Below the pieces are notes generated by a model that had not been told where the DNA came from, did not search any database, and saw only the letters and a program-made list of their open reading frames with translations. The position numbers and the translations under genes are program-made. This document shows positions 1 through 51,105 of a stretch of DNA of 51,105 nucleotides, one piece after another (the first letter of the stretch is position 1; each line of letters opens with the position of its first letter). Location of the stretch: positions 1 to 51,105 of the forward strand of contig CASEKR010000009.1 in NCBI GenBank assembly GCA_949288585.1. Direction: 5' to 3'. The DNA is from an uncultured Bacteroides sp. GTDB lineage: Bacteria; Bacteroidota; Bacteroidia; Bacteroidales; Bacteroidaceae.

Positions 1-97
1 CAAGGTATTGGCTTTAACTTCTAACGGAGCGAAGCGAAGTGATAACTTCTATAACTCCTATAACTTCTCCGGCGGCCTCCGGCCGCTAAATTCCTAT
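1..97. other. Gap with GAAGTTATAG-type repeats, downstream of the ABC ATPase
   Basis: No gene is seen. On the minus strand the gap follows the broken ABC ATPase and should precede a permease gene outside the window. It contains several copies of an octamer close to ATAACTTC (for example near 10-22 and 41-68). Next to the ATPase stop is a GC-rich hairpin around 71-86 (GCGGCC/GGCCGC arms). The same AT-rich word recurs in the gap at 834-962. Confidence 0.5.
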
Positions 98-833
98 TCA
101 GTCATCCTCATTCTTCGGCAGCCGCGCCAGCGCCTCCGCCGCCGAGAGGATGTTCGTGTTCAGTTTGTCCTCGATGACGTGCCCGTCGCGCAGGCGGATG
201 TTCCGGCTACTGTATTGCGCGATGTCCGGGTTGTGCGTCACGAAGATGATGGTGCGTCCCTCCTTGTGCAACCGCTGGAAGAGGACGAGGATTTCATACG
301 AAGTGCGCGTGTCCAGGTTGCCCGTCGCCTCGTCCGCCAGGATGACGGCGGGATTGTTCACCAGCGCGCGGGCGCTGCATCTGTCCGCCGGACATTTGGT
401 TGGACTTGTGCTCCAGACGATCGCCAAGTCCGACGGCCACAAGGGCGTCGACGGCACGGCGGTGACGTTCGGCGGCGCTGACCTGCGCGTTGTACATCAG
501 GGGAAGCTCGACATTCTCCACCGCCGTCGTCTTGGGCAGCAGGTTGTAGTTCTGGAAGACGAAGCCTATCTTGCGGTTGCGGAGCACGGCACGCTGGGGC
601 TTCGACATGGTGCGCACCGGGATGCCGTCCAGCAGGTATTCGCCGCTGGTGGGCGTGTCGAGGCAGCCCAAGATGTTCAGCAGGGTGGACTTGCCCGAGC
701 CTGAGGTGCCCATGATGGTGACGAACTCGCCCTCTTGGATGGAGAACGATACGCCGCGCAGGGCGTGTACAGTCTCGTCGCCCACCTGGAAGTTGCGGCG
801 TATGTCGTGTAGTTCGATGACTGTTTTGTTCAT
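98..833 (-). pseudogene. MacB-type ABC transporter ATP-binding protein, frameshifted
   Basis: This is the ATPase subunit of a MacB/LolD-like exporter. ATP hydrolysis here would drive a permease that works with the membrane-fusion and outer-membrane proteins encoded upstream. The start is the ATG at 831-833 (MNKTVIELHD). The first frame carries Walker A (GTSGSGKST), the Q-loop (VFQNYNLLP) and the signature MSGGQ, then runs out of frame at about 375-390. A second frame carries Walker B (VILADEATGNLD) and the H-loop (IIFVTHNP) to the stop at 98. Family members read SGGQMQRVAIARAL at the junction. Here the codons for roughly VAIA are missing, which fits a loss of about 11 nt. All other motifs are intact, so the break is recent or a sequencing error. 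The permease is expected beyond the left edge. Confidence 0.85.
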
Positions 834-962
834 TGCTTTTTGAATGATAGTAAGTTTTTTAGTTTTTAAGTTTATGAGTTCATAAGTTCGCCTGTTGTAG
901 TCTTGTCCCAACTTAAAAACTCAGAAACTTTAAAACTTATAAACTCACCTATAACTTCCTAT
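834..962. repeat. AT-rich degenerate repeats in the intercistronic gap
   Basis: The 129 nt between the membrane-fusion gene and the ABC ATPase consist largely of short words such as AAGTTTATGAG, ACTTAAAAACTC and AACTTATAAACTC, a degenerate 11-13 nt pattern on both strands. CCTATAACTTC near 950-960 repeats a word seen at 54-67. No promoter consensus or open frame was found. Confidence 0.5.
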
Positions 963-2177
963 TTATTTCTTCTTATCCTTGTTTCTGTCCGGCGGCCCGG
1001 GTGCGAAGGGGCTGCGTTCGATGTCTCCCTGCATTTCGGCTTGGGCGGGTAGGCTGCCCAGTTGTACGTCGGCAATGACGGTCGTGCCTTCGGCGATGCC
1101 GTCGATGATTTCCGTATAGGTGCCGTTCGTGATGCCGGTGCGCACGGCATGGGCGGTGAAGGTGTTGCCTTCCTTCGTCCAGAGTTTCGGCGAGCCTTCG
1201 CAGTCGTTAATCACTGCGTCCTTGCCCACGATGGGGCCGACGGGATTGAACCGCAGGGCGCGGGCGGGGACAGCCAAGATGCCGGGCTTGTCCAAGGTAT
1301 AGATATTGATGTTTGCCGTCAGGCGTGGTTTCAGTTTCAGGTCGGGATTGGGGGCGGAGATGACTACCTCGTAGGTGACGACGGTGCTGCTGGAGGTGGA
1401 GGCCGAGGAGTTGTCGCTCGATTCGCCTAAGCGCACTTGCGTCACCTGTCCGGCGAAGGTCTCGCCCGGATAGGCGTCTACCGTGAACTCCACGCGCTGT
1501 CCTTCTTCCACGCCGCCTATGTCAGCTTCGTCTACGTCGGCCACCACCTGCATCTGCGTCAGGTCGGCGGCGATGGTGAAGAGGGTCGGTGTCTCGAAGC
1601 CCGAGGCCACGGTCTGCCCTTCTTCCACGTCCTTGCTGATGACCACGCCGTCGATAGGTGCGGTGATGGTGGCGTAGGAGAGGTTGCGTTCTGCCTTTTC
1701 CAGTGCCGCTTTGCTGCTGTCATAGCTACTCTTGGCGCGGCGGTAGTCGTAGAGGCTCTGCTCGTAGTCGGTGTCGCTGATGAGGCGCTTGTCGTGCAGA
1801 CCCTTGTTGCGGCGGTACAGGCTTTCCTGGTACTCGTACTCTGCCTGCGCGCCGTCGTAGGTGGCCTTGGCCGATGCCAGGTCGCTCTCCAAGGTCACTT
1901 TGTCCATCTCGGCGATGAGTTGGCCTTGCTTGACGCAGGTGTTGTAGTCTACGTAAATCTTGTCAATGATGCCGCTGACCTGCGTGCCCACTTCGACTTC
2001 GGTCACCGGTTCGATGGTGCCTGTGGCGGTGACGAAGTTCGAGATGTCTTGCCGTCCCACCACGGCGGTTTCGTACTTCACCTCCTGTTTCTTGGCGCCT
2101 CCAGCCAGTGCCCAGGCTGCCAGTCCCGCTACCACGACGACGGCGGCGGAGATGAGGATGATTTTTTTCTTGTTCAT
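963..2177 (-). CDS. HlyD/MacA-family periplasmic membrane-fusion protein
   Basis: This is the periplasmic adaptor of a tripartite exporter, linking an inner-membrane ABC transporter to a TolC-like channel. The protein has 404 residues. Residues 6-26 form an N-terminal membrane anchor rich in Ile, Val and Ala. A split lipoyl domain lies at about 62-93 and 168-195 (TAPIDGVVISKDVEEGQTV), around an alpha-hairpin with heptad-like charged sequence at about 95-167. Beta-barrel and membrane-proximal domains follow. The tail ends in a Lys/Asp-rich stretch. The order OMF, MFP, ATPase on one strand with short gaps (34 and 129 nt) indicates one operon. The substrate cannot be read from the sequence. MacA-type adaptors serve macrolide, peptide or lipoprotein export. 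Confidence 0.9.
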   Translation of the reverse strand: MNKKKIILISAAVVVVAGLAAWALAGGAKKQEVKYETAVVGRQDISNFVTATGTIEPVTEVEVGTQVSGIIDKIYVDYNTCVKQGQLIAEMDKVTLESDLASAKATYDGAQAEYEYQESLYRRNKGLHDKRLISDTDYEQSLYDYRRAKSSYDSSKAALEKAERNLSYATITAPIDGVVISKDVEEGQTVASGFETPTLFTIAADLTQMQVVADVDEADIGGVEEGQRVEFTVDAYPGETFAGQVTQVRLGESSDNSSASTSSSTVVTYEVVISAPNPDLKLKPRLTANINIYTLDKPGILAVPARALRFNPVGPIVGKDAVINDCEGSPKLWTKEGNTFTAHAVRTGITNGTYTEIIDGIAEGTTVIADVQLGSLPAQAEMQGDIERSPFAPGPPDRNKDKKK

Positions 2178-2211
2178 AGTTGCCTTCTTTATACATTATA
2201 TATTATATAGT

Positions 2212-3606
2212 TCATTCCAGGCCGGCTGGCTCTCCCGCATAGAAGCGGAGCAGTCCGGCGTTCATCAGTGCCATGTATTTGGCTTGGAGCAGTGATTGCC
2301 GCGCATTCTGCAGGTTGTTCTTCTCCGTCAGCAGTTCCACGGTGTTCTTCATTCCTGCGTTGAATTGTTCGCTGACGAGGTCGAAGCTGGCCTGCGCGCT
2401 TTTCATCTGGCCGCGTGCTGCCTCGTATTGCTGTTGCGCGCTGCGGGCGTCCAGCCATAGGCTTTCGATGGTGCGGTACAGTTCCTTCTGTCGGTCCAGC
2501 AAGTCCAGTTGGCTGGTCTGTTTTTGCAGTTTCGCCTTGTTCACCGCGTTCTTCGTCTGCCTCCGGTCGAACAGGGGGACACTGAGCGTGACTCCCAGCG
2601 AATTGTTCCAGTTCTGCTTCAGCTGTTCCGTGAAGGTGAAGTCATTGCTGTTGGCATTGCTGCTGCCGATGCCTGCCGTGAGGCTGACGGAAGGAATGTA
2701 TCCGGCGCGTGCCACCTTGATGTCCAGTTCGGCCGCTTCGATGCCCAGCCGTCCCGATTCTATCTCGGGGCGCAAGGCCAATGCCGTGCGGTAGACTTCG
2801 TCTTTCATCGGCAGGGGGGTGAGCACGTCTTTGTCTTCCAGTGCCGGCATGTCGAGTGCCATTTCATACGCGCCGTCCAGTTCGAGCAGTTGTTTCAGTT
2901 GCAGGCGGTAATCTTGCAACGTGGCCTGCGCTGTTACCACCTGGTAGTTGTCGTTGCTCACCTGCGCCTCCAGTTGTGCCAGGTCGGCGGCAGAGAGGCT
3001 GCCTGCGTCATACAGTTGCTTGCCCCGTTCCCACGTGGCGCGGCTCACCTCCAGCGTGCCCTGGTTCACTTTCACCGCTTCGGCGGCATAGAGAATCTGC
3101 ATGTACAGTTGCAGGATGCTTTCCTGGATGCTGTTTTCGCTTTCGGTCACGGCCAACTCCGCGATGCGGCTGTTCAGCTTCTGCTGCTTGATGCCGTTGA
3201 CGCGGCTTCCGCCGTTGAAGAGCGTCCAGTTGGCGTCGATGCCATACGAGCCGTTGTACGAAGTCTTGCTCTGGCTCGTGGTGATGTTATCCCCGCTGAT
3301 GATGGTGCCGTTATTCGTATTGGGGCGGTTGACGACGCGCTGGCTGATGCTCCCGCTCAGGTTGGGGAACCATTCGGCTTTCGCTGTCTTTACGTCTTCC
3401 TCCGCGCTCTGCACGCTGATGCGGTTGCGTCGGATGTCGATGTTGTGCTCCTTCGCATAATCTATGCACGTCTGTAAGTCCCACAGCGCCGGCAGGCTGT
3501 CGTTCGTCCCCATGCCTGTCCCGTCCTGGGCATAGAGCCCCGTGCCGCCCAGCACTATGCAGGCAACTATGCAGGCAAGTGGCATCAATCTTTTTACCTT
3601 TTTCAT
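2212..3606 (-). CDS. TolC-family outer-membrane efflux protein
   Basis: This is the outer-membrane channel of the tripartite exporter. It has 464 residues with a signal peptide over about 1-27 (LACIVACIVLGGTGLYAQ). Two OEP repeats follow, each with long amphipathic helices (for example ENSIQESILQLYMQILYA and the C-terminal ARGQMKSAQASFDLVSEQF). The sequence ends near the usual end of the fold. It is the first gene of the minus-strand operon and lies 34 nt upstream of the membrane-fusion gene. A candidate promoter lies just upstream at 3648-3679. Confidence 0.9.
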   Translation of the reverse strand: MKKVKRLMPLACIVACIVLGGTGLYAQDGTGMGTNDSLPALWDLQTCIDYAKEHNIDIRRNRISVQSAEEDVKTAKAEWFPNLSGSISQRVVNRPNTNNGTIISGDNITTSQSKTSYNGSYGIDANWTLFNGGSRVNGIKQQKLNSRIAELAVTESENSIQESILQLYMQILYAAEAVKVNQGTLEVSRATWERGKQLYDAGSLSAADLAQLEAQVSNDNYQVVTAQATLQDYRLQLKQLLELDGAYEMALDMPALEDKDVLTPLPMKDEVYRTALALRPEIESGRLGIEAAELDIKVARAGYIPSVSLTAGIGSSNANSNDFTFTEQLKQNWNNSLGVTLSVPLFDRRQTKNAVNKAKLQKQTSQLDLLDRQKELYRTIESLWLDARSAQQQYEAARGQMKSAQASFDLVSEQFNAGMKNTVELLTEKNNLQNARQSLLQAKYMALMNAGLLRFYAGEPAGLE

Positions 3607-3647
3607 ATATATACCTTATTAAATCTGTTCAAAATCGATTCGCGCGG

Positions 3648-3679
3648 CAAAATAACCGTTTCTCCTCTATCTCCGCAAA
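3648..3679 (-). promoter_or_regulatory. Candidate Bacteroides-type promoter for the TolC-MacA operon
   Basis: Read on the minus strand, TTTG (3676-3679) is followed after 21 nt by TATTTTG (3648-3654). This resembles the Bacteroides -33/-7 consensus TTTG-N19-21-TAnnTTTG but is one base short in the -7 box. It lies about 45 nt upstream of the start codon. Confidence 0.4.
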
Positions 3680-3755
3680 AACGATGGACATACTTCCCGA
3701 TTTTGCCGACAGACGGGATTCTTCGGTCGACGGAAGCAAAATTCTGCCTCCGTTT

Positions 3756-3787
3756 TTTGGCAGATAGGCAGATGTGCCTTATATTTG
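3756..3787 (+). promoter_or_regulatory. Bacteroides-type promoter of the cytochrome bd operon
   Basis: TTTG at 3756-3759 is followed after 20 nt by TATATTTG at 3780-3787. Both boxes and the spacing match the Bacteroides housekeeping consensus. Transcription should begin near 3794, giving a leader of about 190 nt before the DUF4492 gene. Confidence 0.75.
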
Positions 3788-3819
3788 TAGGCTGTAAGGA
3801 GGCGGTTTGGGGGCCGTGT

Positions 3820-3930
3820 ACTCGGTCCGAGCAAGCGCCGCACTAAACGGATGGCTCTTCCGCACTCGGTCCGAGCAAGCGCCGAACCAAACGGAAAGCT
3901 CTTCCGCACTCGAGCCGACCAAACGCCGCT
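3820..3930. repeat. 44-bp tandem repeat, about 2.5 copies
   Basis: Units begin at 3820, 3864 and 3908, each starting ACTCGGTCCGAG or a variant and carrying AAGCGCCG and GGCTCTTCCGC. The first two are full 44-bp copies with a few substitutions. The third is partial and more diverged. The start of each unit contains the palindrome CTCGGTCCGAG. The array lies inside the predicted cyd leader RNA. Confidence 0.85.
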
Positions 3931-3982
3931 CGGGGGGCAAAATGCCTTCCGTGTCCCTTTGTCATTAACAAACAGACCGACC

Positions 3983-4207
3983 ATGAAACCAACCGTGACG
4001 AACATCTGGCACTTCTACCGCGACGGCTTCCGCAGCATGACGTGGGGGCGCGCTTTGTGGGCCATCATCCTACTGAAACTGTTCATCATGTTTGTCATCC
4101 TGAAACTGTTCTTTTTCCCCGACTTCATACGCGAATCGTCCGGCGGGCTGGACGAAGACGAGTTCGTCAGCCGCGAGTTGATTGAACGCATGGCACCCGT
4201 GCCGTGA
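3983..4207 (+). CDS. DUF4492 small membrane protein of the cyd operon
   Basis: This is a 74-residue protein that starts at MKPTVTNIWHFYRDGF. Upstream in-frame codons fall in repeat DNA and do not look coding. One hydrophobic helix (LWAIILLKLFIMFVILKLFF) covers about residues 23-44, followed by an acidic tail (GGLDEDEFVSRELIE). This matches DUF4492 proteins, which are found immediately upstream of cydA in Bacteroidota. A role as a small accessory subunit or assembly factor of cytochrome bd, like CydX in Proteobacteria, is inferred from position and size only. The gap to cydA is 55 nt. Confidence 0.8.
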   Translation: MKPTVTNIWHFYRDGFRSMTWGRALWAIILLKLFIMFVILKLFFFPDFIRESSGGLDEDEFVSRELIERMAPVP

Positions 4208-4262
4208 TGCCGTGGCTTCTTGCTTGTTTGTAGGAATATTCATTATTAAAATACCGATTGAT

Positions 4263-5810
4263 ATGTTAGAACACATTGACACTTCGTTGATTGACTGGTC
4301 GCGGGCGCAATTCGCCCTGACGGCCATCTATCACTGGCTGTTCGTGCCGCTGACTCTGGGCCTGGCGGTCGTCATGGGCCTGATGGAGACCATTTACTAC
4401 CGGACGGGCGATGACTTTTGGCGTCGCACGGCCCGTTTCTGGATGAAACTCTTCGGCATCAACTTCGCCATCGGCGTGGCCACGGGCCTGATACTGGAGT
4501 TTGAGTTCGGCACCAACTGGAGCAACTACTCGTGGTTCGTGGGCGACATCTTCGGCGCGCCGCTCGCCATCGAGGGCATCCTGGCCTTCTTCATGGAGGC
4601 GACGTTCATCGCCGTCATGTTCTTCGGGTGGAACAAGGTAAGCAAAGGTTTCCACCTGGCATCCACCTGGCTGACGGGCTTGGGCGCGACCATATCCGCC
4701 TGGTGGATTCTCGTGGCCAATGCGTGGATGCAATATCCCGTGGGCATGGCCTTCAACCCGGACACGGCGCGCAACGAAATGACGGACTTCCTGGCGGTGG
4801 CCACGTCGCCCATGGCGGTCAACAAGTTCTTCCACACCGTCCTCTCCGGCTGGGTGCTGGGCGCCATCTTCGTGGTGGGCGTCAGTTGCTGGTACCTGTG
4901 GAAGCGGCGCGACAAGCACTTTGCCCTGTCCAGCATCAAGGTGGCGGCGTGGGTCGGCCTGGTGGCTGCCGTGCTGTCTGCCTGGACGGGCGACGGCTCG
5001 GCCTATCAGGTGGCGCAGAAGCAGCCGATGAAGCTCGCCGCGATGGAGGGATATTATGACGGACAGGAGGGCGCGGGCCTGGTGGCTTTCGGCATCCTCA
5101 ACCCGCAGAAGCAGGCGCCCGACGATGGCGTGGACCCCTTCCTGATGCGCATCGAGATACCCAAGATGCTCTCCCTGCTGGGCGAGCGCGACGCCAATGC
5201 CTTCGTGCCCGGCATCAACGACCTGCTGGAAGGCGGCTACACGTTGAAGGACGGTACGACCGCCCTCTCCGCCGACGAGAAGATTGCCCGGGGACAGATG
5301 GCCATTACCGCCTTTGCGAAGTATCGCCAAGCCAAGGCCGCCGGCAACGACACGGAAGCGCAAATCGCCCGTCAAACCTTGGAGGAGAACATGCCTTTCT
5401 TTGGCTATGGCTACATCAAGGATGCCAACGAACTGGTGCCCGACGTGCCGCTGACCTTCTATATGTTCCGCATCATGGTGATACTCGGCGGGTACTTCAT
5501 CCTCTTCTTCCTCGTGGTGCTGTTCTTGGTGTACAAGCGCGACCTCTCGAAGCTGCGGTGGATGCACCTCGTGGCCTTGTGGACCATCCCCTTGGGCTAC
5601 CTGGCCGGACAGGCGGGTTGGGCGGTGGCCGAATGCGGTCGCCAGCCGTGGGCCATACAGGACATGCTGCCTGTCTCGGCGGCCATCTCGAAGCTGGACA
5701 CCGGCTCCGTGCAACTGACGTTCTTCCTGTTCCTCCTGCTCTTCACCATCCTGCTCATTGCCGAGATCGGCATCATGCTGAAGTCGATACGCAAGGGGGT
5801 GGAGCGTTAG
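4263..5810 (+). CDS. cydA: Cytochrome bd ubiquinol oxidase subunit I
   Basis: This is the quinol-oxidising, haem-bearing subunit of the bd-type terminal oxidase, which reduces O2 to water at high affinity. The start is the ATG at 4263 (MLEHIDTSLIDWSRAQFA), which aligns with family N-termini. The protein has 515 residues. Haem ligands are visible: His24 in ALTAIYHWLFVPLTLG (b595), His191 in NKFFHTVLSGW (b558) and the Met of the FRIMV segment. Proton-path acids lie in APLAIEGILAFFMEATF, and the GRQPW motif is present near the C-terminus. Multiple hydrophobic helices are seen. The Q-loop region is of ordinary short length. In an obligate anaerobe this enzyme supports nanaerobic respiration and oxygen removal. 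It forms an operon with DUF4492 and cydB. Confidence 0.97.
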   Translation: MLEHIDTSLIDWSRAQFALTAIYHWLFVPLTLGLAVVMGLMETIYYRTGDDFWRRTARFWMKLFGINFAIGVATGLILEFEFGTNWSNYSWFVGDIFGAPLAIEGILAFFMEATFIAVMFFGWNKVSKGFHLASTWLTGLGATISAWWILVANAWMQYPVGMAFNPDTARNEMTDFLAVATSPMAVNKFFHTVLSGWVLGAIFVVGVSCWYLWKRRDKHFALSSIKVAAWVGLVAAVLSAWTGDGSAYQVAQKQPMKLAAMEGYYDGQEGAGLVAFGILNPQKQAPDDGVDPFLMRIEIPKMLSLLGERDANAFVPGINDLLEGGYTLKDGTTALSADEKIARGQMAITAFAKYRQAKAAGNDTEAQIARQTLEENMPFFGYGYIKDANELVPDVPLTFYMFRIMVILGGYFILFFLVVLFLVYKRDLSKLRWMHLVALWTIPLGYLAGQAGWAVAECGRQPWAIQDMLPVSAAISKLDTGSVQLTFFLFLLLFTILLIAEIGIMLKSIRKGVER

Positions 5811-5817
5811 CGTCTTA

Positions 5818-5844
5818 AATAGGAATTTAGCGGGCTTTGCCCGC
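5818..5844 (+). repeat. AT-box plus hairpin element, copy 2
   Basis: AATAGGAATTTAGCGG (5818-5833) is followed by an overlapping hairpin with 6-bp GCGGGC/GCCCGC arms (5830-5844). The same 16 nt occur inverted at 83-98, overlapping the ABC ATPase stop, where they also adjoin a GC-rich hairpin. Confidence 0.6.
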
Positions 5845-5855
5845 AATGTCAAACG

Positions 5856-5914
5856 TGTAGGGGCGACCCTTGCGGTCGCCCTTATTCAGGGCGGGGGCAA
5901 GCCCCGCCCCTACA
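5856..5914. repeat. REP-like double-hairpin element between cydA and cydB
   Basis: A 59-bp element is bounded by perfect 10-bp inverted ends TGTAGGGGCG (5856-5865) and CGCCCCTACA (5905-5914). It holds two internal hairpins: GGCGACC/GGTCGCC (5863-5880) and GGGCGGGG/CCCCGCCC (5889-5909). GTAGGGGCGACC-type palindromes are known dispersed intergenic repeats. In this operon it could stabilise the cydA part of the transcript or attenuate cydB. Confidence 0.75.
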
Positions 5915-5952
5915 ACGATAAATTATCATTTGATTTAACATACATTGCTATC

Positions 5953-7098
5953 ATGACCTATACATTTCTTCAACACTACTGGTGGTTCATCGTTTCCCTG
6001 CTGGGAGCCATCCTGGTCTTCCTGCTCTTCGTGCAGGGAGGAAACACCTTGTTATATTGCCTGGGCAAGACGGAGCGTCAGCGCAAACTTATTATGAATG
6101 CCACGGGGCGCAAGTGGGAGTTCACGTTCACGACGCTGGTCACCTTCGGCGGCGGATTCTTCGCTTCGTTTCCTCTTTTTTATAGCACCAGCTTCGGCGG
6201 CGCCTATTGGCTGTGGATGATTATCCTCTTCACCTTCGTGCTCCAGGCTGTGAGCTATGAGTTTCAGTCCAAGGCGGGCAACCTGCTGGGACAGAAGACG
6301 TATCGCGCCTTCCTCATCCTCAACGGCGTGGTGGGACCCGTCCTCTTGGGCGGCGCCGTCGCCACGTTCTTCACCGGCTCCGCCTTCTATGTGGACAAGG
6401 GCAACCTGACGGAAGCCATGCCCGTCATCAGCCACTGGGCCAACGGTTGGCACGGGCTGGATGCGCTGGGCAATATTTGGAATGTCATCCTCGGCTTGGC
6501 CGTGTTCTTCCTCTCCCGCATCCTCGGCGCGCTCTACTTCATTAATAATATCGACGAACCCGACCTCGTGGCGCGCAGCCGCCGGGCGTTGTGGGGCAAC
6601 ACGGCGTTGTTCCTCGTCTTCTTCCTGGCGTTCGTGGTGCGCACGCTGGTGGCCGACGGCTTCGCGGTGCGTCCCGACACGGGCGAAATCTACATGGAGC
6701 CGTATAAGTATCTGCACAACTTCCTGGCCATGCCCGTGGTGCTCATCCTCTTCCTTGTGGGCGTGGTAGGCGTGTTGTGGGGCATCGTCCGCACGCTGTG
6801 GAAGCCCGGGTTCGACAAAGGCATCTGGTTTGCAGGCATCGGCACGGTGCTGACGGTGCTCGCCCTGTTGCTGGTGGCCGGCTACAACCACACCGCCTAC
6901 TATCCTTCTTCGGTGGATTTGCAAAGCTCGCTGACCCTCGAGAACAGTTCGTCCAGCCCCTTCACGCTGAAGGTGATGACGTATGTCTCCATCCTCGTCC
7001 CCTTCGTGCTGGCCTACATCATCTACGCCTGGCGCAGCATCAACAACCGGAAGCTGGACGTGCAAGAGTTGGAAGAGAAGGGCGAACACGCGTATTGA
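5953..7098 (+). CDS. cydB: Cytochrome bd ubiquinol oxidase subunit II
   Basis: This is the second integral-membrane subunit of cytochrome bd, needed for stability and haem insertion. It has 381 residues with about eight or nine hydrophobic segments, beginning with HYWWFIVSLLGAILVFLLFVQ. The segment FVQGGNTLLYCLGKTERQRK resembles family N-terminal regions. A long soluble loop (about 205-250) and a last helix ending in WRSINNRKLDVQELEEKGEH fit Bacteroidota CydB. It lies 142 nt downstream of cydA, and the gap holds a palindromic repeat. It is followed by a strong bidirectional terminator. Confidence 0.95.
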   Translation: MTYTFLQHYWWFIVSLLGAILVFLLFVQGGNTLLYCLGKTERQRKLIMNATGRKWEFTFTTLVTFGGGFFASFPLFYSTSFGGAYWLWMIILFTFVLQAVSYEFQSKAGNLLGQKTYRAFLILNGVVGPVLLGGAVATFFTGSAFYVDKGNLTEAMPVISHWANGWHGLDALGNIWNVILGLAVFFLSRILGALYFINNIDEPDLVARSRRALWGNTALFLVFFLAFVVRTLVADGFAVRPDTGEIYMEPYKYLHNFLAMPVVLILFLVGVVGVLWGIVRTLWKPGFDKGIWFAGIGTVLTVLALLLVAGYNHTAYYPSSVDLQSSLTLENSSSSPFTLKVMTYVSILVPFVLAYIIYAWRSINNRKLDVQELEEKGEHAY

Positions 7099-7117
7099 GC
7101 AGTTTGCCGGATGAAAT

Positions 7118-7149
7118 AAAAAAGGACGCAGGTTGCGCGTCCTTTTTTA
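7118..7149. terminator. Bidirectional intrinsic terminator after cydB
   Basis: Arms AAAAAAGGACGC (7118-7129) and GCGTCCTTTTTT (7137-7148) form a 12-bp stem with a 7-nt loop, and a T-tract on either strand. It serves cydB on plus and the convergent lipoprotein gene ending at 7173 on minus. Confidence 0.9.
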
Positions 7150-7172
7150 TTAGGCCAATAGTCCGATAGAGG

Positions 7173-8201
7173 TCAATCTGTATTCATGGATATTCTTCCC
7201 AAGATGTGTTCCCCGTTTTTGCCATAGGCGACGGCATAAATCTCTTGGCGTTCTTCGTCCACCGTAAAGCTTTCGATGGAGGTGTCGCCGCAATGATAGG
7301 CCGCGACGGGCTCTCCGCTCAGGGAGAACTTCCAGATGGTGGTGGGCATGGCGGTGGGGTTCTTCCGGCCGTGTGCGGTGGCATAGATGAAGCGGTCGGT
7401 TACTGACAGGTGGCAGAAGCCGTAGACAGTTTCCGGCGTGGGCGTATAGACATGCCCTTCTTGCCGCACGTGGGGTTCGTAGAAATAGCGGTAGGACGGG
7501 TTGCCGATGCCTTGCTCGCCGATAGGGCAGATTTCCAGAATGCCGCCGTAGGCCGTTGCCGCCACATACAGATCGCCGGACGGGCTGACGGCTTCACAGG
7601 CATTCTCCGTGAAGGCATACCAGTCGCGGTCTGTCCGGAAGTGGCGCGAATCCGGGGTAGGAGGGAAGCTCTTTTGGACGGTTTGCTCCGGGGTGGCTAA
7701 GATTAACCGGTAGAACATGCCTCGGGCTATGAACAAGGAGTCCTTCACATGCAGGATGCGGTTCCTTTCTCCTATCTCGCCGTCCAGTCTGATTTCTTGG
7801 TAAGCCGGACGGCCTTCCTCCCAATGGTTCAGGTCGTATCGGAAGACAGACCGCCGCCCGTAGTCGTTCACATAAAGATAGCCTTTCGCTTGGTCTACGG
7901 AATATCCGACGGGCGTTATCAGTTCGCCGGGGCCGTTCCCTCTTCGGCCAAAGGCGGAGGCAAGATGGCCGGAATATCGGTTGAAGAGGCAGATATACGC
8001 CTCGTCGTTCAGGTCGCCGACGATGAGCAGGGAGTCGTAGAGGGCCGGTTGGTTGGCGTAGCGGAAGAGATATTGGTCGTTCAATACCTCAACCTTTACC
8101 TCGTGTTGTTCGGGGAACTCCGGGGCCTGATAAGAAACCTCTTGCCCGCAGGAGGCAAGTCCGGCGAGCAAGAGGGGTGTTAGGAGTATTTTAGTTCTCA
8201 T
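7173..8201 (-). CDS. BF3164/TolB-like six-bladed propeller lipoprotein
   Basis: This is a 342-residue predicted lipoprotein with lipobox LASC at residues 15-18 (LLLAGLASCGQEVS). The body has repeated beta-strand segments such as GDLNDEAYICLFNRYSGHLASAF and PSGDLYVAATAYGGILEI. These fit the TolB_like / BF3164-like six-bladed propeller group of Bacteroides surface or periplasmic lipoproteins. The biochemical function is unknown. It lies 11 nt after the secreted protein ending at 8213 on the same strand, so the two are probably cotranscribed. Confidence 0.75.
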   Translation of the reverse strand: MRTKILLTPLLLAGLASCGQEVSYQAPEFPEQHEVKVEVLNDQYLFRYANQPALYDSLLIVGDLNDEAYICLFNRYSGHLASAFGRRGNGPGELITPVGYSVDQAKGYLYVNDYGRRSVFRYDLNHWEEGRPAYQEIRLDGEIGERNRILHVKDSLFIARGMFYRLILATPEQTVQKSFPPTPDSRHFRTDRDWYAFTENACEAVSPSGDLYVAATAYGGILEICPIGEQGIGNPSYRYFYEPHVRQEGHVYTPTPETVYGFCHLSVTDRFIYATAHGRKNPTAMPTTIWKFSLSGEPVAAYHCGDTSIESFTVDEERQEIYAVAYGKNGEHILGRISMNTD

Positions 8202-8212
8202 TTCTTTCTTGT

Positions 8213-9274
8213 TTATTCATGCATTAGCCCGCCATCCACAAAGAATACTACATCATTCACCCGGTCTTTATATACATGCGGGTCTTGGAATATGGGGGGC
8301 AGGGCGATGATTTTATCTTGCAACAAGAGGTCAAGCAAGTCCCACATGACTTCATGATAGAGGATGACCATGCCTTCCTCTTCCTGCCGGATGCCGAAGC
8401 GGGCGGACAGGTCGTCGCAGCGGCTTTTAACTTCCGTGCTGATGCTCTGTGCCAGATGTTCGGTGAGGCGGTGGAAGTCGTCGTCCTGTTGCTTGATGAG
8501 GGGAAAAGCGGGATTACCTTCTTCATCTACCAGTCCGTAGGGGTGTAGGAGGGCGATGAGTGAGTCGTTGGTGATGCGCCCCGATTCCCTTAGTGCGTCG
8601 GAGAGTGCTTCCATGGTTCGAACCTTCGGGGCAATGCGGCTGTCGAGATAGGTCAGGCACAAGTCTTGCTCGCCATAACCGTTCGTGCCGCAGGCAAAGC
8701 CTTGGCGTGGTTCGTACACCAACCAATAGCAGCCGCTCCACGTGGCATGTTGCTGCACGTCGTCGAAGAGGAGGAGCCGGGTCCACATCCGCCCGTCCAG
8801 CAGGTAGGAAAAGACGAGCGAGAAGGCGTTGTCCTGGAATCCCATCTGGTCGATGGATTGCGTCAGCGCGGTAAAGTCATCTTTCGTCCGGGCATAAATG
8901 GCGGCGGCCGTTTCCCGGCTGAAAGCCCGCAGCGAGTCGGTCTGCTCTTCGTCCAAGATGGGGATGATGGTCTGCCACCGTCCGTCTTCCCGCAGCGTGA
9001 TGATGCCGCCCAATTCCAGCAACATCAGTTGGCTATATGTGCAAGGTGTGCCGGATTGCAACAATTCCTTGGCTGTTTGCGGGGTGCGCAGGCGGTAGGT
9101 GATTTCCCAGTTGTTGTCGGTGGTCACGTAGTCCGAGGGCTGGTACCCGCTGAGGGCTACGAACTGGGTGGATTCCCATTGGCCGTAGGGGCGGATGGTG
9201 TCTTGGGCTTGCGCGGGGATGGCCGTTGCCAGCGCAAACAGTCCGGCTGCTATTGCATGGATGCTTTTCTTCAT
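8213..9274 (-). CDS. Secreted protein of unknown function
   Basis: This is a 353-residue protein from MKKSIHAIAAGLFALATAIPAQA, a clear Sec signal peptide. An earlier in-frame Met six codons upstream is less likely. The mature part starts QDTIRPYGQWESTQF and has mixed alpha/beta composition with many acidic residues (for example QQDDDFHRLTEHLAQS). No family was recognised. Its only clues are export and tight coupling (11 nt) with the propeller lipoprotein downstream. Confidence 0.7.
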   Translation of the reverse strand: MKKSIHAIAAGLFALATAIPAQAQDTIRPYGQWESTQFVALSGYQPSDYVTTDNNWEITYRLRTPQTAKELLQSGTPCTYSQLMLLELGGIITLREDGRWQTIIPILDEEQTDSLRAFSRETAAAIYARTKDDFTALTQSIDQMGFQDNAFSLVFSYLLDGRMWTRLLLFDDVQQHATWSGCYWLVYEPRQGFACGTNGYGEQDLCLTYLDSRIAPKVRTMEALSDALRESGRITNDSLIALLHPYGLVDEEGNPAFPLIKQQDDDFHRLTEHLAQSISTEVKSRCDDLSARFGIRQEEEGMVILYHEVMWDLLDLLLQDKIIALPPIFQDPHVYKDRVNDVVFFVDGGLMHE

Positions 9275-9299
9275 AAACCGATGTTTGATCAATGTATAT

Positions 9300-9346
9300 T
9301 AAAAATAAGGAGGTGCGTTTCACCGTACCCCCTTCTGTCCTTATTT
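9300..9346 (-). terminator. Intrinsic terminator of the OmpA-family gene
   Basis: On the minus strand AAATAAGGA (9338-9346) pairs with TCCTTATTT (9303-9311) around an internally paired GC-rich centre, followed by further Ts. It lies 12 nt after the stop at 9358. Confidence 0.7.
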
Positions 9347-9357
9347 CAGGCTTTTGT

Positions 9358-10041
9358 TCAACTTTGCGCCTCCGCCTGCTGGATCATCTCCTCGCTGGCA
9401 TACATGTAGATTTCCACGCGGCGGTTTTCGGCGGCCGTCTTCGTCTCGTCGTACTCGTCGTAGGCCACGCCTTTCACTTCTTTGAACTGCCGGGGCGACA
9501 CGCCGCAGTCTTGCAGGTAGTTTTCCACGTTGTAGGCGCGTTCCTTCGAGAACTTCAGGTTCACTTCATACGTGCCTACCTTGTCCGTATGGCCGATGAT
9601 GGCGATGTCCGTCGTCGGGTCGTCGCGCAGGATTTCGGCCACCTCTCGCAGCGTGGCTTTCGACTCGTTGCTCAGCGCGGTGGAGTTGAAGTCGAACAGC
9701 ACGCCGTCGGCAAAGGTCACTTTCACGGCCGGCAGTCCGTTGACGTCCGTCACCTGCTCCACCTGCGCGTTTTCTATCTGCGCGGCTTCGGCAGCCTTCT
9801 TGTCCATCTTCTTGCCGATGATGACGCCCGCACCCGTACCCACAGCTGCACCAATGGCCGCGCCGATGCCGGCGCCCTTGCCTTTGCCTATCAGTCCGCC
9901 GATGATGGCGCCTGCCGTGGCACCCGATCCGCCGCCGATGATGCCGCCCTTGGCCGTGTTGTTCATGTTGCTGAATGTGCCGCAGCCCGATAGCAGCAGG
10001 CCGCCGCAAAGCATCAATGCTGTAAGTTTCATTTTGTCCAT
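9358..10041 (-). CDS. OmpA-family lipoprotein with glycine-zipper
   Basis: This is a 227-residue outer-membrane lipoprotein that should tether the envelope to peptidoglycan. It has a lipobox LSGC at about 17-20 (LCGGLLLSGCGTF). A glycine-zipper membrane segment rich in GG and GA repeats covers about 32-77. A C-terminal OmpA/MotB domain (about 108-215) carries VLFDFNSTAL, the GHTDKVGTYEVNLKFSKERA core and ENRRVEIY. The usual NTG after GHTD is KVG here, which is seen in YiaD-like proteins. A start three codons later (MKLTAL) is equally possible. It appears monocistronic, with its own -7 box and terminator. Confidence 0.88.
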   Translation of the reverse strand: MDKMKLTALMLCGGLLLSGCGTFSNMNNTAKGGIIGGGSGATAGAIIGGLIGKGKGAGIGAAIGAAVGTGAGVIIGKKMDKKAAEAAQIENAQVEQVTDVNGLPAVKVTFADGVLFDFNSTALSNESKATLREVAEILRDDPTTDIAIIGHTDKVGTYEVNLKFSKERAYNVENYLQDCGVSPRQFKEVKGVAYDEYDETKTAAENRRVEIYMYASEEMIQQAEAQS

Positions 10042-10070
10042 AATCTTCGATAATTTAAAGGTTCGTGCTG

Positions 10071-10078
10071 CAAATGTA
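10071..10078 (-). promoter_or_regulatory. -7 box for the OmpA-family gene
   Basis: TACATTTG on the minus strand matches TAnnTTTG and lies 30 nt upstream of the start codon. No clear -33 TTTG is seen at the usual distance. Confidence 0.45.
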
Positions 10079-10165
10079 ACACTGTCACCCGAATAATGGT
10101 TCCTTTTCCTACGTTTTTTTGAAAGATATGGCTGTTTTTCCCGTTTTTGAGGACAGACTTTTCCC

Positions 10166-10268
10166 TTCCGGGGCGAAGTGAGTGTCGATTCCGGGGCGAA
10201 GTGAGTGTCGATTCCGAGGCGAAGTGAATGTCGATTCCGAGGCGAAGTGAATGTCGATTCCGAGGCGG
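10166..10268. repeat. 23-bp tandem repeat, about 4.5 copies
   Basis: Units begin at 10166, 10189, 10212, 10235 and 10258 with exact 23-bp periodicity. Each starts TTCCG and contains GGCGAAGTGA and TGTCGA. Units 1-2 share GGGG/GAGTG variants and units 3-4 share GAGG/GAATG variants, which suggests pairwise duplication. The unit length is not a multiple of three, so the array is not coding. Confidence 0.9.
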
Positions 10269-10382
10269 ATAAAAACTTTCTCTGTCAGCCGAAGCTGTGC
10301 GAAAGGATACATTGCGGGAAAGAAAAATAAACGGGTACCATAAAAAGATAAAATCCTATCAATATATCTGCCCGAAAAGCCC

Positions 10383-10390
10383 TACTTTTG
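10383..10390 (+). promoter_or_regulatory. -7 box for the alpha-galactosidase gene
   Basis: TACTTTTG matches TAnnTTTG and lies 38 nt upstream of the start codon at 10429. No good TTTG is visible 19-21 nt upstream, so activation by a regulator is possible. Confidence 0.5.
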
Positions 10391-10428
10391 TATCCGTAAG
10401 ATTACTTAATACAAAAAAACTGAAAACC

Positions 10429-12633
10429 ATGAACCTGAAGAAACGAATCTCGTCCCTTGCGGGGATGTGTCTTCTGGCAGGCGGATTGTTTGCCCAGAAT
10501 GTGTGTGTGTCAACCCCTAATACTTCATTGCTGCTTAAAGCGCCGGAAGGGGGAGAAGTGAGAATCCTATATTATGGCCAGAAACTGACAGAAGCCGACC
10601 TCAAGACTTATGAATCCGATTGGGGTATGGATACCGCCTATCCTGCCTATGGTCTGAACTGCATTACAGAAACTGCTATTTCCGTACAACATCCCGATGG
10701 GAATATGTCCTTGCAACTGGTTGTAGACGGTGTTGCCACTACCGACACCGACGGGGCGACCGAGACTTCCATCCGGCTGAAAGACAAGGTATATCCTTTC
10801 TATGTCACCCTCTGTTACCGTGCTTACCACGATGTGGATGTCATCGAAGCCTGGACGGAAATCACCAATGGTGAGAAGAAGCCTGTCGTGCTCAACCAAT
10901 TCGCTTCGGCCTATCTGCCTATCCGTCGCGGGCAGGTGTGGCTGAGCCACTTGTACGGCTCGTGGGCCAATGAAGGCCAACTGGTGCAAGAACCCTTGAA
11001 TCCCGGCATGACGGTGATTAAGAACAAAGACGGCGTGCGCAACTCGCATACAGACCATGCCGAAGTGATGTTCTCGCTGGACGGGCAACCGCGCGAGAAC
11101 GAAGGCCGTGTCATCGGCGCGGCCCTCTGCTACGGCGGGAACTACAAACTGCGCATAGAGACGCATGACAATGACTTGCACCGCTTCTTCGCGGGCATCA
11201 ACGAGGAAAACTCGGCCTATACGTTGGAGAAGAACGAAACCTTCGTCACTCCCGCCCTGGCCTTGACATACAGCGGAGAAGGACTGAGCGGAGCCAGCCG
11301 CAATTTCCACCGTTGGGGACGCGAATATAAGCTGGCCAATGGCGACACGTTGCGCAAAATCTTGTTGAACAGTTGGGAAGGTGTTTATTTCGACATCAAC
11401 CAGACCGGCATGGACCAGATGATGGCCGACATCGCGGCAATGGGCGGAGAACTGTTTGTGATGGACGACGGATGGTTTGGCGACAAATATCCGCGCAACA
11501 ACGACTCTTCGTCTTTGGGCGACTGGGTGGTAGACAAGCGCAAGCTGCCCAATGGCATCGAAGGCTTGCTGGCCGACGCCAAGAAGCACGGCATCAAATT
11601 CGGCATCTGGATTGAACCGGAGATGACCAACAGCAAGAGTGAATTGTACGAGCAGCATCCCGACTGGATTGTGAAGGCGCCTCAACGCGACGCCATACAG
11701 GGACGCGGCGGTACGCAATTGGTGCTGGACATGGGCAACCCCGAAGTACAAGATTTTGTTTTTGACGTAGTAGACGACCTGATGACGAAGTATCCCGAAA
11801 TTGATTACATCAAGTGGGATGCCAATATGTCTATCATGAACCACGGTTCGCAATATCTGCCTGCCGACCGCCAGAGCCATCTGTACATCGAGTACCATCG
11901 CGGCTTGGAGAAAGTCTGCCAACGTATCCGCGCGAAGTATCCTGACCTGACCATACAAGCGTGTGCCAGCGGCGGCGGCCGTGCCAACTGGGGCATCCTG
12001 CCTTACTTCGACGAGTTCTGGGTGAGCGACAACACCGATGCCCTTCAGCGCGTCTACATGCAGTGGGGAACTTCTTACTTCTTCCCGGCCATGGCCATGG
12101 CTTCCCACATCAGCGCCGCCCCCAACCATCAGACTTTCCGCGTCATCCCGCTGAAATACCGCATCGACGTGGCCATGAGCGGTCGCCTGGGCATGGAGAT
12201 TCAGCCCAAGAACATGACCGACGAGGAGAAGGCCCTCTGCAAGCAGGCCATTGCCGACTACAAGACCATTCGTCCGGTCGTGCAGCAAGGCGACATCTAC
12301 CGTCTCCTTTCCCCGTATGACAAGCTGGGTGCCGCCTCGTTGATGTATGTCAGCCCGGAGAAAGACAAGGCCGTCTTCTATTGGTGGAAGACCGAGCACT
12401 TCGTCAATCAACACCTTCCCCGCGTACCTATGGCGGGCTTGGTTGCAGATAAGTTATATAAGGTGCACGAGTTGAACCGCATTGACAACGAACCTCTCTC
12501 CTGCGAAGGCCGGGTGTACAGCGGCGCCTATCTGATGGCTAACGGTCTGGAGTTGCCTTACAACCATAAAGTGGATTACCACAAACAGAACGATTATGCC
12601 AGTCGCGTACTCTATTTGGAGGAGGTGAAGTAA
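10429..12633 (+). CDS. GH36 alpha-galactosidase
   Basis: This is a retaining exo-alpha-galactosidase that releases terminal alpha-1,6-galactose from raffinose-type sugars or galactomannan. The start is MNLKKRISSLAGMCLL, which gives a signal peptide to about residue 21 (AGGLFAQ) and hence periplasmic location. The protein has 734 residues, typical of GH36. It has an N-terminal beta-supersandwich domain followed by the TIM barrel. Catalytic motifs are clear: FVMDDGWFG, DYIKWDANMS with nucleophile Asp464, the cysteine-glycine motif CASGGGRANWG, and SDNTDA (about 533-538) with the acid/base Asp. It appears to be a single-gene unit, upstream of a strong terminator. The galactose operon at 22.9-26.7 kb could metabolise the product. 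Confidence 0.93.
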   Translation: MNLKKRISSLAGMCLLAGGLFAQNVCVSTPNTSLLLKAPEGGEVRILYYGQKLTEADLKTYESDWGMDTAYPAYGLNCITETAISVQHPDGNMSLQLVVDGVATTDTDGATETSIRLKDKVYPFYVTLCYRAYHDVDVIEAWTEITNGEKKPVVLNQFASAYLPIRRGQVWLSHLYGSWANEGQLVQEPLNPGMTVIKNKDGVRNSHTDHAEVMFSLDGQPRENEGRVIGAALCYGGNYKLRIETHDNDLHRFFAGINEENSAYTLEKNETFVTPALALTYSGEGLSGASRNFHRWGREYKLANGDTLRKILLNSWEGVYFDINQTGMDQMMADIAAMGGELFVMDDGWFGDKYPRNNDSSSLGDWVVDKRKLPNGIEGLLADAKKHGIKFGIWIEPEMTNSKSELYEQHPDWIVKAPQRDAIQGRGGTQLVLDMGNPEVQDFVFDVVDDLMTKYPEIDYIKWDANMSIMNHGSQYLPADRQSHLYIEYHRGLEKVCQRIRAKYPDLTIQACASGGGRANWGILPYFDEFWVSDNTDALQRVYMQWGTSYFFPAMAMASHISAAPNHQTFRVIPLKYRIDVAMSGRLGMEIQPKNMTDEEKALCKQAIADYKTIRPVVQQGDIYRLLSPYDKLGAASLMYVSPEKDKAVFYWWKTEHFVNQHLPRVPMAGLVADKLYKVHELNRIDNEPLSCEGRVYSGAYLMANGLELPYNHKVDYHKQNDYASRVLYLEEVK

Positions 12634-12669
12634 ATTTGTATCTGTTTTTTTGATTGATAAGAAGATGAG

Positions 12670-12706
12670 GAGGGTGTGTCATTGCGATTTGGCACACCCT
12701 CTTTTT
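12670..12706 (+). terminator. Intrinsic terminator of the alpha-galactosidase gene
   Basis: GAGGGTGTG (12670-12678) pairs with CACACCCTC (12693-12701), followed by TTTTT. Confidence 0.85.
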
Positions 12707-12931
12707 GGTGAAAGTGTATTAGGTTTATATTCAATATGTTACACTGTGATGATTTAAGAAAAGCGCCATATCCTCCATTCTTGGCAATTTCTTCGTGTCC
12801 GGATTTTTGCAACCGATGACACGCATCTCTCTCTTGTGCTTGTTAAAGCTCTTTAAATACTCCTCGTTTGTTTTAATTTTAGGGTGATTTGTCGTACCTT
12901 TGGCACAGTTAGTTTTTTCATTCAAGAGCAA
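12707..12931. other. Intergenic region before the RND locus
   Basis: No convincing gene is seen. The base composition is AT-richer than the flanks. A minus-strand 80-codon frame (12731-12973) is open but overlaps the predicted promoter and matches nothing recognised. Confidence 0.4.
12895..12902 (+). promoter_or_regulatory. -7 box upstream of the small ORF and RND operon
   Basis: TACCTTTG matches TAnnTTTG. A TTTG lies at 12867-12870 but the spacing of 24 nt is longer than usual. The first start codon downstream is at 12932. Confidence 0.45.
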
Positions 12932-13333
12932 ATGGACAATTCTACGGAATACCCGGTGAAAGTCAGACGTCATTCATTGCGTGTCTTATGTATGTTGATG
13001 CTGGTGCTGATGCACCTTGACATATATGGGGGCAGTGTGATGTCCTTTTGGGAGTTTTCCGTTTTGCCCGTAGCGTGCCAAGAGGCCAATTCATTTTCGG
13101 ATGCCGGGGCGGAGGTAACTGTCGGCAGTGTCCATGAGGAATGGGAAGATTTCGACTATCGTCGCCAAACCTTGCGCCATCCGCATTTGTGTCGTCCCGT
13201 TTTTTATGTGCGGACTGTTCTACCCGTTTTACAGGACATGCCTTGCGAATCCATTCATTTTTCTCCATTGCAGGACACGTTTTCTTATTCGGATGCCGAT
13301 GTGTGCCTGTTCCATTGCCTGCTGATTATTTAG
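12932..13333 (+). CDS. Small protein of unknown function ahead of the RND operon
   Basis: This is a 133-residue frame from MDNSTEYPVKVRRHSLRVL. It has one hydrophobic segment at about 17-31 (LRVLCMLMLVLMHLDIYGG) and a Cys/His-containing remainder (CRPVFYV, DMPCESIHF, VCLFHCLLII). It begins 30 nt after a good -7 box and precedes the RND genes by 148 nt. No family was recognised. It may be a small membrane or exported protein encoded with the pump, or a chance frame. Confidence 0.4.
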   Translation: MDNSTEYPVKVRRHSLRVLCMLMLVLMHLDIYGGSVMSFWEFSVLPVACQEANSFSDAGAEVTVGSVHEEWEDFDYRRQTLRHPHLCRPVFYVRTVLPVLQDMPCESIHFSPLQDTFSYSDADVCLFHCLLII

Positions 13334-13481
13334 CGGCCATCCCTTTTTTCCGTGCTTTTTGATGGACTTTTGCATAGTCGCAAGAGTCCGGTTTGCGTTT
13401 GTCTTCTTCCAGGGCAAACTATGCACGCGTTCCTATGAATTTTTATTTAAACAAACATAAACATATCACACTCATTATTTT

Positions 13482-14633
13482 ATGAAGCTACATTCAGCAA
13501 GGAAAGCCGCATGGGCTTTCGTGGCCGTTGCCTTGGGGGCTTCGTGCCAGTCAGAGGGCGGGACAACCGTCCATCAGAGCGAGACGATTCCGGTCGTGGT
13601 CATCAACCCGACGGACATTGAGTTTCCACGTTCGTATGTGGCCGACATCCAGGCGGTGCAGTTCGTGGAAATCAAACCCAAAGTGGAAGGTTTTGTCCAG
13701 CAGGTGCTGGTGGACGAAGGCCAGTTGGTGGAGAAGGGGCAACCCTTGTTCAAGCTCAGTTCGGAGAATTATGCCGAAGCCGTGAAGGAGGCCGAGGCCA
13801 ACTACCGCCAGGCGCAGGTGGAGCTGGAGATGGCCAATTACGAGGCCGACCGCGTGGGACGCCTGGTGGAGAAGGAAATCTTCTCGCCCATCCGCCTGCA
13901 CCAGGTGGAGAAGGAGCGGGAAGTGGTGAGCATGAAGGTGGAGCAGGCCAAGGCCAACTACCAGTTGGCGCAGACCAACTACGCCTATACCACCATCACC
14001 GCGCCCTTCACGGGATACATTGACCGCATCCCTTACAAGGTGGGCAGCCTGGTGAATCCGAACAGCCTGCTGACCACCGTGAGCGACATCTCGGAGGTGT
14101 TCGCTTATTATAAGGTAAATGAAAGCGAATACCTGCAATGGCGCCGCGCCCAGTTGCAGGGCGACAAGAACCGCCAGTTGGACAACATCGAACTGATCCT
14201 GTCCGACGGGAGCATCCATCCCTACCGGGGCGTGCAGGAGGCCGTGGAGGGTGACTTCGAGCGCGGGACAGGCTCCATTGCCTTCCGCGTGCGTTTCCCC
14301 AATCCCGAAGGCCTGCTCAAGCATGGCGTCACCGGCAAAATCCGTATGCTCACCAGCATGGACCACATCAGCCTGATACCCCAGAAATCCACTTTCGAGA
14401 TCCAGGACTTCACCTACGTGTATGTGGTCGATTCCGCCAGTGTCACCAAGGTGAGGAGCTTCACGCCCATCGAACGCTACCAGAACTATTATGTGACGCA
14501 GGATTTCGAGCCGGGCACCACCATCGTCTACGAGGGCGTGCAGACGTTGAAGGACGGCATGAAGATAAAGACCGACACCATCTCGGCCCAGGAAATGCGG
14601 GAGGAGATGAAGCTGGATAACCTGAAAAAATAA
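13482..14633 (+). CDS. RND efflux periplasmic adaptor (AcrA-like lipoprotein)
   Basis: This is the membrane-fusion subunit of an RND multidrug pump. It has 383 residues with a lipobox at about residues 19-22 (ALGASCQSE), so it is probably lipid-anchored. A lipoyl half-motif VEGFVQQVLVDEGQLVEKGQ is followed by an alpha-hairpin (about 95-165), the second half TITAPFTGYIDRIPYKVGSL, and beta-barrel and membrane-proximal domains. It is first in a tight operon, 8 nt upstream of the transporter gene. A distinct promoter is not obvious in the 148-nt gap upstream. Confidence 0.93.
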   Translation: MKLHSARKAAWAFVAVALGASCQSEGGTTVHQSETIPVVVINPTDIEFPRSYVADIQAVQFVEIKPKVEGFVQQVLVDEGQLVEKGQPLFKLSSENYAEAVKEAEANYRQAQVELEMANYEADRVGRLVEKEIFSPIRLHQVEKEREVVSMKVEQAKANYQLAQTNYAYTTITAPFTGYIDRIPYKVGSLVNPNSLLTTVSDISEVFAYYKVNESEYLQWRRAQLQGDKNRQLDNIELILSDGSIHPYRGVQEAVEGDFERGTGSIAFRVRFPNPEGLLKHGVTGKIRMLTSMDHISLIPQKSTFEIQDFTYVYVVDSASVTKVRSFTPIERYQNYYVTQDFEPGTTIVYEGVQTLKDGMKIKTDTISAQEMREEMKLDNLKK

Positions 14634-14641
14634 GCCGTGCC

Positions 14642-17600
14642 ATGTTCAAGTTGTTTATCAGAAGGCCGATACTTTCGGCTGTGTTGTCCGTCATCATCGT
14701 CTGCCTCGGGGCACTCTCCATCTCGTCGTTGCCCATCACGCAGTTCCCGGACATCGTGCCGCCTTCAGTGACGGTCACGGCCCGCTATACGGGTGCCAGT
14801 GCCGACGTCATGTCGAAGACCGTGGCCACCCCGCTGGAGCGTGCCATCAACGGCGTGCCCGGCATGACCTACATGACCACCGTCTGCACCAACGACGGCA
14901 TGTCGCTCACCACGATTTACTTCAAGGTGGGCACTGACCCGGACGTGGCCGCCGTGAACGTGCAAAACCGTGTGACCACCGTGCTCGACGAGTTGCCCGA
15001 AGAAGTCATCCGCGCCGGCGTGGTGACGGAAAAGGAAGTGAACAGCATGTTGATGTATCTCAACGTGTTCAGTTCGGACAGCACCCATACCGAGAAGTTC
15101 GTCTATAACTTTGCCGACATCAACATCCTGCGCGAACTGAAGCGCATCGACGGCGTGGGCCTGGTGGAAATCATGGGCAGCCGCGATTACGCCATGCGTG
15201 TCTGGCTGAATCCCACCCGCCTGGCGGCCTACAACATGGTGCCCCAGGACGTGACGGATGCCATCCGCAGGCAGAACATCGAGGCGGCGCCGGGAAAGAC
15301 CGGCATCAGCTCGGACAAGCTGCCCCAGCAGGTGCAGTACGTGTTGCAATACACCGGCAAGTTCAGCACTCCGGAAGAGTATGGCGAGATAGTGCTGAAG
15401 GCCATGCCGGACGGTTCCTTGCTGCGCCTGAAGGATGTGGCCGACATTGAGTTCGACTCGGAGGACTACAACATGATTTCCATGACGGACGGCAGTCCCT
15501 CGGCCTCCATCATGATCAAGCAGCGTCCCGGCTCCAATGCCCGCGAGGTCATCCAGAACATCAAGCAGCGCATGGAGGAAATCAAGAAGAGCAGCTTTGC
15601 GCCGGGCATGGACTATAACATCGCCTACGACGTGTCCCGTTTCCTCGACGCCTCCATCCAGTCAGTGCTCAAGACCCTTCTCGAAGCCTTCCTGCTGGTG
15701 TTTGTGGTGGTGTACATCTTCTTGCAGGATTTCCGCTCCACGCTGATTCCGGCCATTGCCGTGCCTGTGTCGCTGATAGGTACCTTCTTCTTCATGCAGA
15801 TGATGGGCTTTTCCATCAACATGCTCACGCTCTTTGCCTTGGTGCTGGCCATCGGCATCGTGGTGGACAATGCCATCGTGGTGGTGGAAGCCGTCCATGT
15901 CAAGATACATCGCGACAAGATGTCGCCCTACAAGGCATCGGTGGCGGCCATCAGCGAGATTGGCGGCGCCATCATTGCCATCACGCTGGTCATGTCGGCC
16001 GTGTTCGTGCCCGTGGGCTTCATGGACGGGACGGTGGGCATCTTCTACCGCCAGTTCTCCCTCACGCTGGCCGTGGCCATCGTCATATCCGGCTTCAATG
16101 CCCTGACGCTCTCGCCCGCCTTGTGCGCCCTGCTGCTGAAGCCGTCGCGCAAGGGCGAGAAAAAGAAGAAGCGTTCCCTGATACGGCGTTTCTTCGTGTG
16201 GTACAACAAGTTCTATTTTGCTTTCGAGCGGAAGTACGAGTGGGGCATCCACAAGTACCTCAACCGGAAGTCTGTCACGTTCATCACCCTGATTGTCTTC
16301 CTGTTGGCCACTTACGGGAGCAACCTGATATTGCCCACCGGCTTCATTCCCAACGAAGATCAGGGCATGATATACATCAACGTGGATGCCCCTCCGGGAG
16401 CCACTGTGGAGCGTAGCCAGGAAGTGCTGAACCAGGTGCAGGCGGCCCTCTTGCCTTTCGAGGAGATTGAGACCATCTCCACCTTGGCGGGCTATAGCCT
16501 GATGACCGAGACCGAGGGAGCCAGCTATGGCATGGGCATGATCAACCTGAAGCCTTGGGAAGAACGTGAGGCCAGTGTGGAGGAACTGATGCAAATCTAT
16601 GCCGACCGCACGTCGGACATCAAGGATGCCGACATCCAGTTCTTCCTGCCGCCTGCCGTGCCGGGCTTCGGCAATGCCAGCGGATTTGAATTGCGCCTGC
16701 AAGATAAAACTGCGGGTGACTTCCACGACTTTGCCGCCGTGGCCGATGAGTTGGTGGAGAGACTCAATGCCGACCCGCGCCTGCAAGGCGTCACTTCGGG
16801 ATTCAATCCCAACTTCCCCCAGTATATGCTGAAGGTGGACTTGGCCAAGGCAGCCAAGCTGGGCGTGGATCTCGACAAGTCCATGGAAACCTTGCAAGCC
16901 TACGTGGGCAGCTTCTATTCGTCCAATTTCGTGCGCTTCGGACAGATGTACAAGGTGATGATTCAGGCCTCGCCCGAATACCGCATGGCACCGGAAGACC
17001 TCTACACCTACTTCGCCAAGAACAACGAGGGCAACGTGGTGCCTTACTCCAACTTCATGACCATGGAGCGCGTGTATGGTCCCAGCCAAATCACCCGTTA
17101 CAACATGTTCACCTCCGCCTTGATTACCGGTGAAGGCGAGGGCGACGTCAGCACGGGCGAGGTGATACAGGCCGTGGAGGAAATCTGCCAAGATGTCTTG
17201 CCTCGTGGTTATGACATCGAATGGTCCGGCGTGACGCGCGAGGAGAAGGAATCCGGCGGGCAGACCTTCCTGATATTCGGCATCTGCCTCCTGTTCGTCT
17301 ACCTGTTGCTGGCCGCGCAGTACGAAAGCCTGTTGTTGCCCTTCCCCGTATTGCTGTCCTTGCCGGCGGGCATATTCGGCTCGTACCTCTTCCTCTACCT
17401 GGCCGGGCTGGAGAACAACATCTATGCGCAGGTGGCCTTGGTCATGCTTATTGGCCTGCTGGGCAAGAATGCCATCCTCATTGTGGAGATGGCCAACCAG
17501 TTCCGCCACCAGGGCCTGACCATCCGCGAGGCGGCCATCAAGGGCGCGCTCAGCCGTTTGCGTCCCATCCTGATGACCTCGTTCGCCTTCATCTGCGGAC

Positions 17601-17800
17601 TTATCCCGCTGATAATGGCCTCCGGGGCGGGCGCGCTGGGCAACCGCTCCATCGGCACGGCTGCGGCGGGCGGCATGTTTATCGGAACCCTTGTCGGCAT
17701 TTTCCTGGTGCCCGGCTTGTACTTAATCTTCGAGAGCCTTTCCGCAAGGCTTGTTAAAAACCAAAAACGTTATGACGATGAAGAAGATGATGAAGCATAG
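14642..17800 (+). CDS. RND (HAE1/AcrB-like) efflux transporter
   Basis: This is the inner-membrane proton/drug antiporter of the tripartite pump. It has 1052 residues, full length for AcrB-type proteins. The N-terminus MFKLFIRRPILSAVLSVIIV is canonical, and two large periplasmic loops alternate with about 12 helices. In TM4 the relay motif reads VDNAIVVVEAV: Asp409 is kept, but the second acidic position of AcrB (Asp408) is Asn410. In TM10 the relay lysine is present as Lys942 in GLLGKNAILIVE. The C-terminus is Lys/Asp/Glu-rich. The 3' end overlaps the next gene. The substrate range cannot be predicted. Confidence 0.96.
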   Translation: MFKLFIRRPILSAVLSVIIVCLGALSISSLPITQFPDIVPPSVTVTARYTGASADVMSKTVATPLERAINGVPGMTYMTTVCTNDGMSLTTIYFKVGTDPDVAAVNVQNRVTTVLDELPEEVIRAGVVTEKEVNSMLMYLNVFSSDSTHTEKFVYNFADINILRELKRIDGVGLVEIMGSRDYAMRVWLNPTRLAAYNMVPQDVTDAIRRQNIEAAPGKTGISSDKLPQQVQYVLQYTGKFSTPEEYGEIVLKAMPDGSLLRLKDVADIEFDSEDYNMISMTDGSPSASIMIKQRPGSNAREVIQNIKQRMEEIKKSSFAPGMDYNIAYDVSRFLDASIQSVLKTLLEAFLLVFVVVYIFLQDFRSTLIPAIAVPVSLIGTFFFMQMMGFSINMLTLFALVLAIGIVVDNAIVVVEAVHVKIHRDKMSPYKASVAAISEIGGAIIAITLVMSAVFVPVGFMDGTVGIFYRQFSLTLAVAIVISGFNALTLSPALCALLLKPSRKGEKKKKRSLIRRFFVWYNKFYFAFERKYEWGIHKYLNRKSVTFITLIVFLLATYGSNLILPTGFIPNEDQGMIYINVDAPPGATVERSQEVLNQVQAALLPFEEIETISTLAGYSLMTETEGASYGMGMINLKPWEEREASVEELMQIYADRTSDIKDADIQFFLPPAVPGFGNASGFELRLQDKTAGDFHDFAAVADELVERLNADPRLQGVTSGFNPNFPQYMLKVDLAKAAKLGVDLDKSMETLQAYVGSFYSSNFVRFGQMYKVMIQASPEYRMAPEDLYTYFAKNNEGNVVPYSNFMTMERVYGPSQITRYNMFTSALITGEGEGDVSTGEVIQAVEEICQDVLPRGYDIEWSGVTREEKESGGQTFLIFGICLLFVYLLLAAQYESLLLPFPVLLSLPAGIFGSYLFLYLAGLENNIYAQVALVMLIGLLGKNAILIVEMANQFRHQGLTIREAAIKGALSRLRPILMTSFAFICGLIPLIMASGAGALGNRSIGTAAAGGMFIGTLVGIFLVPGLYLIFESLSARLVKNQKRYDDEEDDEA

Positions 17801-19223
17801 TGTTACCTGCCTCTGTGCAGCATTCGTAAGTTTGATGTTTCTGCCCGGTTGCAAGGCTCCGGCTCTGACTGCAGACGAGCAGGTCGTCCTGCCTGACACG
17901 TATTTGTTGGAGGCGGACAGCGGCATGGTCCGCCTGTCGTGGAGGGATTTCTTCCCCGATGAGCAGTTGAAAGCTTATATTGATACGGCTTTGGCACGCA
18001 ACCATTCTTTCCTGCAAGCCGTGGAGAATGTCACCATGGCCCGTGCCCAGGTGCGGGCAGGGACAGGGGCTTTGTTGCCTGAAGTTTCTTTGGGCATTGG
18101 TGCCGGGGTGCAACGCTTCGGCGACTACACGATGGATGGTGTGGGCAATAGCACAACCAATACTCCCGACTTGGATCCAGAGAAGCATATCCCTTCGCCC
18201 TACCGGGATTTCAACATCGGCATCGGTTTTCAATGGGAGGCCGACATCTGGGGGAAGCTGACCCACAAGAAGAGGGCGGCTGTCTCCCGCTGGCTCAAGT
18301 CTGTGGAAGCTCAAAGGTTGGCCCGTGCCCTGCTGATTTCGGAGACCGCCGGGCTATATTATGACTTGGTGGGATTGGACCAACAATACCGTACGTTGGG
18401 CGATGCCATCAAGGATGTGCAGAATGCCTACCAACTGACCAGCGAGCTGATGAAGGAAGGCGAAGTGTCCCGTCTTTCGGTAGACCAGTTCCTCTCCACC
18501 CGTATGAGGCTGGAGGCTGAACGCTTGGCCATCGGGCAGCAGATTGGGGAGACGGAGCGTGCTTTTGCCCTGCTCCTTGGCAAGTTGCCCTTCGAGGTGA
18601 AGCGCGCGGATTATGCCACGTTGCGGCAAGCCATTTTCCCGGTGCAGCGGGGCATACCGGCTTCTCTGCTGGCTTTGCGTCCCGACGTGCGTGCCGCCGA
18701 GCTGGAGTTGCTCGCTGCCAAGTCCGATGTGCAGGCTGCCCGCAAGTCTTTCTTCCCCTCCTTGACCTTGGGAGGCTCTGCCGGATTCAATGCTTTCGAC
18801 CTTGGCCATTGGTTCAGTTCGCCTGCCTCGGCGGTCTATAACCTGGCTGCCGGGCTTACTGCCCCGATATTCCGCCGCAACGAAATCCGCACCCTGTGGG
18901 AGAACGCCAAGAGCCAGCAACGCATTGCCCTGCTCAACTACCACCATCAGGTGCTCTTGGCCTATCAGGAAGTGGTCAACCTGTTGGAAGCCACCCGTCT
19001 GACGGAGGAACGCCGTGAGCTGAAGCGCAAGGAGTGCCTGGTACACCGCCGTTCAGTGGACGATGCCAACGAACTGTTTCGCACCGGTTTTGCCGGCTAT
19101 CTGGAGGTATTGACGGCCAATGAGCGTCATGTGGATTGCGAACTGGAGCAGATAGAACTGAACATCTACTATTGCAAGCTCAACGCCTGGCTCTACCGTT
19201 CGCTGGGCGGCGGGGAGTTCTGA
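17772..19223 (+). CDS. RND outer-membrane factor, NodT/OprM-family lipoprotein
   Basis: This is the outer-membrane channel of the RND pump. The start MTMKKMMKHSVTCLC overlaps the transporter gene by 29 nt, which suggests translational coupling. Starts at 17751 or 17778 are also possible. The lipobox is FLPGC near residue 27. Two OEP repeats are seen, with the family segments DFFPDEQLKAYIDTALARN, FQWEADIWGKL and ALRPDVRAAELELLAAKSD. The length of about 483 residues is normal. It is last in the operon, followed by a large palindrome. Confidence 0.94.
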   Translation: MTMKKMMKHSVTCLCAAFVSLMFLPGCKAPALTADEQVVLPDTYLLEADSGMVRLSWRDFFPDEQLKAYIDTALARNHSFLQAVENVTMARAQVRAGTGALLPEVSLGIGAGVQRFGDYTMDGVGNSTTNTPDLDPEKHIPSPYRDFNIGIGFQWEADIWGKLTHKKRAAVSRWLKSVEAQRLARALLISETAGLYYDLVGLDQQYRTLGDAIKDVQNAYQLTSELMKEGEVSRLSVDQFLSTRMRLEAERLAIGQQIGETERAFALLLGKLPFEVKRADYATLRQAIFPVQRGIPASLLALRPDVRAAELELLAAKSDVQAARKSFFPSLTLGGSAGFNAFDLGHWFSSPASAVYNLAAGLTAPIFRRNEIRTLWENAKSQQRIALLNYHHQVLLAYQEVVNLLEATRLTEERRELKRKECLVHRRSVDDANELFRTGFAGYLEVLTANERHVDCELEQIELNIYYCKLNAWLYRSLGGGEF

Positions 19224-19260
19224 GCAGTTGGCTTGAACAAGTTGATGATGATTTATCGGA

Positions 19261-19350
19261 AACCACCGATAAACATGAATTAAACGGATTAACAAGGTTT
19301 TCATGCCTACGCAAATCTGGCTAATTCATGTTTGTCGGTGGTTCGATTTT
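19261..19350 (+). repeat. 22-bp-arm palindromic element, possible terminator
   Basis: Left arm 19261-19282 and right arm 19322-19343 are complementary at 21 of 22 positions (AACCACCGATAAACATGA... against ...CATGTTTGTCGGTGGTT). The loop is 39 nt, and a T-rich run follows. It could end the RND transcript. Its size and loop also resemble dispersed palindromic repeats of Bacteroides. Confidence 0.75.
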
Positions 19351-19466
19351 TCTTTTACAAGATAATTTGAACTCAATTGATAGTATTTAAGGCGCACTCT
19401 TCCCTCTGCAGCGGGACCGCATAGTTTGGAAACAGGAGGGGAAAGTGAATGAGGCTTGGAAAATGG

Positions 19467-20237
19467 TTACGGTTGAACGCCCAACCAATGGTCGATAAGT
19501 CGACGGGCAATGCTTAGTTTCTGGGGCAATTCGGGTAGGTGGTCGCGGTGGTAGAAAGCCCCCGCGCTCAGTTCTTCATCTTGTAGTTTGATGTTTCCGC
19601 CTGCATAGTCGGCTGTAAAACCAACCATCAGGCCGCTGGGATAGGGCCAAGGTTGGCTGTCGAAATAGCGGATGTTGCAGATTTTGAGCCCTGTTTCCTC
19701 TCGCACCTCTCGTTCCACACATTGCTCCAATGTCTCGCCCGGTTCCAGGAAACCTGCCACCAGTCCATAGAACGTGCCTCTGAAGTTGCGGGCATGTACC
19801 AGCAATATCTCATCGGTTCCCCGGCGTACAAGGACAATGATGGCTGTGGAGATGGGCGGATAAATCTCATAACCGCATGCCGGACAACGTTTCATGATGG
19901 GAGCCTGTTGCCGGGTAGGGGTTCCGCAGACTGGGCAAAAACGGCTGTGCCTGTCCCACCATAGTATTTGGAAAGCTTTCCCGGCCGCTTTGTATTCAGC
20001 TAATGTCACATAATCGAACGAAGCGCGCAATCCTACCATGAGCCATTGGTCATCTTCTTCCACGGAGAACTCGATGGCGGCCGTGTGAATGGTGTGTCCG
20101 TTGGGTAACAGCACTTCGTGGCGCATCGTTTGTCCTGTCAGTTTGCCAGAGAGTTCCGTCTCATCGGGTACGTGGAAATGTCCTTCCGCGTCTTTTCGCA
20201 AGAGCAGCCGGTCATTGTAGAAAATAAAACTTTGCAT
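19467..20237 (-). CDS. nudC: NADH pyrophosphatase (NudC-type Nudix hydrolase)
   Basis: This enzyme cleaves NADH to NMNH and AMP and can remove NAD caps from RNA. The start is MQSFIFYNDRLLLRKD at 20237, giving 256 residues, close to the 257 of E. coli NudC. A zinc ribbon has Cys101, Cys104, Cys118 and Cys121. The Nudix box at 162-184 (GFLEPGETLEQCVEREV, then REETGL) fits GX5EX7REUXEEXGU. SQPWPYP at 194-200 is the motif that marks the NADH-pyrophosphatase subgroup. It lies 13 nt downstream of rpiB on the same strand, so the two probably share a transcript. Confidence 0.94.
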   Translation of the reverse strand: MQSFIFYNDRLLLRKDAEGHFHVPDETELSGKLTGQTMRHEVLLPNGHTIHTAAIEFSVEEDDQWLMVGLRASFDYVTLAEYKAAGKAFQILWWDRHSRFCPVCGTPTRQQAPIMKRCPACGYEIYPPISTAIIVLVRRGTDEILLVHARNFRGTFYGLVAGFLEPGETLEQCVEREVREETGLKICNIRYFDSQPWPYPSGLMVGFTADYAGGNIKLQDEELSAGAFYHRDHLPELPQKLSIARRLIDHWLGVQP

Positions 20238-20250
20238 GGGGGAGATAAGC

Positions 20251-20694
20251 CTATTTCTTGACGGGAATCTTTTGCACCCGGCGCAGATGCCTTCCCCCTT
20301 CAAAATCGGTGCTGAAAAAAGCCTCCATGATAGCATCCGCCTGCTCATTGCTGATGAAGCGGCCAGGCATGGCCAGCACGTTGGCATCATTGTGTTTTCG
20401 CGACAAGGCAGCCAATTCCGGTTCCCAACACAAGGCACAACGTATGCCCTGGTGTTTGTTCAGTGTGATGCTGATACCTTGCCCGCTACCGCAGATGGCT
20501 ATACCGGGATAGCATTCGCCTTGTTCTATTGCTTCGGCCATGGGGTGGGCATAGTCTGGATAATCACAACTTTCTTCCGTGTAAGTACCGAAATCCTTGT
20601 AAGCCAATCCTTTTGCTTCCAGCCATTGTTTGACATGCTGTTTCAGCGGGAATCCCGCATGGTCAGAGCATATTCCTATGGTTTTTATTGTCAT
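20251..20694 (-). CDS. rpiB: Ribose-5-phosphate isomerase B
   Basis: This enzyme interconverts ribulose-5-phosphate and ribose-5-phosphate in the pentose phosphate pathway. It has 147 residues, with the phosphate-binding start GICSDHAGFPLK (Asp11, His12) and the active-site loop ICGSGQGIS containing Cys68. The motif NDANVLAMPGR is also typical. It sits directly downstream of transketolase, another enzyme of the same pathway, separated by a hairpin terminator of 10-bp stem, and upstream of nudC. Confidence 0.96.
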   Translation of the reverse strand: MTIKTIGICSDHAGFPLKQHVKQWLEAKGLAYKDFGTYTEESCDYPDYAHPMAEAIEQGECYPGIAICGSGQGISITLNKHQGIRCALCWEPELAALSRKHNDANVLAMPGRFISNEQADAIMEAFFSTDFEGGRHLRRVQKIPVKK

Positions 20695-20712
20695 TGTCTG
20701 ATGGTGAAAAGA

Positions 20713-20736
20713 AGCCGGGAGGCAATCCTCCCGGCT
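20713..20736 (-). terminator. Hairpin terminator between tkt and rpiB
   Basis: Arms AGCCGGGAGG (20713-20722) and CCTCCCGGCT (20727-20736) form a perfect 10-bp stem with a 4-nt loop. On the minus strand a TCTTTTC run follows. It may give partial read-through from tkt into rpiB. Confidence 0.8.
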
Positions 20737-20745
20737 AAAAAACTA

Positions 20746-22755
20746 TTACAACATTTCTTTTACCTGTTTGTACACATTCTCAGCAGTAAAGCCCAGTTTC
20801 TCGTCCAATACCTTGTAAGGGGCAGAGAATCCGAAAGAAGGTAATCCCCAAACTTTGCCGTTCGGACCAACCAGACCTTCCAGTGTGACAGGCAACCCGG
20901 CAGTCAAACCGAATATCTTGGCTCCGCATGGCAGGATGCTTTCCTGGTATGCGGCTGTCTGACTGCGGAACAAACCTTCTGAAGGCACTGACACAATCCG
21001 TACTTTTACACCCTCTTGGCGCAGAAGTTCGGCACCGGCCACCAGCGTAGATACTTCAGAACCGGAAGCCAGCAGGATGACATCCGGCTGTTCGTCCGAA
21101 CCGGCCACGATGTAAGCGCCGCAGGCAGCCTGCGCATAGTTTGTGCCGACTGGCAGATTTGCAATATTCTGCCGGGAAAGAATCAGGGCGGTAGGAGTCG
21201 AGGTGTTCTCCATGGCCAGTCTCCAAGCCACGGTCGTTTCTTCGACATCTGCAGGGCGGAGCACCAACATGGAGTTGTGTCCCTTGTGGTTCTGGAGTTT
21301 TTCCATCAGGCGGATTTGCGCTTCCTGTTCCACCGGTTCATGGGTAGGCCCATCTTCGCCGACGCGGAAGGCATCATGCGTCCAAATGAACTTGATGGGT
21401 ACTTCCATCAGTGCGGCCATGCGCACGGCAGGTTTCATGTAATCCGAGAATACGAAGAAAGTGCCGCAAGCCGGAATGACACCGCCGTGCAGGGACATGC
21501 CGATGCAGCAGCAAGCCATAGTCAGTTCGGCTACGCCGGCCTGGAAGAAAGCCCCTGTGAAATCCCCCTTTACGAAGGCATGGGTCTTTTTCAGGAAACC
21601 GTCCGTTTTGTCCGAGTTAGACAAGTCAGCCGAAGCGACAATCATGTTTTCCACTTGCGTGGCCAATGCGCCAAGCACTGTGGCCGAAGCGGCACGTGTC
21701 GCGCTGTTGGCTTTCTGTTGCACGGCATTCCAATCCACCTGGGGAGCCTCTCCTGAGAAGAACGATTCCAATTTGGCTGCTTTTTCCGGGTTGGCCTTGG
21801 CCCATTCAGCTTTTATGGCATATTGCTTGGCTACGATTTCTTTCAGTTCAGCAGCCCGTTTGGCATACAATTCTTTGACTTCAGGGAAGATGACGAACGG
21901 GTTCTCCGGGTCTCCGCCCAAGTTCTTGATTGTGTTGATGTAAGCGTCTCCTCCCAAGGGTGCGCCGTGTGTGGCGCAACAAGCCTCATAGCTGCTCCCG
22001 TCGGCCCGTCTGGCTCCTTTGCCCATGACGGTATGGCCGATGATAAGGGTCGGACGTTCTGTCTCAGCCTTTGCTTCATTCAATGCCTGGCGGATGGCAT
22101 CCGGGGCATTTCCGTCGATGGTGATGACTTTCCATCCCCAAGCCTCGTATTTCTTGGCGGTATCTTCACTTGTTACGGCCTTGGTGTCGGTAGACAACTG
22201 AATGTCGTTCGAGTCATAGAACATGATGAGGTTGTCCAGCCCCAAAGTGCCGGCAATGCGTCCTGCGCCCTGCGAGATTTCCTCCTGTATTCCTCCGTCA
22301 GAGATGTAAGCGTAAATGGTCTGCGGCATGACTTCCGGGAAACGGGCTTTCAGGAATTTGGCGGCGATGGCGGCTCCCACGGCAAAGGTATGTCCTTGAC
22401 CCAGCGGGCCGGAAGTGTTTTCGATACCGCGCATGATGTCACGTTCCGGGTGCCCAGGTGTCGGGCTTCCCCATTGGCGGAACTGCTTTAGTTCTTCTAT
22501 GGTAAACTTGCCTGCCAATGCCAGTGTGGAGTATAACATGGGCGACATGTGGCCCGGATCCAAGAAGAAACGGTCACGTCCTTCCCATGTCGGGTTCTCC
22601 GGGTCGTATATCAGAAATTCGGAGAATAGTACGTTGATGAAATCTGCACCTCCCATGGCACCACCCGGATGCCCGGAGTTCGCTTTCTCCACCATTGAGG
22701 CTGCCAGGATACGGATGTTATCTGCGGCCTTCGTCATGAGTTTGCTGTTGTTCAT
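20746..22755 (-). CDS. tkt: Transketolase
   Basis: This thiamine-diphosphate enzyme transfers two-carbon units in the pentose phosphate pathway. It has 669 residues. The N-terminal motif ANSGHPGGAMGGAD carries the active-site His. The cofactor region reads YISDGGIQEEISQGAG, with Ser where many homologues have the first Gly of GDG. The pyrimidine-domain motif THDAFRVGEDGPTHEPVEQ is fully typical. A C-terminal transketolase domain follows (LASGSEVSTLVAGAELL). It is transcribed on minus from a promoter near 22820, and rpiB and nudC follow. Confidence 0.96.
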   Translation of the reverse strand: MNNSKLMTKAADNIRILAASMVEKANSGHPGGAMGGADFINVLFSEFLIYDPENPTWEGRDRFFLDPGHMSPMLYSTLALAGKFTIEELKQFRQWGSPTPGHPERDIMRGIENTSGPLGQGHTFAVGAAIAAKFLKARFPEVMPQTIYAYISDGGIQEEISQGAGRIAGTLGLDNLIMFYDSNDIQLSTDTKAVTSEDTAKKYEAWGWKVITIDGNAPDAIRQALNEAKAETERPTLIIGHTVMGKGARRADGSSYEACCATHGAPLGGDAYINTIKNLGGDPENPFVIFPEVKELYAKRAAELKEIVAKQYAIKAEWAKANPEKAAKLESFFSGEAPQVDWNAVQQKANSATRAASATVLGALATQVENMIVASADLSNSDKTDGFLKKTHAFVKGDFTGAFFQAGVAELTMACCCIGMSLHGGVIPACGTFFVFSDYMKPAVRMAALMEVPIKFIWTHDAFRVGEDGPTHEPVEQEAQIRLMEKLQNHKGHNSMLVLRPADVEETTVAWRLAMENTSTPTALILSRQNIANLPVGTNYAQAACGAYIVAGSDEQPDVILLASGSEVSTLVAGAELLRQEGVKVRIVSVPSEGLFRSQTAAYQESILPCGAKIFGLTAGLPVTLEGLVGPNGKVWGLPSFGFSAPYKVLDEKLGFTAENVYKQVKEML

Positions 22756-22810
22756 ATTTATTTACGTTTAATAGATTCTTTTTCTTTGTCGGAGCCTATG
22801 ATTGTCTTTT

Positions 22811-22826
22811 TATCTTTGCAAAGATA
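22811..22826 (-). promoter_or_regulatory. -7 box of tkt within a 16-bp palindrome
   Basis: TATCTTTG on minus (22819-22826) matches TAnnTTTG and lies 63 nt upstream of the tkt start. It is half of the perfect palindrome TATCTTTGCAAAGATA (22811-22826), so the same box also reads on the plus strand. No matching -33 box was seen. Confidence 0.55.
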
Positions 22827-22892
22827 ATCGTTTGTATCCAATAATCCCATGAAAAAAGTTTCTTTTATAGGCATGTAATGTTGCCTGCCAAT

Positions 22893-22930
22893 AAAAAACG
22901 CTTCCAACGAGGCCGATGGAAGCGTTTTTT
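22893..22930 (-). terminator. Intrinsic terminator of the gal operon
   Basis: A 14-bp perfect stem, AAAAAACGCTTCCA (22893-22906) against TGGAAGCGTTTTTT (22917-22930), has a 10-nt loop. It lies 26 nt after the galK stop and would also work on the plus strand. Confidence 0.92.
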
Positions 22931-22956
22931 GTTAAAAGATGGTTCCTATTGGGGAT

Positions 22957-24111
22957 TTACTCCAATCTGCGTGCGCCATCGCTGATGACAACGTCGTAAA
23001 TCTTGGGACTTCTGTTGAATTTCTTCTTGAATTCTTCTTTGGCCTTTTCGATGAACGTGCCATACAACTCTTCTTTGACCAAGTTGATGGTGCAGCCTCC
23101 AAAGCCGCCGCCCATGACGCGCGAACCCGTGACACCGCAGTCGAAAGCCAAGTCGTTCAAGAAGTCAAGCTCTTCACAGCTTACTTCATACAACTTGCTC
23201 ATGCCATAGTGTGTTTCATACATCTTTTGGCCCACGGTCTCATAGTCATTCTTTTCCAAGGCGTCGCACACATCCAGTACCCGCTGGATTTCTTCGATTA
23301 CATATTCGGCGCGCTTGTAGTCTTCTTCGCTGACTTCGGCCTGCACTTCTTGCAACATTTCCATGGTGCAGTCGCGCAGAAATTCTACGTGCGGATGTCT
23401 CTTCTGGATGGCTGCCACCACTGTTTCGCAGCTTTGGCGGCGTTTGTTGTAAGCCGACGAGGCCAGTTCGTGCTTAACCACCGAATCCACCAATACCAAG
23501 CGGTAACCTTTCGGTTCGAAATGATAGTATTGGTATTCCAGCGAGCGGCAGTCCAGGCGCATCAGGTTGTCTTTCTTGCCGAATACGGAAGCAAACTGGT
23601 CCATGATGCCGCAGTTCACGCCACAGTAATTATGTTCCGTGGCTTGTCCCACCTTGGCCAATTCGAATTTGTCGATTTTGTTGTCGCCGAACAAATCATT
23701 CAATGCATAAGCGTATGTGCTTTCCAAAGCGGCGGACGACGACATTCCCGCTCCTAAGGGAACGTCTCCGGCAAAGGCCGTATTGAATCCCTTCACCTCT
23801 ACGCCCCGTTTGATCATCTCGCGGCATACACCGAAAATATACCGTGCCCAGCTGGCCCGGGGAGCATCTTCTTCTTTCAATCCGAACTCTACATAATCTT
23901 TCAGGTCGATGGAGTAAGCCTTCACTACATCTGTCCCGTTAGGCTTGATTTCTGCAATCATTCCCTTGTCAATGGCACCGGGAAAGACAAAACCGCCGTT
24001 GTAATCTGTGTGTTCGCCGATAAGATTGATGCGTCCCGGAGCGGCGTATATAGCTCCTGTAGTTCCATCGAAATGTTTGATGAAACGACTTCTTACATAT
24101 TCTATATCCAT
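22957..24111 (-). CDS. galK: Galactokinase
   Basis: This enzyme phosphorylates alpha-D-galactose at C1 using ATP, the first committed Leloir step. It has 384 residues. The galactokinase signature GRINLIGEHTDYNGG spans 26-40. The ATP-binding GHMP motif PLGAGMSSSAALES spans 118-131, the catalytic Asp171 lies in CGIMDQFASVFG, and the C-terminal GHMP motif GGGFGGCTINLV is present. It is the last gene of the operon galM, permease, galK, which suits uptake, anomer conversion and phosphorylation of galactose. galT and galE are not in the window. Confidence 0.96.
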   Translation of the reverse strand: MDIEYVRSRFIKHFDGTTGAIYAAPGRINLIGEHTDYNGGFVFPGAIDKGMIAEIKPNGTDVVKAYSIDLKDYVEFGLKEEDAPRASWARYIFGVCREMIKRGVEVKGFNTAFAGDVPLGAGMSSSAALESTYAYALNDLFGDNKIDKFELAKVGQATEHNYCGVNCGIMDQFASVFGKKDNLMRLDCRSLEYQYYHFEPKGYRLVLVDSVVKHELASSAYNKRRQSCETVVAAIQKRHPHVEFLRDCTMEMLQEVQAEVSEEDYKRAEYVIEEIQRVLDVCDALEKNDYETVGQKMYETHYGMSKLYEVSCEELDFLNDLAFDCGVTGSRVMGGGFGGCTINLVKEELYGTFIEKAKEEFKKKFNRSPKIYDVVISDGARRLE

Positions 24112-24162
24112 AGCTTTAGTGTATTAAGTGAATAATAAGTATCTGTCTGAATCTATTTGAGT

Positions 24163-24240
24163 GCGATGGCTGTATCATAGCCCGATGATGCGGCCATCGC
24201 AAGCAATCGATGGCTGTACCATATGCTTGCGATGGCTGTA
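24163..24240. repeat. CGATGGCTGTA repeats and hairpin between permease and galK
   Basis: Three direct copies of CGATGGCTGTA(T/C)C occur at about 24164, 24208 and 24230. GCCATCGCAAGCA (24193-24205) and TGCTTGCGATGGC (24224-24236) form a perfect 13-bp stem with an 18-nt loop. The hairpin lies between the permease stop and the galK start and could tune expression within the operon. Confidence 0.75.
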
Positions 24241-24249
24241 TCGCTTTTA

Positions 24250-25590
24250 TCAGTCTACGGGAATATCCTTGTTCACGTTCTTGCAACCAACCAAGCTGTA
24301 ATAAAGCAGGTAAGCCAGCAATGCGATGATGAGCCAATAGCTGGTCATGTAACCGGCTGCATCCGAGATGAACTGCTGTACCAGCGGGAAGATGCCACCG
24401 CCTACCACCATCATCATGAACAGACCCGAAGCCTGTGCCGTGTATTTGCCCAGACCTTCTACGGCCAAGTTGAAGATACCGCCCCACATGACGGAAGTGC
24501 ATAGGCCGCAGAGCACCAGGAACAAGGCACTGGCCGGAACCTGGGCTATCTGGAATCCTTCGCCTACGGTGTAGCCCGGCATGGATACGGTGATGCTCTT
24601 CGGCAACAGGATGGCTATCAGGACAAAGCAGATGGCCAACGACGAAGCGACAATCAACTGCGTGCGGCTGGATACCTTGGCGCTGATGGCGCTACTTGCC
24701 AGACGGCCTACCAACATGAGCATCCAATACATGGCAGCAATGGCACCGCCAATGGCTGCCCCGTTGGCTGTCAGGCCCGCACCTCTTTCACTGGCATCTG
24801 CCAAGTAGAAGTTCAGTGTGCCTGGGATACCGATTTCGATGCCCACATATACGAAAATACCGAAAATACCCAATACCGTGTGGCGGAAGTTCCAAGGGCT
24901 GTATTCGAATTTCTCTTTCTTTTGGGAACCTTTCTTCAGGTGGGGCTCAGGAATGCTTACAAAAGTAATGATGAGGAAAGTCAGCACAAATACGCCCATC
25001 GCGATGAACAACAGCGGAGTGACGTCGGACATGGCGGTCTTGTCGGTAACAGTACCAATCAGTGCACCTACGAACAACGGAGTCAGCGTGCCGGCCAGCG
25101 AGTTCAGTGCGCCACCGGTCTGGATAAGCTGGTTACCACGGTTGCCGCCGCCACCCAGCAGGTTCAGCATGGGGTTGACCACCGTGTTGAGCATACATAC
25201 GCAGAAACCGCAGATGAAAGCGCCCAGCAGGTAGATGATAAAGTTCAGTTTGATGACATATTCTCCCATGGAGAACACAGAGGTCTCTGCCCCGCAGAAA
25301 CTGGATAAATATTGAGTGAACAGGCCGAGGAAGCCGACTGCCATGGCGATAAGGGCTGTCTTTTTGTAACCGATTTTTACAAGCATGTTACCTGCCGGGA
25401 TACCCATGAACAGATAGGCTAAGAAGTTCATCATGTTACCCATCATTCCCAGTGTATTCGCACCGGCGTACTCGTTTTTCCAAATCGTGCCAAACGGGGC
25501 GGCCAGATTTGTTACAAAGGAAATCATTGCAAACAGGAAACACATGGCAATGATGGCAATCAGGTTTCCGTTTTTCTTTTCTTGTGTCAT
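24250..25590 (-). CDS. MFS sugar permease (glucose/galactose:H+ type)
   Basis: This is a predicted proton-coupled sugar importer of the inner membrane. It has 446 residues with about 12 hydrophobic helices, from NLIAIIAMCFLFAMISFVTN to WLIIALLAYLLYYSLVG. Segments such as LFMGIPAGNMLVKIGYKKTA and GAFICGFCVCMLNTVVNP resemble the FHS (fucose/galactose/glucose:H+ symporter) family. Position between galM and galK makes galactose or glucose the likely substrate. The gap to galM is 37 nt. Confidence 0.88.
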   Translation of the reverse strand: MTQEKKNGNLIAIIAMCFLFAMISFVTNLAAPFGTIWKNEYAGANTLGMMGNMMNFLAYLFMGIPAGNMLVKIGYKKTALIAMAVGFLGLFTQYLSSFCGAETSVFSMGEYVIKLNFIIYLLGAFICGFCVCMLNTVVNPMLNLLGGGGNRGNQLIQTGGALNSLAGTLTPLFVGALIGTVTDKTAMSDVTPLLFIAMGVFVLTFLIITFVSIPEPHLKKGSQKKEKFEYSPWNFRHTVLGIFGIFVYVGIEIGIPGTLNFYLADASERGAGLTANGAAIGGAIAAMYWMLMLVGRLASSAISAKVSSRTQLIVASSLAICFVLIAILLPKSITVSMPGYTVGEGFQIAQVPASALFLVLCGLCTSVMWGGIFNLAVEGLGKYTAQASGLFMMMVVGGGIFPLVQQFISDAAGYMTSYWLIIALLAYLLYYSLVGCKNVNKDIPVD

Positions 25591-25627
25591 AGTTCTTTTG
25601 TAATTACAGATTTATAAATTTAGTTTA

Positions 25628-26740
25628 TTATTCTTCTTCTCCTTGGATTCCGAATTTGTAGACGGTGATTTGCTGGTATTCGTCGCCAGGCAATAATACG
25701 GCCGACGGGAAATGCGCTTTGTTGGGAGTGTCGGGGAAGCATTGGGCTTCGAAGCATACGGCACTGCGCGCCGGGAATGTGGCGCCGTGGCTGCCTGCGA
25801 ATCCGTTCAGCCAGTTGCCCGTATAGAGCTGTACTCCGCCCTCTGTCGTATAGACTTCCATCGTACGCCCGTTTGCCGGACACAAACAGGTGGCTGCCAA
25901 CTCCAACGCGCCGCGTTCAGTCTTGTTCAGCACATAGCAATGGTCGTATCCGCTTCCGTTTTTCAGTTGCTCGAACGCGTCGTCTATCCGTTCTCCCAGC
26001 GCGTGAGGCGTCCGGAAGTCCATCGGAGTGCCTTCCACCTTCAGAATTTCTCCTGTCGGGATGGACACCTCGTCGATGGGAACATAAAAATCGGCATTGA
26101 TGGTAACGATGTGGTCGAGTGCGGTAGGGGTGGGATGGGCGATGCCCGCCAGATTGAAAAATCCGTGGTTGGTCAGGTTGACGACTGTGGCTTTGTCCGT
26201 AGTGGCTTTGTATTCAATGGCCAGTGCATTGATTTCATCTTCCAGCCGGTAAGTGACTTCTACTTCCAGCTTGCCGGGGAAACCTTCTTCGCCGTCATTG
26301 GAAGTATAGTTGAAGATGACGGTTGTCGAGGTCGGTTGTACGGCGTCCCATACGCGGGCATGGAAGCCTGTCGGTCCGCCGTGCAGGGAATTGGGGCCAT
26401 TGTTGATAGCCAATTGGTGCTCTTCGCCATATAAGGTGAACTTCCCTTTGGCGATGCGGTTGCCATACCGGCCGATGATGGTACTCAAGAAAGGTTCGGG
26501 GCTGTGGATGACATGTTCGATGCTGTCGTGTCCCAGGATGACATTGTCATAATGTCCGTCCTTGTCGGGGACCATGATGGAGAGTATGGCGCATCCGTAG
26601 TTCGTGACGGCCACTTCCATGCCTTTGGCATTCCTTAATATATACAAGTCGGTTTTCTTCCCGTCGATGTCTTTTTGAAAATCTTGCCTGTTCAGGCCTG
26701 ACAGATTGTGTTCTGTTGTAGCAGTGTTTGCCATGATCAT
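25628..26740 (-). CDS. galM: Aldose 1-epimerase (mutarotase)
   Basis: This enzyme interconverts alpha and beta anomers of galactose and glucose, feeding galactokinase. The start is taken at 26740 (MIMANTATTEHN), and MANT at 26734 is equally possible. The protein has 370 residues. Family motifs are present: YGNRIAKGKFTLYGEEH, the catalytic His in VNLTNHGFFNLAG, and the VYTTEGGVQLYTGNW segment before the catalytic Glu region. No signal peptide is seen, so it is cytoplasmic. It is first in the gal operon. A weak promoter-like pair, TTGG-N19-TTTATTTG on minus (26764-26794), lies just upstream. Confidence 0.93.
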   Translation of the reverse strand: MIMANTATTEHNLSGLNRQDFQKDIDGKKTDLYILRNAKGMEVAVTNYGCAILSIMVPDKDGHYDNVILGHDSIEHVIHSPEPFLSTIIGRYGNRIAKGKFTLYGEEHQLAINNGPNSLHGGPTGFHARVWDAVQPTSTTVIFNYTSNDGEEGFPGKLEVEVTYRLEDEINALAIEYKATTDKATVVNLTNHGFFNLAGIAHPTPTALDHIVTINADFYVPIDEVSIPTGEILKVEGTPMDFRTPHALGERIDDAFEQLKNGSGYDHCYVLNKTERGALELAATCLCPANGRTMEVYTTEGGVQLYTGNWLNGFAGSHGATFPARSAVCFEAQCFPDTPNKAHFPSAVLLPGDEYQQITVYKFGIQGEEE

Positions 26741-26896
26741 GGTAGTTTTTATTAATTTGCTTGCAAATAAAGGGAAATTCTTTTGTTCTCCCAAGGAAAA
26801 GGGGGAAAATGTAAGAACCATTTTAGGAAAGTTTAGCGTTTGGGAAAATCTTCATTTCTTTGCTGCCTTTTTTTAGAATCTATTTGAAAATCGCTT

Positions 26897-26993
26897 TCTC
26901 TGTCATGTTGAGTGAAGCGAAGCGAAATCGAAACATCTCCTGAATACCCTTGTTACGTCGGGAGATTCTTCACTGTGTTCCCTTAGACAGAGG
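26897..26993. repeat. TGTCATG..GGAGATTCTTCAC palindromic dispersed repeat, copy A
   Basis: The element begins CTCTGTCATGTTGAGTGAAG, passes AAACATCTCC and returns with GGGAGATTCTTCACT and AGACAGAGG. The arms form an imperfect palindrome of about 95 bp. A related copy is at 37927-38005. Elements with this plan are common between genes in Bacteroides. Confidence 0.75.
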
Positions 26994-27033
26994 AAATGAA
27001 AATCTAAACAGGCTCTTATTTCTTCTTCCAAAT

Positions 27034-27065
27034 TTTGACAGACTACTTATTTTTTTGTATGTTTG
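27034..27065 (+). promoter_or_regulatory. Promoter of manA
   Basis: TTTG at 27034-27037 is followed after 20 nt by TATGTTTG at 27058-27065, an exact match to the Bacteroides -33/-7 consensus and spacing. The start codon is 49 nt downstream. Confidence 0.8.
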
Positions 27066-27113
27066 CCGCCATAATCAATGTAAATCACATTATTAAAGAT
27101 TTTAGTAAGACAA

Positions 27114-28085
27114 ATGTATCCTTTAAAGTTTGAGCCTATCTTGAAGCAAACGCTTTGGGGAGGCGACAAGATCATTCCATTCAAGCATTTGAACGTATCT
27201 CTTCCGAACGTCGGCGAGAGTTGGGAAGTCTCTGCTGTGGAAGGCAGTGAGTCCGTGGTGGCCAACGGTCCTGACAAGGGGTTGACCCTGCCCGAGATGG
27301 TGCGCAAGTACAAAGAAGAACTGGTGGGCGAGGCCAATTACGCGCGTTTTGGCTCCAAATTCCCCTTGCTCATCAAGTTTATTGATGCCAAGTTGGACCT
27401 CTCCATCCAGGTGCATCCCGACGATGCGCTGGCCAAGAAACGCCATAACAGTTTCGGGAAAAACGAAATGTGGTATGTCGTGGCAGCAGACAAAGGCGCC
27501 AAGCTCATCTCCGGTTTCGCCAAGGAGATTACTCCCAAGGAATATAAGGAACGGGTGCACGATGGCTCCTTTGCCGAAGTGTTGCAGACCTGTGACATTC
27601 AGCCCGGCGATGTGTTCTATGTGCCCGCAGGGCGTGTACACGGCATTGGCGCCGGCGCTTTTGTGGCCGAGATTCAGCAGACGTCCGACATCACCTACCG
27701 CATTTTCGACTACAACCGCAAGGACAAAGACGGCAAAACGCGTGAACTGCACACGGCACAGGCTGTGGACGCCATCAACTTCTCCGATGTGCAGGATGAC
27801 TTCCGTACGGCCTACGACCACGTACAGAACGAACCCGTGGAAGTGGTGGCCTGCCCTTACTTCACGACTTCTGTCTATGACATGACCGAGGAAATCTCCT
27901 GCGACTATTCAGAACTCGACTCGTTTGTCATCTTCATCTGTGTGGAAGGCTCCTGCCGCTTGATAGACAACGAGAAGAATGAAATAGCTTTGCAGGCGGG
28001 CGAGACTGTGCTCCTGCCTGCTGCGACACAAGAAGTGACTATCGTGCCGGACAAGGCCGTGAAATTGCTTGAGACTTACGTGTGA
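27114..28085 (+). CDS. manA: Mannose-6-phosphate isomerase, class I
   Basis: This zinc enzyme interconverts mannose-6-phosphate and fructose-6-phosphate. It links mannose use to glycolysis and supplies GDP-mannose precursors. It has 323 residues, the short Bacteroides/Bacillus type. Zinc-site motifs are visible: LSIQVHPDD with His101, GKNEMWYVV with Glu118, and PAGRVHGIGAGAFVAEIQ. A C-terminal cupin-like half follows (CRLIDNEKNEIALQAGETVLLP). It is a single-gene unit with its own promoter and a long-stem terminator. Confidence 0.95.
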   Translation: MYPLKFEPILKQTLWGGDKIIPFKHLNVSLPNVGESWEVSAVEGSESVVANGPDKGLTLPEMVRKYKEELVGEANYARFGSKFPLLIKFIDAKLDLSIQVHPDDALAKKRHNSFGKNEMWYVVAADKGAKLISGFAKEITPKEYKERVHDGSFAEVLQTCDIQPGDVFYVPAGRVHGIGAGAFVAEIQQTSDITYRIFDYNRKDKDGKTRELHTAQAVDAINFSDVQDDFRTAYDHVQNEPVEVVACPYFTTSVYDMTEEISCDYSELDSFVIFICVEGSCRLIDNEKNEIALQAGETVLLPAATQEVTIVPDKAVKLLETYV

Positions 28086-28095
28086 TATTTTCCTA

Positions 28096-28167
28096 CCAGG
28101 CGCGGATTCCATGGGGTTCACAATCTTATGCGTGCGGTCTGCGAAATCCGCGCCTGGTTGTATTTTT
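28096..28167 (+). terminator. Terminator-like long hairpin after manA
   Basis: CCAGGCGCGGATT (28096-28108) pairs perfectly with AATCCGCGCCTGG (28145-28157). The loop is 36 nt and TTGTATTTTTC follows. Confidence 0.75.
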
Positions 28168-28210
28168 CTTTCCTATTTAATACCTTTGTAACGCTAAGTC
28201 CGTACTTTTG
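28157..28210 (+). promoter_or_regulatory. Promoter candidates of the ECF sigma gene
   Basis: GTTG (28157-28160), 20 nt, then TACCTTTG (28181-28188) gives one housekeeping-type promoter. A second -7 box, TACTTTTG, lies at 28203-28210. The sigma gene starts at 28235. Confidence 0.55.
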
Positions 28211-28234
28211 CATTTAAAAACAGACAGCATACCT

Positions 28235-28840
28235 ATGTATTCAGTAAAAAAACTTGCAGATGAGCGGTCGTTGGTGCTTCGCCTGATAGACGGAGATGAA
28301 AATGCTTTTTGCGAACTCTACGCCGCCTATAAAGACCGCCTGCTCTATTTTGCCATGCGCTTCCTGAAGTCCAAGGAGTATGCTGAAGACGTTTTCCAGG
28401 ACACCTTTGCCATTATTTGGCAAGGCCGTCGCTTCATCGATCCGGATGTCTCTTTTTCCGCTTATGTGCACACCATCGTGCGCAACCGCATCCTCAACCA
28501 GCTTCGCACCCTGGAACAACACGAGCGTTTGCGCGAACATATCCTTTCGCAGGCAGTCGATTACAGCAACGACACAAAGCAGGAAATCCTGTTCAACGAC
28601 CTGCGGCAACTCATCTCCAGGGGGCTGCAGTTGCTGACGCCCCGCCAGCGCGAAATCTTCCAGATGAGCCGTGAAATGCAGTTGTCGCACAAGGAAATAG
28701 CCGAACAACTGGGCCTCTCCGTCTATACGGTGCAGGAATCCATATCCACTTCGCTGAAGACTCTCCGCGATTACCTTCGCAAGAATACCGTGACCGGCGT
28801 GGACGCTGTGCTGCTTCTTATCTGCCTGAATGCGTTATAA
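28235..28840 (+). CDS. ECF-type RNA polymerase sigma factor
   Basis: This is an extracytoplasmic-function sigma factor of the SusC/FecR signalling type. The start is MYSVKKLADERSLVLRL at 28235, giving 201 residues. Region 2 is clear (ENAFCELYAAYKDRLLYFAM and YAEDVFQDTFAIIWQ), and so is region 4 (LLTPRQREIFQMSREMQ and LSHKEIAEQLGLSVYTVQES). The gene is 90 nt upstream of fecR, its probable anti-sigma. When the cognate SusC binds ligand, FecR should release this sigma to activate the utilisation locus. Confidence 0.95.
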   Translation: MYSVKKLADERSLVLRLIDGDENAFCELYAAYKDRLLYFAMRFLKSKEYAEDVFQDTFAIIWQGRRFIDPDVSFSAYVHTIVRNRILNQLRTLEQHERLREHILSQAVDYSNDTKQEILFNDLRQLISRGLQLLTPRQREIFQMSREMQLSHKEIAEQLGLSVYTVQESISTSLKTLRDYLRKNTVTGVDAVLLLICLNAL

Positions 28841-28844
28841 AAAA

Positions 28845-28881
28845 GGTTAATGTAACCCCTGTTTCTTCTTCTTCGCGTGTA
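28845..28881 (+). promoter_or_regulatory. Candidate ECF-dependent promoter upstream of fecR
   Basis: AACCCCTG (28854-28861), 15 nt, then GTGTA (28877-28881). The same ACCCCTG-N15-GTGTA occurs upstream of susC at 32309-32335. The left box overlaps a small palindrome GGTTA-ATG-TAACC (28845-28857). Confidence 0.5.
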
Positions 28882-28930
28882 CCTGTTATAAATCGGGCAT
28901 GATCATCATTGCATAAAATTCAAGTGAAAC

Positions 28931-29911
28931 ATGAAATCTACAGGGAATGATAAAAAATGGTGGCAACGGTATATAGATAATCTTTACACCCAAGAAGACT
29001 TCCGCCAACTGGGCCTCCGCTTGGACGACCCGCAATCGGCCAGGGCGCTCCATGAACTGATGTCCGGCATTTGGGAAGAGGCGGCCGCCCAGTCCACAAG
29101 CGACCCTTCGGAACGCGAACAATACAAGGAAGAAGCACGCCGGCTGTTGCGGCGTCTCCGTCCGGCTCGCCGTTTCCGCTTCAAGCGTGTGGCGTCGATA
29201 GCCGCTTCTGTGGCCGCAGTCTGCTGCTTGGTGCTGGGAGTCGCTTATTTCTGGCAGACGGAGAGTCAGGCCAATATCAATTACTTGGAGGCTTCCACTT
29301 CCTACGGCGAGCACAAGGAAGTCCGCCTGCCGGACGGCACTACCTTGGTGTTGAACTCTTGTTCGTCCGTGCGCTATCCCGAGCGTTTTGAGGGCGACGA
29401 GCGTCGTGTCGCCCTCGAAGGTGAAGGCTACTTCCGCGTGCACCACGACGAAGACCATCCTTTCTTAGTTGAGGCTTCCGGCCTGGACGTGCGCGTGCTG
29501 GGCACCTGCTTCAATGTCAAGTCCTATTCCTCCGACCAACTGATGTCCGTAGCTGTGGAAGAAGGCAAAGTGCAAGTCGACCTGCCCGAGGCCATGATGC
29601 GCCTGGTGGCCAGCGAGCGTGTCACCATCGATACCTATTCCGGCGAATATGCCAAGCAGAAATCCGAATCGGAGGTGGCCGTGTGGCGTGAAGGCCGTTT
29701 GCGTTTCTATCGGACTCCTTTGTCCGATGTGGCCAAGGAATTGGAGAGGCATTACCATTGCCGGATAGTGCTTGCGGGCGGGGCAGGGAGCGACAACCTC
29801 ATCTCCGGCGAGCACGACAACAAGACCCTCGACGCCGTTCTCCGCTCCATCGAATATACCAGCGGCATCCGCTACCGCGCGGAAGGGGATAGCATCGTGC
29901 TTTATAAGTAG
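28931..29911 (+). CDS. FecR-family anti-sigma factor
   Basis: This is an inner-membrane regulator that holds the ECF sigma until a signal arrives from the SusC receptor. It has 326 residues. A cytoplasmic N-terminal part (1-85) has Trp-rich WWQRYIDNLYT and basic RRLLRRLRPARRFRFKR before the membrane helix (about 87-107). The periplasmic FecR domain (about 120-215) includes EVRLPDGTTLVLNSCSS, LEGEGYFRVHHDE and VRVLGTCFNVKSYS. A C-terminal DUF4974/STN-like domain (about 253-326) starts WREGRLRFYRTPLSDVAKEL. Normally susC follows directly. Here a reversed block of 2.2 kb intervenes. Confidence 0.94.
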   Translation: MKSTGNDKKWWQRYIDNLYTQEDFRQLGLRLDDPQSARALHELMSGIWEEAAAQSTSDPSEREQYKEEARRLLRRLRPARRFRFKRVASIAASVAAVCCLVLGVAYFWQTESQANINYLEASTSYGEHKEVRLPDGTTLVLNSCSSVRYPERFEGDERRVALEGEGYFRVHHDEDHPFLVEASGLDVRVLGTCFNVKSYSSDQLMSVAVEEGKVQVDLPEAMMRLVASERVTIDTYSGEYAKQKSESEVAVWREGRLRFYRTPLSDVAKELERHYHCRIVLAGGAGSDNLISGEHDNKTLDAVLRSIEYTSGIRYRAEGDSIVLYK

Positions 29912-30000
29912 CGGGTAGAGCGACAAGTTATTCGCCGAATTTTTTCGGCGAATAAAGGGCGTAATCGCCGAAAAGGGGAGGAAAAGCCTTTGGGGAGAGC

Positions 30001-30507
30001 TTATTTGATCACGATGTCGCTGCCGATGATAAGCCTTACGCCGTATTCATTTTTGAATCTTTGCATGTATTCTTTGTGACTGACGGCGAATGTCGGATGT
30101 TTTTTGTTGCAGGCGTATGCCATCCGGTGCCGGAAAGTGTTTATGTCGTGGCAATTTTTAAAAATCCGGATGGTTGTAAGCAATTGTTCTTCAACAGCAT
30201 GTGTTATCCAATCTTTCCTCTGGTCTTTCAATTCGACAAAAATGATATACTTGGCATGGCGAAGCAGGGCATCGCAACGATTTTCCATTTCCCCGTTTTC
30301 ACGTTTGATTTCAATCTTGTTGTCAACGGCTATGAAATAAACCGGTTCTTTTGTCCGGTTTTCAACTATGGCAATCCACTGTTCTCTCTGTGCAGGTTCG
30401 GTGCTCGCATACGCAGGAGTCTTTTCTGCTTCATCCTCATCATCGCAGATGCCGAATAAAGCAGCATTAATCTCTTCTTCGTCTTTGAAAAAGTCAATCT
30501 TTTCCAT
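30001..30507 (-). CDS. PD-(D/E)XK nuclease-like partner of the adjacent ATPase
   Basis: This is a 168-residue protein without signal peptide or membrane segment. An acidic N-terminus (about 1-30) is followed by a core. Asp79 in ENRCDALLRHAKYIIF, Glu92 and Lys94 in FVELKDQRKDW and Gln108 in AVEEQLLTTI fit the D-x12-ExK pattern and following helix of PD-(D/E)XK nucleases. The assignment rests on the motif and predicted strand-strand-helix order only. The start codon overlaps the ATPase stop by 1 nt (TAATG), so the two are translationally coupled and probably act together. Base composition looks more AT-rich than the flanking operon. No named family was recognised. A non-nuclease role is possible. 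Confidence 0.6.
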   Translation of the reverse strand: MEKIDFFKDEEEINAALFGICDDEDEAEKTPAYASTEPAQREQWIAIVENRTKEPVYFIAVDNKIEIKRENGEMENRCDALLRHAKYIIFVELKDQRKDWITHAVEEQLLTTIRIFKNCHDINTFRHRMAYACNKKHPTFAVSHKEYMQRFKNEYGVRLIIGSDIVIK

Positions 30508-31727
30508 TATTCTGCATTCAATTCTTCTTCAATGTCAAGCAACGCATCAAAGAGCATATTGGTGTCGTTCAATTTCTTGTTCAGGAAATTGTCGTCCGAG
30601 GGAAGTCCTTCGTAGTTGCCCAGTTCGTTGGCGGTGCCGTTTTCCAGTTCATAAATTGCCAAGTCTTTCGCTTGTATCAAACTGCCTTTCGGTACTATCC
30701 GATAGAGTTCCGCCTCCAGTTCATCGTGGCCCTTGGCTTTTGCAGCCAGTTGCGTGGCTTTGACTGCCAATGTCAGGTAGTTGATGATGTAAGGACTGTG
30801 CGTGGTTAGTATCAGCCTGTTGTCGGGCAGCGCATTGGTGGTGGCCATCAGTTCGTAGAGCACATTCTTTTGGGAATCGGGGAACAAGTTCAGTTCCATT
30901 TCTTCTACGACGTTGACGAAGCGCGAATAGCGATAGCGTGAAGACAGGCTGCGCAGCGAGGCCTTTTTTACGTCCTCGCTCAACTGGCTGTCGTTCATGA
31001 TGCTTTCCACCTCCCTTTGCAGTGCCTTCTGCTCTTTTTCAGAAAGGTTATTGTTTTGTGAACTGTCTTGTACCATTTCCGACAGATTTTTTGAAACCAG
31101 CAACAGAGGCAGTGCAGACTGGAAACCGCTGGAAGCTGCCGACAGTTTTATTTCAAAGTCGGCATGTGTCAGTTTGGATATGTCGTTGAGGGTATCGTAT
31201 TCAAATCCCACTCCGCCAAAGGGAAGAGTGTATCCGCTTTTCTGCTTAGTTTTCGCATGGGCATACTCTTCGAGGAAAGTCATCATGGAGCTTCCCAGTC
31301 CCTTCAACTGTGAAGGGTGGTCCACGCTGCCCAGAATGCTCCGTTCGGCAGGCACATACATCACCTTCGAGATGCTGAAAAAGTCATGTCCTTGTTCTGT
31401 CTCCTTAATCCTCAATGTCTCGTCTTGATAGCAAAACGTATAATGAGAGCCATTGAACGCCAGTTCCGTATCTGTTCTGAAATAACTTTCCAAATTGTTG
31501 TAGGCAGCGAATGTCTTTCTGAATCTGGAATAGCGCGTAATGTATTGCTCTGTCAGCGAGTGCCGCATCAAGGCTTTCTCTAACCATGAAAACAAGGCGT
31601 AAAGTTTTGCTACGGTGCTTTTCCCGGAGCCTTGTTCGCCTATCATGACGGTCATTTTCCGGATGTCTACCTTCGCTTCCTTGATAGGGCCGAAATGGCG
31701 GATATATAATGTTTCAGTTTGAACCAT
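30507..31727 (-). CDS. AAA/OLD-like (AAA_15/21) ABC-type ATPase
   Basis: This is an SMC/OLD-type ATPase of 406 residues, starting MVQTETLYIRHFGPIKEAKV. The ATG at 31727 is preferred because an earlier in-frame Met lies at the -7 box. Walker A is GEQGSGKST (30-38). YVPAERS lies at 124-130, and a signature-like helix SAASSGFQSALPLLL at 196-210. Walker B with catalytic glutamate is VNVVEEMELNLFP (271-283) and the switch histidine is His310 in LILTTHSPYI. A Glu/Lys-rich helix (about 225-260) fits a short coiled coil. No TOPRIM domain follows, unlike OLD or GajA. The plan is like the ATPases of PARIS (AriA) and Septu (PtuA), which pair with a separate effector. Here the partner is the overlapping nuclease-like gene. 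Confidence 0.85.
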   Translation of the reverse strand: MVQTETLYIRHFGPIKEAKVDIRKMTVMIGEQGSGKSTVAKLYALFSWLEKALMRHSLTEQYITRYSRFRKTFAAYNNLESYFRTDTELAFNGSHYTFCYQDETLRIKETEQGHDFFSISKVMYVPAERSILGSVDHPSQLKGLGSSMMTFLEEYAHAKTKQKSGYTLPFGGVGFEYDTLNDISKLTHADFEIKLSAASSGFQSALPLLLVSKNLSEMVQDSSQNNNLSEKEQKALQREVESIMNDSQLSEDVKKASLRSLSSRYRYSRFVNVVEEMELNLFPDSQKNVLYELMATTNALPDNRLILTTHSPYIINYLTLAVKATQLAAKAKGHDELEAELYRIVPKGSLIQAKDLAIYELENGTANELGNYEGLPSDDNFLNKKLNDTNMLFDALLDIEEELNAE

Positions 31728-31742
31728 AACTATATGTTTTTG

Positions 31743-31750
31743 CAAATGTA
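31743..31750 (-). promoter_or_regulatory. -7 box of the ATPase/nuclease pair
   Basis: On minus, TACATTTG matches TAnnTTTG. The ATG at 31727 lies 15 nt downstream, giving a very short leader. No -33 box is evident. Confidence 0.5.
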
Positions 31751-31846
31751 ACGATTCTGATTGAAAAAGGAGTTGCGTGCCCGCCTTTTTTTGCTCCCGG
31801 GGTGGGACGGAGCCCTATTATCTTCCTTTCTCCTTCGTTACTTCCT

Positions 31847-31903
31847 CTTACCTCGCTCCTACCTCGCTCTTGTGTATAGACAGGAGCGAGGTAAGAGCGA
31901 GGT
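31847..31903. repeat. Nested direct and inverted repeats of TACCTCGCTC
   Basis: The left part has two direct copies of TACCTCGCTC (from about 31849 and 31860). The right part has two copies of its complement, GAGCGAGGTA and GAGCGAGGT (about 31885 and 31896). CTTACCTCGCTCCT (31847-31860) pairs perfectly with 31882-31895, and ACCTCGCTCT (31861-31870) with 31894-31903. The result is a slipped cruciform-capable array upstream of the ATPase gene. Confidence 0.8.
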
Positions 31904-31994
31904 GCGACCGAGAAACGACTTTGGTAGGGCTTCTTTTGACGCAACCTGCGTGGGCTATGGCTTTCAACAAGTCGGCATACTTTTCTGTTATTCA

Positions 31995-32192
31995 TTAAAG
32001 TCCGAGCATAGCCGCAGGGCGTATGTTTAATATAGGGAAGTGCTCTTTTTCATAAGCTATTACGATATCAGACATCATGGTGAGCTCCACGGCATTCTTG
32101 TCGTTAGTCGGGGTATTGTCATCCACTAATGGAAGGAGTTCTTCAATTCTTGATTGGGCAAATTCATATTGTTCTTTGGTTATCTTACTCAT
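31995..32192 (-). pseudogene. Remnant of a HigA-type (XRE) antitoxin
   Basis: This is a 65-residue frame. Residues 1-54 (MSKITKEQYEFAQSRIEELL ... VIAYEKEHFPI) match the N-terminal part of HigA-like antitoxins, with the recurring ELTMMSDIVIAYE and EHFPI. The last residues LNIRPAAMLGL resemble the usual C-terminus (NISPAAMLG). The helix-turn-helix between them is absent, so an in-frame internal deletion is likely. No toxin gene is adjacent. It lies in the same reversed block as the ATPase pair. It may still be expressed as a small protein. Confidence 0.6.
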
Positions 32193-32540
32193 ACTGCTAA
32201 GAAATTAAATGGTTGAACAATCCGAAAGTTTAAATCGCTCCATTACCCTTTTCGTCAGCATGTTTGCGGAGAGGGAATGATTTTTCTTTGCTAAATAAAG
32301 TTAATAAGACCCCTGCTTGGCGGGAGTATAGTGTATATTAGGGTGGAAACGAGTTATTAATCTTTAAACACCAAAGCCATGAAGAAAGCACCTCCTTGAT
32401 TCTTTTTTAAAAGCAGGGACCGGCTCCCAGAGCAGTCCCTGCGCGGTACGGATGCGTGCCCGAAGGTTTCGAAGCAGACGGGCGCCGTGTCGCAATTTTG
32501 TTCCTAACAATTTATTCAATCATTAAAAACGCGCAAATTT
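32193..32540. other. susC upstream region with candidate ECF promoter and leader
   Basis: The 348 nt hold a candidate ECF promoter (32309-32335), a six-codon leader frame (32380-32400) and a GC-rich hairpin (GCAGGGAC 32414-32421 against GTCCCTGC 32436-32443). The RNA leader before susC would be about 200 nt. No full-size gene is seen. Confidence 0.5.
32309..32335 (+). promoter_or_regulatory. Candidate ECF-dependent promoter of susC
   Basis: ACCCCTG (32309-32315), 15 nt, GTGTA (32331-32335). Both boxes and the spacing are identical to the motif upstream of fecR. The expected start is near 32342. Confidence 0.5.
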
Positions 32541-35500
32541 ATGGATTATCTTTCGAATGTTGAAAGAAGAGGCAAGAATGTAAACGCATTTTTAGCATTT
32601 TTGCTGTTTCTATGTATGGCGCTGGCTCCCGGAAGAGGGTGGGCGCAAGAGAAGTCTGTCACGCTGGACGTGCAGGGGGCGAACCTCGAGTCTGTGTTGA
32701 AGCAGATAGAAAAGCAGACGGACCTGACATTTTTTTATGACCAAAGCGTGGTGGATGCGGCGCCGGCAGTGACCGTCCGTTTGTCCGGCGTGTCGCCCCA
32801 GGCGGCTTTGGATGCGATTGCCCGGCAGACAGGGCTGAGTTTCAATAGGGATAATAATACGGTGACCGTGGGCAAGGGCTCACAAGCAGGAAAGACGACG
32901 GGCCTCTCTACCGTCCGTGGCAAGGTGGTGGACGCGAATGGCGAACCGCTGGTGGGCGTGAGCGTGGCGTTGGAAGGCAGTTCGCGGGGCGTCATCACGG
33001 ATGCGGACGGCAACTACACCCTGTCCAATGTGCCTCAAGACGCTTACTTGGTGTTCTCTTACGTCGGTTTTGAAACGGCAAGGCTGAAAGCCGACGCCCG
33101 TCACACGCGCGAGGTCATCTTGCGGGAAGACGCCGAGTTGCTGGACGAGGTGGTCGTTGTGGGCTACGGCACGCAGAAGAAGGTCAACCTGACGGGCGCG
33201 GTCGCAGTGGTCGAGAGCGAGGAACTGGTCAACCGTTCTGCGCCCAACATGTCCCGCCTGTTGCAGGGTGCGGTGCCCAACATGACCATCAACTTCGCTT
33301 CGGGTTCGCCCATACAGGGGGGTACCATCAACATCCGTGGTATCAACACCATCAGCGGCACGGCCAACCCGTTGGTCTTGATTGACGGCATTGAGGGGGA
33401 CATCAACAGTGTGAACCCCAATGACGTGGAGTCGATAAGCGTCTTGAAGGATGCCTCTTCGTCGGCTGTATATGGTGCCCGTGCCGCCTATGGCGTGATT
33501 CTGATTACGACCAAGGAAAGCTCGGAAAACAAGGTGACGGTCAACTACAACGGGCGTTTCAGCTTCGGCAAGAACACCACTTCTACCGACTACGAGACGC
33601 GCGGCTTCTATTCGGCCGCCATTGCCAACATGTTTTATAGCACCTATCAGGGCATACCCTACCAAGACCTCACGGAGGAAGATTACTACGAGATGTGGAT
33701 ACGCCGCAACGACGCAGTGGAAGACCCGTCGCGCCCCTGGGTGGTGGAAAAGAACGGGCAGTACAAGTATTACGGCAACTTCGACTGGTACAACTTCTTG
33801 TTTGACAACACGCGGCCCACGTGGGAACACAATGTCAGCGTCTCCGGCGGGAACGACAAGGTAAAATATTTGCTTTCAGGAAACTATTATACGCAGAGAG
33901 GCGTCATGCGCATAGATGCGGACCGCTACAAGAAGTACAACTTCCGTTCGAAGATTACGGCCCAGTTGAACGACTGGCTGGAAATCAGCAACAACACGTC
34001 CTACTACGCCACCCAGTACACCTATCCGGGACGTTCGGGCACGGAAGAAATGTTCAACCAGGCTTCTTGTGGTGGTTTGGCCAATGTAGTACCGGTAAAT
34101 CCGGACGGGTCGTTGGTTTATTTGAATCCTATGTCCAACACCGGAGCCAACCATGTAATGGGTGGTATTGGCGCCATCTTGCTGAGCAACCAGCAGAAAG
34201 GCCGGCAGCCCAACAAGCAGAACAGTTATGATTTCTCCACCACGTTCGAGGTGGCTATCAAGCCCGTCAAGCATCTGGAGATAAGGGGTAGCTACAACTG
34301 GTCGCGCTATAACTACAACGACGTGAACCGCAACTTGCCGGTGCAATACTCCATGACACCGGGCGTCCTCACCGACATGACCGTAGACCAGTGTGGCGGC
34401 AACTACCTGGCAGAGGAGCACAATGCTAACACGCGGCAGACCATCAATGCTTATGCCACTTACGACAACCTGTTTGCCGGCAAACATAATGTAAAAATCA
34501 TGGGTGGAGTGAACTATGAAAGCCGTTATTACAAAAATAACTTCATGAGGCGTGAAGGTTCGCTCTCTGACGAACTGAACGATTTCAACCTGGCCACCGG
34601 CGAAGACTTCTCCATCACGGGCGGACAAAATGAATACAAGCTGTTCGGTATGTTCTACCGCCTGAACTACGGCTTTGACGACCGCTACCTGTTTGAGGCC
34701 AGCGGACGATATGACGGCAGTTCCCGCTTCCGCCGGGGCGACCGCTATGGTTTCTTCCCCTCGTTCTCGGCGGCATGGCGCGTCAGTGAGGAAGAGTTCT
34801 TCCAGCCGGCCAGGAAGTATATGGACAACCTGAAGCTGCGCCTGTCCTACGGCTCGCTGGGCAACCAGGCTTCCGTGGGCTACTACGACTACATGCAGCT
34901 TATCAATACCGGCAGCCAGCTGAACTACAAGTTCGGCGGCAGCAGCAAGGCTTACTACGCCTCCGAGTCGGCTCCCAATGCCAGTGACATGACCTGGGAA
35001 ACCGTCATCACCAAGAACATCGGCCTGGACATGGGCTTCCTGGGCAACCGATTGAATGTCGGCTTCGATGCCTATATCCGCGACACGAAAGACATGCTGA
35101 TGCCCGGCAAGACCCTGCCGGCCGTCTACGGCGCGTCGTCGCCCAAGATGAATGCGGCCGACCTGCGCACCAAGGGTTGGGAACTGAGCGCGACGTGGGA
35201 CGACAGCTTTGTCGTGGCAGGCAAGCCCCTGCGTTACCAGGTGACGTTCGGCATCGGCGACAACACGTCTGAAATCACGAAGTACGACAATCCCAACAAG
35301 ACCCTGACCGACCCGTATGTGGGCATGAAGCTGGGCGACATCTGGGGATACAAGATTGACGGTTATTTCCTGAGCGACGAAGAGGCTGCCAACTGGAAAG
35401 TAGACCAGTCGATAGTAAACACCATGATTAACCAGAGCGTGATAGACAACGGCCTTCATGCCGGCGACCTGAAGTTCGTGGATGTGGACGGCAATGGCAA

Positions 35501-36095
35501 GATTGAGAAGACTACTTCGGCCAACGACATCAAAGACCAGGTGATTATCGGTAACTCCATGCCGCGTTACAATTACAGCGCTTCACTGTCCGCTTCGTGG
35601 AACGGGATAGACGTTTCGATGCTCTTCCAGGGCGTGGGACGCCAGCATTGGTATCCGAACGGCGAAGCAATGGACTTCTGGGGACCGTATGCCCGTCCTT
35701 ACACGGCACGGGTTCCGCGTGATTTCATGAGTCAAGTTTGGAGTGAAGAAAATCCGAATGCTTATTTCCCCCGTCCCAGAGGCTATGTGGCCCTGATTAG
35801 TGACCGCGAGTTGGTAGAGGTCAACAACCGCTACTTGCAGAACGTGGGCTATTGCCGCCTGAAGAACTTCACCATCGGTTACACCTTGCCCAAGAAGTGG
35901 ACGCAGAAGGTGCAGATTCAGAAGTTGCGTGTCTACTTCAGTGGTGAGAACCTGCTGACGTTCAGCAAGCTGCATTCCGACTTCATCGACCCGGAACAGG
36001 CTTCGGGTACGAACACATGGAACTCATACCGTTCGGCAGTCCAGAACTATCCGTATGCAAAGATGTTCTCTTTCGGCGTGGAAATACAGCTTTAA
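32541..36095 (+). CDS. SusC/RagA-family TonB-dependent receptor with STN domain
   Basis: This is an outer-membrane TonB-dependent importer for oligosaccharides or similar ligands, forming a lidded complex with the SusD protein. It has 1184 residues. The signal peptide runs to about 36 (LLFLCMALAPGRGWAQ). The STN signalling domain is at about 38-112 (VTLDVQGANLESVLKQIEKQ), followed by a carboxypeptidase-regulatory-like domain at about 124-197 (VRGKVVDANGEPLVGVSVAL). A TonB-box-like LDEVVVVGYGTQ is at 201-212, the plug at about 215-330 (NIRGINTISG), then the beta-barrel ending in FSFGVEIQL. The STN domain marks it as a signalling transducer that contacts the FecR protein encoded upstream. The ligand is unknown. 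Confidence 0.97.
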   Translation: MDYLSNVERRGKNVNAFLAFLLFLCMALAPGRGWAQEKSVTLDVQGANLESVLKQIEKQTDLTFFYDQSVVDAAPAVTVRLSGVSPQAALDAIARQTGLSFNRDNNTVTVGKGSQAGKTTGLSTVRGKVVDANGEPLVGVSVALEGSSRGVITDADGNYTLSNVPQDAYLVFSYVGFETARLKADARHTREVILREDAELLDEVVVVGYGTQKKVNLTGAVAVVESEELVNRSAPNMSRLLQGAVPNMTINFASGSPIQGGTINIRGINTISGTANPLVLIDGIEGDINSVNPNDVESISVLKDASSSAVYGARAAYGVILITTKESSENKVTVNYNGRFSFGKNTTSTDYETRGFYSAAIANMFYSTYQGIPYQDLTEEDYYEMWIRRNDAVEDPSRPWVVEKNGQYKYYGNFDWYNFLFDNTRPTWEHNVSVSGGNDKVKYLLSGNYYTQRGVMRIDADRYKKYNFRSKITAQLNDWLEISNNTSYYATQYTYPGRSGTEEMFNQASCGGLANVVPVNPDGSLVYLNPMSNTGANHVMGGIGAILLSNQQKGRQPNKQNSYDFSTTFEVAIKPVKHLEIRGSYNWSRYNYNDVNRNLPVQYSMTPGVLTDMTVDQCGGNYLAEEHNANTRQTINAYATYDNLFAGKHNVKIMGGVNYESRYYKNNFMRREGSLSDELNDFNLATGEDFSITGGQNEYKLFGMFYRLNYGFDDRYLFEASGRYDGSSRFRRGDRYGFFPSFSAAWRVSEEEFFQPARKYMDNLKLRLSYGSLGNQASVGYYDYMQLINTGSQLNYKFGGSSKAYYASESAPNASDMTWETVITKNIGLDMGFLGNRLNVGFDAYIRDTKDMLMPGKTLPAVYGASSPKMNAADLRTKGWELSATWDDSFVVAGKPLRYQVTFGIGDNTSEITKYDNPNKTLTDPYVGMKLGDIWGYKIDGYFLSDEEAANWKVDQSIVNTMINQSVIDNGLHAGDLKFVDVDGNGKIEKTTSANDIKDQVIIGNSMPRYNYSASLSASWNGIDVSMLFQGVGRQHWYPNGEAMDFWGPYARPYTARVPRDFMSQVWSEENPNAYFPRPRGYVALISDRELVEVNNRYLQNVGYCRLKNFTIGYTLPKKWTQKVQIQKLRVYFSGENLLTFSKLHSDFIDPEQASGTNTWNSYRSAVQNYPYAKMFSFGVEIQL

Positions 36096-36121
36096 TTTAA
36101 CTTCTAAAAAATGATAGGAAT

Positions 36122-37858
36122 ATGAAAACAACCAGACTTATCATCTATACTGCTCTGTTTGGCCTCGCTTTCCTGGCCACGTCTTGCGACGACATCTTGG
36201 ACGTGACCCCGAAAGACAGGTTGGTCGCAGAGACTTATTTCAAGACAGAAGAGCAGCTGGAACTGTTCAGCAACCGCTTCTATGAGCAGAACTTTACCGG
36301 CACCAGCAACATGTTCAAGGAAAATGCCGACCAGTTTATCATTTCTCCTTTGGACGCAGCCATCAGCGGACAGCGTTATGTTCCGGAGACCGGCGGCGGA
36401 TGGGATTGGGGAAACCTGCGTTCCATCAATTACTTCCTGGCCAATATCCACAATTGTGATTCGGAGACGGCCCGGGTGAAATACGAGGGTATCGCCCGCT
36501 TTTTCCGCGCTTACTTTTATTTTGAGAAGGTGAAGCGTTTCGGCGACGTGCCCTGGTATGACAAGGTGCTCGATTCGTCCGACCCCGATCTCTACAAGGC
36601 CAGGGATTCGCGTGAGCTTGTCATGGATAAGGTGATGGAGGACGTCAATGCCGCCATCGACATCTTGGCCCAGTACAGCCCGTCGAAAGACGTGTATCGC
36701 ATCACCTGGTGGACAGCCTTGGCCCTGAAGTCGCGCATGGGGCTGTTTGAAGGGACTTTCCGCAAATACCACGGGCTGGAAGGCTGGGAGCGTTACCTGA
36801 ACGATTGTGTGGAAGCGTCGGAGGAACTGATGAATGCCCGCAATGGGTACAGCATCTACACGATGGGCAGCACGCCCTACCGCAACCTGTTCATTGCAGA
36901 GGATGCCATCGATACGGAAATTATCCTGGCACGGGACTATGATTCGGCTTTGTCCATGCAGCACAACATCCGGGAATATGTCAGTTCCCCGTCGACAGGG
37001 CGTCCGGGCATGAGCCGCAAGATGGTGAACTATTACCTGAAGAGCGACGGTACGCGCTTCACGGACAATCCGGACTATGCGACGATGGAGTTCAAAGATG
37101 AAATCAAGGACCGCGACCCGCGCTTGGGACAGACCATCCGTACAGAAGGCATCAGCATGAACGGCACCATGACCGGATACCAGTTGAGCAAGTTCGCGCA
37201 GGTGATAGCTGACGGTAATGTGCCGCAGGGCAACGACCTCCCGATTTTCCGCTATGCCGAGGTGGTGCTGAACTGCGCCGAGGCGAAAGCCGAGTTGGGC
37301 ACGTTGAGACAGGACGACCTGGAGAAAACCATCAACCGCTTGCGCGACCGCGTGGACATGCCGGGACTGAACATGAGCGATGCCAATGCCAACCCCGATT
37401 CTTACTTGTGCGATCCGAAGACCGGTTATGTCAATGTGTCGGAAAACAACAAGGGCGTGATTCTGGAAATCCGCCGCGAACGCGCCATCGAACTGGCCAT
37501 GGAAGGCTTCCGCTACTACGACCTGATGCGTTGGAAGGAAGGCCAGTGTGTGGCACAACCCATGCTGGGTATCTACATTCCTGCCGGCAAGCTGAACCAG
37601 GCGTATGACATCGACGGCGACGGCAAGGATGATGTCTGCTTCTTCAACACCGGTTCACAGCCTTCGTTGGGCGACCTGAGCTATGTGCAGTTAGGCGGCG
37701 TCACGCTGCTGGAGAACGGCGACAAGGGTTGTCTGCGGCTGTATGACAACATCGACCGGACTTGGAATGAGGAGCGGGATTACCTGTATCCGATTCCGCG
37801 TCAGGAGATAGTGCTCACGGGGGGCGTCGTGAAACAGAATCCCGGCTGGGAAGATTGA
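36122..37858 (+). CDS. SusD/RagB-family nutrient-binding lipoprotein
   Basis: This is a surface lipoprotein that captures substrate and closes over the SusC barrel. It has 578 residues with lipobox LATSC near residues 18-22. The start of the mature part is typical (CDDILDVTPKDRLVAETYFK). TPR-like helices (ARFFRAYFYFEKVKRFGDVP) and the C-terminal RagB signature ILEIRRERAIELAMEGFRYYD, abbreviated here as EIRRERAIELAMEGFRYYD, are clear. It lies 26 nt after susC. The gene pair defines the utilisation locus. Confidence 0.97.
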   Translation: MKTTRLIIYTALFGLAFLATSCDDILDVTPKDRLVAETYFKTEEQLELFSNRFYEQNFTGTSNMFKENADQFIISPLDAAISGQRYVPETGGGWDWGNLRSINYFLANIHNCDSETARVKYEGIARFFRAYFYFEKVKRFGDVPWYDKVLDSSDPDLYKARDSRELVMDKVMEDVNAAIDILAQYSPSKDVYRITWWTALALKSRMGLFEGTFRKYHGLEGWERYLNDCVEASEELMNARNGYSIYTMGSTPYRNLFIAEDAIDTEIILARDYDSALSMQHNIREYVSSPSTGRPGMSRKMVNYYLKSDGTRFTDNPDYATMEFKDEIKDRDPRLGQTIRTEGISMNGTMTGYQLSKFAQVIADGNVPQGNDLPIFRYAEVVLNCAEAKAELGTLRQDDLEKTINRLRDRVDMPGLNMSDANANPDSYLCDPKTGYVNVSENNKGVILEIRRERAIELAMEGFRYYDLMRWKEGQCVAQPMLGIYIPAGKLNQAYDIDGDGKDDVCFFNTGSQPSLGDLSYVQLGGVTLLENGDKGCLRLYDNIDRTWNEERDYLYPIPRQEIVLTGGVVKQNPGWED

Positions 37859-38075
37859 CGGACGGGTGAAAACAGTAATCAATTGTCAAACAAGTGGGTT
37901 TGTCGAAAATGAGCGTTGCTATCAAACTGTCATGCTGAACGCATGTGAAGCATCTCCCGCAAGCAAAAGTCAGTAGGAGATCCTTCACTACGTTCAGGAT
38001 GACAGAGCAAAACGATAGTCAAAACTTATTCCGACACACACACATCTAAAAAACTGAACTATAAACTGATAGATT
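37859..38075. other. Gap with palindromic repeat between susD and the NAGPA gene
   Basis: No gene is seen. A palindromic dispersed repeat occupies 37927-38005. No promoter consensus was found, so the downstream genes may be read from the susC promoter. Confidence 0.5.
37927..38005. repeat. TGTCATG..GGAGATCCTTCAC palindromic dispersed repeat, copy B
   Basis: CTGTCATGCTGAACG (37927-37941) and CGTTCAGGATGACAG (37991-38005) pair at 14 of 15 positions. Inner arms GAAGCATCTCC and GGAGATCCTTC also pair. The plan is the same as the element at 26897-26993. Confidence 0.85.
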
Positions 38076-39125
38076 ATGAGAAAAATAAGTTTTCAAGAGT
38101 ATAGCTGGCGTAATGCCGCAAGCAGCCTGGTGATATTGTTGCTGATGCCTTTCCTGATGGCATGTTCGGACAAGGGCGACAATAGTGATTATCATTTCCC
38201 GTATGAACCGGACGCGGGTGAGACGGATAATAACGAGTACACGCAGCCCGGTGAATGGACGGAAGAAGAGGTCATGGAGGGAGTGATATGGCATAGTTTC
38301 AAAGGGGTGGAAGAAATCACCAATGCCTCGCAGATTATCAATGTCCTGGAAGTTGACCTGAACAATCCCCGCTACAAAGTGGATTTCTATTACTACGGGC
38401 CTAACGGCGTTACTTTGCCCGATGCAATGAAAGAGTTTCCCGGTGCCATCGGCGGTTTGAATGCGGCTTATGAGTTGAGCAGCGTGTACATTAAAACTGA
38501 AGGCATTGTCCATTTCCAGGAATTGACTTCTACCCTCATGAGCACCGGAATTGCCAACTGGAAAAACGAGGGAGCCGTTTGCCTGGACAATGACAGGGAC
38601 ATCAGTTTCATGTATCTGCGCGGAAAGTCATTGGCTGAGCAGAAAGCGGCTTTCCAGGCATCTACGTCTGCCAACATCTTCTCCAGCGCGGCCATGCTGG
38701 TATGGGATTTCGAGAATGTGGGCGAGACATTTGTCAACACGCAGGACATGACCCAGGAAGAACTGGAGTCTTCCTTCAACGCGGAAGACCCCATTCGTCA
38801 CCAGGGAGGAACAAACCCGCGCAGCGCCATCGGCTTGACGGAAGACAACCACCTGTTGCTGATAGCCGTGGACGGCCGTCGTACCGACATCTCTACCGGC
38901 ATGAGCGTGGGAGACCTGGCACAGGTGCTGATAGAGAAATTCCATCCTGAATATGCGCTGAACATGGACGGTGGAGGCTCTACGACTTTGTGCGTCAAAG
39001 ACCGTGGCGATGCTAATACCAATATCGTGAACTATCCTACGGACAACGGCCAGTTCGACCATGGCGGCGCACGCAGGGTGAGCACATTCTTTATTGTTAC
39101 GGATACACAATCGGCTAATAATTAA
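38076..39125 (+). CDS. NAGPA-domain phosphodiester glycosidase lipoprotein
   Basis: This is a predicted phosphodiester glycosidase, related to the enzyme that uncovers mannose-6-phosphate by removing GlcNAc. It has 349 residues with lipobox FLMAC (Cys30). The NAGPA domain covers about 85-345. It begins INVLEVDLNNPRYKVDFYY and includes GGLNAAYEL, TNPRSAIGLTEDNHLLLIAV, DGRRTDISTGMSVGDLAQV, ALNMDGGGSTTLCVKD and GGARRVSTFFIV. The DGGGSTT motif is characteristic. Placement after SusD suggests it acts on a phosphodiester-linked sugar brought to the cell surface. The exact bond is not known. Confidence 0.88.
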   Translation: MRKISFQEYSWRNAASSLVILLLMPFLMACSDKGDNSDYHFPYEPDAGETDNNEYTQPGEWTEEEVMEGVIWHSFKGVEEITNASQIINVLEVDLNNPRYKVDFYYYGPNGVTLPDAMKEFPGAIGGLNAAYELSSVYIKTEGIVHFQELTSTLMSTGIANWKNEGAVCLDNDRDISFMYLRGKSLAEQKAAFQASTSANIFSSAAMLVWDFENVGETFVNTQDMTQEELESSFNAEDPIRHQGGTNPRSAIGLTEDNHLLLIAVDGRRTDISTGMSVGDLAQVLIEKFHPEYALNMDGGGSTTLCVKDRGDANTNIVNYPTDNGQFDHGGARRVSTFFIVTDTQSANN

Positions 39126-39136
39126 TACGAACGGTT

Positions 39137-41275
39137 ATGAAAAACAATAGATTCAATTTATGGAAATGTTCCCCGGGAGCTACGTTCTTTGCCGCATTGT
39201 TGGCGATACTGTTCTTGGGAACCGGTTGCTCGGATTTTGATCCTCTGGATTCTTATAGCCGCATCCCGCCCGACAGGAGCCAGAATGACGATGAGGAAGG
39301 CGGCGGACTGTTTGAAAGCGGTTACGGTACGGAAAGCGAACCGTATGTCATCGTGAATGCGGAACAGTTGCAAAGAATGGCGAACGCCTTGGTGTCGGAT
39401 AAGTTTGTTTACTTCCAATTGGGAGCGGACATAGACATGTCTGGCATCGAAAACTGGACACCGCTCAACTCTATCGACCCTTACAACAAGTTTATTTCGT
39501 TCGATGGGAACAACCATGTCATTAAGAATTTCTCTTGCAGCGGGAAGAGTTACTCCAGTTTCTTCGGTGTGCTGAACGGCGAATGCAAGAATGTCGGCTT
39601 TGTCAATGCCAATGTCTCCGGCACCAATGCCACCGGCATTATCGGCGGCTACATCGGCGACGGCAATGCGGACGAAAGACATGTCGGGTATGTGGAGAAC
39701 TGCTATGTGACAGGTACGGTCACTTCGACTAACGATGCCACGGCCGGCCTCTTCGGCAAAGTAGGTGCAGAGAAAAACGGTGTGAAGAATGTGGTGGTCA
39801 ACTGTTACTCGACGGCCGATGTAATGGCGCAAAGCGGTGACGCAGGCGGACTTATCGGTGTAGGGCCGATTGAGATAACCAACAGTTACTGTACCGGCAG
39901 CGTATCTTCTGCCACAGGCGCGGTGGGCGGTATAGTCGGCAGCCTGAACAATAAAGGCGTCGTGACAAACTGCATTGGTTGGAACAAGGAGTTTACGGGC
40001 AGCAAGAACATAGCCGGAGTGATTGGCTGGTCAAACGGCGATGCTACATGGGAAGTGGCGGACTGCTATACCTGGGAAGGCATCAAAGGCTTCACCGGAC
40101 AAACAAATGCTTGGCCATCTCCCAGCCAGATGTATAATGGCACTGTGAAGAGCAATGCGGAGTTGCAGGAGATTGCACGGGTCTGGGGCGGCTCTTGGTC
40201 TGCCACGACGAACAAAGGTTATCCTATCCTGGAATGGCAGGTGGCAAGGGGTGACTATGCCGAACTGGCTGGCCACTCGGAAATGACGGAACCCGAAGGC
40301 CCGGGCGATCCGACGGAACTTCCCGAAGGAGAGGGTACGGAGGCTGCGCCTTACCTGCTTGCCACTGCCAATCATCTCGTGCAGATGAAGTCTTTGGTAA
40401 AGGGCGGGGAGACTGTTTACTTCAAGCTCACAGCAGATATTGACATGTCGGAAGTGGCAGACTGGGAACCGCTGAACTATGCCGATCCTTATGACAAGGC
40501 TGTCGACTTCAACGGGAATGGCCATACTATCAGTGGATTTACCTGTTCTTTCATGACTTATCCCAGCTTCTTCGGCGTGCTGAACGGCAAGGTGTACGAC
40601 GTGGCTTTTGAAGATGCGAATGTCAAGGCTGTTATCGGAAGCCATGCCGGTGTCATCGGCGGTTATATCGGGACCGGCGGCATTTCGGCAACATTGGAAA
40701 GAGTGGCCGTGCAGGGCCGGGTAGAAGGCACTGGCGGAGGCACCGTGGGCGGCATCGGTGGCATTGCGAAAGGAACGATTACTATTGTCGATTGTTATGC
40801 CGACGTCGATGTGGTCAGCACGGCGACTGGCATCATCAACCTGGGCATCGGCGGATTAATCGGGGATGTCTATCCCAATACACGGATTGAGGACTGCTAT
40901 GCGACGGGTATAGTGGATGGCGCAACTTCGGCGAATGACGGATTGAATGCCGGCGGTCTTTGCGGACGCCTGGTGGATGCTTCCCCTGAAACCGTTATTC
41001 TTAGGAACTGCATTGCCTGGAATGAATCGGTGGATGGCCGTGCGGCCAGCGGGCGTATTTGGGGACGGGACTGGGATGCGCTGGAACTGGACAACTGTTA
41101 TGCAAAGGCGGACATGGAGATGTTACAGGACAATGCGCCCAGGGTTTCAAAATATGCGCAGGCCGAAGACGGGCTGGATTGCGATGATATCTGCGCAACG
41201 GCCCAGAGCCTCGGGTGGAGTTCTGAGGTCTGGGACCTCGGAGGCGGTTTGCCTACTTTGAAGAGTTTGAAGTAG
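39137..41275 (+). CDS. GLUG-like beta-helix repeat lipoprotein with two modules
   Basis: This is a 712-residue lipoprotein with lipobox GTGC (Cys31). Two homologous halves follow: module 1 at about 65-370 (starting GTESEPYVIVNAEQLQRM) and module 2 at about 400-712 (starting GTEAAPYLLATANHLVQM). Each has a DIDMSxxxxWxPL motif, SFFGVLNG, and repeated GGxIGxxxx and NCYATG-like turns typical of GLUG/right-handed beta-helix adhesin repeats. The halves are separated by an acidic Pro/Glu linker (EPEGPGDPTELPEGEGTE). It lies 11 nt after the NAGPA gene, so it is probably a surface glycan-binding or structural partner of that enzyme. No catalytic motif is seen. Confidence 0.8.
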   Translation: MKNNRFNLWKCSPGATFFAALLAILFLGTGCSDFDPLDSYSRIPPDRSQNDDEEGGGLFESGYGTESEPYVIVNAEQLQRMANALVSDKFVYFQLGADIDMSGIENWTPLNSIDPYNKFISFDGNNHVIKNFSCSGKSYSSFFGVLNGECKNVGFVNANVSGTNATGIIGGYIGDGNADERHVGYVENCYVTGTVTSTNDATAGLFGKVGAEKNGVKNVVVNCYSTADVMAQSGDAGGLIGVGPIEITNSYCTGSVSSATGAVGGIVGSLNNKGVVTNCIGWNKEFTGSKNIAGVIGWSNGDATWEVADCYTWEGIKGFTGQTNAWPSPSQMYNGTVKSNAELQEIARVWGGSWSATTNKGYPILEWQVARGDYAELAGHSEMTEPEGPGDPTELPEGEGTEAAPYLLATANHLVQMKSLVKGGETVYFKLTADIDMSEVADWEPLNYADPYDKAVDFNGNGHTISGFTCSFMTYPSFFGVLNGKVYDVAFEDANVKAVIGSHAGVIGGYIGTGGISATLERVAVQGRVEGTGGGTVGGIGGIAKGTITIVDCYADVDVVSTATGIINLGIGGLIGDVYPNTRIEDCYATGIVDGATSANDGLNAGGLCGRLVDASPETVILRNCIAWNESVDGRAASGRIWGRDWDALELDNCYAKADMEMLQDNAPRVSKYAQAEDGLDCDDICATAQSLGWSSEVWDLGGGLPTLKSLK

Positions 41276-41296
41276 TATATCGTTAATTGGTAACAG

Positions 41297-41356
41297 GGTT
41301 CCACTTGATGTAGATCCTGACAATAGACCGGGAAGCATCAGGTGGAACCTTTTTTA
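41297..41356 (+). terminator. Terminator of the susCD operon
   Basis: GGTTCCACTTGATG (41297-41310) pairs with CATCAGGTGGAACC (41336-41349) at 13 of 14 positions, with a G-T pair. TTTTTTATT follows. Confidence 0.85.
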
Positions 41357-41423
41357 TTGCGAAAAGAAATATTCATTACGTTTTTTCTGTTTATGACTCA
41401 CAAACACATAACGCCATATTGAA

Positions 41424-42416
41424 ATGAGAAAAGTATTCATCGTTTATATGTTGGTGGTGGTTTCCATCGTGGCTTGCAAGCCGAAAGCGCCCACACCAGA
41501 GCGAGCTGGTAATCCAGTCTTGTCCGGGAAGTATGCCGACCCCGAAGGCATTGTTTTTGAGGGGCAGTATTGGATATTCCCGACACGTTCCATTCCTTTT
41601 GAAGAACAAGTAGGCTTTGACGCCTTCTCGTCCGAAGACTTGGTTCATTGGACAAAGTGTGAGAATGTTTTGGATACAACGGCCGTGAAGTGGGCCAAGC
41701 AGGCCATGTGGGCGCCTGCTATTCTGGAGAAGGCAGGGAGGTATTATTTATTCTTTTCGGCCAACAACATCTTCCATGACGGGGAGGGGGGCATCGGTGT
41801 GGCCGTTGCTGACAGGCCGGAAGGTCCGTATCGGGACTTACTGGGGCATCCGCTGGTGGATAAAATCGTGAACGGCGCGCAGCCCATTGATCAGTACGTG
41901 TTCAAAGATGCGGATGGCTCTTACTATATGTATTATGGTGGATGGGGACATTGTAACGTGTGCAGGCTGAAAGACGATTTCACGGGGATAATCCCTTTTG
42001 AAGACGGGGAATTGTTTAAGGAGGTCACTCCTGAAAACTATACGGAAGGCCCCTTCATGTTCATCCGCGAAGGGAAATACTATTTCATGTGGTCGGAAGG
42101 AGACTGGACCAAAGACGATTATTGCGTAGCTTATGCTATGGCCGACAACCCGCTGGGGCCTTTCATGCGTATCGGGAAGATTTTGCAGTCGGATGGGAAA
42201 ACCGGGACCGGGGCTGGCCACCACTCGGTCATCTTCAGCCCCGATTCCCTTCGTTGTTACATGGTCTACCACCGCCATCCGATGGGCAGCACCGACGGGA
42301 ACGACCGCGTGGTGTGCATCGACGAGATGCGGTTCGACGAGGACGGGCATATCCTCCCCGTCGTAATGACAGACGAAGGAGTGGAATCGGCTCCCCTTCC
42401 CGAAGCGGAGAAATAG
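41424..42416 (+). CDS. GH43-like five-bladed propeller glycosidase lipoprotein
   Basis: This is a predicted surface or periplasmic glycosidase of the GH43/clan-F propeller fold. It has 330 residues with lipobox SIVAC (Cys18). Candidate catalytic residues are Asp39 in KYADPEGIVF (base), Asp156 in GAQPIDQYVFKD (pKa modulator) and Glu208 in ENYTEGPFMFIR (acid). These occur in the family order and spacing. Propeller strands such as YYLFFSANN, YYMYYGGWG and YYFMWSEGD are clear. Substrates of GH43 are usually arabinose, xylose or galactose linked sugars, and which applies here is not evident. It follows a terminator, so it has its own unit. TACGTTTT at 41377-41384 is a one-mismatch -7 box. Confidence 0.82.
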   Translation: MRKVFIVYMLVVVSIVACKPKAPTPERAGNPVLSGKYADPEGIVFEGQYWIFPTRSIPFEEQVGFDAFSSEDLVHWTKCENVLDTTAVKWAKQAMWAPAILEKAGRYYLFFSANNIFHDGEGGIGVAVADRPEGPYRDLLGHPLVDKIVNGAQPIDQYVFKDADGSYYMYYGGWGHCNVCRLKDDFTGIIPFEDGELFKEVTPENYTEGPFMFIREGKYYFMWSEGDWTKDDYCVAYAMADNPLGPFMRIGKILQSDGKTGTGAGHHSVIFSPDSLRCYMVYHRHPMGSTDGNDRVVCIDEMRFDEDGHILPVVMTDEGVESAPLPEAEK

Positions 42417-42419
42417 AAT

Positions 42420-42507
42420 CACCGGCAATAATTCCAGGAAACATCGGCAATGATTCCAGGAAACATCGGCAATGATTCTATGAATCATCGGCAATGATTC
42501 TATATCT
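42420..42507. repeat. 22-bp tandem repeat, four copies
   Basis: Units start at 42420, 42442, 42464 and 42486, each CATCGGCAATGATTC or one to two mismatches, followed by CAGGAAA in units 1-2 and TATGAAT or TATATCT in units 3-4. The array begins 3 nt after the GH43 stop and ends within the next -7 box. Confidence 0.9.
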
Positions 42508-42510
42508 TTG
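42503..42510 (+). promoter_or_regulatory. -7 box of the histidine acid phosphatase gene
   Basis: TATCTTTG matches TAnnTTTG and overlaps the last 22-bp repeat unit. The start codon is 93 nt downstream. No -33 box is visible because the repeat array occupies its place. Confidence 0.5.
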
Positions 42511-42603
42511 TCGTACGAAGTCTTTCCCTTGCCCGTTCCGGGATAGGGCTTCCTTACTGCTTGAATGGATATTTGATTACTTATTTTTAATACACCATTT
42601 ACT

Positions 42604-43893
42604 ATGAACATCAGAAAAACATTTTCTTTGCTGCTGGCCTTTTGTGCCGTCACAATGGCCTGCGCGCAGACTGCCTACGAAGAAATTGCAGCCAACCGTA
42701 AACTATCAGCCAACAATTATTACGCTTACCCCCTTCCGACAGAAGAACTGACGCCGCCGCCTGCCGGTTACGAACCTTTCTACATCAGTACCTACATGCG
42801 CCATGGCTCCCGGTTCTTGATTGACGGAAACGATTACCTCTTTCCCCTGCGCACTTTGCAGGAGGCGGACGCCCAGGGAAAACTGACGTCGCTGGGGCGC
42901 GAGACGATGAAGAAGCTCGACGTCATGCACCGGATGTCCGAAGGCCGGTTGGGCGAACTGACTCCTCTTGGGGCCAGGCAACATCGCGGGATAGCCGAAC
43001 GGATGTTCCATAACTTCCCCCAGGTCTTTGCCGACAGCGCGCTGGTGGATGCCCGCTCTACGGTGGTAATACGCTGCATCCTTTCCATGACGGCCGAATG
43101 CCTGCGCCTCCAGGCCCTGAACCCCCGGCTGCGCTTCCGCAACGATGCCAGCTACCATGATATGTACTACATGAACGCGCCCGCTCCGCATGTGATTGAT
43201 TCGGTCGTCGCTTTGCCACGGGTCAAGGAAACCGTCGCCGGATTCGTGAAGAAACACGTGCGCCCTTCGCGGCTGATGTCCGCTTTGTTCACGGATGAGG
43301 CTTACGTGCGTGACCATGTGGACTCCGTGCGTCTCATGCGCCGCCTCTTCGACGTGGCCTGCAACATGCAGAGCCATGATACTGATATGGAGTTGTATTC
43401 GCTCTTTACCGACCGCGAGTGTTACGACTTGTGGCGATGTGAAAATCTCTCGTGGTACCTGGGTAATGCCAATGCTTCCTTGACGGACCACCTTATGCCT
43501 TACCGCGAGGCTGCTTTGCTGCGCGACATACTTGACAAGGCGGATGACGCCCTCAAGCAGGGCGTCCCTGCGGCCTCCTTGCGTTTCGGGCATGAGTCCT
43601 GTCTCCTTCCCTTGGCGGCCTTGCTGGAATTGGATAACTGTGGAGAGGATTATCCCGACCTTGAAACACTTGATCAACACTGGAGGGCGTACAAAATTTT
43701 CCCGATGGCTTCCAACATCCAGTTTGTCTTCTACCGCAAGGCGGGGAGCGAAGATATCCTGCTCAAAGTCCTGCTCAATGAGCACGAAACCAAGTTGCCC
43801 GTCAAGGCAGCATCGGCTCCCTATTACCGTTGGGAAGATGTGGAAGCATACTATCGCAAGAAACTGGAGAATTTTCCTGTTGAAGGCGAATAG
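42604..43893 (+). CDS. Histidine acid phosphatase, MINPP-like
   Basis: This is a secreted two-step phosphomonoesterase of the histidine phosphatase clade 2, resembling Bacteroides MINPP phytases that act on inositol polyphosphates. It has 429 residues, the usual size. It has a signal peptide to about residue 20 (TFSLLLAFCAVTMACAQ), and the Cys at 20 could instead be a lipobox. The nucleophile motif is YMRHGSRF with His67. The proton-donor motif is FGHESCLLPL with His330-Glu331. Whether the substrate is phytate or another phosphoester is not decided by the sequence. It has its own -7 box but adjoins the utilisation locus. Confidence 0.85.
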   Translation: MNIRKTFSLLLAFCAVTMACAQTAYEEIAANRKLSANNYYAYPLPTEELTPPPAGYEPFYISTYMRHGSRFLIDGNDYLFPLRTLQEADAQGKLTSLGRETMKKLDVMHRMSEGRLGELTPLGARQHRGIAERMFHNFPQVFADSALVDARSTVVIRCILSMTAECLRLQALNPRLRFRNDASYHDMYYMNAPAPHVIDSVVALPRVKETVAGFVKKHVRPSRLMSALFTDEAYVRDHVDSVRLMRRLFDVACNMQSHDTDMELYSLFTDRECYDLWRCENLSWYLGNANASLTDHLMPYREAALLRDILDKADDALKQGVPAASLRFGHESCLLPLAALLELDNCGEDYPDLETLDQHWRAYKIFPMASNIQFVFYRKAGSEDILLKVLLNEHETKLPVKAASAPYYRWEDVEAYYRKKLENFPVEGE

Positions 43894-43932
43894 GCGTCTT
43901 TCCGGTCAGCTGGCCGTAGGAAAGAATTGGTT

Positions 43933-44004
43933 CTGACAGTTTGGCAGTCCTTCTGACAAAAACCAATGATTGAACCGAACGGAAAGTTTTGGCACGACGT
44001 TTGT
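43933..44004 (+). promoter_or_regulatory. Sigma-54-like promoter and upstream inverted repeat of dnaK
   Basis: TGGCAC (43990-43995), 5 nt, TTGT (44001-44004) matches the -24/-12 sigma-54 consensus TGGCAC-N5-TTGC except for the last base. GG (43991-43992) and GT (44003-44004) have the required 10-nt separation. About 43 nt upstream is an imperfect inverted repeat CTGACA-GTT-TGGCAG (43933-43947), with another CTGACA at 43953-43958. This fits an activator site. No TAnnTTTG box was found before dnaK. Confidence 0.5.
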
Positions 44005-44074
44005 CTTATTCAAAGCGTCTGTCGCAAGGCAGGCAGAGTTAAAATGAATAATAACAAATAAAAAGAATAAGATC

Positions 44075-45997
44075 ATGGGAAAGATTATTGGTATTGACTT
44101 AGGAACTACAAACTCTTGCGTAGCCGTATTTGAAGGCAACGAACCTGTAGTAATCGCCAACAGCGAAGGCAAGCGTACAACTCCTTCCGTAGTGGCATTT
44201 GTAGACGGTGGCGAACGTAAGGTGGGCGACCCTGCCAAGCGTCAAGCCATCACGAACCCGAAGCGCACGGTATACTCCATCAAACGTTTCATGGGCGAGA
44301 ACTGGAGCCAGGTACAAAAGGAGGTGAGCCGCGTGCCCTACCCGGTAGTGAACGACAATAACATGCCGCGTGTAGACATCGACGGACGGCACTACACCCC
44401 GCAGGAAATCTCCGCCATGATTCTTCAGAAGATGAAGAAGACGGCCGAGGATTATTTGGGTCAGGAAGTGACGGAAGCCGTCATCACGGTGCCTGCTTAC
44501 TTCTCCGACTCTCAGCGTCAGGCCACGAAGGAAGCCGGACAGATTGCCGGACTGGACGTAAAGCGTATCGTGAACGAGCCGACGGCTGCTGCCTTGGCTT
44601 ATGGTATCGACAAGGCCAACAAGGATATGAAGGTGGCCGTGTTCGACCTCGGTGGTGGTACGTTCGATATCTCCATTCTGGAATTCGGTGGCGGCGTATT
44701 CGAAGTATTGTCTACGAACGGTGATACCCACCTGGGTGGTGATGACTTTGACCAAGCTATCATTAACTGGCTGGTGCAAGAGTTCAAGAACGATGAAGGT
44801 GCCGACCTGACGACAGACCCGATGGCCATGCAACGTCTGAAGGAGGCTGCGGAGAAGGCCAAGATAGAACTGTCTTCTTCTACTTCCACGGAAATCAACC
44901 TGCCGTACATCATGCCGGTAGGCGGTGTGCCCAAGCACTTGGTTAAGACATTGACCCGCGCCAAGTTCGAGCAACTGGCCCACGACCTGATTCAGGCTTG
45001 CTTGGAGCCGTGTAAGAAGGCCATCAGCGATGCCGGATTGAGCACGTCGGACATTGACGAAGTTATCCTTGTAGGTGGTTCTTCTCGTATCCCTGCCGTA
45101 CAGCAGTTGGTACAAGACTACTTTGGTAAAGTTCCTTCTAAGGGCGTAAATCCCGATGAGGTAGTTGCCGTAGGTGCCGCTATCCAAGGTGCCGTATTGA
45201 ATAAGGAAGCTGGCGTAGGCAACATTGTCTTGCTGGATGTCACCCCGTTGACTTTGGGCATCGAGACCATGGGCGGCGTGATGACCAAGCTGATTGATGC
45301 CAACACGACCATCCCCTGCAAGAAGAGCGAGGTCTTCTCAACGGCTGCCGACAACCAGACCGAAGTGACCATCCACGTATTGCAAGGCGAGCGTCCTATG
45401 GCTGCGCAGAACAAGTCTATCGGCCAGTTCAACCTGACAGGCATTGCCCCGGCCCGTCGTGGTGTGCCCCAGATTGAAGTAACCTTCGACATCGACGCCA
45501 ACGGCATCCTGAAGGTATCCGCCAAGGATAAGGCCACGGGCAAGGAGCAGGCCATCCGCATCGAGGCTTCCAGCGGCTTGAGCAAGGAAGAAATCGAGCG
45601 CATGAAGGCCGAAGCCACTGCCAATGCCGAAGCCGACAAGAAGGAACGTGAGAAAGTGGACAAGCTGAATCAAGCTGACTCCATGATATTCACTACCGAG
45701 AATCAGTTGAAAGATCTTGGTGATAAGATTCCTGCTGACAAGAAAGCACCTATCGAAGCAGCTCTTCAGAAACTGAAAGACGCTCACAAGGCTCAGGACC
45801 TCGCCGCCATAGACAGCGCCATGACCGAATTGAACACCGCCTTCCAAGCCGCCAGTGCAGAGATGTACGCGCAGAGCGGTGCCCAAGGCGGTGCCGGTGC
45901 GCAGGGCGGTGCCAATGCCGGTGGCCAGCAGGCAGGCGGCAACCAAGGCAAGCAGGGCGACAATGTGCAGGATGCGGACTTTGAGGAGGTCAAGTGA
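44075..45997 (+). CDS. dnaK: Molecular chaperone DnaK (Hsp70)
   Basis: This is an ATP-dependent chaperone that binds exposed hydrophobic peptides with DnaJ and GrpE. It has 640 residues. All signatures are present: [27 protein letters not shown], and [14 protein letters not shown]. The substrate-binding domain begins near [19 protein letters not shown]. The C-terminal lid ends in a Gly/Ala/Gln-rich linker ([18 protein letters not shown]) and the acidic tail DADFEEVK. dnaJ and grpE are not adjacent. It is followed by a strong terminator and then the mobile element. Confidence 0.98.
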
Positions 45998-46030
45998 TTC
46001 CGATAAGTAAAGACATACTAAATCGCAAGC

Positions 46031-46065
46031 AAAAGCGTGCAGCTCAATGAGTTGCACGCTTTTTG
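46031..46065 (+). terminator. Intrinsic terminator of dnaK
   Basis: AAAAGCGTGCA (46031-46041) pairs with TGCACGCTTTT (46053-46063), loop 11 nt, with a short T-tract. Confidence 0.85.
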
Positions 46066-46117
46066 CGTTTATAGGGTTCTTGGTTTCTATGCCTTTTTTA
46101 TAGGCTTTTTTATCTCT

Positions 46118-46139
46118 TATTTGCGACATATTTGCGACA
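46118..46139. repeat. 11-bp tandem duplication TATTTGCGACA, candidate att region
   Basis: Two exact adjacent copies of TATTTGCGACA (46118-46128, 46129-46139) lie between the dnaK terminator and the first gene of the element. Short direct repeats near an integrase locus are often core or arm sites. No second element end is available for comparison. Confidence 0.4.
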
Positions 46140-46200
46140 CGTCTTATTTGGCGAAAAGGTACAACTTAAATATACATAAACCATTTATAAAGAGAAAGAT

Positions 46201-46746
46201 ATGCCAAGAGGTAATTACAACATCCAAAGAGTTTGTGAGGAATGTGGGAAAATCTTCACTCCCCCGACGCTCACATCAAAGTATTGTTGCTCTGCTTGTT
46301 CCAAGAGGGCATACAAGAAAAGACAAATCGCAAAAGAGAAGGAAGCTATACGGCAGGCATTAGTCAGACGGATTCCATCAACCAAAGGGTACTTGACCGT
46401 TAAAGAGGCGGTACTGGTTTACGGCATCAGCAAAGATGTCCTTTATCGTATGATTAGGCAGGGCGTGATTCCATCGCACAATTCCGGTCAACGGCAAACA
46501 CGCCTTAGCCGTCAATATATGGATGAACATTTCAAAAAGAAGCCTATGCGTCGGAATAGCAAAAAGGAAACATTGTCTTTTGAACCCAAGGACTGTTACA
46601 CCATCGGTCAGATAGCCAAAAAGTTTCATATAAATGAAGGTACGGTGTTGACGCATATACGCCGTAATTCTATCCCTACCCGTCAGATAGGTAGCTACGT
46701 TTACGTTCCAAAGTCAGAAATAGATAAATTGTATAAGTCATTATGA
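46201..46746 (+). CDS. Excisionase-like protein with zinc ribbon and two HTH domains
   Basis: This is a 181-residue DNA-binding protein. Its N-terminal Cys cluster (RVCEECGKIF and KYCCSACSKRAY, residues about 12-34) looks like a treble-clef or ribbon zinc site. Two MerR/excisionase-type helix-turn-helix units follow: TVKEAVLVYGISKDVLYRMI (about 66-85) and TIGQIAKKFHINEGTVLTHI (about 134-153), each with a following wing. The stop overlaps the integrase start (ATGA at 46743-46746), so the genes are coupled. A role in directing integrase or in regulation is inferred. Confidence 0.8.
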   Translation: MPRGNYNIQRVCEECGKIFTPPTLTSKYCCSACSKRAYKKRQIAKEKEAIRQALVRRIPSTKGYLTVKEAVLVYGISKDVLYRMIRQGVIPSHNSGQRQTRLSRQYMDEHFKKKPMRRNSKKETLSFEPKDCYTIGQIAKKFHINEGTVLTHIRRNSIPTRQIGSYVYVPKSEIDKLYKSL

Positions 46747-47872
46747 AAAAAGCATTGCCCAACACCAAAGTGACCGTCAAGCTCAGACGGTCGAGATACA
46801 AAGAGGAGTGGTATCTGATTATTGAATCCGTGATTTGAACGGAATCATACAATGCCGTTCTACCATCGATCAAGAGGCCTGCATCTATGCAGACAACGTC
46901 CGTAAGTTGCGCCAGCATGAATACGACAGTGCCATTCTCTACACCGACAAGGAGAATGAAATTGCCGCGCAGAACGAGCGTGGCGAGCAGGATTTCATCA
47001 AGTATTTCAACGGCATCATCAGCAAACGCCATCCCAACAGTTCCAATTCGATTATCGTCAACTGGATGCGTGTGGGCGAGTTGCTGAAAATCTATTCGCA
47101 GGGGAACCCAATACCTTTCAAATCCATTTCCGTCAAACTGCTCGAAGACATCAAGATGTTCCTGCTTCGTGCCCCGATGGGAGGCAACAAGAAAGATACT
47201 ATCTCACAAAATACGGCTTCAACCTATTTCTCTATCGTCAAGGCCGGACTGAAACAGGCTTTTATTGACGAATACCTCACGGTTGACATCAGTGCAAAAG
47301 TGAAAGGCATCAGTTCGATTGAAAGACCGCGTGTCGCCCTTACCATGAATGAAGTGCAGATGTTGGTAGACACTCCCTGCAAGGACGATGTACTGAAACG
47401 TGCGTTCCTCTTTTCTATCCTCACGGGATTACGGCATAGCGACATTCAAGCCCTGCGGTGGAAACTGATTCAACAGACGAGTAAAGGCACATGGCAAGCC
47501 TTGGTGGTTCAACAAAAAACCAAACGTCCCGATTATAAGCCCGTCACGGCACAGGCTCTCCAATTATGCGGCGAGCGGCCTGACGATGATGAACGCCTGG
47601 TGTTCGAGGGACTGACAGATGTTTCGTGGATTTCCATACCATTGAAAACATGGATAGAAGCATCGGGCATCAAGAAGCACGTAACCTTTCATGGAAAACG
47701 CCATAGCTATGCTTCGTTGTTGCTTGAAAACGGCGTGGACATCTATACAATCAAGTCCTTGATGGGTCATACAAATGTAAAGACTACTCAGATTTACACC
47801 CATCTTGTCGATGCGGCAAAGGAAAAAGCAGCCAATACGTTGCATATTGACAACTTGAGCCAATATAAGTAA
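46743..47872 (+). pseudogene. Tyrosine recombinase/integrase, disrupted near the N-terminus
   Basis: This was the integrase of the element. The original ATG at 46743 gives MKKALPNTKVTVKLRRSRYK and stops after 31 codons at 46838. From about 46833 a second frame resumes the family sequence (LNGIIQCRSTIDQEACIYAD) to 47872. Homologues have about 40-45 residues between these parts, so a deletion with frame change is inferred. The catalytic domain is whole: Arg in LTGLRHSDIQAL, Lys in VQQKTKRPDYK, His and Arg in VTFHGKRHSYASLL, His in LMGHTNVKTTQ and nucleophile Tyr in IYTHL. The second frame has no nearby ATG, only TTG. Confidence 0.85.
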
Positions 47873-47939
47873 AGGTGGAAAGTTGCACCATTGAACATCA
47901 GTGAGTTATAAAGATTGCCACCTCTTTTACAACCGTTTG

Positions 47940-47980
47940 CCCCTCATAAAGCACCCCACTTTTTGAGGGGTTTTCTTTTC
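47940..47980 (+). terminator. Intrinsic terminator after the integrase
   Basis: CCCCTCA (47940-47946) pairs with TGAGGGG (47964-47970), followed by TTTTCTTTTC. Confidence 0.65.
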
Positions 47981-48145
47981 CTTTCTGCAATACTATATTG
48001 CTACCTGCCCTAATTTCGGCTTTTTTCTCCCTTTGTTTATTCTATCCGACTATTCCGGTCTTAATGAAACTTAAATCTGTCGGTGGTAAATGAGGGGCGG
48101 ATTGGGGGCAATCGAGCACCTATTTAGCCCCCGTAAGCATCCATA

Positions 48146-48153
48146 TACTTTTG
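48146..48153 (+). promoter_or_regulatory. -7 box of the second HTH gene
   Basis: TACTTTTG matches TAnnTTTG, 27 nt upstream of the start codon. A weak TTTA lies near 48123. Confidence 0.5.
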
Positions 48154-48179
48154 CGGCGTCAACTTAAAAACGAAAGAAT

Positions 48180-48527
48180 ATGAGTTATACCGTAAATTCA
48201 TTCGAGGAAATGCCTAACGCACTGTCCTATCTGATTAAAACAGTTGAAGAACTGCAATCTACCGTAAAAGCCTTGCAGCATAAGCAGGCAAGTGATTCAC
48301 CTAAATGGATGGATATAGATGAACTTTGCGCCTATCTTCCCTCACATCCGGCCAAGCAGACGGTTTATGGATGGGTGTCGGCCAAGCAGATACCCGTACA
48401 TAAGATAAATAAGGCTTTGGCTTTCCTCCAATCAGAGATAGATGACTGGTTGAAAAACAAGGTGCACAAGACTCAGACCGAGCTGATGCAGGAGGCTGAA
48501 CAATTTGTCAAATCCATAATCAGGTAA
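48180..48527 (+). CDS. Excisionase-family HTH protein of the element
   Basis: This is a 115-residue protein. Residues about 12-40 are helical (LSYLIKTVEELQSTVKALQH). An HTH_17/MerR-like unit follows at about 43-95 (WMDIDELCAYLPSHPAKQTV and YGWVSAKQIPVHKINKAL), ending with EIDDWL, the usual close of this domain. A charged C-terminal helix completes it. It is first of a tight operon (1 nt before the next gene), preceding the replication-like genes, as in Bacteroides mobilizable elements. Confidence 0.8.
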   Translation: MSYTVNSFEEMPNALSYLIKTVEELQSTVKALQHKQASDSPKWMDIDELCAYLPSHPAKQTVYGWVSAKQIPVHKINKALAFLQSEIDDWLKNKVHKTQTELMQEAEQFVKSIIR

Positions 48528-48528
48528 T

Positions 48529-49125
48529 ATGGAAGCGACAGACTATTGTTTCTCATTCTTCCGCAAGCCCATTCAGAACACTGAGCGGTTAAGGGCGATA
48601 GGCATTGTGGATGTGTACCGCTATGTGGTCGGCCATTATGCCCGTCCGCAAACAGAAGCCCTGCGTTCAATGGCTTCTCCTGCTGATGCCAAGAGATACA
48701 AGGCTGCCCATTTTGATTATTGTACTTTCTCCGGTCTTTTCCGTAAGCGGAATGAAAAGGAACTGATAATGCACTCCGGACTGATGTGCTTGGATTTTGA
48801 CCATTTGGAGAATATGGAGGTGATGAAGCAACAGCTTCTCAATCATGAGTATTTTGATACAGAACTATTGTTTACCAGTCCTTCGGGGAATGGATTGAAA
48901 TGGATTATACCAGTGGATTTGAAAGGATGGGAACATTCAAGGTTCTTCAAGGCTGTTACCAACTGTGTCCGTGCTACCGGACTACCAATGGTGGATCTGT
49001 CGGGAAGTGACGTGGCGCGTGCCTGTTTCCTGCCTTACGACCCACAAGCATACATTAACCCTAAATACAACGAATATGTCGAAGAAAATATTTTCCGCCC
49101 AAGATTGGGAGAATGTCCCTTTTGA
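48529..49125 (+). CDS. BT4734/VirE-N domain protein
   Basis: This is a 198-residue protein matching the BT4734-like (VirE N-terminal) domain found ahead of DUF3987 primase/helicase proteins in Bacteroides elements. Visible landmarks are SGLFRKRNEKELIMHSGLMC, LDFDHLENMEVMKQ, LLFTSPSGNGLKWIIPVDL and DLSGSDVARACFLPYDP. The LDFD and SPSGNGLK motifs resemble the archaeo-eukaryotic primase-like core. The 3' end overlaps the next gene by 50 nt in another frame. It is probably part of the replication or priming module of the element. Confidence 0.8.
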   Translation: MEATDYCFSFFRKPIQNTERLRAIGIVDVYRYVVGHYARPQTEALRSMASPADAKRYKAAHFDYCTFSGLFRKRNEKELIMHSGLMCLDFDHLENMEVMKQQLLNHEYFDTELLFTSPSGNGLKWIIPVDLKGWEHSRFFKAVTNCVRATGLPMVDLSGSDVARACFLPYDPQAYINPKYNEYVEENIFRPRLGECPF

Positions 49126-50892
49126 GAATACTATTCCAACGCCCCCAAAGTTGCTTCCGGATCCCAATCCAGCCTCTGATAATAAAGAGGAAGAAGTGGA
49201 ACGTATCATTCGCGAAATAGAACAACGTGCCGTTGACATCGCACCCGAATATAAGGATTGGGTGGAATTGGGCTTCGCTTTGGTTGACGGATTGGGCGAG
49301 AACGGAAGAGAGTATTATCACCGCATCAGTCGGTTTCATCCGGACTATCAAAGGGAAGAAACAGACAAACAATATACCCATTGCCTGCAAGCCAAAGGTC
49401 AAGGTGTTACCATTCGCTCGTTCTTTCATCTGGCTGGTCAGGTTGGTATTCCTTTAAGTCCGGTAGAGGAACAGCATTTATCCATTTTATCAAATATCCA
49501 AAATGGCAAAACGGGCAAATGGATAAAATCAGCCGATGAGCTTCCGCCATTTCCTGAATGTGTGTTCGAGCAGCTTCCGCCATTTTTAAGTGAGGTTGTC
49601 GGCAACTCCATTTCAGAAGATGACCGCGACACCATTCTGATTGGGGCGATTGTATGCCTGTCGGTCTGCTTCCACAATGTCTGTGGCGTGTATGACGAGC
49701 GTATCGTTTACCCCAACCTTTACTTGTTTGTTGTGGCTGATGCCGGAATGGGCAAGGGCGCGTTGACTTTATGCCGTGAGCTGGTGTTTCCCATCAACCG
49801 CAATCTGCATGAGCTTTCGCAACGGATGGAGCAGGAATACAAGGAAGCGATGAATGCCTATATCAAAAGCAAGAAGTCGGACGGTGCAACCATGCCGACC
49901 GAGCCACCCATGCGTATGCTTATCATCCCGGCCAACAGCAGTGCAAGTTCCTTATTGAAGATATTGGGTGACAATGACGGTGTCGGGCTGTTGTTCGAAT
50001 CCGAAGGTGATACGCTAAGCCAGACATTGAAGTCGGACTATGGGAATTATTCCGATGTGCTGCGCAAGGCATTTCATCATGAGCTGGTCAGCTTGAGCCG
50101 ACGCAAGGACAGGGAGTATTGCGAGGTCAGCAATCCGAGAGTGTCAGTAGCTTTGGCCGGAACACCTGAGCAGGTGAGGCGGTTGATACCTGATGCGGAG
50201 AACGGACTGATGAGTCGTTTCTGTTTCTACATCATCCGCTTCAAGCGTGGCATCAGGAACGTATTTGCCACAAACGATATTTCCCAATCCAAGAATGCCA
50301 TGTTCAGGGTATTGGGCGATCGCTTCTGCCACTTGCATGAAGAGTTCTTGAATCATGGCAGCTATTATTCTCCCTTCCCTCTGTTTTGCAGGAACAGTTC
50401 ATCGAATACCTGAGCCGGGTGAATGAAGAATGTTGTGACGAAGTGGACAACAGGATGCAGGGTATAGTCAGGCGCATGGGGCTTATTGCGTACCGCATCA
50501 TGATGGTGCTGACCGCTGTCCGGCATTTGAAAAACATGTACAATGTGCAGATGGATTCCGATGGCATTGTCCGGTTGGTCTGCCAAGAGTCGGACTACTT
50601 TGTTGCCATGAACATCTGCGATACGCTGCTCTATCATGCCGTTTTTATCTATCGGAATCTGTCAGGAAGTCAGAACAAGTCATCCGCTACCATATTGCAG
50701 GAGACAGGTGTGGCGGCACGGAGGAATACCCTTTATAATATGCTGCCCGAGACGTTCACGAAGAAGGACTACGATGCGGCAGTCTTGGCTTTGGGCGAGA
50801 ACGGAAGCATGGCAGCAAAATGGATAGAAGTCTTTATCAGAAGCGGCAAACTATGCCGGATTGGACAAGGAAAGTACAGAAAGATTTTTTGA
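49076..50892 (+). pseudogene. PriCT-2/DUF3987 primase-helicase-like protein, frameshifted
   Basis: The start is the ATG at 49076 (MSKKIFSAQDWENVPFEN). The first frame of 445 codons has a PriCT-2 domain (about 40-125, including DWVELGFALVDGLGENGREY) and a DUF3987 ATPase-like domain with Walker-A-like VVADAGMGKGAL and ISEDDRDTILIGAIV. After HGSYY near 50365 the frame runs to a stop at 50413. A second frame carries the expected continuation (FSLPSVLQEQFIEYLSRVNE) to 50892, ending SGKLCRIGQGKYRKIF. The change fits a 1-nt loss or a 2-nt gain, perhaps in TATTATT. The gene is probably inactive unless this is a sequencing error. Confidence 0.8.
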
Positions 50893-50956
50893 GTGGCCAG
50901 TTTGTGTTTTGTGTCACTAAACCTTTGCGGCAAGCGGCAAAGCTGCCCACTCAAAA
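50887..50956. repeat. Inverted repeat upstream of the mobilization gene
   Basis: TTTTGAGTGG (50887-50896) and CCACTCAAAA (50947-50956) are perfectly complementary around a 50-nt loop, which holds a smaller TTTGC/GCAAA pair (50924-50941). The position just before a mob-like gene suits a transfer origin, but no nick site can be assigned. Confidence 0.4.
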
Positions 50957-50984
50957 TACTCAAAAATCAACATCAACAAGCACT

Positions 50985-51105
50985 ATGAATACAGGAAACA
51001 AAAAGCCCGGAGGTCGCCCGAAGCTGGCGAGTTATCAGAAACGCACGAGGTGCTTCCGTGTCATGTTCAATGAGAACGACTACATTTATATTCAGTCGAA
51101 GGCGG
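50985..51105 (+). CDS. Probable mobilization (MobA/MobC-like) protein, partial
   Basis: The gene starts at the ATG at 50985 and runs off the right edge after 40 codons. The basic N-terminus MNTGNKKPGGRPKLASYQKR followed by TRCFRVMFNENDYIYIQ resembles relaxosome accessory proteins of Bacteroides mobilizable elements. These begin with a GGRP motif and a ribbon-helix-helix. Only the start is visible, so the call rests on this motif and on the neighbouring element genes. Confidence 0.5.
   Translation, partial: MNTGNKKPGGRPKLASYQKRTRCFRVMFNENDYIYIQSKA

Follow-up and report, generated by a model that had tools for sequence, protein, structure and literature searches.

Two overlapping genes occupy the minus strand of the window (the whole stretch of DNA analysed, 51,105 nt from an uncultured Bacteroides sp.), between a fecR-type anti-sigma gene and a transporter gene that both run on the plus strand (Table 1). 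The upstream gene encodes an OLD/ABC-type ATPase, for which an alternative TTG start reaching position 31745 would give a 412-aa product, and the downstream gene encodes a small partner with a putative effector role. The two genes have one base in common, the final A of the ATPase stop codon TAA being the A of the partner's ATG. The first-pass annotation, made by reading the sequence, had described a 406-aa ATPase and a 168-aa partner joined by a TAATG overlap and reversed relative to the operon that they split; it had further listed a Walker A motif (GEQGSGKST), an ABC signature (ASSGFQS), a Walker B motif (VNVVEE) and an H-loop (LTTHS) in the ATPase, along with D79, E92 and K94 in the partner. 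All of these features were borne out when the open reading frames were checked. The right-flanking gene is one that we take, from its sequence and general knowledge of such transporters, to be susC-like.

Table 1. Features of the fecR–susC junction and the sources on which each assignment rests (window coordinates)
Feature	Position	Strand	Evidence
ATPase PDC-M29A, OLD/ABC-type (AAA_15/AAA_21), 406 aa from ATG	30507..31727	-	PADLOC, Pfam, residue conservation
PDC-M29B, PD-(D/E)XK-like putative effector, 168 aa	30001..30507	-	PADLOC, residue conservation, in-register profile matches
TAATG stop/start overlap coupling ATPase and partner genes, 1 nt	30505..30509	-	
fecR-type anti-sigma gene, left flank	28931..29911	+	Pfam FecR 2.4e-15, FecR_C 1.9e-15
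susC-like (presumed) TonB-dependent transporter, right flank, ORF 1184 aa	32541..36095	+	homologues adjoin fecR in relatives
Inserted material between fecR and native susC leader, approximate extent	29912..32281	.	leader conservation and fecR–susC gaps elsewhere
HigA-type (presumed) antitoxin remnant, neighbour outside the module, 65 aa	31995..32192	-	phrog_1373 1.3e-6, relatives L245–L248
Long palindromic repeat 5' of the ATPase, neighbour, dispersed in the genome	31850..31903	.	fold z-score -6.0

The same junction was compared across the genus, in which fecR was recovered at an E value of 1e-60 or better from 29 of 119 genomes, our own included. At 22 of the 28 other fecR loci, a susC homologue lies 36–353 nt behind fecR with no pair between them. 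Two further loci (L149 and L153) have fecR–susC gaps of 1,037 and 770 nt with no match to the pair, and three (L151, L154 and L159) have no susC within 1.5 kb of fecR. At the remaining locus (L138, in genome G522), a decayed ATPase fragment occupies this junction, oriented as in the window; it corresponds to approximately residues 1–144 of the ATPase at 65–71% identity, its frame is broken near codon 24, and the remainder of the ATPase and the whole of the partner are gone. Synteny beyond fecR was compared for this genome alone, where manA (96%), galM (91%), the sigma factor (87%) and fecR (76%) all correspond to those of the window. In susC, identity is 76% for the first 41 residues and falls to 34% over the whole length, and susD stands at 24%; judging from these alignments, the transporter genes were therefore exchanged, leaving the ATPase remnant at the junction. 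One insertion may have given rise to both the window copy and the fragment in G522, although 65–71% identity is low for genomes this closely related. From about position 32282 onwards, the susC leader is conserved with G522 (77%) and is thus native, which limits the inserted material to approximately 2.4 kb.

Two neighbours share this inserted stretch. The short ORF that the first-pass annotation had called an antitoxin remnant is indeed one: four relatives carry the region in frame at approximately 120 aa, and, compared with them, the window ORF has suffered an in-frame loss of about 55 residues that includes the helix-turn-helix. We presume the name HigA, the profile match itself being to a phrog described as 'transcriptional regulator'. 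The palindromic repeat folds more stably than any of 200 shuffled versions, has 40 matches on both strands of its own genome (its own place counted) and possibly belongs to a REP- or MITE-like family; a stretch related to the surrounding region (31820–31935; 76% over 71 bases) lies 5' of the ATPase remnant in G522. In base composition, the ATPase gene (47.1% G+C) and the partner gene (42.2%) both fall below the window (52.9%), and at third codon positions the ATPase ranks third lowest among 30 long ORFs, a low value that is not unique. With a junction that is mostly empty, one decayed copy and restriction-modification (R-M) genes as neighbours elsewhere, the pair looks like accessory cargo, in keeping with what had been proposed from the window alone.

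Among PADLOC profiles, the ATPase matches PDC-M29A over residues 6–402 with an E value of 8.7e-155, the next family being AriA at 5.9e-18; the best PtuA match stands at 1.3e-11, GajA at 1.3e-8 and PD-T4-4_A at only 1.4e-8. Pfam assigns AAA_15 (3.1e-16) and also AAA_21, and a search of NCBIfam returned no match over its cut-offs. The predicted catalytic machinery is maintained, with K36, S200, G201, S204, E275, E276 and H310 each conserved in 86–87 of 87 relatives. When the M29A profile was compared with two ATPases of the PD-T4-4/PDC-M47 kind, the two aligned over 335 columns at P 5.3e-7, as against 0.17 for a FecR control.

The partner matches PDC-M29B over residues 3–167 (7.8e-57), and its likely enzymatic nature emerges from residue conservation. 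Across 107 distinct partners, E92 is conserved in 106, K94 in 105 and Q108 in 105, and position 79 is acidic in all, with Asp in 97 and Glu in 10; C78 (106/107), D62 and N50 (103/107 each) are nearly as constant. In two partners from the same genus (L035 and L036), Lys94 is replaced by Thr (VELT), with the Glu retained. A profile of the 107 rows was compared with known families using hhalign, in single comparisons without secondary structure that spanned 31–51 columns for the nucleases. It aligned in register with NERD (P 0.00078) and the Shedu C-terminal profile (P 0.0012), against 0.83 for FecR, 0.52 for the ATPase, 0.22–0.5 for reversed and 0.39–0.58 for column-shuffled controls. Accepted PD-(D/E)XK members reach only P 0.055–0.09 against each other, which makes hhalign a blunt instrument here. 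A far closer match was obtained with the partners of PD-T4-4_A-type ATPases, a comparator set of three loci only, of which one is best matched in PADLOC by PD-T4-4_B and two by PDC-M47B: the profile aligned with all three at P 8.1e-6, with the D, ExK and Q positions in register, and with each taken singly at P 7e-5 to 6e-4. Against the same set, the reversed (0.14), shuffled (0.11) and FecR (0.16) controls were all weaker, and Shedu and NERD themselves scored 0.04 and 0.03.

General domain databases are less telling. In Pfam, the window partner has no match over the cut-off and two below it. Across 35 relatives the matches are weak only, with NERD in three (best 0.0018), PDDEXK_9 in two (0.005), SduA_C in one (0.00023; 21.8 bits for a cut-off of 27) and HSDR_N_2 in one (0.011), all four of which we take to be of PD-(D/E)XK type; 19 of the 23 families listed over these relatives are not nucleases of that kind. 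Sequence searches of the PDB with the partner yielded nothing credible. Several other assignments were considered and set aside. A TOPRIM of the AriB kind finds no similarity in a comparison with the DUF4435 protein of the same genome (P 0.58, one sequence), and an HNH nuclease is at odds with partner alignments in which no His is invariant or nearly so. Similarity to Cas4 is weak (hhalign P 0.053; for the window protein in PADLOC, Cas4_II 0.0031 and Csn2 0.0023), and the Pfam family SseB_C (0.0022) falls below its cut-off and is matched by one of 35 members. The conserved residues and the in-register profiles support a PD-(D/E)XK-like reading of the partner, with a fold that is predicted, as the first-pass annotation had suggested from D79, E92 and K94; the profiles point to a nuclease, placing the protein nearer to Shedu, NERD and the PD-T4-4/PDC-M47 nucleases than to DUF4435/TOPRIM.

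The coupling of the two genes extends well beyond the window. Scanning genome contigs with the ATPase alignment gave 406 confirmed relatives, of which the best 80, a choice that favours close kin, were inspected. The partner lies directly downstream of the ATPase at 78 of these 80 loci, starting from -49 to +21 nt relative to the ATPase end; 46 of the 78 have a 4-nt overlap, and 73 overlap or abut. The two misses are a locus without a partner (L118) and one with the partner behind an interrupted ATPase (L130). A search from the opposite side, with the partner profile, recovered 30 loci (L002–L031, the window included), of which 28 have an adjoining ATPase match, the ATPase being split into two ORFs in L012 and L021. 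The misses here are a truncated copy (L025) and a partner match with three stops and no ATPase (L030). Pairwise distances among ATPases and among partners are correlated over 87 loci (r 0.48; maximum of 999 permutations 0.19), a value in which host kinship is left in. The pairing is thus real and not a matter of chance, and the proposal that an OLD-like ATPase is conserved in company with a PD-(D/E)XK-like protein is upheld by PADLOC families, pairing counts, residues and profiles alike. One genome of the same genus (G448; L037/L260, 7678–8922) has a full-length M29A-like ATPase behind which no partner could be recognised.

The phyletic distribution of the pair is patchy. Across the phylum, the PDC-M29B profile was detected in 29 of the 395 genomes searched, representing 11 of 170 genera; the 14 control genomes gave no match. 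Eight of these 14 controls are matched by the PDC-M29A profile at E 0.001, so that only matches above 450 bits were counted, of which six were found among 60 same-genus genomes, our own included. Any ABC ATPase profile may match such control genomes. A quick ATPase tree, computed without bootstrap, contains 58 rows from Bacteroidota, seven from Chlorobiota, six from Cyanobacteriota, four from Pseudomonadota, one each from Ignavibacteriota and Thermodesulfobacteriota, and ten unassigned; the named rows span six phyla, and several records are metagenome-assembled genomes (MAGs), so that individual phylum labels could reflect misbinning. In this tree, the window ATPase is nearest to one from a Bacteroidales MAG (60%). 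The partner was absent from 50,697 phage records, one of 72,556 plasmid records matched, and a search of IMG/VR with the single partner protein found no relative. The same resource holds five distant ATPase loci, and on one putative viral contig (L133, 9944–11684) a distant ATPase is accompanied by a partner match of 3.9e-6. The window's own genome carries a second, distant ATPase–partner pair (L263, 1445–3207 on contig C60), whose 212-aa partner aligns with M29B (P 2.3e-4) and has D and Y at the places of E92 and K94; from these substitutions, it looks catalytically degenerate.

To place these loci in context, 128 of 143 immediately neighbouring proteins were used, given an upper length of 1,500 aa and a residue limit. 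Their identities are varied, with type I HsdR in 4/128, the specificity subunit in 3/128 and many housekeeping families in one or two each, so that the homologues are not fixed core genes in a constant non-defence setting. The hsdR gene begins 0–1 nt from the partner end in L064, L091 and L113, and two of these loci also have hsdS upstream (at 25 nt in L064, at 46 nt in L091). The distance to hsdR is 102 nt in L120, and L105 has a gene for a type IIG enzyme 479 nt away. In an R-M check on ten picked, mostly large, neighbours, seven matched R-M models, and those of L109, L067 and L069 gave no match. At an E value of 1e-15, these 128 proteins hit models from 138 PADLOC families. A control set of 118 genes, drawn from 20 arbitrary positions in ten genomes that carry such loci (genes above 1,100 aa dropped), hit 24; the comparison counts families rather than proteins. 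Many copies adjoin housekeeping genes, and some are bordered by core genes, for example CobD, GDC-P or a tRNA synthetase. These data lend moderate support to a defence association. The window copy itself sits in a sugar-uptake operon and not in a defence island.

A further expectation of the first-pass annotation, that this would be a distinct new two-gene module, did not stand. PADLOC-DB 2.0.0 already lists PDC-M29 as a candidate of two adjacent genes, which both window subunits match over nearly their full length, and we found no difference from it. These PDCs are candidates attributed to a 2024 preprint by Payne et al. (10.1101/2024.01.29.577857), by the account in PMC12988326. The name PDC-M29 did not occur in the literature searched, a body of texts apart from their supplements, and no published test was found there. 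Pairs of the same architecture have been described. OLD-ABC ATPases paired with HNH, PD-(D/E)XK or PIN nucleases are reported from 594 taxa in BREX-type loci in PMC12839542, which cites Krishnan et al. 2020; the OLD-ABC ATPase plus novel REase operons of that earlier study, as told in PMC12137116 and PMC12839542, have the same arrangement. Classes 1–4 of OLD proteins are given in PMC10568477.

The closest tested analogue by architecture is WonAB of the Vibrio cholerae WASA-1 prophage, likewise a gene pair of an OLD-ABC ATPase and a PD-(D/E)xK nuclease, the fold of the partner being predicted in our case; it differs in its host and in residing on a prophage element. As described in PMC12137116, WonAB aborts phage infection with both active sites required, and WonB is toxic only with the ATPase, leaving genomic DNA intact while translation stops; tRNA or rRNA is suggested as its target by the authors. 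They also point to a larger, uncharacterised family of ABC-ATPase sensors and nuclease effectors, naming within it PD-T4-4 and an OLD-ABC plus novel REase operon (PMC12137116). PD-T4-4 is among the systems that came from a functional selection for phage defence, according to PMC9519451. Like the window pair, PD-T4-4/PDC-M47 consists of two genes, an ABC ATPase followed by a PD-(D/E)XK-like protein, and both subunits are profile-homologous to ours; they differ in forming separate PADLOC families and in size, with ATPases of 454 and 462 aa and partners of 191–198 aa (in the comparator L274, the ATPase is split into two ORFs). The window pair is not PD-T4-4 proper, given an ATPase that prefers PDC-M29A by the wide margin above and a partner that is not listed for PD-T4-4_B at E values up to 1.

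Other systems built on the same ATPase superfamily diverge in their second component. PARIS (AriA/AriB) also joins an OLD-like ATPase to a separate nuclease gene, but AriB is a DUF4435/TOPRIM protein, to which M29B appears unrelated in the single-sequence comparison above. A PARIS-like pair is present in the same genome as the window (L264, 6039–7879 on contig C5), with AriA at 1.8e-59 and AriB/DUF4435 at 3.7e-63. The partner of Septu (PtuA/PtuB) is an HNH protein, unlike M29B with its lack of a fixed His, and PADLOC gave neither an AriB nor a PtuB match for the window partner. Gabija comprises an ATPase–TOPRIM fusion and a UvrD-like helicase gene, whereas the 406-aa window ATPase has no TOPRIM in Pfam and is neighboured by the 168-aa partner.

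We consider it probable that the window carries a copy of PDC-M29, a candidate defence system within the wider group that pairs OLD-ABC ATPases with PD-(D/E)XK nucleases and that includes PD-T4-4 and, by architecture, WonAB, and that this copy works as an ATPase-gated abortive-infection nuclease; by analogy with the systems compared, this is the most likely of the functions weighed here. The ATPase would dimerise in the manner of ABC proteins, form a complex with the small nuclease and hold it under control, and would sense some change made by the phage; an ATP-driven switch would then activate the nuclease, which would cut nucleic acid and stop the infected cell before phage is made. As to the target, RNA (tRNA or rRNA) has about an even chance and is somewhat likelier than DNA, whose chance falls a little short of even.

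Among the competing accounts, the one that we take most seriously, albeit as unlikely, is a restriction-like DNase, in which the ATPase would recognise foreign or unusual DNA and the partner would cut phage DNA without sacrifice of the cell. Shedu and NERD, both of them DNA nucleases, are among the families matched by the partner, and several copies abut type I R-M genes. Yet the conserved unit is two genes with neither a methylase nor a specificity gene of its own, and WonB, the tested analogue, is described as sparing host DNA and stopping translation (PMC12137116). A toxin–antitoxin pair kept for stability and not for phage defence, in which the ATPase neutralises a nuclease toxin, would suit two overlapping genes, a small nuclease-like product and an adjoining HigA remnant. 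We regard it as improbable, in view of the origin of PD-T4-4 in a selection for phage defence (PMC9519451), the finding that the WonAB ATPase is required for toxicity and not for control only (PMC12137116), and the occurrence of the pair beside R-M genes.

Decay at this very place, both of the HigA neighbour and of the G522 copy, raises the prospect that the window pair is itself a dying remnant; with both frames open and the key residues present in both proteins, there is little to commend this, and we place it on a par with the toxin–antitoxin account. Least probable of all, and very unlikely, is a housekeeping pair for DNA or RNA processing with no part in defence. The copies that flank CobD, GDC-P or a tRNA synthetase would fit such a role, but the sparse occurrence in the phylum, the varied neighbours, the decay in a sister genome and the spread over six phyla among the named tree rows run counter to it.

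The ATPase-gated abortive-infection reading builds on what was already known, namely the OLD-ABC ATPase plus PD-(D/E)XK architecture and the PDC-M29 candidate in PADLOC. To this we add homology of each subunit to PD-T4-4/PDC-M47 at the profile level, a case for a nuclease argued from individual residues, and a fecR–susC junction seen in occupied, decayed and empty form. A more specific version, which we put forward as speculative, is that PDC-M29, as found in Bacteroidota, Chlorobiota and other groups, might abort infection by cutting RNA and stopping translation; its nuclease would form a distinct PD-(D/E)XK branch with near-fixed N50, D62, C78 and N134 beside the D/E-ExK-Q residues, and versions of the family without the catalytic Lys would have arisen more than once (K94T in the two Bacteroides loci, and D-x-Y in the second, distant pair of the window's own genome). 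If this is true, the versions without the catalytic Lys would make the partner a binding or sensing subunit. For the family, the analysis ties PDC-M29 to a validated kind of defence, through PD-T4-4 by homology and WonAB by architecture, and names the predicted catalytic residues of the pair. For Bacteroides, it means that such a unit can lie within an operon for sugar uptake, outside any defence island.
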